Assembly (NCBI GenBank): GCA_030691265.1
Contig: JAUYET010000070.1
Span: 1-33,274 of the forward strand
Direction of reading: 5' to 3'
DNA: 33,274 nt
Source of the DNA: Pseudomonadota bacterium
GTDB lineage: Bacteria; Pseudomonadota; Gammaproteobacteria; Burkholderiales; Thiobacillaceae
The position numbers and the translations under genes are program-made. Numbering within the stretch: the first letter of the stretch is position 1; every line of letters starts with the position of its first letter. The notes beneath the pieces are model-generated. The model was not told where the DNA came from and did not search any database. It saw only the letters and a program-made list of their open reading frames with translations. This document shows, piece after piece, positions 1 through 33,274 of the stretch.

Positions 1-146
1 CGGCCTGCTCTCTTGCTGTGTGGAAACTTACGACCCCGCGTTACCGCGACGCCGCTTCCTCATGCTACCGGGGCGTACGGACAACTCCCCAGGCGGGACT
101 TCAACCCGCTAGACTTACTGCTGTTACTGCGTACGGCCAGGCTCAC
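1..146 (-). mobile_element. Probable group II intron, 5' end only (partial at window edge)
   Basis: Read on the minus strand, the segment starts GTGAGCCTGGCCGTACGC and continues with a GGGTTGAAGTCCCGCC block. This resembles the GUGYG-like 5' end and domain I of bacterial group II introns. The rest would lie outside the window. The call rests on remembered resemblance; the first five bases deviate from GUGYG and no maturase is visible. No gene is seen between here and position 249. Confidence 0.4.
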
Positions 147-248
147 ATTGTTTTCTCAATTTAATTTTTAAGTAGCCACTGCACCTTTAACTTCGCATAG
201 CAATTTTCTGTTGGCATCACGCTTTCGTCCGTTACGGAGTACCGCATC

Positions 249-470
249 ATGCAAATCGCTACTGGAAAAGTTATCTCTGGCAAGGTGGTCGTTGACGGGC
301 TCCCCCTCAGCGAGGGTGAGGTCGTTACCGTGCTGTCTTATGAATCAGAGGACATGGTATTGCTGTCCCAGGAAGAGGAGGCGAGCTTGCTTGAAGCTAT
401 TGCTGAAGCAGATCGCGGCGAGACGATTCCTGCATCGGAACTGCTCGCGCGCCTTGGTCGCACTTATTGA
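249..470 (+). CDS. Antitoxin of a ParE-type toxin-antitoxin pair
   Basis: This 73-residue acidic protein precedes, and overlaps by four bases, a RelE/ParE-like toxin gene. That is the standard antitoxin-first order. The N-terminal half looks beta-rich (residues 1-35). The C-terminal half is an acidic helix with EEEASLLEAIAEADRGE followed by a short ELLARL helix, as expected of a toxin-clamping tail. The start is supported by GGAG nine bases upstream of the ATG. I do not recognise a named family. It should bind the toxin and repress its own operon, but that is inferred from position and composition only. Confidence 0.7.
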   Translation: MQIATGKVISGKVVVDGLPLSEGEVVTVLSYESEDMVLLSQEEEASLLEAIAEADRGETIPASELLARLGRTY

Positions 471-772
471 CTGTGGCGCTACAGACACGGGTCACGCTTC
501 GCGCTGCCTCTCAAATCGAGAAGGCGGATAGCTGGTGGTTGGGTAATCGCCCAAGCGCCCCCAATGCGCTGCGTAATGACCTTGCCGCAGCGCTTGACCT
601 GCTTGTTCGTCACCCCAACGTGGGTACAGAAGTAGCCAGCACAAAAGTGGTAGGCGTCCGTCGCCTGCATCTTGGACGCATTCGTTACCACATTTACTAC
701 CGTGTCAAAGAGAGTGAACTTGTCGTACTTGCCTTCTGGCATTCCAGCCGGGGCTCAAGCCCCGTGCTTTGA
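467..772 (+). CDS. ParE/RelE-superfamily toxin
   Basis: The 101-residue basic protein matches the ParE/RelE plasmid-stabilisation fold. It has an N-terminal helix pair (AASQIEKADSWWLGNRPSAP), a central helix ending LLVRHPNVGTE, and the strand signature VRRLHLGRIRYHIYYRV followed by ELVVLAFWHSSRG. ParE toxins inhibit gyrase and RelE toxins cut mRNA on ribosomes; which applies cannot be told from sequence. The start is a TTG at 467 overlapping the antitoxin stop (TTGA), indicating translational coupling; a GTG at 473 is the alternative. The length is normal and nothing appears broken. Confidence 0.8.
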   Translation: MTVALQTRVTLRAASQIEKADSWWLGNRPSAPNALRNDLAAALDLLVRHPNVGTEVASTKVVGVRRLHLGRIRYHIYYRVKESELVVLAFWHSSRGSSPVL

Positions 773-824
773 GGATATGGTCAAGCCCATTTCACTTTCC
801 TGAATACAAAGAAATCGTCCCCTC

Positions 825-1421
825 ATGACCCTCCCCGGAACCCTCTCCAGCCTGATCGACGCCCTGCGCGTCCTCCCCGGCGTCGGCCCCAAATCGGCTG
901 CGCGCATGGCTTATCACCTGCTGCAACGCGACCGCCACGGCGCGGCGCGGCTGTCCGCTTGCCTGCTCGCCGCGCTCGACCAGTTGCATCACTGTCAGCG
1001 CTGCAATAATTTCAGCGAAGAGCCGGTGTGCGAAATCTGCGCCAGTCCGCGCCGCGATGCGCGCCAGCTCTGCGTGGTGGAAATGCCGGCCGATCTGAAT
1101 CGGCTGGAAGAAACCCAGGCTTACAAGGGCCTGTATTTCGTGTTGATGGGCCGTTTGAGCCCGCTCGACGGCATCGGTCCGAAGGAAATCGGTCTGGAAC
1201 GGCTGATCGAACGCGCCCGCGACGGCGTCACCGAAGAGGTCATCCTGGCCACCAACTTCACCGCCGAGGGCGAGGCCACCGCGCATTACGCCGGCGAACT
1301 CCTGAAAGCGCGCGGTCTCGCGGTCAGCCGTATCGCACGCGGCTTGCCGGCCGGCGGCGAACTGGAACACGTCGATGGCATGACCATCGCGCAGGCGCTG
1401 CTGGATCGGCGCGCAGTCTGA
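825..1421 (+). CDS. recR: Recombination mediator protein RecR
   Basis: RecR acts with RecF/RecO to load RecA at single-stranded gaps. At 198 residues it has the usual length. A helix-hairpin-helix with [15 protein letters not shown] lies at residues 17-31. A four-cysteine zinc site (C57, C60, C69, C72) follows, then a TOPRIM domain with LCVVEMPAD near residue 82 and the C-terminal [16 protein letters not shown] motif near 172. In many proteobacteria recR follows dnaX and ybaB; here the upstream neighbour is a TA pair, so the usual context is lost or was never present. The HDOD gene begins 15 bases downstream, suggesting co-transcription. Confidence 0.97.
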
Positions 1422-1436
1422 TCCTGGAAAGAAAGC

Positions 1437-4366
<2,930 letters not shown>

Positions 4367-4384
4367 ATCCCGCCGCGTAGCCAG

Positions 4385-4460
4385 GTAGGTTGGGCAAAGC
4401 GAAGCGTGCCCAACATTGCAACGGTGGTTTGTTGGGCACGCTTCGCTTTGCCCAACCTAC
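4385..4460. repeat. Paired REP (BIME), GTAGGTTGGGC type
   Basis: Two perfectly inverted 30-nt arms (4385-4414 and 4431-4460) are separated by 16 nt. Each arm begins, read outside-in, with GTAG followed by a hairpin GTTGGGCA / TGCCCAAC with an AAGCGAAGCG loop. A GTAG tag plus hairpin is the layout of REPs recognised by REP-associated tyrosine transposases (RAYT). It lies between purB and the GAF gene and could attenuate transcription. Confidence 0.85.
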
Positions 4461-4498
4461 GGCGCCGAGCAGACCAAGCGCCGGATTCGGGAGGTGTG

Positions 4499-5242
4499 AT
4501 GTCCAGGCTCGATCTACATCAGCAAAAACTGCGTGAACTCGCCACTTTTGAAGTCACCGGCCAGTTTGAAGACAGCCTCAACCGCCTGACCTGCATCGCC
4601 GGCGAATTGCTGGCGGCGCGCCGGGTTTCGCTGATGCTGCTCGACATCGCGCCCGGCAAGGGCGCCTGTCTCAAACTTGCAGCCCTGTATGGCGAGCTGC
4701 CCGAGGCCGCGTGGAAAGAAGAGCCGGCCGCAGGGCAAGGCATCGCCGGCCAGGTTCTGGCCAGCGGCGTCAGCATCCGCGTCGCCAGCATCGGCCGCTC
4801 AAGCTGGAAACAACAGGCGCGCCATGGCGATGAAGTCGGCGGTTTTCTCGCCTGCCCGGTGCTCCTCGCCGGCCGCCCGGCCGGGGTGCTCAACGTCAGC
4901 CAGCCGATCGATCGTCCCCGTTTTTCCAGCGCCGACCAGGCCAACGCCGAACTCGCCGCCCTGTTGATCGGCCGCGCCATCCAGGTCGGCCGGCTCGACC
5001 GCATGCTCGATTCCCGCTTCGCCCAGATGGCGTTCACGCTGGAAGGTGCAACCGATGCCGTTTCGGTGATCGCCCTCTCCGCGCATGACCCGGACAAGGT
5101 CGCCAAAATGCTCGCGCGCGGTTTCTATCGCGAGTTGCGCCACTGCGGCTTCACGCCCAACCAGGTCATCCACGCCGCCGGCGAAATCATTTCCGAACTG
5201 ACCCGCAGCCTGAACCGGCACAAGAAACGGATCGGCGGGTAG
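4499..5242 (+). CDS. GAF-domain protein
   Basis: The 247-residue soluble protein has a GAF domain over roughly residues 15-165 (RLTCIAGELLAARRVSLMLLD, then GQGIAGQVLASG and FLACPVLLAGRPAGVLNVSQ). A helical tail of about 75 residues follows, with GFTPNQVIHAAGEIISELTRSL and no recognised domain. GAF domains sense small ligands or redox/light cofactors; no output domain is visible, so it may act through a partner. The ATG at 4499 has a strong GGGAGG four bases upstream. The open frame continues upstream through the BIME, but that stretch is repeat DNA and not coding. Confidence 0.85.
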   Translation: MSRLDLHQQKLRELATFEVTGQFEDSLNRLTCIAGELLAARRVSLMLLDIAPGKGACLKLAALYGELPEAAWKEEPAAGQGIAGQVLASGVSIRVASIGRSSWKQQARHGDEVGGFLACPVLLAGRPAGVLNVSQPIDRPRFSSADQANAELAALLIGRAIQVGRLDRMLDSRFAQMAFTLEGATDAVSVIALSAHDPDKVAKMLARGFYRELRHCGFTPNQVIHAAGEIISELTRSLNRHKKRIGG

Positions 5243-5253
5243 GGATAAACAAG

Positions 5254-5283
5254 GTAGGGCGGAAAAGCGAAGCGCCTTCCGCC
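5254..5283 (+). repeat. Single REP unit
   Basis: GTAG is followed by a hairpin GGCGGAA / TTCCGCC around an AAGCGAAGCG-containing loop, the same loop as in the 4385-4460 pair. No inverted partner follows, so this is a solitary REP. It lies 11 bases after the GAF gene stop. Confidence 0.65.
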
Positions 5284-5468
5284 AATTGTGCGCGGTGCAT
5301 CCGGCACGCATGGAAACGGGGTCGGACACGATATTTCGAATACATCAACACGCGGAGACAGATGGGCTACCGTCACTTCGTGCCATGCGAGTTCCCAGAA
5401 AGCACCGCTAAAACACTGCCTGGATCAGGAAATCTGAACCTCTCTTGCCAAGCGCCGCCAAAGAAATC

Positions 5469-5489
5469 AGACTAGTCTCCTGACTAGTC
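5469..5489. promoter_or_regulatory. Twin GACTAGTC palindromes, probable TA autoregulatory operator
   Basis: Two copies of the perfect palindrome GACTAGTC (5470-5477 and 5482-5489) sit 12 bp apart, ending 14 bp before the antitoxin ATG. The first extends to a 10-bp palindrome. Paired palindromes on nearly the same DNA face fit the cooperative repression seen with Phd/YefM antitoxins. The role is inferred. Confidence 0.65.
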
Positions 5490-5503
5490 TATTGAGATGC
5501 ACC

Positions 5504-5761
5504 ATGCAAACCTGGCCCGTACAAGACGCGAAAGCGCGATTTAGTGAATTCCTTGAGGCCTGCATTGCCGAAGGCCCCCAGATGGTGACCAAGCGCGGCG
5601 CCGAAGCTGCCGTGCTCGTACCTGTAGCGGATTGGCGCAGATTGCAGGCTTCCGCGAGACCCTCCTTGAAACAACTCCTTTTGTCCGATGCTGGGCGGGG
5701 TGATCTTGTCTTGCCTGCGCGGGGTCAAGCGCGTCGGCGCAATGTGCAAGAAATGGAATGA
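5504..5761 (+). CDS. Phd/YefM-family antitoxin
   Basis: The 85-residue protein has the Phd/YefM N-terminal DNA-binding domain: WPVQDAKARFSEFLEACIAEGPQMVTKRGAEAAVLVPVADWRRL. A short disordered tail normally wraps the toxin; here it ends in a basic, Arg-rich stretch. The ATG at 5504 gives the canonical beginning; an upstream TTG at 5492 would only add four residues and would start in the operator region. It should neutralise the PIN toxin encoded three bases downstream and repress the pair through the two palindromes just upstream. Confidence 0.9.
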   Translation: MQTWPVQDAKARFSEFLEACIAEGPQMVTKRGAEAAVLVPVADWRRLQASARPSLKQLLLSDAGRGDLVLPARGQARRRNVQEME

Positions 5762-5764
5762 ACC

Positions 5765-6178
5765 ATGTATTTGCTCGACACCAACGTCATATCGGAATTG
5801 CGCAGACAAAAACCCCATGGTGCTGTCGTTGCCTGGATCGAGGCTGCGGAAGATAAGGATCTTTACGTTTCGGCGGTGACATTGGGTGAAATTCAAGCCG
5901 GAATAGAAATAACCCGCGAGCAAGATCCAGATAAAGCCTTGCAGATAGAACAGTGGCTGAATCTTGTGGGCATGACGTACAACGTTTTGGCTATGGATGG
6001 CGAGGTTTTCAGAGCCTGGGCAAGGCTGATGCACAGAACATCAGAAACGCTTTATGAAGACGCAATGATTGCAGCAACAGCACAAGTCAATAAATTGACG
6101 GTCGTTACTCGTAATATCACGGACTTTCAGAATCTTGGCGTCAAGCTGCTCAACCAATTTGATACAAACACTGATTAA
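5765..6178 (+). CDS. PIN-domain (VapC/FitB-type) toxin ribonuclease
   Basis: The 137-residue PIN-domain protein begins MYLLDTNVISELRR, typical of VapC/FitB toxins. The metal-binding acidic residues are present: D5, E42 (TLGEIQAG), D99 (YEDAMIAATA) and D120 (NITDF). Such toxins are Mg-dependent RNases that usually cut tRNA or rRNA. The ATG lies three bases after the antitoxin stop, so both are one operon. The combination of a Phd-type antitoxin with a PIN toxin is common. Length is normal and the gene looks intact. Confidence 0.93.
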   Translation: MYLLDTNVISELRRQKPHGAVVAWIEAAEDKDLYVSAVTLGEIQAGIEITREQDPDKALQIEQWLNLVGMTYNVLAMDGEVFRAWARLMHRTSETLYEDAMIAATAQVNKLTVVTRNITDFQNLGVKLLNQFDTNTD

Positions 6179-6248
6179 TCGAGGCCTTATTGGCATTGAC
6201 GCTTGGGGAAATGCTTGCATCGAAATAGGTGCGACGGGCTCTCATGGA

Positions 6249-6302
6249 AAAAGGGCAAGGTACATTTTTTCTCTTGCGAGTTAATTTGAGCCTGGCCCCT
6301 TT
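6249..6302. repeat. Degenerate inverted pair of the GGGGCCAGG repeat family
   Basis: AAAGGGCAAGGTACATTTTT at 6250-6269 and, inverted, TTAATTTGAGCCTGGCCCCT just before 6302 are both diverged copies of AAAGGGGCCAGGGTCACATT found at 8491 and 8676. The stretch 6179-6360 holds no gene. I found no attC-like boxes in it, although one would be expected after the last cassette of the minus-strand block. Confidence 0.45.
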
Positions 6303-6360
6303 AGTGCGATCATAAGAAGTGTAAGCCTAGCGCCATTGTTTCATATTCATACAATCAGGC

Positions 6361-6693
6361 TTAGAAGCAGATATGGGATTTTGTGATTTCCCATTTAACG
6401 CCTCGCCTGTCAGTTCCCTCTTGACCCATGACAGTGAGGAACGGCCAACTTAACTCAATAAAGCTCGCTTGATCTTTGTCCCAGAATATAACCACGTATG
6501 TTGCGAGACTGTTGTAATCGAGTGAGCCTGTCGTGCGAATTAATTCAGTGCCTTTGATGATGGTCGCCTCAACTTGGTAATTCTTTGACCATCCAGCTTC
6601 AGTGCGATACTTTGCGCATACGCTCATCTTTTCGGAGGCATGAGCAACAAACGTTATGAAAAACAGTAGCATGGCAAAAGTTATGTGTTTCAT
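6361..6693 (-). CDS. Small secreted protein of unknown function
   Basis: The 110-residue product starts with a clear signal peptide (MKHITFAMLLFFITFVAHAS), so it should be exported. The mature part has no family I recognise; it contains two cysteines (VCAKYR near the start and HICF at the end) that could form a disulfide. The chosen ATG (6691-6693) overlaps the stop of the upstream HEPN gene as ATGA, indicating coupled translation. A longer reading frame exists but runs inside the neighbour. Base composition is AT-richer than the housekeeping genes, suggesting acquisition with its partner. Confidence 0.7.
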   Translation of the reverse strand: MKHITFAMLLFFITFVAHASEKMSVCAKYRTEAGWSKNYQVEATIIKGTELIRTTGSLDYNSLATYVVIFWDKDQASFIELSWPFLTVMGQEGTDRRGVKWEITKSHICF

Positions 6694-7748
6694 GCGACAC
6701 CTAAGCGTTCCTTTAACGAGTAACGATATGCCATAAATGACCCCCACGATGATTCTCCATGAAAAAGCATATCTTGTATAACAGACTTAGCATAACCTTG
6801 TATTTCTTTAAATAGTTGCTTGCGTGCTCTTGGGTCAGGTATTAATTCGTGTAAAAATTTTCCTTGATGTACAATCAGGGTTCTTAGGCCTGATTGTATG
6901 TCATTATCGTTTTTCTTGGATGTTAGTTCCTTGAAGCGTTCTATCAAGCGGTAATAATCTGTTTTGTCTTTGGCAAAGTGGCAGATTATTTCGCTTTTCA
7001 GTTCTTTCCAGGTTTTATATTTGTCTGGACTTCCAAGAAACTCCAATAAAGTCATTGCTCTTACGAATTTTGTTGTTTCATTTGATGCGTACATTACGTC
7101 TGAAAAAAGCAAAAGCGCATGTGAGGCAATGGCAAACAACTCGCCTGACTCTGGATTTGGCAATTCAACCTGTAAAAAGCCATCAACTTGCAAACCCAAT
7201 CCTTTAACTATGACTGTGCTTTCGACCGCACCGCCAGATATTAAATGTGAGGCATATCTAGAAGAATTGTAAATTAAAGCACCGAGAAACTGCCCTGAGC
7301 CATCCCATGAACCCGCCAAACCGGGCAGCGTATCAGGAAGATCAAACCTACAGCAACTGAAGCGAATTACATTTAATGCCTTTTCGGCCTTTGACGAAAG
7401 AGACTGTATTATTTCAATGTCGCCATCGTGGTCCAACTCACCAAATGTAGCCCAGTCAATATCGGTCGTAAAAACAATTAGCGGATTAGATTCTAGAACT
7501 TCAATGGAAAGACCGGCTATTGCAGATTTAGCCCTTCTAAGGTTTTTTCCTTCTAATTTAATCAACTCACTGTCAACACGGCAATCATCAAGACTAAGAG
7601 GCGGGATGGGATTCAACGCAAGCACATCGAACTCTCCAGCCGGAAAGAAATAGTACGAGCCGATCTTAAACGGCAAATCAAATACCAGCCGCGTTATGGG
7701 CAGTATTGCGACCGTTTTATTTGCAAACGCTTGAGGCAAACGGAACAT
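6690..7748 (-). CDS. HEPN (Apea-like) domain protein, unknown function
   Basis: The 352-residue protein has a C-terminal HEPN-like region. It contains FVRAMTLLEFL near residue 229 and SGLRTLIVHQGKFLHEL with the Rx4H motif (R289, H294), matching the LRxxIVHxG pattern of Apea-like HEPN domains. HEPN proteins are often RNases in defence or TA systems. The N-terminal 200 residues are not recognised. The start is the ATG at 7746-7748; a TTG 18 bases upstream lies in the attC-like site. The gene is clearly AT-richer than its surroundings and starts about 13 bp after an attC-like boundary, consistent with an integron cassette. It is coupled to a small secreted protein downstream. The HEPN assignment is by motif only. 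Confidence 0.7.
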   Translation of the reverse strand: MFRLPQAFANKTVAILPITRLVFDLPFKIGSYYFFPAGEFDVLALNPIPPLSLDDCRVDSELIKLEGKNLRRAKSAIAGLSIEVLESNPLIVFTTDIDWATFGELDHDGDIEIIQSLSSKAEKALNVIRFSCCRFDLPDTLPGLAGSWDGSGQFLGALIYNSSRYASHLISGGAVESTVIVKGLGLQVDGFLQVELPNPESGELFAIASHALLLFSDVMYASNETTKFVRAMTLLEFLGSPDKYKTWKELKSEIICHFAKDKTDYYRLIERFKELTSKKNDNDIQSGLRTLIVHQGKFLHELIPDPRARKQLFKEIQGYAKSVIQDMLFHGESSWGSFMAYRYSLKERLGVA

Positions 7749-7760
7749 GGTGTGTTTTAC

Positions 7761-7861
7761 GCCCAACGCCTAAGCTAGCCGCGGATTTGCCGTGACGAAG
7801 CGAAAACAAATACGTCGACATGTCGCGACATGTAAGGCGATATCAGTTCTTGCCGTTGGAT
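7761..7861 (-). other. Degenerate attC-like site
   Basis: On the minus strand, ATCCAAC (RYYYAAC) at 7855-7861 and TTAGGCGTTGGGC ending at 7761 (GTTRRRY box) bracket about 100 bp between the adhesin-like gene and the HEPN gene. The right-hand side looks like a genuine attC end, but the left and right arms do not pair convincingly. The left box lies inside the 3' end of the preceding gene. It may be an eroded or fused cassette junction. Confidence 0.4.
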
Positions 7862-8241
7862 CGACGTAGGAATTCGAGCGTTTTAAAGTTGCCGCCGGTT
7901 GCAGGCTTCCATGCGGGTTCAGTGGAGAGCGAGTCACTTGCGGCACCGTCGGTATAAACAAATTGAATTTCGTGAATGCGAAAGAGGATTGTGTCGGTCT
8001 CATATTCTTCAGCCATGAGCATTTCCTTTACTGATTTACCGTTTCGCCTATCAGTTCCTGGCGGGATAAGTACGTATCTGACGCGCGCAAGGACAAGTGA
8101 GCCATTTCGTTTGATAGATGTGAGGTCTACATATGTTGTGCTGCTGCCGAATTTATTAACAGCAGCCCATTCTGGTTCTTTTGCATTCACTAGTTGAGGG
8201 AAGGTTAGTAGCAACATTAGTGCGGTTAGAAGATGTTTCAT
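7843..8241 (-). CDS. Secreted protein resembling surface-adhesin protein E
   Basis: The 132-residue protein has a signal peptide (MKHLLTALMLLLTFPQLVNA). Its mature domain begins with AAVNKFGSSTTYVDLTSIKRNGSLVLARVRYV, the repeating pattern of the surface-adhesin protein E / outer-membrane lipoprotein-like family: a tyrosine-valine-aspartate strand followed by a basic loop. No lipobox is visible, so it is likely periplasmic or surface-released. It begins 22 bp after the GTTGGGC box of a well-formed attC, the usual position for a cassette gene. It is probably expressed from a distant cassette promoter, since I see no strong promoter in front of it. Confidence 0.65.
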   Translation of the reverse strand: MKHLLTALMLLLTFPQLVNAKEPEWAAVNKFGSSTTYVDLTSIKRNGSLVLARVRYVLIPPGTDRRNGKSVKEMLMAEEYETDTILFRIHEIQFVYTDGAASDSLSTEPAWKPATGGNFKTLEFLRRSNGKN

Positions 8242-8263
8242 TTATGTGGTTCAGGTTCAGAGT

Positions 8264-8354
8264 GCCCAACGTTTAGGGTAAGGGGCCGGCGCGCAAGCGC
8301 TGGCAAAGACCAAAGCCCGCATTTCGCCGGTCCCGCTTGACCCGCCTGTTGGAC
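8264..8354 (-). other. Integron attC recombination site
   Basis: Read on the minus strand, GTCCAAC (RYYYAAC) and GTTGGGC (GTTRRRY) bound 91 bp of imperfect palindrome. Plus-strand 8276-8291 pairs with 8325-8343 in four blocks (GGGT, AAG, GGG, CCGGCG). Exactly three unpaired bases, all on the right arm, remain: T8331, G8335 and G8339. Extrahelical T and G bases on one strand are the hallmark of folded attC substrates of IntI. The cut point would be G/TTGGGC at 8269/8270, 28 bp before the adhesin-like gene. No integrase gene is present in the window. Confidence 0.8.
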
Positions 8355-8408
8355 GAAGCCGCTACGCGGAGGAATCGCGAGCCGCCGCTGCACGAATTAT
8401 TCTGCACG

Positions 8409-8440
8409 ATCACCGCCTTACTCCGTGAGGCGGTGATTTT
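8409..8440 (+). terminator. Intrinsic-terminator-like hairpin
   Basis: ATCACCGCCT and AGGCGGTGAT form a perfect 10-bp stem around TACTCCGTG, followed by TTT. No plus-strand gene ends just before it, so it may be the remnant of a lost gene. Confidence 0.5.
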
Positions 8441-8490
8441 GCCTAATTTCGTGAGGACACGTCAGCATGATCGCCCCAACTTCCGTAATC

Positions 8491-8696
8491 AAAGGGGCCA
8501 GGGTCACATTATTTCCGGGAACCGCGCGGCCGGAGTTCCGTTGAGTTACAGGGAACGAGCGTTTTATAGCTCAGCGTGGAAATGGGGTCAGACACCATAA
8601 CGGCATTCCTAGCTAATTCGAGCCTGACCAAAATTGGAAATGGGGTCAGACACCATAACGGCATTCCTAAATTTTAAAGGGGCCAGGGTCACATTA
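8491..8696 (+). repeat. Nested direct repeats of the GGGGTCAG / GGGGCCAGGGTCAC families
   Basis: A 35-nt unit (core ATGGGGTCAGACACCATAAC) occurs identically at 8577-8611 and 8635-8669. A 21-nt unit (core AAAGGGGCCAGGGTCACATT) occurs at 8491-8511 and 8676-8696, bracketing the first pair. Similar tags recur at 6281-6302 (inverted), 29814 and 32649. In my memory of betaproteobacterial genomes such tags border RAYT transposase genes, but none is present here. The rest of 8355-8929 holds no gene. Confidence 0.7.
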
Positions 8697-8929
8697 ATTT
8701 TCATATTCACGTTTCACACAGCGACCCAACGTTTCTATCACATCAAAATTGAGGCGAGGAACCGCACGCTACCCCGCGCCTCACACCCGGTCAACGTCTA
8801 AGCCTTTGAAATAAAAGCGACTATTACTTTAGACATAAGCGTTCAAGCCAGGAATCCCACCCCAAACTTCGCCAGGCCGTCACACCGTCGCCTTACAATG
8901 GCGCGGTTTTTCACCTCTTCGCCGTCGCC

Positions 8930-10159
8930 ATGCCCGTCAATCTCTCTGCCCCCGATCCCGCCAGCCTGCGTCCCGTTCCCGGTGTCGAACTCGGCATCGC
9001 CTCCGCCGGCATCAAGACGCCCGGTCGCCGCGATGTGCTGGTCATCACGCTGCCGGCTGACTCGGAAGTGGTCGGCGTGTTTACCCAGAACCGCTTCTGC
9101 GCCGCGCCGGTCACCGTCTGCAAGGAACATCTGCATGCTGAATCCGGCATCCGCGCCCTGGTCATCAACACCGGCAACGCCAACGCCGGTACCGGCGAAG
9201 ATGGCTTGCGGCGGGCGCGCGAAACCTGCGTCGCCGTGGCGGAAAACCTGAACATCAAACCGGAACAGGTGCTGCCGTTTTCCACCGGCGTAATTCTGGA
9301 ACCGCTGCCGCACGACAAGATCATCGCCGCAGTACCCGCCGCCCTGGCCGACCTGAAGCCCGGCAACTGGGCCGCCGCCGCCGAAGCGATCATGACCACC
9401 GACATCGTGTCGAAAGCCACCTCGCGCAAGGCCAGCCTGGACGGCGTCGAATTCACCGTCACCGGCATCGCCAAGGGCTCCGGCATGATTCACCCGAACA
9501 TGGCGACCATGCTGTCCTTCGTCGCCACCGATGCGCCGGTGTCGTGCGAAGCGCTGGAAGCCATGCTGCGCCACGCGGTGAACAAATCGTTCAACTGCAT
9601 CAGCGTCGATGGCGATACCTCGACCAACGATTCCTGCATCCTGATCGCCACCGGTTCAACTTCCGCGCCGGTGATCATGGACTCGGGCGATTCCCGCTTC
9701 GACTCGCTGCAAGCCGTGGTCACCGAAGTCATGATCCAGCTCGCCCAGGCCATCGTGCGCGATGGCGAAGGTGCGACCAAGTTCATGGAAATCCGCGTCG
9801 AAGGCGGCAAGGACGAGGCCGAATGCAAGCAGGTCGCCTACGCCATAGCGCGTTCGCCGCTGGTGAAAACCGCGTTCTTCGCGTCCGATCCCAACCTCGG
9901 CCGCATCCTCGCCGCCATCGGCTATGCCGGCATCGATGATCTCGACGTGAATCGTCTCCGCCTCTGGCTGGGCAATGTGCTGGTCGCGGAGAACGGCGGC
10001 CGCGCGGCGTCGTACCAGGAAGTGGAAGGCGCGCGTGTGATGGCCGCGCCGGAAATCGCGGTGCGCGTCGATCTGGCGCGCGGCAACACCGTCGCCACCG
10101 TGTGGACCTGCGATTTCTCCTACGACTACGTCAAGATCAACGCCGAATACCGGAGCTGA
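8930..10159 (+). CDS. argJ: Bifunctional ornithine acetyltransferase / N-acetylglutamate synthase ArgJ
   Basis: ArgJ transfers acetyl from N-acetylornithine to glutamate, recycling the acetyl group in arginine synthesis; bifunctional forms also use acetyl-CoA. The 409-residue protein has the autoprocessing motif [14 protein letters not shown], with cleavage expected between A192 and T193 to give two subunits, T193 being the nucleophile. Conserved [14 protein letters not shown] (near 76) and [11 protein letters not shown] also fit. The ATG at 8930 gives the normal N-terminus. The last 66 coding bases plus the next two recur perfectly at 11717-11784. The gene itself is intact. Confidence 0.97.
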
Positions 10160-10161
10160 GC
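10094..10161 (+). repeat. 68-bp direct repeat, copy 1 (3' end of argJ)
   Basis: Positions 10094-10161 are identical to 11717-11784 across all 68 bases, and the match stops abruptly at both ends. This copy encodes the last 21 residues and stop of ArgJ. Confidence 0.97.
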
Positions 10162-10170
10162 GCCCATCAG

Positions 10171-10212
10171 AAACAAAAAAGCCGCCGGCTCACACCGGCG
10201 GCTTTTTTGTTT
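10171..10212. terminator. Bidirectional intrinsic terminator
   Basis: A perfect 18-bp inverted repeat (10171-10188 with 10195-10212, core GCCGCCGG / CCGGCGGC flanked by A6 and T6 runs, loop CTCACA) lies between the convergent argJ and PEP-CTERM genes. It can end transcription from both sides. Confidence 0.95.
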
Positions 10213-10224
10213 GAAGCGTAAAAA

Positions 10225-11370
10225 TCAGGCGCTACGCCGACGCCGTGCCGACCAGCCCACCAGCGCCAGACCCGCCAACATCATGGCGTAGGTTTCGGGT
10301 TCCGGAATGGCAGGGATCACAGTGCCGCCGCCACCGCCCGAGGTTGCGCAGTTCAAGTCATTACAGAGCACGCCACCGCCACCTCCGGTGCTGTCGAATG
10401 CGATGTTGTAGCTGCCCAAATTCGTACCCGACATCGCATAAACGCTGGACCCGCCCGGCAATTCAAACCCGGTCATTTCGACCGTGTTTTCAAAGTTGCT
10501 GACCCCATTGCCCGAAACATAGGCTTGCAGATTGGAATTCAAATACAGCGCGGTACCAAAATAGAACGTACCGCCGTTCTGCTGAAGATCCTCATTGATG
10601 GTCAACTCGCCGGTTCCATTCTGGTAATCCCAGGCGCCCGCGGAATAGGTTTGCTTGTACCAAGAATCTGAAGACGCATCATAGCCGGCATTGATTGAAA
10701 CCAGGTTTTGGCCCTCGAAGTCGCGCAGGGACCAGGACATGGAGGCGTTTCCGGTGCCATCCGAATTGAGGCTGGGACCCAGTTTTCCATCTACATGGAA
10801 TGTGGCGTTGTAGTGGCCCAGAGCGGAGAACGGGCTACCACCGATCATGTACAGCTCTTCCCATTGGGAATTGGCGTTACCGTAGAGAGAACTGTTCGTC
10901 TGCTTATCGATCTGGATCGGCGAGAAGCCTGGGATAGGTGCCCCTTCCGCGTCGGAAGGTATGTAGTAGGACGTGGTGTTGGTGCTTACCTGCTGGTAAT
11001 TGTCAAAACTGGCCCGGGCGTGGTTCGAGCCCCAGGTCGTATGGGCATAGAGGTCGTAATCGACATCGTTAAGCCCCCGGGCAGGATCGCCTGTCCAGGT
11101 ACCCTGGTGAGACAGGGCAGCAGGCACACTGCCTGAGGTGTTGCCCTGGTTGTAGGTTGGCAGACCGCTAGTCCAGAGATTTCCGATGGCATCCTGATAG
11201 TAGGCAGATTTCAGATTGCCATCGGCATCGAGGCCGAACAGCACGCTCGTGTAGCTGGTATCCATTTGATACCAGCCGTAAGTCCAGTTCTGGACCCGGT
11301 ATTGGTTAGCCAGCGCCGGCGAGGCCACCAACAAACCCGCGAGAACCATCGTCAAATGTTTGATTTTCAT
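10225..11370 (-). CDS. PEP-CTERM sorting-domain protein
   Basis: The 381-residue exported protein has a signal peptide (MKIKHLTMVLAGLLVASPALA) and ends with the PEP-CTERM signal: IPEPETYAMML, a hydrophobic helix LAGLALVGW, then SARRRRSA. Exosortase systems recognise this tail, usually in bacteria that make extracellular polysaccharide. The body is rich in Gly, Ser, Asn, Tyr and Trp, as in beta-sandwich surface proteins; a Gly-rich linker precedes the tail. I cannot name a function. The ATG at 11370 has AAGGA about nine bases upstream. The whole gene lies inside the segment bounded by the 68-bp argJ duplication, indicating recent insertion. Confidence 0.9.
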   Translation of the reverse strand: MKIKHLTMVLAGLLVASPALANQYRVQNWTYGWYQMDTSYTSVLFGLDADGNLKSAYYQDAIGNLWTSGLPTYNQGNTSGSVPAALSHQGTWTGDPARGLNDVDYDLYAHTTWGSNHARASFDNYQQVSTNTTSYYIPSDAEGAPIPGFSPIQIDKQTNSSLYGNANSQWEELYMIGGSPFSALGHYNATFHVDGKLGPSLNSDGTGNASMSWSLRDFEGQNLVSINAGYDASSDSWYKQTYSAGAWDYQNGTGELTINEDLQQNGGTFYFGTALYLNSNLQAYVSGNGVSNFENTVEMTGFELPGGSSVYAMSGTNLGSYNIAFDSTGGGGGVLCNDLNCATSGGGGGTVIPAIPEPETYAMMLAGLALVGWSARRRRSA

Positions 11371-11716
11371 GACCCGTTCCTTACTTATCAAATTAAACAA
11401 AGTTATTCCCCTAATCCTCAAGCAAGAAATATTCCAGACCTTTAAGTCCATGATAGGCAATAGGTTTACCCCGACCAAGAATTTTGAGTGTAAAAATTCT
11501 CGACAACGCTTGCCGTGTCGGCATCTAGCCAGGCGCTTTGATGCTCACCTGCAAGATTCCGCCCAAGTCCGGCTCGTACCCCGCCACCAGAGGCATCCGA
11601 CCAATTCAGCACAAGAAAAAGCGGCGTGCGGCTAACGGCGAACCCAGGCAAGAGAACGTAAAGATTTCCGACAGATCAGCCTGGGGTCGGATTTCAACTT
11701 CCAGACCGGCTCCATT
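11371..11716. other. Gene-free end of the inserted segment, with an operator-like inverted repeat
   Basis: No convincing gene is present in these 346 bases. AGAATTTT (11478-11485) and AAAATTCT (11493-11500) form a perfect inverted repeat about 110 bp upstream of the PEP-CTERM start and could be an operator. No integrase or transposase fragment is recognisable. Confidence 0.5.
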
Positions 11717-11784
11717 GCCACCGTGTGGACCTGCGATTTCTCCTACGACTACGTCAAGATCAACGCCGAATACCGGAGCTGAGC
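11717..11784 (+). repeat. 68-bp direct repeat, copy 2 (duplicated argJ 3' end)
   Basis: This is identical to 10094-10161. It also supplies, on the minus strand, the last seven codons and stop of the metal ABC permease gene. In the presumed ancestral locus, argJ and the permease gene overlapped tail-to-tail in this sequence. Confidence 0.97.
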
Positions 11785-12494
11785 CCGGCCACTGCCACCA
11801 GCGCCAGCACGATGGCCGCACCCGAGGGCAGGTCGAACAGGCCGGAAGCGATCAGGCCGAGCGCGTAGCCGACTGCCCCGATGACATAGCCGCGCACCGG
11901 ACGCTCTCCGGACACCAGGGCCGGCACGATCAGGCTGGCGAACACCAGATAGATGCCCACCACCTGCACCGAGGCGGTGATGGTGACGGCGAACAGCAGG
12001 TAGAAGCCGAGCGGCGACGCACGCCAGTCGAGGCCGAACCAGGCCGTCAGCATCAGTGCGGTGACCGCGGCCAGGGGAAGCAGGCCGCTCCAGGTGGTCC
12101 ACAGGATTTGCCCGACCAGCAGGCTTTGCAGATGTTCCGCGCCGTGCGGGTCGTGGCTCATCAGGATCAGGGCCAGGCAGGCGGCGGCGACGAAGGTGAC
12201 GCCGATGATCGCTTCTTGTTTGGCGCCGGCGGTTTTTTCCATGCGATGCAGGAACAACGCACCCAGCAGTGCGGCGGAGACTGCGCCGATCTGCGTCAGC
12301 CAGGGCATGTCTTCTCCGCCCAGCGAATGGGCGATGACCACGCCGAGGCCGGCGATCTGGGCGATGGCGAGGTCGAGGAAGACGATGCCGCGCTTGAGCA
12401 CCGCTTGCCCCAGCAACACATGGCTGGCCAGCACCAGCAGGCCGGCGGCGAAGGCGGGCAGCAGGATGCCGGGTTCGAGGGAGGCAAGATTCAT
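11760..12494 (-). CDS. Metal (probably zinc) ABC transporter permease, ZnuB-like
   Basis: The 244-residue integral membrane protein belongs to the ABC-3 family of metal permeases (ZnuB/TroC). It has about seven to eight hydrophobic segments, with QAVLKRGIVFLDLAIAQIAGLGVVIA after the first helix and DLPSGAAIVLALVAVAGL near the end. The ATG at 12494 gives MNLASLEPG; an upstream in-frame start would begin inside a REP. It works with the binding protein encoded upstream. No ATP-binding subunit lies between them, where one is commonly found. The C-terminal residues SSGIRR are encoded in the duplicated argJ tail. Confidence 0.88.
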   Translation of the reverse strand: MNLASLEPGILLPAFAAGLLVLASHVLLGQAVLKRGIVFLDLAIAQIAGLGVVIAHSLGGEDMPWLTQIGAVSAALLGALFLHRMEKTAGAKQEAIIGVTFVAAACLALILMSHDPHGAEHLQSLLVGQILWTTWSGLLPLAAVTALMLTAWFGLDWRASPLGFYLLFAVTITASVQVVGIYLVFASLIVPALVSGERPVRGYVIGAVGYALGLIASGLFDLPSGAAIVLALVAVAGLSSGIRR

Positions 12495-12510
12495 TCCGAA
12501 GCTCCCGGCT

Positions 12511-12568
12511 GTAGGTGCGAATTCATTCGCACCGTGGGGCGTGACGGTGCGCATGAATTCGCACCTAC
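12511..12568. repeat. Paired REP (BIME), GTGCGAATTCATTCGCAC type, copy 1
   Basis: Two 22-nt arms (12511-12532 and 12547-12568), inverted with one mismatch and 14 nt apart, each start with GTAGG followed by a hairpin GTGCGAAT-TC-ATTCGCAC. It fills the gap between the binding-protein and permease genes. Confidence 0.9.
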
Positions 12569-12582
12569 GTTGGATCGCGGGT

Positions 12583-13479
12583 TCATTTCAGCGCTCCCTT
12601 CAGCTTCGCCAGCGTGTCGTCGAACAACCCGAACAAGTCTTTTGCCGCCGCCGAGCCACCCACCGTGTAGGGCAACTCAAGCGCGGGAATGCCGGCCCGC
12701 TCGGACAGCCACTCGCTCGGCTTGGGTGAATGGTAGGCGGTGCGCAGAATCAGTTTCGCCGGCTGGCTTTTGAGGCGATCAAGCAGGCTCGCCAGCGAAG
12801 ACACGGAAGGCTCAATGCCCGGTTTCGGTTCCAGATCCGCCACCACTTTCAGGCCCAACCAGCCGGCCAGATAGCTCCAGCTCTTGTGCTGCACCACCAC
12901 CGGCACGCCGCGCAAGCCGACGGCTTCCTTCTCCCAGCGCGCAATGGCGGCGGCCATGCGCTTCTGGAAATCCTGGTTGCGTGCGGCATACACAGCCGCG
13001 TTGGCAGCGTCGAGTTCAGTCAGGCGTTGCGCCAGCGCACTCGCCACTTTCAGCAGATTGCGCGGGTCCGCATGCACATGCGGATTGCCGCCGGGATGCA
13101 CATCGCCCTGCGCGCGGTCGCTGACGCCGGATTTCTCCAGCAGGCGGACCTGGTCAGCCGCCGCGAAGTAGCCCGCCCGTCCCGGCTGGATGCGGGCATT
13201 GCCGGATTCCCGCTGCAACAACGGCAGCCAGCCGATTTCCAGTTCAGCGCCGGTGCAGACCAGCAAATCGGCATTGCGCGCACGCGCGATCAACGACGGC
13301 CGCGCCTCGATGTGATGCGGGTCTTGCCGCGCCGTGGTGGCGGAAGTGACGCGCGCCAGATCGCCAGTCAATTCCTGCGTCAGCGATGCCCATTCCGGTT
13401 CGCAGGCGAGCACGTTGAGCGCGGCGTTGGCGGTGTTTGCCGTCAGCAGCAGAGTTAGAAAAATGAATCGGATAAACAT
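12583..13479 (-). CDS. Periplasmic metal-binding protein of an ABC transporter, ZnuA-like
   Basis: The 298-residue protein has a signal peptide (MFIRFIFLTLLLTANTANA) and the cluster-9 (TroA/ZnuA) fold signature: DPHHIEARPS at 53-62, then ADLLVCTGAELEIGW, GGNPHVHADPRN, and VVQHKSWSYL. The conserved histidines in these motifs are the expected zinc or manganese ligands. The long His-rich loop of many ZnuA proteins is absent. The ATG has AGGAG about eight bases upstream. Neighbours are an outer-membrane protein upstream and the cognate permease downstream, forming a probable uptake operon. Confidence 0.9.
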   Translation of the reverse strand: MFIRFIFLTLLLTANTANAALNVLACEPEWASLTQELTGDLARVTSATTARQDPHHIEARPSLIARARNADLLVCTGAELEIGWLPLLQRESGNARIQPGRAGYFAAADQVRLLEKSGVSDRAQGDVHPGGNPHVHADPRNLLKVASALAQRLTELDAANAAVYAARNQDFQKRMAAAIARWEKEAVGLRGVPVVVQHKSWSYLAGWLGLKVVADLEPKPGIEPSVSSLASLLDRLKSQPAKLILRTAYHSPKPSEWLSERAGIPALELPYTVGGSAAAKDLFGLFDDTLAKLKGALK

Positions 13480-13505
13480 GATGTTGGCTCCTGATAGGTG
13501 ACTTC

Positions 13506-13561
13506 GTAGGGTGCGCCATGCGCACCATCCAACGTGAAAAGGTGCGCACGGCGCACCCTAC
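13506..13561. repeat. Paired REP (BIME), GTAGGGTGCGCC type
   Basis: Arms 13506-13526 and 13541-13561 are inverted with one mismatch and separated by 14 nt. Each starts with GTAGG followed by GTGCGCCATGCGCAC. It has the same architecture as the GTGCGAATTC copies but a different stem. It lies between the outer-membrane protein and binding-protein genes. Confidence 0.85.
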
Positions 13562-13564
13562 AGT

Positions 13565-14899
13565 TCAGAACTTGTGCGCGCCGTGTGCGCCCAGGCTGTA
13601 GATGTATTGCAGGCTGATCTGGCTGTTATCCGGATCGCCCTGCATGGCGTGATCGCGCGCCAGTTGCAGGCGGAAGCGGGCGTACTCGCTGGGCGAATAG
13701 TCGGCCATCAGGCTCCACTTCGTCGGGCTGTAGTCGGCTACCGGCAAGTTGGTGTTGTTGGCGCCGAAATCCAGGCTGCCGCTGTTCAGACGGTCGTAAC
13801 GCAGGCCGACGCGCCAGTGCGGCATGAACTGGTAAATGCCTTGCGCGTACCAGCCGGATTGGCGGGCGCGGTAGGCGCCGGGTGTATTGGCGCCGCCGCT
13901 GGCAGTGTCGTAGGTCAGATCGCCCGCCTCGTCGCGCTGAAAGTACTCGGTCTGGAACTTGAAGTTGCGCGCCTTCGGGTTGCCGTCCGGCGCCCATTTC
14001 CAGATCAAATCCGCGATCCAGGTGTTCGATTTTCCGCTGAACAAAGTACTGGCCTCGACGCCGCCGTTATCGACCAGAAGGCTTTCTCGCGCCTGCGGCC
14101 GCGCACCCAGATAAGACAGGCCGGCGCGCCAGGCATACGCCTCGCCGACGTCGCCGCCGACATGGCCGAAAATTGCCCAGGAACCGGCGCCGTTGTTGTC
14201 GCCGCCGGCGGCGGAACCGGGGAAGGCTTCGCCGCGCCCGAGTTCCATGCCCAGTTCGACGAAGGTATCGGAGGGCGCCAGCCATTTGAGTTGCAAGCCG
14301 TCCTGCACCAGATGTTCGCCGAACAGGGTCTGATACATCAGGTTGTTGTCGGCGAAATCCCAGGCGTGCGGATGTTGCTCGTTGGCGTAGCCGATGCCGG
14401 AGATGATGCGGCCGCCTTTCAGGGTCAGGCCATGGTCGAGCGAGAGGGTCTGAAACCAGGCTTCCTCCACGCTCGCCTGGCCGTCGGCCAGGATCAGGGT
14501 GGCCAGGCCGCGGAAATACGGGTCGATGTTGGCGGCCAGGATCAGTTCAGTGTCGTTCAGCGAGAAACCACGCGCCGGCGCGCCGATGCCGGCATCTTGC
14601 AGAAAGCCGGTCGGTCGGCGTTCGCCCGCTTTGCGCTGGGCGTAGCTGCCTAGCAGGATCAGCGACAACTCGGGGTTGGCGGCGCTGGTAGATGGGCGAG
14701 TAGCCTGTTCCACCGGCACGGCTGGCTTGGCCAGTCGCGCCTCCAGGTCTTTCAGGCGGCCTTCATAGGCGGCCTGGATGTCCTTCAGCTTCTGATCGAA
14801 TTCAGCGCGGAGTTTGCTCAGGTCTTCATCCGAGACCGCCGCGGCCTGGGCGGGAAGCGCGCACGCCAGGGCGGCGGCAAGCAGAGTACGTTTGAACAT
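13565..14899 (-). CDS. Outer-membrane beta-barrel protein, probably metal-uptake associated
   Basis: The 444-residue protein begins with a signal peptide (MFKRTLLAAALACALPAQAAA). A predicted coiled coil follows (DEDLSKLRAEFDQKLKDIQA, continuing to residue 60), then a long aromatic-rich region of alternating strands ending in HKF, a C-terminal aromatic residue as BamA substrates have. The coiled coil plus barrel is typical of OprO/OprP-like and related proteins. I infer from context (ZnuA-like and ZnuB-like genes downstream) that it helps metal ions cross the outer membrane. The ATG is preceded by AAGGAC. The exact substrate is unknown. Confidence 0.75.
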   Translation of the reverse strand: MFKRTLLAAALACALPAQAAAVSDEDLSKLRAEFDQKLKDIQAAYEGRLKDLEARLAKPAVPVEQATRPSTSAANPELSLILLGSYAQRKAGERRPTGFLQDAGIGAPARGFSLNDTELILAANIDPYFRGLATLILADGQASVEEAWFQTLSLDHGLTLKGGRIISGIGYANEQHPHAWDFADNNLMYQTLFGEHLVQDGLQLKWLAPSDTFVELGMELGRGEAFPGSAAGGDNNGAGSWAIFGHVGGDVGEAYAWRAGLSYLGARPQARESLLVDNGGVEASTLFSGKSNTWIADLIWKWAPDGNPKARNFKFQTEYFQRDEAGDLTYDTASGGANTPGAYRARQSGWYAQGIYQFMPHWRVGLRYDRLNSGSLDFGANNTNLPVADYSPTKWSLMADYSPSEYARFRLQLARDHAMQGDPDNSQISLQYIYSLGAHGAHKF

Positions 14900-14966
14900 G
14901 GTGCGTCCTTGAAGCGATATTGAACGGGGTCCGCTGTGCGTCCCCCACACGATGTGACTTGAGGAA

Positions 14967-15254
14967 TTACCTGTGCAAACGCGGCGGTGCGCGACTCTGG
15001 TAGAGGGCCTGGAAGACGGCGGGCGATGCGGCCGGAACGGCTTCGTCGGAAGGAGTCGTTTGCGTGGGCGCCGACCACGTCTGCGGCGTGCTGGACACGC
15101 CCGCACCCATCGGCGCGTAGGCCAGGCACTGCTCGCACACCGGCTCGTCGCCGGTCGTCTGATCCGGGAAATGCGTGTAGCCATGCACCAGCGCGCCGGC
15201 CTGGGCGAGCAGGAACAAAATGGCCAGCAGGCAATGTCTCAGCGCGCGCGACAT
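14967..15254 (-). CDS. Small exported Cys/His protein at head of metal-uptake cluster
   Basis: The 95-residue protein has an N-terminal hydrophobic segment (LRHCLLAILFLLAQAGALVHG) followed by HGYTHFP and CEQCLAY, so H-x3-H and C-x2-C pairs could bind a metal. It resembles the DUF2946-like proteins often found beside metal-transport genes, but that is a weak match. The tail is Pro/Ser/Thr-rich and ends in a basic stretch. The ATG at 15254 follows GAGGGTG. It is the first gene of the minus-strand cluster. I looked for a Zur-type box upstream and did not find a convincing one. Confidence 0.6.
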   Translation of the reverse strand: MSRALRHCLLAILFLLAQAGALVHGYTHFPDQTTGDEPVCEQCLAYAPMGAGVSSTPQTWSAPTQTTPSDEAVPAASPAVFQALYQSRAPPRLHR

Positions 15255-15481
15255 CGCTACACCCTCGGCGTCAGCCCTGCGGCCAGCGACAGCATGTTTT
15301 CCAGAGCGCATAACGGTGACGACATGAGGGCTTCCATACCAGGGTGGCGCCGATCCAGATTGGATCTGACTGCACGATTGTAAACACAGGCTACTCGGAG
15401 GCCGCATTGAAGCGCCAGACCCGCTCCTGCGACCCTCGCGGCCGCGTATAGAATGCCCTTCCAGCCAACGGAATCCCTGCC

Positions 15482-16405
15482 ATGGATACGGACACCGACG
15501 AAGACGAACTGCCCAGTTATTCCATCAACCCGGAACTCGCCCTGCTGATCGCGCGCGGCAACGACTTGCTGGCGCGGCTGGATGCCTGGCTGCCGCAAGC
15601 GCCGCAGCGCATTGATTGGCGCAGCACGCTGGCCTGCCGTTGGCATAAACAGATGGGGCGCGGCATGCTGACTGCGGTGACGACGTTGAATTGCCCGCCC
15701 TGGGCCGCGCTGTCCGGCATCGACGCGCAGAAGGACAGCCTTGATCGCAACATCCGCCAGTTTCTCAAGGGCTTGCCCGCCAACAATGTGCTGCTCGCTG
15801 GCAGCCGCGGCTGCGGCAAATCTTCGCTGGTCAAAGCCTTGCTGCCACGCCATGCCAAGAAAGGCCTGCGTCTGGTGGAAGTGGATCGCGACGATCTGAT
15901 CGACCTGCCGGAAATCACCGCGCGGCTGGAAAACCAGCCCGGCAAGTTCATCCTGTTCGCCGACGACCTCTCCTTTGAACCGGGCGATGCCGCCTACAAG
16001 CCGCTGAAGGCCGCGCTCGACGGCTCCATCGCGGGTTTGCCGGACAACGTGTTGATCTGCGCCACCTCGAATCGGCGTCATCTGATGCCGGAGTTCTTCG
16101 CCGAGAACGAGGCCGCGCAACACCTGGGCGGCGAGGTGCGACCCGGCGAGAGCACCGAGGAGAAGATTTCTCTGTCCGACCGCTTCGGCCTGATCCTGAC
16201 CTTCTACCCGTTCGATCAGGATGCCTATCTGACCATCGTCGAAAACTGGATCGCCGCGTTGGGCGGCGCGAGTTTGGAAAAATCCGGGGAGGAAACAAGA
16301 ACCGAGGCGCTGCAATGGTCGATCCAGCGCGGCGGCCGCTCCGGCCGGGTGGCGCAACAATTCGCGCGCGACTGGGTCGGGCGGCAGGGGCTGAAACGGC
16401 GCTGA
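15482..16405 (+). CDS. DUF815-family AAA ATPase
   Basis: The 307-residue protein matches the DUF815 P-loop ATPase family. It has Walker A GSRGCGKSS at 107-115, Walker B KFILFADDLSF near 154, and the family block LDGSIAGLPDNVLICATSNRRHLMPEF. The insertion ESTEEKISLSDRFGL precedes the C-terminal lid with the sensor-2-like region RGGRSGRVAQQFARDW. The cellular role of DUF815 proteins is not established. It lies alone between the divergent metal cluster and comM, separated from the latter by a BIME. The ATG follows GGAATCCCTGCC. The gene looks intact. Confidence 0.92.
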   Translation: MDTDTDEDELPSYSINPELALLIARGNDLLARLDAWLPQAPQRIDWRSTLACRWHKQMGRGMLTAVTTLNCPPWAALSGIDAQKDSLDRNIRQFLKGLPANNVLLAGSRGCGKSSLVKALLPRHAKKGLRLVEVDRDDLIDLPEITARLENQPGKFILFADDLSFEPGDAAYKPLKAALDGSIAGLPDNVLICATSNRRHLMPEFFAENEAAQHLGGEVRPGESTEEKISLSDRFGLILTFYPFDQDAYLTIVENWIAALGGASLEKSGEETRTEALQWSIQRGGRSGRVAQQFARDWVGRQGLKRR

Positions 16406-16422
16406 TGCAATGTTCTTGATCT

Positions 16423-16480
16423 GTAGGTGCGAATTTATTCGCACAATCCAGCGTTTCTGTGCGAATAAATTCGCACCTAC
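16423..16480. repeat. Paired REP (BIME), GTGCGAAT type, copy 2
   Basis: Perfectly inverted 22-nt arms (16423-16444 and 16459-16480) are separated by 14 nt. Each has GTAGG followed by the hairpin GTGCGAATTTATTCGCAC. It lies between the DUF815 and comM genes. Confidence 0.92.
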
Positions 16481-16498
16481 ATCTACCGGGGAGACGGC

Positions 16499-17992
16499 AT
16501 GACTTTAGCCATCGTCAGCAGCCGCGCGCTGGCCGGCATGGATGCGCCGGAGGTGATCGTGGAAGCGCATCTGGGCAACGGCCTGCCGGCCTTCACGCTG
16601 GTCGGGCTGGCCGAGGCGGAGGTGAAGGAATCGCGCGACCGGGTGCGTGCCGCGCTGCTGCAATCCGGCTACGAATTTCCGCAACGGCGTATCACCGTCA
16701 ATCTGGCGCCGGCCGATCTGCCGAAGGAATCCGGCCGTTTCGATCTGCCCATCGCGCTCGGTTTGCTGGCCGCCTCCGGGCAATTGCCCGCCGACAAATT
16801 GAAGGACTACGAGTTCGCCGGCGAACTGGCTTTGACCGGCGCATTGCGGCCGATCCGCGGCGCGCTGGCGATGATGCTGGGCGCCGCCCGCAGCGGCCGC
16901 GCCTTCATCCTGCCGCGCGCCAGCGCCGAGGAAGCCGCCCTGGCGGAAGGCGCGGAGGTGTACGCCGCCGATACCCTGCTGGCGGTATGCGCGCATCTCA
17001 CCGGGCGCACTCCGCTGCCGCGCGTCGTGCCACGCGCAAGCATTTCTTATCCCGACTATCCTGATCTGGCCGATGTGAAGGGCCAGCAATACGCGCGCCG
17101 CGCGCTCGAAATCGCCGCTGCCGGCGGCCACTCGATGCTGATGAGCGGGCCGCCGGGAACCGGCAAGTCCATGCTGGCCAGCCGCTTGCCCGGCATCCTG
17201 CCGCCGATGACCCAGGCCGAAGCGCTCGAATCGGCCGCCGTGCTTTCGTTGACCGGCACGTTTCGCAGCGAAAACTGGCGCGTGCGGCCGTATCGCTCGC
17301 CGCATCACACCGCATCGGGCGTCGCCCTGGTCGGCGGCGGCAATCCGCCGCGCCCGGGTGAAATCAGCCAGGCGACGCATGGCGTGCTGTTTCTCGACGA
17401 ACTGCCGGAATTCGACCGCAAGGCATTGGAAGTCTTGCGCGAACCGATGGAAGCCGGTCGCATCACGATCTCACGCGCGGCGCGGCAGGCCGATTTCCCC
17501 GCCCGTTTCCAGCTCATCGCGGCGATGAACCCGTGTCCCTGCGGTTATCTGGGCCATCCCAGCGGCCAATGCCGCTGCTCGCCGGAACAGGTCGCGCGCT
17601 ACCGCGGCCGTATTTCCGGGCCGCTGCTGGATCGCATCGATCTGCATATCGAGGTGGCCGCGCTGCCCGAAGCGGAAATGACGGCGGCGACCGAGGGCGA
17701 GGCATCAAGCGTCGTCCGGGTCAGGGTGGCGGCGGCGCGGGCGCTGCAGATCGCGCGTCAGGGCAAGCCGAATGCACAACTCGGCAGCAAGGAGATCGAC
17801 CTGCATTGCCGGCCCGACGAGGCCGCCATGACGCTGTTGAAACAGGCCATCGCGCGGCTCAATTTATCCGCCCGCGCTTATCACCGCATCTTGCGCGTGG
17901 CGCGCAGCATCGCCGATCTGAGCGGCGACGAGCGCATCGGCGCCGGGCAAATTGCCGAGGCCGTGCAATATCGGCGCGGCATCGGCTCATAA
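16499..17992 (+). CDS. comM: ComM / YifB Mg-chelatase-like branch-migration helicase
   Basis: ComM is a hexameric AAA+ helicase that extends heteroduplex during natural transformation. The 497-residue protein has the N-terminal Lon-substrate-like domain of the family (IVSSRALAGMDAPEVIVEAHLGNGLP style start). Walker A is GPPGTGKS at 217-224, Walker B GVLFLDELPEF near 294, the Mg-chelatase motif RPYRSPHHTAS near 262, and the cysteine cluster NPCPCGYLGHPSGQCRCSP is present. The ATG follows GGGGAGACGGC. It is intact. Its presence hints at competence, which would suit the amount of foreign DNA in this window, but comM is widespread. Confidence 0.96.
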   Translation: MTLAIVSSRALAGMDAPEVIVEAHLGNGLPAFTLVGLAEAEVKESRDRVRAALLQSGYEFPQRRITVNLAPADLPKESGRFDLPIALGLLAASGQLPADKLKDYEFAGELALTGALRPIRGALAMMLGAARSGRAFILPRASAEEAALAEGAEVYAADTLLAVCAHLTGRTPLPRVVPRASISYPDYPDLADVKGQQYARRALEIAAAGGHSMLMSGPPGTGKSMLASRLPGILPPMTQAEALESAAVLSLTGTFRSENWRVRPYRSPHHTASGVALVGGGNPPRPGEISQATHGVLFLDELPEFDRKALEVLREPMEAGRITISRAARQADFPARFQLIAAMNPCPCGYLGHPSGQCRCSPEQVARYRGRISGPLLDRIDLHIEVAALPEAEMTAATEGEASSVVRVRVAAARALQIARQGKPNAQLGSKEIDLHCRPDEAAMTLLKQAIARLNLSARAYHRILRVARSIADLSGDERIGAGQIAEAVQYRRGIGS

Positions 17993-17997
17993 ACCTA

Positions 17998-18073
17998 GAA
18001 ACCTCAGTTGACGGGTAAATTCATTACGATTCAATGTGTTGCGAGGCATCTGTAGGTGCGAATTCATTCGCAC
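17998..18073 (+). repeat. 76-bp dispersed repeat, copy 1, leading into a BIME
   Basis: The segment from GAAACCTCAGTTGACGG through ATTCATTACGATTCAATG to the first REP arm recurs at 24875-24950 with only a few substitutions. In both cases a gene stop precedes it closely, and a GTGCGAATTC REP arm follows directly. It may be one larger mobile unit. Confidence 0.85.
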
Positions 18074-18109
18074 CGAAGTCCTTGATTGTGCGAATAAATT
18101 CGCACCTAC
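18052..18109. repeat. Paired REP (BIME), GTGCGAATTCATTCGCAC type, copy 3
   Basis: Arms 18052-18073 and 18088-18109 are inverted with one mismatch and separated by 14 nt. It lies between comM and the VIT-family gene. Confidence 0.92.
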
Positions 18110-18148
18110 GAGCGCTTCAACTGCGGTTTTCAGGATAAAGGATTCAAG

Positions 18149-19210
18149 TTGCAAACAAACCCCGCTCAGGCGCTGGCAAGCTGGCGCGAGGAAAAGCGCT
18201 CCGCCTGGTTGTATCGCATCGTGTCGGATGCGGAGTCGGGCTCGCCCCGCCAGGTGCTGTTCCTGGAACTGGCGCAAGCCGCCGATGCGCAAGCTGCGCT
18301 TTGGCAAGCCGAAATGCACAAGCTGGGCATGGCGACGCCGGCGCGCTTCGTGCCGGATGCACGCGCCCGCTTCGTCGCCTGGCTGATTCCGCGCCTGGGC
18401 GTGCGGCCGCTGAAGGGCGTGCTTGCCGCCATGAAGGTGCGCGGCATGAGCCTGTATCACGCGGCTGCACCACACCACACGCCGCCGCACCACACGCCAG
18501 TGAGCCTTGAGCAGATGCGCGGCGAAAGCCACAAGACCGCCGGCAGCGGCAATCTGCGTGCGGCGGTGTTCGGCGTCAACGACGGCCTCATCTCCAACGC
18601 CAGTCTGATCCTGGGCGTCGCCGGCGCCGGCGCGGGCGCCGACATGATTCTGCTGTCCGGCGTTGCAGGACTGCTGGCCGGCGCATTTTCGATGGCGGCC
18701 GGCGAGTACGTTTCGATGCGCTCGCAGCGCGAATTTCACGAATATCAGATCGCGCTCGAACGCGAAGAACTGGACCAGTATCCGCAGGAGGAAGCGGCCG
18801 AACTGGCGCTGATCTATCAGGCCAAGGGCATCGGCAAGGAAGAGTCGAATCGCATGGCGCAGACCCTGATCGCCGACCCGGACCGCGCGCTCGACACCCT
18901 CGCGCGCGAGGAACTGGGCCTCAACCCGGACGAACTCGGCTCGCCCTGGGGCGCGGCCATCAGCTCGTTTCTCGCCTTCGCCGTCGGCGGATTCCTGCCG
19001 GTGCTGCCGTATCTGCTGCTCACCGGCGCGAACGCCTTTTACGGCGTCCTGGCCACGGCCGGCATCAGCCTGTTCGGCGTCGGCGCGGCGCTCAGCCTGT
19101 TCACCGGACGCGGCGCGCTCGCCGGCGGCATCCGCATGTTGCTGATCGGCGCCGGCGCGGGTGCTGCGACCTGGTTCATCGGCCGCGGCCTGGGCATCGT
19201 TCTGGCATAG
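18149..19210 (+). CDS. VIT1/CCC1-family iron/manganese transporter with N-terminal ferritin-like domain
   Basis: The 353-residue protein joins an N-terminal helical, ferritin-like domain (residues 1-105) to a membrane domain of the VIT1/CCC1 family. The membrane part starts LRAAVFGVNDGLISNASLILGVAGA and has the cytosolic metal-binding stretch AAGEYVSMRSQREF with downstream Glu-rich EREELDQYPQEEAAELA. About five hydrophobic helices are visible. A His-rich linker (H104 to H115, HAAAPHHTPPHH) joins the domains. VIT proteins export or store Fe/Mn with proton exchange. The start is a TTG at 18149, seven bases after AAGGA; no ATG fits. Ferritin-like and VIT fusions are known in bacteria. Confidence 0.9.
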   Translation: MQTNPAQALASWREEKRSAWLYRIVSDAESGSPRQVLFLELAQAADAQAALWQAEMHKLGMATPARFVPDARARFVAWLIPRLGVRPLKGVLAAMKVRGMSLYHAAAPHHTPPHHTPVSLEQMRGESHKTAGSGNLRAAVFGVNDGLISNASLILGVAGAGAGADMILLSGVAGLLAGAFSMAAGEYVSMRSQREFHEYQIALEREELDQYPQEEAAELALIYQAKGIGKEESNRMAQTLIADPDRALDTLAREELGLNPDELGSPWGAAISSFLAFAVGGFLPVLPYLLLTGANAFYGVLATAGISLFGVGAALSLFTGRGALAGGIRMLLIGAGAGAATWFIGRGLGIVLA

Positions 19211-19227
19211 GCAACGATTGCAGTGCA

Positions 19228-19267
19228 GCCTTTGTCGAGTTCAGCGCGCCTTTGTTGAGTTCAGCGT
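19228..19267 (+). repeat. Tandem 20-bp duplication
   Basis: GCCTTTGTCGAGTTCAGCGC is followed directly by a second copy with two substitutions. It fills the gap between the convergent VIT and SulP genes and ends at the SulP stop. Confidence 0.85.
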
Positions 19268-21076
19268 TCAGGCAGGCACTGCCTCAGCCTGAATCACCTG
19301 CGTTTCCTTCGACGTCGAGGCTGCGCCGCACTCGCGGAAGATGCGCGCCTGGCAGGTGCGGCAGACGTTGCGGTCGAGGCGTCGGTAGATTGCCTCGATA
19401 GCTTCGGTCTTCGAGTCGAACAGGTTGATGCCGCCGATGGCCTTGAGCGCGCCGCTGTCCGCCATCTGTTCCTGCACGGTGTCCTTGATGCGGATGAAAT
19501 ACAGCCCGCCGCCGGTCGCGCGGCGTCTTTGCGCTTCCTCGGCCAGATACTGCGCGCCGGCCAGGTCGATGAAGTTGATGCCATGGGCGACGACAGCGAC
19601 ATGCTTCTGCGCCGGATGGGCTCGGTCCTGCGCCGCAAGCGATTCGCGGATGTGGGAAGTGGCGCCGAAGAACAGCGAGCCGTCGATACGCACAAATCGG
19701 AGTTGCGGGCATTCCGTCGTGCTGGCGGCATCGGTGAACTTGCGTTTGCTGCTGTTCGGGTCGGGGGCGCGCACCCGCACATGGGGTTTCGAGGTGCGCG
19801 ACAGGTAAACGGAAAGCGACAGCAGCACGCCGATGATGATGGCCTCTTCCAGCGCCAGGAACAGGGTGGCAGCGAAGGTGGCGAGCAGGATGGCGGTTTC
19901 GGCGTGGCTGGTCTTCAGAACGTGAATAATCTCTTTGAAGTCGATCAGACCCCAGGCCACCAGGAACAGGATGCCGGCCATGGCCGCGTTGGGCAGGTAT
20001 TGCGCCCAGGGCGCCACGAACAACACCAGCACCAGCAGGAAGATGCCGGCGAGCATCGCGGCGATTGGCGTCTTCGCCCCGGCGGCGTAGTTGACACCGC
20101 TGCGGTTGAAGGAGCCGGTGGCGACGTAGCCGGAGAAGAAACTGCCGAACAGGTTGGACAGCCCCTGGCCGACAAACTCCTGGTTGCCGTCCACATGCTG
20201 GCCGGATCGGGCCGCCAGTGAGCGTGCGATGGAGACGGCTTCGGTCAATGCCAGCAGGGTTACCGCCACCACGCCGGAGGCCACGGCGCGGATGCTTTCG
20301 CTATCCAGGCTGGGCGCGGACAGCGGCGGCAGCACATCGGGCAGCGCGCCCACCGTCGCCAGTTCAACGCCTTTCCAGGTGGTGAGCACAGCGGCCAGGG
20401 CGGAACCGCCGAGCATGGCGACGATCATGTACGGCCATTTCGGCGCCCAGCGTTTCACCGCGATGCCAAGCAGCAGCGTCGCCAGGCCCACCGCGAACAC
20501 GCCGATATGGATGTCTGAGACATGGCTGAGCGCCAGGCTCCAGGTATCGGTAAATGAGGTGCCGCGCGGGATGCTCAGGCCGGTGAAATGCTTGACCTGG
20601 TTGGTCGCGATGAGGATCGCCGCGCCGGCGGTAAAGCCGGTGACCACCGAATGCGAGATGAAATTGATCAGGCTGCCCAGCTTGGCGAATCCCATGGCGA
20701 CCTGGATCAGGCCGACCAGGAAGGTCAGCGTCAGCGCCAGGCTGACGTATTGCGCGCTACCCGGTTCGGCGTGCGGCGACAGCACCGAGAACAAGACAAT
20801 GGACGCCGCCGTGGTAGGGCCGGAGACCAGATGCCAGGACGAGCCGAACAGGGCGGCGATGACCGCCGGGATCATGCCGGCGTAGAGGCCGTATTCCGGC
20901 GGCATGCCGGCGATGGTGGCGAACGCCACGCCTTGCGGCAGGGCGACCAGGGCGCCGGTGAGGCCGGCCATTGCATCGGCCTTGACGGTGCCGCGATTGA
21001 CGCGCGGCAGCCAGGCGAGAAATGGCGCCAGCGGCCGCGCCCAGCGGGGGAGTTGATCTATGCGTCGTAGGTTCAT
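19268..21076 (-). CDS. SulP-family inorganic anion transporter with STAS domain
   Basis: The 602-residue protein is a SulP (SLC26-like) transporter. Its membrane domain is about residues 30-410, with the signature PPEYGLYAGMIPAVIAALFGSSWHLVSGPTTA and ten or more hydrophobic segments. A STAS domain follows (about 455-570: VRIDGSLFFGATSHIRESL, VVAHGINFIDLAGAQYL). The tail has three cysteines in CRTCQARIFREC, which could bind metal or sense redox state. SulP proteins carry sulfate, bicarbonate or other anions; the substrate cannot be told here. It is the second gene after an unknown protein and should be driven by the sigma-54 promoter at 21707-21721. Confidence 0.93.
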   Translation of the reverse strand: MNLRRIDQLPRWARPLAPFLAWLPRVNRGTVKADAMAGLTGALVALPQGVAFATIAGMPPEYGLYAGMIPAVIAALFGSSWHLVSGPTTAASIVLFSVLSPHAEPGSAQYVSLALTLTFLVGLIQVAMGFAKLGSLINFISHSVVTGFTAGAAILIATNQVKHFTGLSIPRGTSFTDTWSLALSHVSDIHIGVFAVGLATLLLGIAVKRWAPKWPYMIVAMLGGSALAAVLTTWKGVELATVGALPDVLPPLSAPSLDSESIRAVASGVVAVTLLALTEAVSIARSLAARSGQHVDGNQEFVGQGLSNLFGSFFSGYVATGSFNRSGVNYAAGAKTPIAAMLAGIFLLVLVLFVAPWAQYLPNAAMAGILFLVAWGLIDFKEIIHVLKTSHAETAILLATFAATLFLALEEAIIIGVLLSLSVYLSRTSKPHVRVRAPDPNSSKRKFTDAASTTECPQLRFVRIDGSLFFGATSHIRESLAAQDRAHPAQKHVAVVAHGINFIDLAGAQYLAEEAQRRRATGGGLYFIRIKDTVQEQMADSGALKAIGGINLFDSKTEAIEAIYRRLDRNVCRTCQARIFRECGAASTSKETQVIQAEAVPA

Positions 21077-21134
21077 TTAGATGGATTCGATTGCGAAGTG
21101 GAGTGAATAGAGGCCGGCGACGGGCTGCGCATAT

Positions 21135-21671
21135 TCATGCTGAGAATGCGAAATGGGGTGCGGGTTGGTGCGGAGCAGCGGGCGTTTTCTCGCTGACCAG
21201 CACGACCGGCACCGGCGTGCGCGGGGCTCGCCGGGTACGCAGGAACGGGCGCAGGGGGTCGTCCTCGCTGCCGGACACGGCGAAGATCAGGCCGCGATAC
21301 AAATTCATGGCGCGCAGAACGGAGGCTGTGGAGGCGCTCGCCACTTCTTCTGTCTTGCAGTCGATGCCGCGCAGGTTCGGCAGGTGCTCGGCCAGCAGCG
21401 CACGCACGCGCATGGCGTCGTCGCCGATCAGCAACAGATTGGCCTGCATACGCTGGCAGGCGCCGATGACATAGGCCATGACCGGCGCCGGCAGGGTGTC
21501 GCCGACGCCCAGGGCAATCCACTTGCTCGACGGGGCGGCGGGCGGCGTAACCGGTTGCGCCTCGGAGGGGTAGAGGGCGGCGTATTTTTCACGGCGTCCG
21601 ACCCGTTCGCCGATGTCGGCATAAGAAAGGGCGTTGAGGGCTTGCTTGAGTTGCTTGGCCAGGGTCTTCAT
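21135..21671 (-). CDS. Unknown protein co-transcribed with SulP transporter
   Basis: I do not recognise a family for this 178-residue protein. It has no signal peptide or membrane segment. The middle (residues 50-150) alternates strands and helices: KWIALGVGDTLPAPVMAY, ANLLLIGDDAMRVRALLAEH, MNLYRGLIFAVSGSEDDP and TPVPVVLVSEK. This recalls a Rossmann-like or universal-stress-like fold. The ATG at 21671 has GGAG nine bases upstream. It is the first gene behind a sigma-54 promoter, 58 bp before SulP, so it may be a cytosolic accessory or regulator of that transporter. That role is inferred from position. Confidence 0.7.
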   Translation of the reverse strand: MKTLAKQLKQALNALSYADIGERVGRREKYAALYPSEAQPVTPPAAPSSKWIALGVGDTLPAPVMAYVIGACQRMQANLLLIGDDAMRVRALLAEHLPNLRGIDCKTEEVASASTASVLRAMNLYRGLIFAVSGSEDDPLRPFLRTRRAPRTPVPVVLVSEKTPAAPHQPAPHFAFSA

Positions 21672-21687
21672 GAGCAGGTTCTCCAGT

Positions 21688-21706
21688 GATAGGTAGGTCA
21701 CCTATC
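21688..21706. promoter_or_regulatory. Inverted repeat over the predicted transcription start
   Basis: GATAGGT and ACCTATC, five bases apart, follow the -12 element of the sigma-54 promoter directly and span its predicted start site near 21696. It could be an operator or a 5'-end hairpin of the mRNA. Confidence 0.5.
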
Positions 21707-21721
21707 GCAAGCGCCATGCCA
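21707..21721 (-). promoter_or_regulatory. Sigma-54 (-24/-12) promoter for the unknown-SulP operon
   Basis: Minus-strand TGGCATG-GCGC-TTGC matches the sigma-54 consensus TGGCAYR-N4-TTGC at every specified base, with correct GG-GC spacing. The predicted start near 21696 leaves a leader of about 25 nt containing GGAG. An NtrC-type activator is encoded divergently in the same locus. Confidence 0.8.
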
Positions 21722-21785
21722 TCGGCAATAAATTCGCAACCTGTTGTTTTTTCAGGAATAAGTATTTTTACTGCCGATTGAAAAA

Positions 21786-21803
21786 TGTTTCTGTTTTGAA
21801 ACG
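21786..21803. promoter_or_regulatory. Candidate enhancer (UAS) 1 for the sigma-54 activator
   Basis: TGTTTC-N6-GAAACG is an inverted repeat centred about 98 bp upstream of the predicted start, a typical distance for NtrC-type activators. It matches the site at 21873-21890 in half-sites and spacing. Confidence 0.65.
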
Positions 21804-21872
21804 CTCTCCCAGGCGATTAGTATAAGTAACTGATTCAGAACGAATCTTCACAAACGTTTAGTATTTGAAACA

Positions 21873-21890
21873 TGTTTCCAGACTGAAACA
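21873..21890. promoter_or_regulatory. Candidate enhancer (UAS) 2 for the sigma-54 activator
   Basis: TGTTTC-N6-GAAACA has the same half-sites and spacing as 21786-21803, centred about 185 bp upstream of the operon start. It ends four bases before the kinase ATG, so it could also mediate autoregulation. A further overlapping palindrome GAAACATGTTTC (21867-21878) adds a third half-site. Confidence 0.65.
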
Positions 21891-21894
21891 CGAC

Positions 21895-23370
21895 ATGTCC
21901 AGCATCCGCAGCAAGATCACCTATATCTACCTCGCCCTGGCGCTTGGCGTCGGCGCTTTCGTGCTGTTCGCCTCGGCCAGCTTGCACTTCCTGGAACAGC
22001 GCATGACCGAAGGGGTGGCGATCGCCGCGTTCCAGGAAACCGCCCAGGAGATGCGCCGGCACGAGAAGAACTTTTTCCTCTACCGCGCCCAGGCTGAACT
22101 CGACGCCGCGCACGATCTGGCGGTCGAACTGGAACAGCGGCTGGTAAAGGATCGCGCGGTCATGGCCGAACTGGCGGCGCCCGACGAACTGCTCGCACTT
22201 GCCCGGTCGCTGACGCGCTATCGCCGCCTGCTCGACGACGACGCGCGGGCCGAAGCCGATTTGCGCGGCGCCGGCCACGAGATTCTGACCCGCAGCGAGA
22301 GCCTGGCGCAGCGCGAGCGCGCCACCTTGAGCGGCAGCATGCGGCAGTCGCGCCACGCGCTGCTCTGGTCGGTCGGGGTGCTGGTACTGCTGGCGCTGGC
22401 CGGTGGCCAGGTGCTGTATCGCGTGGTGGTGCGCCCGTTGCGGCAACTGGAGAAACAAGTCGAACCTCTGGCGCATGGCGAATTCCGCGCCTTCTCGATG
22501 GTGTCGAAGGATCGCGAGATCGTCTCCTTCACCCAGGCGCTCAATCACATGCTGGAAGAGCTCGAATTGCACCGCCGCCTGGTGCTGCAATCGGAAAAGC
22601 TCGCCTCGCTGGGCACGCTGGCCTCCGGCGTGGCGCACGAACTCAATAATCCGCTCGGCAACATTTCCGGCGCCGCCCAGATCGCGCTGGAGGAAATCGA
22701 ATCGCTGCCGTTGTCTTTGCCAGCAACGGCGCGCGCGGAGTTGCGTTCCTGGCTCCAGCAGATCGACGACGAAACCGAACGCGCCCGCCAGATCGTGCGC
22801 ACCCTGCTCGATTACAGCCGCCGCCCCGGCCATGAGAGCCTTCCCACCCCGCTGCTGGGTGTGCTGGAAAAGAGCCTGCTGCTGCTGCGCCCGCGCCTGC
22901 CCGCGGACGACACCGTCAGCTTCGACGTGGCGGCCGAACTCATGCTCTGCATCGACCCGCAGCGGATGCAGCAGGTGTTCATCAACCTGATCCAGAACGC
23001 GCTCGATGCCGGCGGGAAAAGCGTGCATATCCATATCGAGGCCGCCGCCGTCGCGCCGCACGACTGGCCGCCGGCCGAGCTGGCGCATGACATGGCGATG
23101 GGGCGGGCGCAAGTGCTGGGCGCGCCGGTCAGCGCGGCGCGCGCGGTGCTCATCCGCCTTCGCGACGACGGCCCCGGCATTCCCACCGAGCGCATCGGCC
23201 AGGTCTTCGACCCCTTCTTCACCACCCGCGCGCCGGGCGAGGGCACCGGCCTCGGCCTCTACATCGTCGCCGAGATCGTGCAGGAACACGGCGGCGCCAT
23301 CGCCGTGACCAGCTTGCCCGGCGGCGGCGCGTGTTTCACGTTGTGGTTGCCGTGCGGAGGCCAGCCATGA
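21895..23370 (+). CDS. Membrane sensor histidine kinase of a sigma-54 two-component system
   Basis: This 491-residue sensor has two membrane helices (about 9-31 and 157-177) enclosing a helical periplasmic domain of about 125 residues. A HAMP-like segment VVRPLRQLEKQVEPLAHGEF follows, then the H-box SLGTLASGVAHELNNPLGN with phospho-acceptor H248. The ATPase domain has NLIQNALDAGG, DDGPGIP and GTGLGLYIV. It should phosphorylate the NtrC-type regulator encoded next. I chose the ATG at 21895 because the upstream start at 21865 lies in the regulatory palindromes. The signal is unknown; proximity to SulP suggests an anion or membrane stress. Confidence 0.93.
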   Translation: MSSIRSKITYIYLALALGVGAFVLFASASLHFLEQRMTEGVAIAAFQETAQEMRRHEKNFFLYRAQAELDAAHDLAVELEQRLVKDRAVMAELAAPDELLALARSLTRYRRLLDDDARAEADLRGAGHEILTRSESLAQRERATLSGSMRQSRHALLWSVGVLVLLALAGGQVLYRVVVRPLRQLEKQVEPLAHGEFRAFSMVSKDREIVSFTQALNHMLEELELHRRLVLQSEKLASLGTLASGVAHELNNPLGNISGAAQIALEEIESLPLSLPATARAELRSWLQQIDDETERARQIVRTLLDYSRRPGHESLPTPLLGVLEKSLLLLRPRLPADDTVSFDVAAELMLCIDPQRMQQVFINLIQNALDAGGKSVHIHIEAAAVAPHDWPPAELAHDMAMGRAQVLGAPVSAARAVLIRLRDDGPGIPTERIGQVFDPFFTTRAPGEGTGLGLYIVAEIVQEHGGAIAVTSLPGGGACFTLWLPCGGQP

Positions 23371-23396
23371 ACCCGGATGCCTCGATTGGCGTCTTT

Positions 23397-23454
23397 GTAG
23401 GTGCGAATTCATTCGCACATAAGCGCTGGACTGTGCGAATAAATTCGCACCTAC
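23397..23454. repeat. Paired REP (BIME), GTGCGAATTCATTCGCAC type, copy 4
   Basis: Arms 23397-23418 and 23433-23454 are inverted with one mismatch and separated by 14 nt. It occupies the gap between kinase and regulator genes, where it could reduce downstream expression or stabilise the upstream mRNA. Confidence 0.92.
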
Positions 23455-23470
23455 GACGGAAACATTCAGC

Positions 23471-24835
23471 ATGAACCCCGCCCGCATCCTGGTCGTCGAC
23501 GACGAAGCCGCCGCCCTGAAAACCCTTTCCCACCTGCTGCGCAAGGAAGGCTACGAAATCACCGCCTGCCAGAGCGGTGTGGCCGGGCTGAAGGAGTTGC
23601 AGCAGCACGAATTCGATGTGGTGCTCACCGACCTGCGCATGAAGAGTGTGGACGGCATGGAGGTGCTGCGTCGCGCGCGCGAGTTACAGGCGGACTGCGA
23701 GGTCATTGTCATCACCGGCCACGCCACGCTGGACTCCGCCGTCGAGGCGATGAAGGAAGGCGCCTTCCACTACATCGCCAAGCCCTATCGCCTCGACGAA
23801 GTGCGCCAGGTGGTCAAGGGCGCGCTCGACGTGGTGCTGCTGAAAAGGGAAAACCGCGCCCTGAAGCGGCGTATCGAGGGCTACGAGGGCGGCCTCAACA
23901 TCGTCACTCAGGATGCGGCGATGCTGCGCTTGCTCGATACCGCGCGCCAGATCGGGCCGACCGACTGCAGTGTGCTGGTCACCGGCGAATCCGGCACCGG
24001 CAAGGAATTGCTGGCGCGCTATGTCCATACCCATAGCGGTCGCGCCGGCAGCCGCGGGTTTGCCACATTCGTCGCGGTGAACTGCGGCGCGCTGCAGGAG
24101 GAATTGCTCGCCAACGAACTGTTCGGCCACGAGAAAGGCGCTTTCACCGGCGCCGACCGGCAGAAGCGCGGCCTCATCGAAATCGCCGAGGGCGGCACCC
24201 TGTTCCTCGACGAAGTCACCGAAATGTCGCCCGCCATGCAGGTCAAGCTGCTGCGCGTCCTGCAGGAGCGCGAGCTGATGCGCGTCGGCGGCACCGAGCC
24301 GGTGGCGATCGATGTGCGCTTCATCGCCGCCAGCAACCGCGATCTTCAGGAAAGTGTCGCGAGCGGCCGTTTCCGCGCCGACCTGTTTTTCCGCCTCAAC
24401 GTCGTCAACCTCGCGCTGCCGCCATTGCGCGAACGGCGCGACGACGTGCCCTTGCTGGCGTTCTATTTCCTGAAGAAATTCGCCCTGGCGATGGGCAAGC
24501 CGGTCGCCGACATCGCCCCGGACGCGCTGCGCCTGCTCAGTCGCTACGACTACCCCGGCAATGTGCGCGAACTCGCCAATCTGATCGAACGCGGGGTGGC
24601 GCTGGCGCGCGGCGAATTGCTCGAACTCGCCCACCTGCCGGAAAGCCTGCGCAGCCTCACGGTGCGGGTGATCTCAGCGGTAAGCGGTGAACTGCACACG
24701 CTGGAAAAGAACGAGGCCACCCACATCGCCCAGGTGTTGGCCTACACCGGCGGCAACCGCAACCAGGCCGCCGACATCCTCGGCATCGACCGGGTTTCGC
24801 TCTGGCGGCGGATCAAGCGGTATGGGCTGGAGTGA
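23471..24835 (+). CDS. NtrC-family sigma-54-dependent response regulator
   Basis: The 454-residue regulator has a receiver domain (D10, D11, phospho-acceptor D54 in VVLTDLRM, K104). An AAA+ domain follows with Walker A GESGTGKE at 172-179, the sigma-54 contact motif GAFTGA at 223-228 and Walker B GGTLFLDE at 241-248. A Fis-type helix-turn-helix completes it ([20 protein letters not shown] near 430). All elements for activating sigma-54 polymerase are intact. The partner kinase is directly upstream, separated by a BIME. The likely target is the divergent unknown-SulP operon, which has a sigma-54 promoter and paired upstream sites. Confidence 0.96.
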
Positions 24836-24874
24836 AGCTGCTGAAACAAAAAGGCGCTTCATGTTTTCAACCCG

Positions 24875-24954
24875 AAAACCTCAGTTGACGGATGAATTCA
24901 TTACGATTCAATGTGTTGCGAGATGTCTGTAGGCGCGAATTCATTCGCACCTAC
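24875..24954 (+). repeat. 76-bp dispersed repeat, copy 2, with collapsed REP
   Basis: 24875-24950 repeats 17998-18073 with few changes. The following REP is collapsed: GTAGGCGCGAAT (24929-24940) pairs almost directly with ATTCGCACCTAC (24943-24954), so the 14-nt spacer and one hairpin are missing. It lies 40 bp after the regulator gene. The rest of 24836-25106 holds no gene. Confidence 0.85.
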
Positions 24955-25020
24955 AAGGTAAGCCTCCAGCCGCCCACGTAGACAGATTCAGGCCGTTCAG
25001 GTTTTAACCGCGCCCCGACA

Positions 25021-25050
25021 CCGGATACCGCTGCGCTGCATCCAGGCTAC
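25021..25050 (-). repeat. Single REP unit, GCAGCGCAGCGG-loop type
   Basis: On the minus strand GTAG is followed by a stem CTGGAT / ATCCGG around a GCAGCGCAGCGG loop. This has the GTAG-plus-hairpin layout of the other REPs in the window but a different stem. Confidence 0.6.
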
Positions 25051-25106
25051 AAATGCGTGAGATTCTTCGCAGAACTTGTCATCTCTGAATCGAATAGTGA
25101 CCAAAG

Positions 25107-25126
25107 GTCGGCAATCCTTTGCCGAC
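25107..25126 (-). terminator. Hairpin after the glycosyltransferase gene
   Basis: GTCGGCAA and TTGCCGAC form a perfect 8-bp stem with a 4-nt loop immediately after the minus-strand stop. There is no real U-run, so termination efficiency is uncertain. Confidence 0.45.
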
Positions 25127-25127
25127 G

Positions 25128-25896
25128 CTATTTGCCGCCAAACAACAACTGCCTGGCCGCGCCCAGAATGAACAAGGTATTGGTCACCAGATAACGCCGC
25201 CACAAGCGACGCGGCTCGGACACCAGGCGGTGCAGCCATTCCAGGCCGTTGTCGCGCATCCAGCGCGGCGCGCGCGTCACCTTGCCGGCGTGAAAATCGA
25301 ACGCCGCGCCGACGCCGATCATCACCGCATTCACCCGGCCGCGATGCTCCGCCATCCAGCGCTCCTGCTTCGGGCAGCCCAGGCCGACGAACACGATCCC
25401 CGCCCCGCTGGCATTGATACGTCCCACCGCCGCCGCATCCTCCTCGGCAGACAAGGGCCGGAACGGCGGCGAATCCAGCCCGCCGATCACCAAGCCCGGA
25501 AACGCCTCGCGCAAATGCTCATCCAAGGCCTGCAATGTGGCCTCGGTGCTGCCATAGAAATACACCGGCAGCTTCTCCGCCGCGCAACGCTCGCACAACG
25601 CCCACATCAGATCCGGGCCGCTGATACGCTGCTGCCCAGCAAACCCCAGGTGGCGCAACATCCACGCCACCGGCGCACCGTCTGGCGTAGCCATATCCGA
25701 ACCGTTGATGATCTCGCGGTAACCCGCATCCTGCGACGCACTCACCACCACATGCACATTGCAGATCGTCACATAGCGGCTCTCGCGCACGCGCGCCCAG
25801 CCAAGCAAGCGTATCGGCGCGGCGTCCCACGACAAGATGCACGCCCAGCACGCTACCCGAGTGCCGGGCAGACGTTGGATTAGCGTTAGCGCTCAT
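25128..25896 (-). pseudogene. WecG/TagA/CpsF-family glycosyltransferase, frameshifted near the N-terminus
   Basis: The main frame (25128-25835) encodes family hallmarks: YVTICNVHVVV, GSDMATPDGAPVAW, QRISGPDLMW, VYFYGSTEATLQAL, IVFVGLGCPKQERWMAEH and VGAAFDFHAGKVTRAPRWM. These enzymes add N-acetylmannosaminuronate or similar sugars to lipid-linked glycans for surface polysaccharide. It lacks a proper start; the natural N-terminus (MSANANPTSARHSGSVLGVH) lies in another frame starting at the ATG at 25896. Dropping one T at about 25836 joins the two as GVHLSWDAAP. This is therefore a +1 frameshift or a sequencing error. Its start overlaps the end of the hepT frame by 11 bases. Confidence 0.75.
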
Positions 25897-26435
25897 TTGC
25901 AGCATCGTCCACGTTTTCATCGTGATCATTGCCAACCTCATGCAGGCGTCCCAGCAATTCCGGCAACGCCGTCTGCACGGTATCCCACACCACATCAAGG
26001 TTGATCTCAAAGTAGCCATGCGCAATCCGGTTACGCATTCCACGCATGCTGCGCCACAGAATCTCAGGATGCCTGATTTGAAAACTCGGGATACCCATCC
26101 ATTACCTTCGTCGCCGCCTCGCCAATCACCACTAGCAGCCTGTCGGACTTTGGAATTGTCGGCTGCGAAGCGACCGCAGCGGCCCATTTTTCACCGGCTT
26201 TTTGGCCCATAGCCGGGCTATGGGCCGGCAAATCCGGCAAAAACTGGCCTCGCTGGGGTCGATTCTCGCTATCGACGACCAAAGCCCGACAGGCTGCTAG
26301 GCACATAACGACAGCGCTTTGGGTGCGCCGGTCGGCAAGCAAATCCTTCTTGCTCAGGCCATCGACAAAACTGCACGCGTCTTCAGCCGCTTGCCGGATG
26401 TGGTCTAGGTAATCAGGCAGCCGGTTATCGGTCAT
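25886..26435 (-). pseudogene. hepT: HepT (HEPN) toxin gene, interrupted by a MITE and a frameshift
   Basis: HepT is a HEPN RNase toxin silenced by MntA, which AMPylates its RX4HXY tyrosine. The N-terminus (MTDNRLPDYLDHIRQAAEDA to TQSAVVMC) starts at the ATG at 26435 and overlaps the mntA stop as ATGA. A 163-bp MITE then inserts 55 codons in frame, followed by VVIGEAATKVMDGYPEF. Next the frame is lost at a four-T run (plus-strand 26081-26084); removing one T restores FQIRHPEILWRSMRGMR. The catalytic motif RNRIAHGY survives but only in the shifted frame, so the gene is probably inactive unless the T is a sequencing error. Confidence 0.85.
26135..26297. mobile_element. 163-bp MITE with 19-bp terminal inverted repeats
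   Basis: GCAGCCTGTCGGACTTTGG (26135-26153) and CCAAAGCCCGACAGGCTGC (26279-26297) are inverted repeats with one mismatch, flanked by a TA at each end within CTAG sequence. TA duplication in CTAG is characteristic of IS630/Tc1-type elements. Internal hairpins are present (GGCCCATAGCC-G-GGCTATGGGCC). No coding capacity of its own. Removing it with one TA rebuilds an uninterrupted HepT core. Confidence 0.85.
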
Positions 26436-26722
26436 ACCGCCACCGCCTCTGCAAGCACCTGATCGCGGAACCTAGGCGGCAAGTCGCCTGGCGTGAGTAG
26501 ATCAACCGGCACGCCAAGTAATGCCTCCAACTCAACTTGCAGTCCGCCGAGATCGAACAACGTCGCACCTGGCAATGCATCTACCAGCAGATCGAGATCA
26601 CTGCCGTCCTTATCCGTACCGTGCAGTACAGAACCGAAAATCCGCGGGTTAGCAGCATGGAAACGGCTTGCCATCTCGCGCACAGTGGCTCGCTTAAGAT
26701 CAAGCACAACAGAGGGTTTCAT
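26432..26722 (-). CDS. mntA: MntA nucleotidyltransferase antitoxin
   Basis: The 96-residue minimal nucleotidyltransferase has the family signature GS-X10-DxD: G30, S31, D42 and D44 in IFGSVLHGTDKDGSDLDLLV. MntA antitoxins transfer AMP to a tyrosine of their HepT partner to block its RNase activity. The ATG at 26722 gives normal length, and the stop overlaps the hepT start as ATGA. The gene is intact although hepT is damaged, which is tolerable because an antitoxin alone is harmless. Confidence 0.92.
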   Translation of the reverse strand: MKPSVVLDLKRATVREMASRFHAANPRIFGSVLHGTDKDGSDLDLLVDALPGATLFDLGGLQVELEALLGVPVDLLTPGDLPPRFRDQVLAEAVAV

Positions 26723-26739
26723 TATTCTTCTCCCGCACC

Positions 26740-27102
26740 CTAGGCCGCTTTCGCCAGGTCGAACTCGGCGTGGATGCGGCTAAATGGCACGAAGAGGCGG
26801 CCGTTCTCATCCTTCTCGACCAATCCGCGCTCGATCAGCGCCGTCATGTCGCGATGCACCGCGCTGGCATCGCGGTCAAGACGGCGTGCCAGTTCTCTCA
26901 AACCACAATGTCCGGCCCTTTGCAGCGCCTCCAGGGCGCCCCAGCGTGCGGGCGTGAGCAAGCGGAACAAACTGGCAGGGGACTCAAAGCTCATGAATTC
27001 CCCAGCGTACTCACCAGAATGCCAGGCCTGGATGAACTGTTGCCCTGCCTGCTCCAGGGTAGCCATTACGTCGGGCTGAATTCTGATCGTCAGTGTTCTC
27101 AT
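26740..27102 (-). CDS. HTH antitoxin (TumA-like / HVO_A0114 family)
   Basis: The 120-residue protein starts MRTLTIRIQPDVMATLEQAG and contains FESPASLFRLLTPARWGALE followed by a winged helix: GLRELARRLDRDASAVHRDM, then GLVEKDENGRLFVPFSRIHA. This matches the MarR-like HVO_A0114 family of putative DNA-binding regulators that pair with TumE-type toxins. The ATG at 27102 follows GGAG and overlaps the toxin stop as ATGA, so the toxin gene comes first, the reverse of the common order. It should neutralise the toxin and repress the operon. Confidence 0.8.
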   Translation of the reverse strand: MRTLTIRIQPDVMATLEQAGQQFIQAWHSGEYAGEFMSFESPASLFRLLTPARWGALEALQRAGHCGLRELARRLDRDASAVHRDMTALIERGLVEKDENGRLFVPFSRIHAEFDLAKAA

Positions 27103-27383
27103 GCTTTTCTCCTCTGCCTGACTGCGTCGATAAAGTCCTTGATGAGCGTCGGCACGTCCACGAAGCAATAGGGTGATTGCGTATCCCCGTCATGACGGGG
27201 ATCGCCCTTGCCTCGCTCATTGTCAAAGCCGATTACGCGTATGCCATTTTCCAGATAGACCAGCCGATACTTGTTTGGATGCTCCGAGGGCGGAACTGGC
27301 CTGGGCACCTCCCAGATCACCATGCGCACCATGGCGCCGTCATCAAAATCCTGCTCGAAGCGGTAGAGCAACTCAGCTTTCAT
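27099..27383 (-). CDS. TumE-family (DUF6516) toxin
   Basis: The 94-residue protein matches the TumE / DUF6516 pattern: MKAELLYRFEQDFDDGAMVRM, VIWEVPRPVPPSEHPNKYRL, then VIGFDNERGKGDPRHDGD and a C-terminal LIKDFIDAVRQRR. The conserved FDNERGKGDPRH block is the likely active region; the mechanism is not established to my knowledge. The ATG at 27383 is chosen over an upstream start because it gives the family N-terminus. A perfect 20-bp palindrome (27183-27202) falls inside the GDPRHDGD coding region. It is coupled to the HTH antitoxin by a 4-base overlap. Confidence 0.8.
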   Translation of the reverse strand: MKAELLYRFEQDFDDGAMVRMVIWEVPRPVPPSEHPNKYRLVYLENGIRVIGFDNERGKGDPRHDGDTQSPYCFVDVPTLIKDFIDAVRQRRKA

Positions 27384-27443
27384 GTTGATGTTTTTATCAA
27401 CACAAAGAACTGTTGTCAATCATATCAACCTAAGCCGCATGGC

Positions 27444-27600
27444 TCAGCCCCACCCCGCCAGCAGCAACATCCCCGCCAGAACCCACGGCCAGGCGCGACG
27501 CCCAAACGTCACCATCAACAACCCGGCCAGCGCCGCATACCACCCAAAGTGCGCCAACTTGTCCCACGGCGCAGGAATCAGCCCGCCCTGTCGGCGTGCG
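27444..27600 (-). pseudogene. VanZ-like gene fragment, copy A
   Basis: The minus strand encodes LIPAPWDKLAHFGWYAALAG and GRRAWPWVLAGMLLLAGW, then a stop. It covers the middle of a VanZ-like membrane protein. Positions 27449-27585 match 29418-29554 with 8 differences in 137 bases. The ends are fused to unrelated sequence on both sides, including the tail of a dead ParE gene. Confidence 0.65.
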
Positions 27601-27930
27601 CCGACAAACGCCGGCAAACGGCCCGACGAACATCACCCAAAACAATCGGGAAAAACACAGGATTTTCGATCGCCAATCCAAGCAAGGCCTCAATTTCCTG
27701 GAGAAACGATGCGCCCAAGCCAGCACGCTCGCGTTCATACCAATCGGCTGCAGCGTCGAATTCTCACCTGGCAACCTTGCGAAAAACCAGCGTTCGACTC
27801 ACCTCCGCCAACGCTCGGCAGCTTCAGCCTTGATGCTCTCCCAAGGAATCACGTTATCCGGCGCTGCATCGTCTTCAGCGACACGCTGTTCAAGAAAAAC
27901 AAGCTCGGCGGGCGTCGATGAAGGCAGCCC
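27578..27930 (-). pseudogene. Decayed ParE-type TA pair
   Basis: The end of an antitoxin-like frame (LPSSTPAELVFLEQRVAEDD, ending AAERWRR) stops at 27799 and overlaps a GTG-started ParE-like toxin. The toxin reads SRTLVFRKVAR, an in-frame TGA at 27764-27766, then EFDAAADWYERERAGLGASF and FPIVLGDVRRAVCRRL before fusing to unrelated codons. The nonsense codon and the missing C-terminal strand make it non-functional. No clear antitoxin start is visible; 27931-28095 holds nothing I can assign. Confidence 0.7.
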
Positions 27931-28095
27931 CGCATCCACAGCCAAGAATAGCGCACAGCCACAAATCAATCCGTCCGCAACATATCGGCAAGTTCTCCTT
28001 CAGACAAAACCACATCCGGTTCACGTGGATGGAAAGTGATTTTTTGCACTGGCAAAACCTCAGTCTCAATCCACATGCCACAGCCTTTTCGTCGT

Positions 28096-29274
28096 TCATT
28101 CCAGCCAGCGCTCCACCGCCATCGCCAGAAACTGTTCCAAAGGTACGCCCCCCGTTCCCACCAGTAGGCCGGGGCGCGCATTGAAGGTGTTGGTAAAGGT
28201 CTGCAAACCGGCCAGGGCTCCCTTGCTACGCCCACTCTTGACCTCGATGCCGACTACCTTATCGCCATGTCGCAGAACGAAGTCCACTTCCTGATTGCGT
28301 TCACGCCAGTAGGTGACCCCCATGCCCGGTGCTGCATTGTTCAATAAATGCGCACCAACAGCGGATTCGACCAGACGGCCCCAAAGCTCACCGTCTTGGC
28401 GCGCACTTGCAAAACTTTGGGAGAGTTGAGCGGAAATAAGCGCCGTGTTGAGCGCCAGCAACTTAGGGCTGGCGGCCCGGCTACGGGCCTTATCGCCAGC
28501 ATGCTTGTCCAACCCGGTCAACATCCAGGCACCCCCCAACAGCGACAAATAGTGCGCCAAGGTCGTGGTGTTCCCGACATCCTGTAGCTGCCCGATCATC
28601 TTCTGATAGGAAAGAATCTGTCCGGAATAACTGCAACCAAGTACGAACAGGCGGCGAAGCAGCGCGGGTTTGTCAATGCGCGCCATCTGCAGAACATCGC
28701 GGGAGATCGTTGGCTCGATGATTGAGTCCAGCACATAGCCTTTCCAGCGGAATTCGTCTTCAACCAAGGCAGCTGCGCCGGGGTAACCGCCGAAATAGAC
28801 ATAACGGTCCACATCCCAACCAAAGGCTGCCCGCATCTCAGTGAATGACCAGTGAGAAACGCGGATGAGTTCGAATCGCCCTGCCAGGCTTTCGCGCAAA
28901 CCTTGCTGCATCAGAAATTGCGAAGAACCCAGTAGCACGACCTGCAAGGGCCGCCCGGCAAAGCTGTCTTCATCCCACAGCATTTTGACGGCTTCTGACC
29001 AGCGCGGAATCTTCTGCACCTCGTCCAGCACCAGCAGTGCCGGACCTTGCGCCAGCATCAGCCGAGCCAGTCGCCACTGCTGCTCAATCCAGCCCGCATC
29101 AGGCGCGGCGGGCAGATCGGCGCTGGCGTAGTGCGATTGCTCGCCAAAGGCAGCCATGGCCTGCCGTGCAAGGGTGGTTTTGCCAACCTGACGCGGCCCA
29201 GCAAGGATTTGCAAGAATTGGCGTGCCTGCTGGAGACGGGCAGACAGGACGGCAAGCTGGTCACGGACGTACAT
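28096..29274 (-). CDS. AAA ATPase with DUF4143 domain
   Basis: The 392-residue protein combines an ATPase domain (Walker A GPRQVGKTT at 26-34; Walker B ALLVLDEVQKI near 79; sensor segment LQVVLLGSSQFLM) with a C-terminal DUF4143 region. That region has the nuclease-like motif YWRERNQEVDFVLRHGDKVV followed by GIEVKSGRSKGALAGL; the D...E-x-K arrangement is that of PD-(D/E)XK nucleases. The biological role of these proteins is not settled; a defence or mobility link has been suggested by their patchy distribution. A strong AGGAGG precedes the ATG. A palindrome upstream may autoregulate it. Confidence 0.92.
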   Translation of the reverse strand: MYVRDQLAVLSARLQQARQFLQILAGPRQVGKTTLARQAMAAFGEQSHYASADLPAAPDAGWIEQQWRLARLMLAQGPALLVLDEVQKIPRWSEAVKMLWDEDSFAGRPLQVVLLGSSQFLMQQGLRESLAGRFELIRVSHWSFTEMRAAFGWDVDRYVYFGGYPGAAALVEDEFRWKGYVLDSIIEPTISRDVLQMARIDKPALLRRLFVLGCSYSGQILSYQKMIGQLQDVGNTTTLAHYLSLLGGAWMLTGLDKHAGDKARSRAASPKLLALNTALISAQLSQSFASARQDGELWGRLVESAVGAHLLNNAAPGMGVTYWRERNQEVDFVLRHGDKVVGIEVKSGRSKGALAGLQTFTNTFNARPGLLVGTGGVPLEQFLAMAVERWLE

Positions 29275-29298
29275 GGACCTCCTTTATTTGCTCATAGT

Positions 29299-29318
29299 AT
29301 TGAGTAAAAATACTCAAT
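29299..29318. promoter_or_regulatory. Operator-like inverted repeat upstream of the DUF4143 gene
   Basis: ATTGAGTA and TACTCAAT, four A bases apart, form a perfect 8-bp inverted repeat centred 34 bp upstream of the ATG. It overlaps the stop of VanZ fragment B. Confidence 0.6.
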
Positions 29319-29600
29319 CAATAGCGTTTTTGCAAGATTCACCTCGCAGCCCCCACACTCCCTCATAAATCTCCAGACCAGGATGGCGGCCGGGCAAGGC
29401 AAACTGATGCCACTCGTCCCACCCCGCCAGCAGCAACATCCCCGCAAGAATCCACGGCCAAGCGCGACGCCCGAACGCCACCATCAACAACCCCGCCAGC
29501 GCCGCATACCACCCAAAATGCGCCAACTTATCCCACGGCGCAGGAATCAGCCCGACTGCCTCCGGCTGGCTATTGGCGCGCGCCGACAGCCGACCTCGTT
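29314..29600 (-). pseudogene. VanZ-like gene fragment, copy B
   Basis: The frame reads EAVGLIPAPWDKLAHFGWY, GRRAWPWILAGMLLLAGWDE, WHQFALPGRHPGLEIYEG and a short unrelated tail. The DKLAHF start and the Q-FxLPGR block are VanZ-like; VanZ-related proteins occur in polysaccharide and exosortase clusters. There is no start codon or N-terminal helix, and the C-terminal part is replaced, so it is truncated at both ends. It shares 94% identity over 137 bases with copy A, so the two flank the TA remnant and DUF4143 gene. Confidence 0.65.
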
Positions 29601-29608
29601 ATTGCGGT

Positions 29609-29780
29609 TCAGCTTTCCTTGAACACGTCTTCCAGCGACGCGGCGTCCAGGATGTTGTCGGTCCACTGTTCGAGATGCTCCAACGTGGCATTGTCCAGAC
29701 GAGTTTGAATGGCTTCACCCAAGAGGCCGAAGCGGCGAGTCAGGAGTCGGTAGAGCACGGCGCCCCTGCCAACGCTTCGC
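29609..29780 (-). pseudogene. C-terminal DUF4351 fragment of an Rpn-type nuclease
   Basis: The minus strand encodes AVLYRLLTRRFGLLGEAIQT then RLDNATLEHLEQWTDNILDA and ASLEDVFKES before a TGA. This is the C-terminal DUF4351 domain found in Rpn/PD-(D/E)XK putative transposase proteins. The nuclease domain is missing, so it is a relic. The span 29781-29871 holds a GGGGTCAG tag (29814) and no gene. Confidence 0.65.
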
Positions 29781-29871
29781 CACACACCTCACGATATGTA
29801 ACGCATGACTCGGGGTCAGAGTAATTCGCCATTTCTTCTCTGTATCGAACTTTCATCGACTACGATCCGCC

Positions 29872-30027
29872 GGCTTGCGCTGGCGCACCACCTATCCGGC
29901 GGATGCCTTCCTGGCGGCGATCCACCAGGCCGCTCACTATGGCTTGTACGATCTGGGCCGTCTTGAGAAACTCATCTTGCAGCACGTGGCTGGCAATTTC
30001 TTTGCGCTCGGGGATGAGGATGCGTGA
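29872..30027 (+). pseudogene. istA: IstA transposase, C-terminal remnant
   Basis: The plus strand encodes GLRWRTTYPADAFLAAIHQA then AHYGLYDLGRLEKLILQHVA and GNFFALGDEDA before a TGA. This is the C-terminal end of an IS21-family IstA transposase. The DDE catalytic core upstream is gone. The stop overlaps the istB start by 14 bases, as in intact IS21 elements. Confidence 0.8.
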
Positions 30028-30775
30028 GGCGCTCCCGACCCAACTCGCGGCCTTGCGTTTGCCTGGCATCGCCGCTGTCCTCGAGGAGGAGCTGGCACGC
30101 GCCGAGCGCGAAGGGACGCCGGCGGTCGAGGTGATCGAGCGTTTGTTCGCTGCACAGATCGCTCGCTGCCGCGAGAAACGGCTGGCGTATCGCCTGGCCC
30201 AGGCGAAGCTGCCCTGGCCGTGGACGCTGGCGACGTTCCCCTTCGAGCGCCAACCCAGCGTCGATCGCGCCCAGATCCGGGCACTGGCCGGTCTGGATTT
30301 CCTGCGCCGACACGAAAATATCCTGATCGTCGGTCCGCCGGGCACGGGCAAGACCGGTATCGCGATCGCGCTTCTGCGCGAAGCCTGTCTGAGTGGCCAT
30401 CCCGGGCGCTTCTATAACGCGCAGGTGCTGCTTGATGAGTTGTATGCCTCGCTGGCAGATCGCTCCACCACCAAACTGCTGGTTCAGCTGGCGCGGATTC
30501 AGCCGCTGGCGATTGATGAACTGGGATATCTCTCCCTCAAGCCCGAGCAGTCCAATGCGTTCTTCCGCCTCATGGATCAGCGCTATGACCGCGTATCGAC
30601 CATCCTGACCACCAATCTTGAGCCGGCCGACTGGTATCCGCTGTTCAACAACAAGCCTCTGGTCGATGCCCTGATCGATCAGTTCCAGCATCGTTGCATT
30701 ACCTTGCGTTTCGACGGCCCTTCCTTGCGCACCTCCGCTCCTTCTACCAAAGCGCGCAGCAAGAAGGCGTCCTGA
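30014..30775 (+). CDS. istB: IS21-family helper ATPase IstB
   Basis: IstB is the AAA+ protein that chooses targets for the IstA transposase. The 253-residue product has the usual N-terminal helical region, Walker A GPPGTGKT at 107-114, Walker B LAIDELGYLSL near 164, and the conserved IstB block STILTTNLEPADWYPLFNNK. The ATG at 30014 overlaps the istA stop; another ATG at 30020 is possible. The gene is intact but its transposase partner is truncated here, so it can act only with an IstA from another copy. Confidence 0.93.
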   Translation: MRMREALPTQLAALRLPGIAAVLEEELARAEREGTPAVEVIERLFAAQIARCREKRLAYRLAQAKLPWPWTLATFPFERQPSVDRAQIRALAGLDFLRRHENILIVGPPGTGKTGIAIALLREACLSGHPGRFYNAQVLLDELYASLADRSTTKLLVQLARIQPLAIDELGYLSLKPEQSNAFFRLMDQRYDRVSTILTTNLEPADWYPLFNNKPLVDALIDQFQHRCITLRFDGPSLRTSAPSTKARSKKAS

Positions 30776-31085
30776 TCGTTTCCGACTCGCCGACGAACTG
30801 AACCACCGCTATGCGGGGCGCCGCCCCGCACCCCGCACTCGCCGTGAGGCAACCCCCGGGGATGGAAAACCCCCATCCCCGACCGTTGCCGCAGTGTATC
30901 CGCCGTCCAAGGCGTCAAGGGGCTTTCGCGGCATAAACGCGAGCGATTGACCTCCCGCGCATATCCCGCTGGCTTACCACGTTCGCATTTATTCCACGGT
31001 CCCCTTGACCCCTTTCCCGGCTAACGACCGCGCATTTGCCGGGTCCGCTTTTATGAGCACATGTGGGTCAGTTTTAGTGAGCGGC
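30776..31085 (+). mobile_element. Right-hand non-coding end of the IS21 remnant
   Basis: The stretch after istB holds hairpins (GGGGATGG / CCATCCCC near 30856) and ends with GTGGGTCAGTTTTAGTGAGC at 31065-31084, typical of the GTGGGTCA terminal repeats of IS21-family elements. The exact terminus is uncertain and the left end of the element is missing. No gene is present. Confidence 0.65.
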
Positions 31086-31577
31086 GAGGATGGAATGAAA
31101 TTTCCCGATTTCTTGGCATTAGGACAAAGAGTTTTCTGCTCACGAATGCGAGATTTTTGTGTTGCTGTCAGCGGCGTTCTGAAAGTCGCCCAAATTTGGC
31201 GGTTTGAAAATGGTGCGTTTTCTTCATACGTTTTCTTCGGTTGAATATTGTCAAGAAGCCCTTCTGGTCCTTCTTCCTTCGCGCCTAGCGCGAATGCATG
31301 CTCAATGCCGTCGTAAGGAAATGGCTTCGCTCGTACCCGTCATGGCCCGCAGAGACGGTGATTTTCAAACCGCCAGGTTTCACCGAAATTCACGCAGCCG
31401 CTGACATGTTGCGGGAAAACCACAAAATCACCATCGGGGTGCATGAAAAACATGTCGATGATTGTCTGTCGCACGGCGGTAACGCAGAATGCTCCCAGCT
31501 TCCCGGATTCGGGCAGTGGCAGCAAGCAGTGACCGACCACGTGGTGTCATTGCAACCTGTTAAAACCAACTCTCTTT
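31086..31577. other. Gene-free region upstream of the porin, with a 15-bp distant inverted repeat
   Basis: I find no supportable gene in these 492 bases; short frames in it have no recognisable content. TGGCGGTTTGAAAAT (31197-31211) is exactly inverted at 31361-31375. It could be the ends of a small lost element or an mRNA leader structure. The porin promoter must lie here but I cannot place it. Confidence 0.5.
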
Positions 31578-31589
31578 TTGGAGAAATCT

Positions 31590-32621
31590 ATGCAAAAGAA
31601 AATTATCGCTCTGGCCATCGCCGGCCTGGTTTCGAGCGGCGCCTTCGCTCAGTCTAACGTGACCGTCTACGGCATCATCGATACCGCCATGGAATCGCGC
31701 ACGGTATCTGGCGACGTCACTGCGGCAAACAACATCACACGCTATAACGGTGTTTCTGGCGGTTATATGACTTCCCGTCTTGGCTTCAAGGGGTCCGAAA
31801 GTTTGGGCGGCGGCATGTCTGCAAACTTCATGGTTGAGACTGGCCTTGGGACGGATGCCCCGACCACACTAGCCCCGGCCGCAGGGGCCGCGAACACAGC
31901 AACCATGCTCGGTGATCGCTCCTTGACCGTTGGCCTGTCGGGCAACTTTGGTTCGGTAAACCTGGGTCGTCAGTACTCTCCGATTTTTAACGTAGCGGCC
32001 GCCGGCGACACCTTCATGTATGCGGGCGCCGGCTCTGCTGCAAATATCATCGGTGGCAATACCTCGGTTCGCCGGAACAACTCCATTCGCTACGATTCGC
32101 CCAGCATGAGCGGCTTCACCGCTGCGATCATGTGGGACGCCAACACCGAGAACACAACCAATGTAACCAAGAAAAATGACCAAGCGACCGGCTTAAGCCT
32201 TCGCTACGCGAATGGCCCCGTCGCTGTTGGTTACGGTTATGAGAAAGTCACTGTCACTGAAGCAACAGGCACCGATCAGCGCCGCAACGCTCTTACCGCC
32301 GGGTATAACTTTGGCGTGGTGTCGGTTCAGGGTGGTCACCTGACGAACAAGGTCAGCAACGGCGGCGCAGACAACGCTGTGACCTATCTGGGTGTCAAGG
32401 CTCCTGTGGGCGCTGCGGGTACGGTGCGGCTCCAGTGGGGCAAGATGAACGACAGGAACGTTACAAACGCCGATCAGAACTTCTGGGGTCTGGGTTACGG
32501 TCATGCTATGTCCAAGCGTACGAATCTGTACGTCAACTACGGCACGTTTGACAACAAGATCAATGCCGCTGGTGTGAGCGATTGGCGCTCCCTTCAAGGC
32601 GGCATCAATCACAGCTTCTGA
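31590..32621 (+). CDS. Gram-negative (betaproteobacterial-type) porin
   Basis: The 343-residue outer-membrane protein has a signal peptide (MQKKIIALAIAGLVSSGAFA) followed by QSNVTVYGIIDTAMES, the classical start of betaproteobacterial trimeric porins. Later hallmarks are SRLGFKGSESLGGGMSANFM, LGRQYSPIF and a C-terminal phenylalanine after LQGGINHS. It forms a general diffusion channel. The ATG is preceded by GGAG eight bases away. Codon use is less GC-biased than in housekeeping genes, as is common for highly expressed porins. An intrinsic terminator follows, and a group II intron starts just after it. Confidence 0.95.
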   Translation: MQKKIIALAIAGLVSSGAFAQSNVTVYGIIDTAMESRTVSGDVTAANNITRYNGVSGGYMTSRLGFKGSESLGGGMSANFMVETGLGTDAPTTLAPAAGAANTATMLGDRSLTVGLSGNFGSVNLGRQYSPIFNVAAAGDTFMYAGAGSAANIIGGNTSVRRNNSIRYDSPSMSGFTAAIMWDANTENTTNVTKKNDQATGLSLRYANGPVAVGYGYEKVTVTEATGTDQRRNALTAGYNFGVVSVQGGHLTNKVSNGGADNAVTYLGVKAPVGAAGTVRLQWGKMNDRNVTNADQNFWGLGYGHAMSKRTNLYVNYGTFDNKINAAGVSDWRSLQGGINHSF

Positions 32622-32671
32622 TACCTTGCGGTCCTAGTAAGAAATAATTGGGGTCAGAAAGCAGTATCTTG

Positions 32672-32698
32672 AACGGCCACCTTCGGGTGGCCGTTTTT
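32672..32698 (+). terminator. Intrinsic terminator after the porin gene
   Basis: AACGGCCACC and GGTGGCCGTT form a perfect 10-bp stem with a TTCG tetraloop, followed by a T run. A GGGGTCAG repeat tag (32650-32657) lies between the porin stop and the hairpin. Confidence 0.95.
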
Positions 32699-32702
32699 CA
32701 TG

Positions 32703-33134
32703 GTGCGCCCGGCAGGGCGCACTCACTTGGAGGTGGAAGTCCTCTACTCGCCCGACAAGGGGAAGTTAGCCGAACGGCAAGGGTGTTCTGGGCGACTGGA
32801 AATCTGGAGGAAGCTGAAGGCAAAGCGCTGGCCTGACGAACAGGAAGCGGATACGAGGCGGCACGGCGGGGTGAGCAGGCCAATATCTGTGAAGCCAGAA
32901 ACTTGTACGGAACGCCGTGACGTAAATCCGACAGGCATAAGCGTGAAGGTGGGTGCGTCATACCCGGGGAGATCTGCATGGGTGCCGAGGGGGAACCTCC
33001 GTGCTACCGACATCGAGAGGTGTCGGGAGGCTCATGCAGAAGTCAGCAGAGGCCATAGTAGGTGTCGGCACGAACCGAAGGGCCGAACATTGAAAGCCGC
33101 GAGTAGGCGGCGGGACCACACGGACAGTCGATGA
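32703..33134 (+). mobile_element. Group II intron, 5' part (domain I region), truncated
   Basis: The segment starts with GTGCGCCCGGCAGGGCGCAC, matching the GUGYG 5' end of group II introns. A GGAGGTGGAAGTCCTCTAC block follows, then CATGCAGAAGTCAGCAGAGG and AACCGAAGGGCCGAACATTG, blocks I associate with bacterial introns just before the maturase gene. It begins 7 nt after the porin terminator stem. Insertion just behind terminators is a habit of group IIC introns. No maturase domain, domain V or 3' end is seen; IS21-like end sequence takes over after about 33134. Confidence 0.7.
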
Positions 33135-33140
33135 CCCCGA

Positions 33141-33185
33141 TGGCCACTTCAAACTCCCCCACTTATGGCCACCCAAACTCCCCCA
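33141..33185 (+). repeat. IS21-like terminal repeats
   Basis: TGGCCACTTCAAACTCCCCC (33141-33160) and TGGCCACCCAAACTCCCCC (33166-33184) are tandem near-copies of the multiple terminal repeats seen at ends of IS21-family elements. They differ from the GTGGGTCAG end at 31065, so this is a second element. The rest of the window (33186-33274) holds no recognisable gene. Confidence 0.6.
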
Positions 33186-33274
33186 GGCAGGACGGTTGAA
33201 ATTGTAATGTAGAAGCGGTTGCGGATGTCATGCTTTGTGAGTAAAGCGTAGAGCTGTCAAGTGGACCGTGGAAT

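Follow-up and report, generated by a model that had tools for sequence, protein, structure and literature searches.

A Putative Sigma-54 Circuit Joining a Kinase/NtrC-Type Regulator Pair to a Divergent Usp-Like/SulP Operon

Gene Organisation of the Locus

The stretch of DNA analysed here (the window; 33,274 nt) carries an operon for a SulP-family anion transporter and, divergent from it, a kinase/NtrC-type regulator gene pair, with palindromic sites in between. The four genes are:

19268–21076, minus strand: SulP-family anion transporter with a STAS domain, 602 aa (Pfam Sulfate_transp, 313 bits, and STAS; NCBIfam sulP, 393.3)
21135–21671, minus strand: 178-aa protein, an N-terminal helix and a probable Usp-like alpha/beta domain (model and fold search)
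21895–23370, plus strand: membrane histidine kinase, 491 aa, with HAMP, HisKA and HATPase domains (Pfam; sensor model)
23471–24835, plus strand: NtrC-family response regulator, 454 aa, with a receiver, an AAA+ domain carrying GAFTGA, and a Fis-type HTH (Pfam)

The 178-aa gene opens the operon (ATG at 21671, minus strand, preceded by GGAG) and sulP follows 58 bp further on, while the kinase start at 21895 was chosen from conservation. A search for terminator-like sites within 21000–22000 returned none.

The transporter is recognised as a SulP protein by NCBIfam TIGR00815 (393.3; cut-off 380.45), along with both Pfam domains. As more specific identities, the BicA and DauA equivalogs were rejected, with NCBIfam scores of 163 (cut-off 880) and 255.5 (cut-off 614), respectively. 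In several relatives, SulP is adjoined by NADH-dehydrogenase-like membrane subunits (PF00361, PF00146).

The first-pass annotation had described the 178-aa product as an unknown protein. Indeed, it falls into no Pfam or NCBIfam family, but the description is to be amended, as the protein looks Usp-like: judged by its model, it probably consists of a conserved N-terminal helix followed by a Usp-like domain. The fold search with this model ranked the KdpD Usp domain first (E 2.8e-3), with no match below 0.001 and dehydrogenase folds scoring nearly equal; a profile of the family drew five sequences from solved structures, the best at an uninformative E of 0.049. The Pfam Usp model matched one of 23 homologues (E 0.0059) and not the window protein. 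Orthologues of the 178-aa protein occur in 26 of 149 genomes, and tblastn found no match in a plasmid collection. This survey underestimates the spread of the locus, since other loci keep just the N-terminal helix, which often stands there as a free small protein; a profile of the kinase sensor reached further loci than the survey.

The sensor of the kinase is modelled as a helical periplasmic domain between two transmembrane helices, with E52, R54, R55, E57 and N59 invariant. The best match in a fold search with the sensor model was NarQ/NarX (5jgp, E 1.4e-3), and the QseE sensor (9m08_C, E 1.9e-3) was among the top ones. We rejected a nitrate sensor proper, the G-x-x-R motif being absent from the first periplasmic helix. 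The HBM model (PF16591) did not match the window kinase and gave 21.1 bits for the kinase of one other locus, L034 (cut-off 29.8). The regulator has the receiver, the AAA+ domain and the Fis-type HTH of an NtrC-family activator, with TDLRM at residue 53, GESGTGKE at 172 and GAFTGA at 223, and stays below the NCBIfam equivalog cut-offs (score/cut-off) for AtoC (448/714), ZraR (385/760), NtrC (377/558.6), the PEP-CTERM regulator (372/502.6) and GlrR (363/763).

A Conserved Sigma-54-Type Promoter

The control elements between the divergent genes, which are 223 bp apart, are:

21707–21721, minus strand: predicted sigma-54 (-24/-12) promoter TGGCATGGCGCTTGC
21737–21749, minus strand: IHF-like sequence AAACAACAGGTTG, beginning 28 bp upstream of the -24 box
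21786–21803, strandless: candidate operator/enhancer site 1, TGTTTCTGTTTTGAAACG, TGTTTC-N6-GAAACG
21796–21823, plus strand: sigma-70-like TTGAAA-16-TAGTAT, which may be the promoter of the kinase gene and whose -35 falls within site 1 (weak; one found, 0.3 expected)
21855–21872, strandless: candidate operator site 2, CGTTTAGTATTTGAAACA, with a degenerate left arm, holding a -10-like TAGTAT
21873–21890, strandless: candidate operator site 3, TGTTTCCAGACTGAAACA, a perfect TGTTTC-N6-GAAACA

The three sites were identified by pattern and conservation; the sigma-54, IHF and sigma-70 consensus patterns were general ones or came with the tools used.

Sigma-54 promoters have a GG at -24 and a GC at -12 at fixed spacing, with transcription starting about 12 bp past the -12 GC, and require RpoN. 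Both dinucleotides stand at that spacing in 21721–21707, within TGGCAYR-N5-TGC, about 36 bp upstream of the start codon of the 178-aa gene, so positioned that transcription would start near 21696. The fit to TGGCAYR-N5-TGC is exact; there is one mismatch to the sigma-54 consensus TGGCACG-N4-TTGC. Matches to that consensus with at most two mismatches number 20 in the window versus 19.0 expected, a chance level at which the window sequence alone does not establish a promoter. It is the comparison of loci that settles the matter of this predicted promoter, the case resting mainly on conservation. TGGCAYR-N5-TGC occurs without mismatch in all 26 orthologous loci and, over the 73 distinct loci examined, in 66; the other seven comprise four with a near match and three with none (L134, L139 and L140). 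In these counts, L009 was left out as the second piece of the L027 gene, L101–L105, L109, L124 and L128 fall in loci already counted, and L115 and L129 were counted once, together with L087 and L086. For the weak matches L084, L085 and L088, which stand outside the promoter and operator counts, only the neighbours were inspected; no kinase or regulator match was found near L084 or L085. The rpoN gene is present in each of five more complete relatives; in the genome of the window itself, 58% complete, the search did not find it.

Palindromic Sites and an IHF-Like Sequence

The centres of the three candidate sites lie 98.5, 167.5 and 185.5 bp upstream of the putative start. Two sites, at about 98 and 185 bp, had been announced before and both are present, but the count is three: the degenerate one at 21855–21872 had been missed. 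Palindromes with at most two mismatches number three in the whole window, all of them here (0.76 expected; four of 100 shuffles reach three). Using a pattern defined after inspection of the loci, we counted 68 palindromes in 40 loci versus 1.16 expected, one to three per locus outside the window. The exact palindrome occurs nine times in 12 genomes, eight of these at this locus, and its reversed-pattern control not at all. The spacing of the repeats is constant in the clade of the window. The loss of promoter or repeats from orthologous loci, which the first-pass annotation had set as a refutation, was thus not observed; in nine aligned loci, mean identity is 90% in the promoter box, 86, 85 and 81% in the sites and 60% in the rest.

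The IHF-like sequence differs by one mismatch from the IHF consensus WATCAANNNNTTR. Sites with no or one mismatch were found in 25 of the 40 loci (2.8 expected), in 18 of these 25 at 28–29 bp, so that this candidate site often recurs at a fixed position. In the regulators, the last HTH helix reads LWRRIKRYG in 10 of 10 readable proteins of the TTC/GAA clade and LWRK in all 27 others, a match of helix to site type that may stem from one evolutionary event.

The circuit had also been called closed. In a relative whose assembly is 98% complete (G007), both YGTTTC-N6-GAAACR palindromes of the genome indeed lie in this intergenic region, but over six genomes 12 of 17 do so and five lie elsewhere (one of the five in the window's own genome); further targets of the regulator are therefore possible.

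Exchange of the Transporter and the Nature of the Ion

The control region recurs in many bacterial families, but the membrane protein encoded downstream of it, unassigned in some loci, varies. At other loci, TauE/SafE or DUF599 stands in place of SulP, and the arrangement is therefore not special to SulP. We tentatively entertain, at somewhat less than even chances, the idea that sigma-54 circuits of this anion-sensing type form a family without a name as yet, widespread in sulphur-oxidising autotrophs of many gammaproteobacterial families, in which the outputs swap (SulP, a SulP-Usp fusion, a long SulP, TauE/SafE, DUF599) and a small protein with a LNALAFANVGNLGEF-like motif, free or fused to a Usp-like domain, is usually co-made and gates the transporter.

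SoxB scored over its cut-off in 29 of 30 genomes with the circuit versus 11 of 30 without it, and RuBisCO was matched in 30 of 30 versus 9 of 30 (in the window's own genome by a fragment only). The 30 circuit-negative genomes came from the top of lists, not at random, shared ancestry was left uncorrected, and a "negative" genome may hide a circuit, since the sensor-profile searches scored the best 8 or 9 candidates in most genomes. Because TauE/SafE replaces SulP and SoxB accompanies the circuit, the likeliest substrate is a sulphur oxyanion, either sulphate or sulphite, connected with sulphur oxidation. No other step of this reading is less certain, and RuBisCO, whose occurrence follows that of the circuit no less closely than SoxB does, counts against fixing the ion as such.

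The same circuit could instead serve carbon fixation, with SulP importing bicarbonate and the kinase reading inorganic-carbon status. The RuBisCO counts are consistent with this, as are the NADH-dehydrogenase-like subunits beside SulP in several relatives and the inorganic carbon transport ascribed to some autotroph SulP proteins in the available part of PMC12628692. We nevertheless consider it rather unlikely: the window SulP falls far below the BicA cut-off, TauE/SafE fills the same position, and another Thiomicrospira pelophila SulP failed to rescue low-CO2 growth (PMC12628692, same part). We know of no role of TauE/SafE as a bicarbonate carrier.

Proposed Mechanism

In these sulphur-oxidising, carbon-fixing bacteria, an anion-transporter operon stands divergent from a sensor/regulator pair, which appears to switch the operon on from an enhancer-driven promoter. 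The predicted elements make a dedicated sigma-54 circuit, in which the pair drives the Usp-like gene and sulP, very likely; this confidence concerns the circuit, not the ion. Through its helical bundle, the kinase would detect a signal in the periplasm, possibly a small anion, and it would phosphorylate the regulator, which would oligomerise on the palindromes. With the DNA bent at the IHF-like site, opening of sigma-54 polymerase at -24/-12 by the AAA+ domain would lead to synthesis of the Usp-like protein and SulP. The Usp-like protein, either as a whole or through its N-terminal helix, probably acts together with the transporter. Promoter-like elements of the kinase gene coincide in part with the palindromes, and so the kinase/regulator operon is itself probably under the control of the regulator, most likely as a target of repression.

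That the regulator controls only the kinase/regulator operon from the palindromes, another activator driving the sigma-54 promoter, would agree with sites 2 and 3 adjoining the kinase start and overlapping the -10-like hexamer and with site 1 overlapping the sigma-70-like -35. We regard this as improbable: site 1 at -98, separated from the promoter by an IHF-like site, has standard enhancer geometry, and promoter and palindromes co-occur in distant loci. Chance matches, to which the unenriched promoter pattern and the four shuffles reaching three palindromes might point, are scarcely credible, given that all 26 orthologous loci and others beyond them show conservation.

That SoxB and RuBisCO so closely accompany the circuit points to a dedicated switch for an anion that arises or is required in sulphur-driven growth. 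Since the operators are conserved, sequence can be used to predict further targets; comparing the interchangeable transporters offers a direct route in the search for the substrate they share.

Comparison with Known Systems

In line with the first-pass annotation, which knew of no SulP transporter under such control, the literature searched held no description of the circuit, whether of the SulP target, the Usp-like partner or transporter families replacing one another under a single conserved control region. The inorganic-carbon SulP of T. pelophila shares the protein family and the setting in sulphur-oxidising autotrophs (PMC12628692, available part), but sigma, NtrC, RpoN, two-component and histidine kinase are absent from the text of that paper, and its available part has no Usp-like partner. 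NarQ/NarX likewise have a helical bundle between two transmembrane helices with HAMP next to it, whereas their nitrate motif G-x-x-R, as given in the available part of PMC8199190, is absent here.

TspS/TspR of Acidithiobacillus caldus, the sigma-54 two-component system of the sox-II cluster, is similarly a sulphur oxidiser's kinase/regulator pair beside its target, with a palindromic upstream site, TGTCCCAAATGGGACA; compared by description, it differs in that the target is sox, not a transporter, and in the sequence of the site (PMC6335251, available part). QseE/QseF (GlrK/GlrR) is another sigma-54 two-component system, its QseE sensor being a top-ranking fold match, and a table in PMC3162934 (available part) associates QseF-like regulators with sulphate and phosphate stress. 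The regulator described here nonetheless remains well short of GlrR (363; cut-off 763).

In the DctB/DctD system, a divergent kinase/NtrC-type regulator pair drives the transporter gene dctA from a sigma-54 promoter with tandem upstream sites. The circuit proposed here is alike in all these respects, but DctA is a C4-dicarboxylate carrier of another family and the sensor fold differs. A sigma-54 kinase/regulator pair driving a transporter is, as a kind, already known.

The Window Locus and Its Sigma-54-Type Promoter

The first-pass annotation had placed four genes and a promoter in this part of the window, and their placement was borne out on the sequence. The elements are as follows.

19268-21076, minus strand: gene for a SulP transporter
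21135-21671, minus strand: gene for a 178-aa protein
21721-21707, minus strand: sigma-54-type -24/-12 promoter
21786-21803: palindromic site 1
21855-21872: palindromic site 2
21873-21890: palindromic site 3
21895-23370, plus strand: kinase gene
23471-24835, plus strand: gene for an NtrC-family regulator

The promoter lies at the position claimed, but it carries one mismatch to the consensus; likewise, the two palindromic sites described earlier are present, but there are three in all, the middle one degenerate. Within the window alone, promoter-like matches with at most two mismatches occur at chance frequency (20 versus 19.0 expected). The source genome (2.02 Mb in 117 contigs) is 58% complete, and rpoN was not found in it, while five of the six genomes tested do have the gene. 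All in all, we consider it highly probable that these elements form the sigma-54 circuit described, i.e., a divergent kinase/regulator pair, promoter, palindromes, a small or Usp-like protein and a transporter.

Conservation of the Control Region

Of 149 genomes, 26 were found to encode the 178-aa protein, the window's own among them, and its gene is divergent from a homologous kinase gene in 25 of the 26 loci. In the remaining one, in genome G005 (L036, short locus L010), it directly faces the regulator gene with no kinase match between the two, yet the promoter and three palindromes are kept. Loss of the promoter from orthologous loci had been named as grounds for rejection: the pattern TGGCAYR-N5-TGC is retained without mismatch in 26 out of 26, as well as in 14 out of 14 further loci, paralogous or more distant. 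With two more sets (15/19 and 11/14), the exact promoter is extant in 66 of 73 distinct loci. L106 to L108 retain the GG and GC with CGC replacing TGC, L127 has one mismatch (judged by eye), and no promoter match was seen in L134, L139 and L140.

An alignment of nine loci from the window's clade gives a mean identity of 90% in the promoter box versus 60% in the remainder; sites 1, 2 and 3 reach 86, 85 and 81%, respectively, and within sites 1 and 3 the arms reach 94%. A second kinase/regulator locus is present in some of the genomes encoding the 178-aa protein and in others; in G007, G012 and G001, these paralogous loci (L089, L090 and L091) are located roughly 9-12 kb from the first, and each has a sigma-54-type promoter of its own together with a gene for a long SulP.

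Palindromic Operators and the Regulator

In 40 intergenic regions, allowing one mismatch at most, we counted 68 palindromes versus 1.16 expected from shuffles. The pattern used covers both arm types and both spacings and was fixed after viewing the loci, a bias for which shuffling makes no correction. At least one such palindrome occurs in 38 of the 40 loci, in 17 of 21 loci of a set with 19 new ones, and in 13 of 14 of the last set. In whole genomes, the exact palindrome occurs nine times in 12 genomes, eight of these at this locus (reversed-pattern control: 0), and YGTTTC-N6-GAAACR is found 17 times across six genomes, with 12 of these places at this locus (control: 2). Both occurrences in the close relative G007 (98% complete) are at this locus; the window's own genome has one extra, in contig 105.

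The palindrome arms are TTC/GAA with six bases between them in the window's clade (11 loci), and mostly TGC/GCA with five bases between them outside it. The last helix of the regulator's HTH reads LWRRIKRYG in all 10 readable regulators of the clade (one contig stops before the gene) and LWRK in 27 out of 27 outside it. This is consistent with the regulator reading the palindromes, but the match may reflect a single evolutionary event.

Scanning 70 bp upstream of the promoter, we found an IHF-like sequence (0-1 mismatch) in 25 of 40 loci versus 2.8 expected; in 18 of those 25, it starts 28-29 bp from the -24 box. On the kinase side, we found one sigma-70-like element versus 0.3 expected:

21796-21823: TTGAAA-16-TAGTAT, its -35 within site 1

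Site 2 holds a second -10-like TAGTAT, which lacks a good, suitably spaced -35. Taken as a kinase promoter, either element would overlap operators; we infer that the kinase/regulator operon is likely to be autoregulated. The stretch between sites 1 and 2 contains TAA and TGATT, separated by five bases (21823-21835); both are conserved in the nine aligned loci and are possibly part of the kinase promoter.

Other features of the window are listed here.

10225-11478, minus strand: protein with a PEP-CTERM-like sorting signal at its C-terminal end (sequence read by eye)
12515-12564, 16427-16476, 18056-18105, 23401-23450 and 24933-24950: REPIN-like palindromes GTGCGAATNNATTCGCAC
18149-19210, plus strand: VIT1-family protein (PF01988) extended by ~135 residues at its N-terminus; gene convergent with sulP

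The GTGCGAATNNATTCGCAC palindromes (nine matches with at most two mismatches versus 0.01 expected) are laid out as four pairs, with starts 32 bp apart, and one single; one pair occupies the kinase-regulator gap.

The Small Protein and the Kinase Sensor

The 178-aa protein matches no family in Pfam or NCBIfam, and one of 23 homologues gave a Usp match (E 0.0059). Its AlphaFold model (11 sequences, mean pLDDT 73.6, pTM 0.58) has an N-terminal helix and an alpha/beta domain. In a Foldseek search, the KdpD Usp domain is the top hit (E 2.8e-3; none <0.001) and dehydrogenase folds follow close behind, so we rate the protein as no more than probably Usp-like. In the 21-locus set, 15 of 17 loci with an exact promoter have after it a separate small protein, 56-95 aa long, that carries a motif such as LNALAFANVGNLGEF, assigned by reading printed ORF sequences (the other two: no such ORF and an unrelated frame). 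NCBIfam yielded no family for eight of these, apart from one chance-level match. Long, Usp-like forms of the protein reappear in several other Gammaproteobacteria. Loci of the second type (e.g., L089 to L091) have a Usp-like ORF with a weak profile match and no N-terminal motif, and neither form was seen in L095; the small protein is therefore a usual, not a universal, component of the circuit.

Residues 1-235 of the kinase were modelled as a bundle of long helices followed by a HAMP domain (10 sequences, mean pLDDT 74.5, pTM 0.55). NarQ (E 1.4e-3) and QseE (E 1.9e-3) top the Foldseek matches, none <0.001, in a search where all-helical models match easily. The invariant sensor residues E52, R54, R55, E57 and N59 would be fitting for an anion-binding site, but the sensor lacks the nitrate motif G-x-x-R. 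From the modelled fold and the output, our guess is that the signal might be an anion.

An Exchangeable Transporter and Its Substrate

A match to the sensor profile was obtained in 27 of the 399 genomes from the order and in 15 of the 369 from the class, with the window's own counted in both. The transporter at the locus is exchangeable. Amongst the assignable loci (some have no assignment), SulP occurs as the window type, as a longer form or, in L038, as a fusion with two Usp domains; TauE/SafE is found in L034, L037, L042 and L095 (Pfam) and in L096, L099, L114, L120 and L125 (tblastn), and DUF599 in L087, L097 and L098 (Pfam) and in L112, L116, L121 and L123 (tblastn).

A RuBisCO match is present in 30 of 30 circuit genomes (in the window's own, a fragment at a contig end) versus 9 of 30 without the circuit, and SoxB over the cut-off in 29 versus 11 of 30; G791 has two short SoxB pieces below it. 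Both occur together in 29 versus 6 genomes (Fisher p 7e-10, with non-random negatives and shared ancestry uncorrected).

Control of a SulP by a sigma-54 kinase/regulator pair is not described in the titles and opening abstract lines of the literature matches listed, a weak absence as few subscription journals are covered, nor in the portions available of PMC6335251, PMC12628692, PMC4641369, PMC12316311, PMC3162934, PMC8199190 and PMC11582611. The replacement of SulP by TauE/SafE and the co-occurrence of SoxB with the circuit tentatively favour a sulphur oxyanion as the substrate. Bicarbonate is a serious rival: RuBisCO accompanies the circuit, and bicarbonate carriers are known within the SulP family, according to the part of PMC12628692 available.
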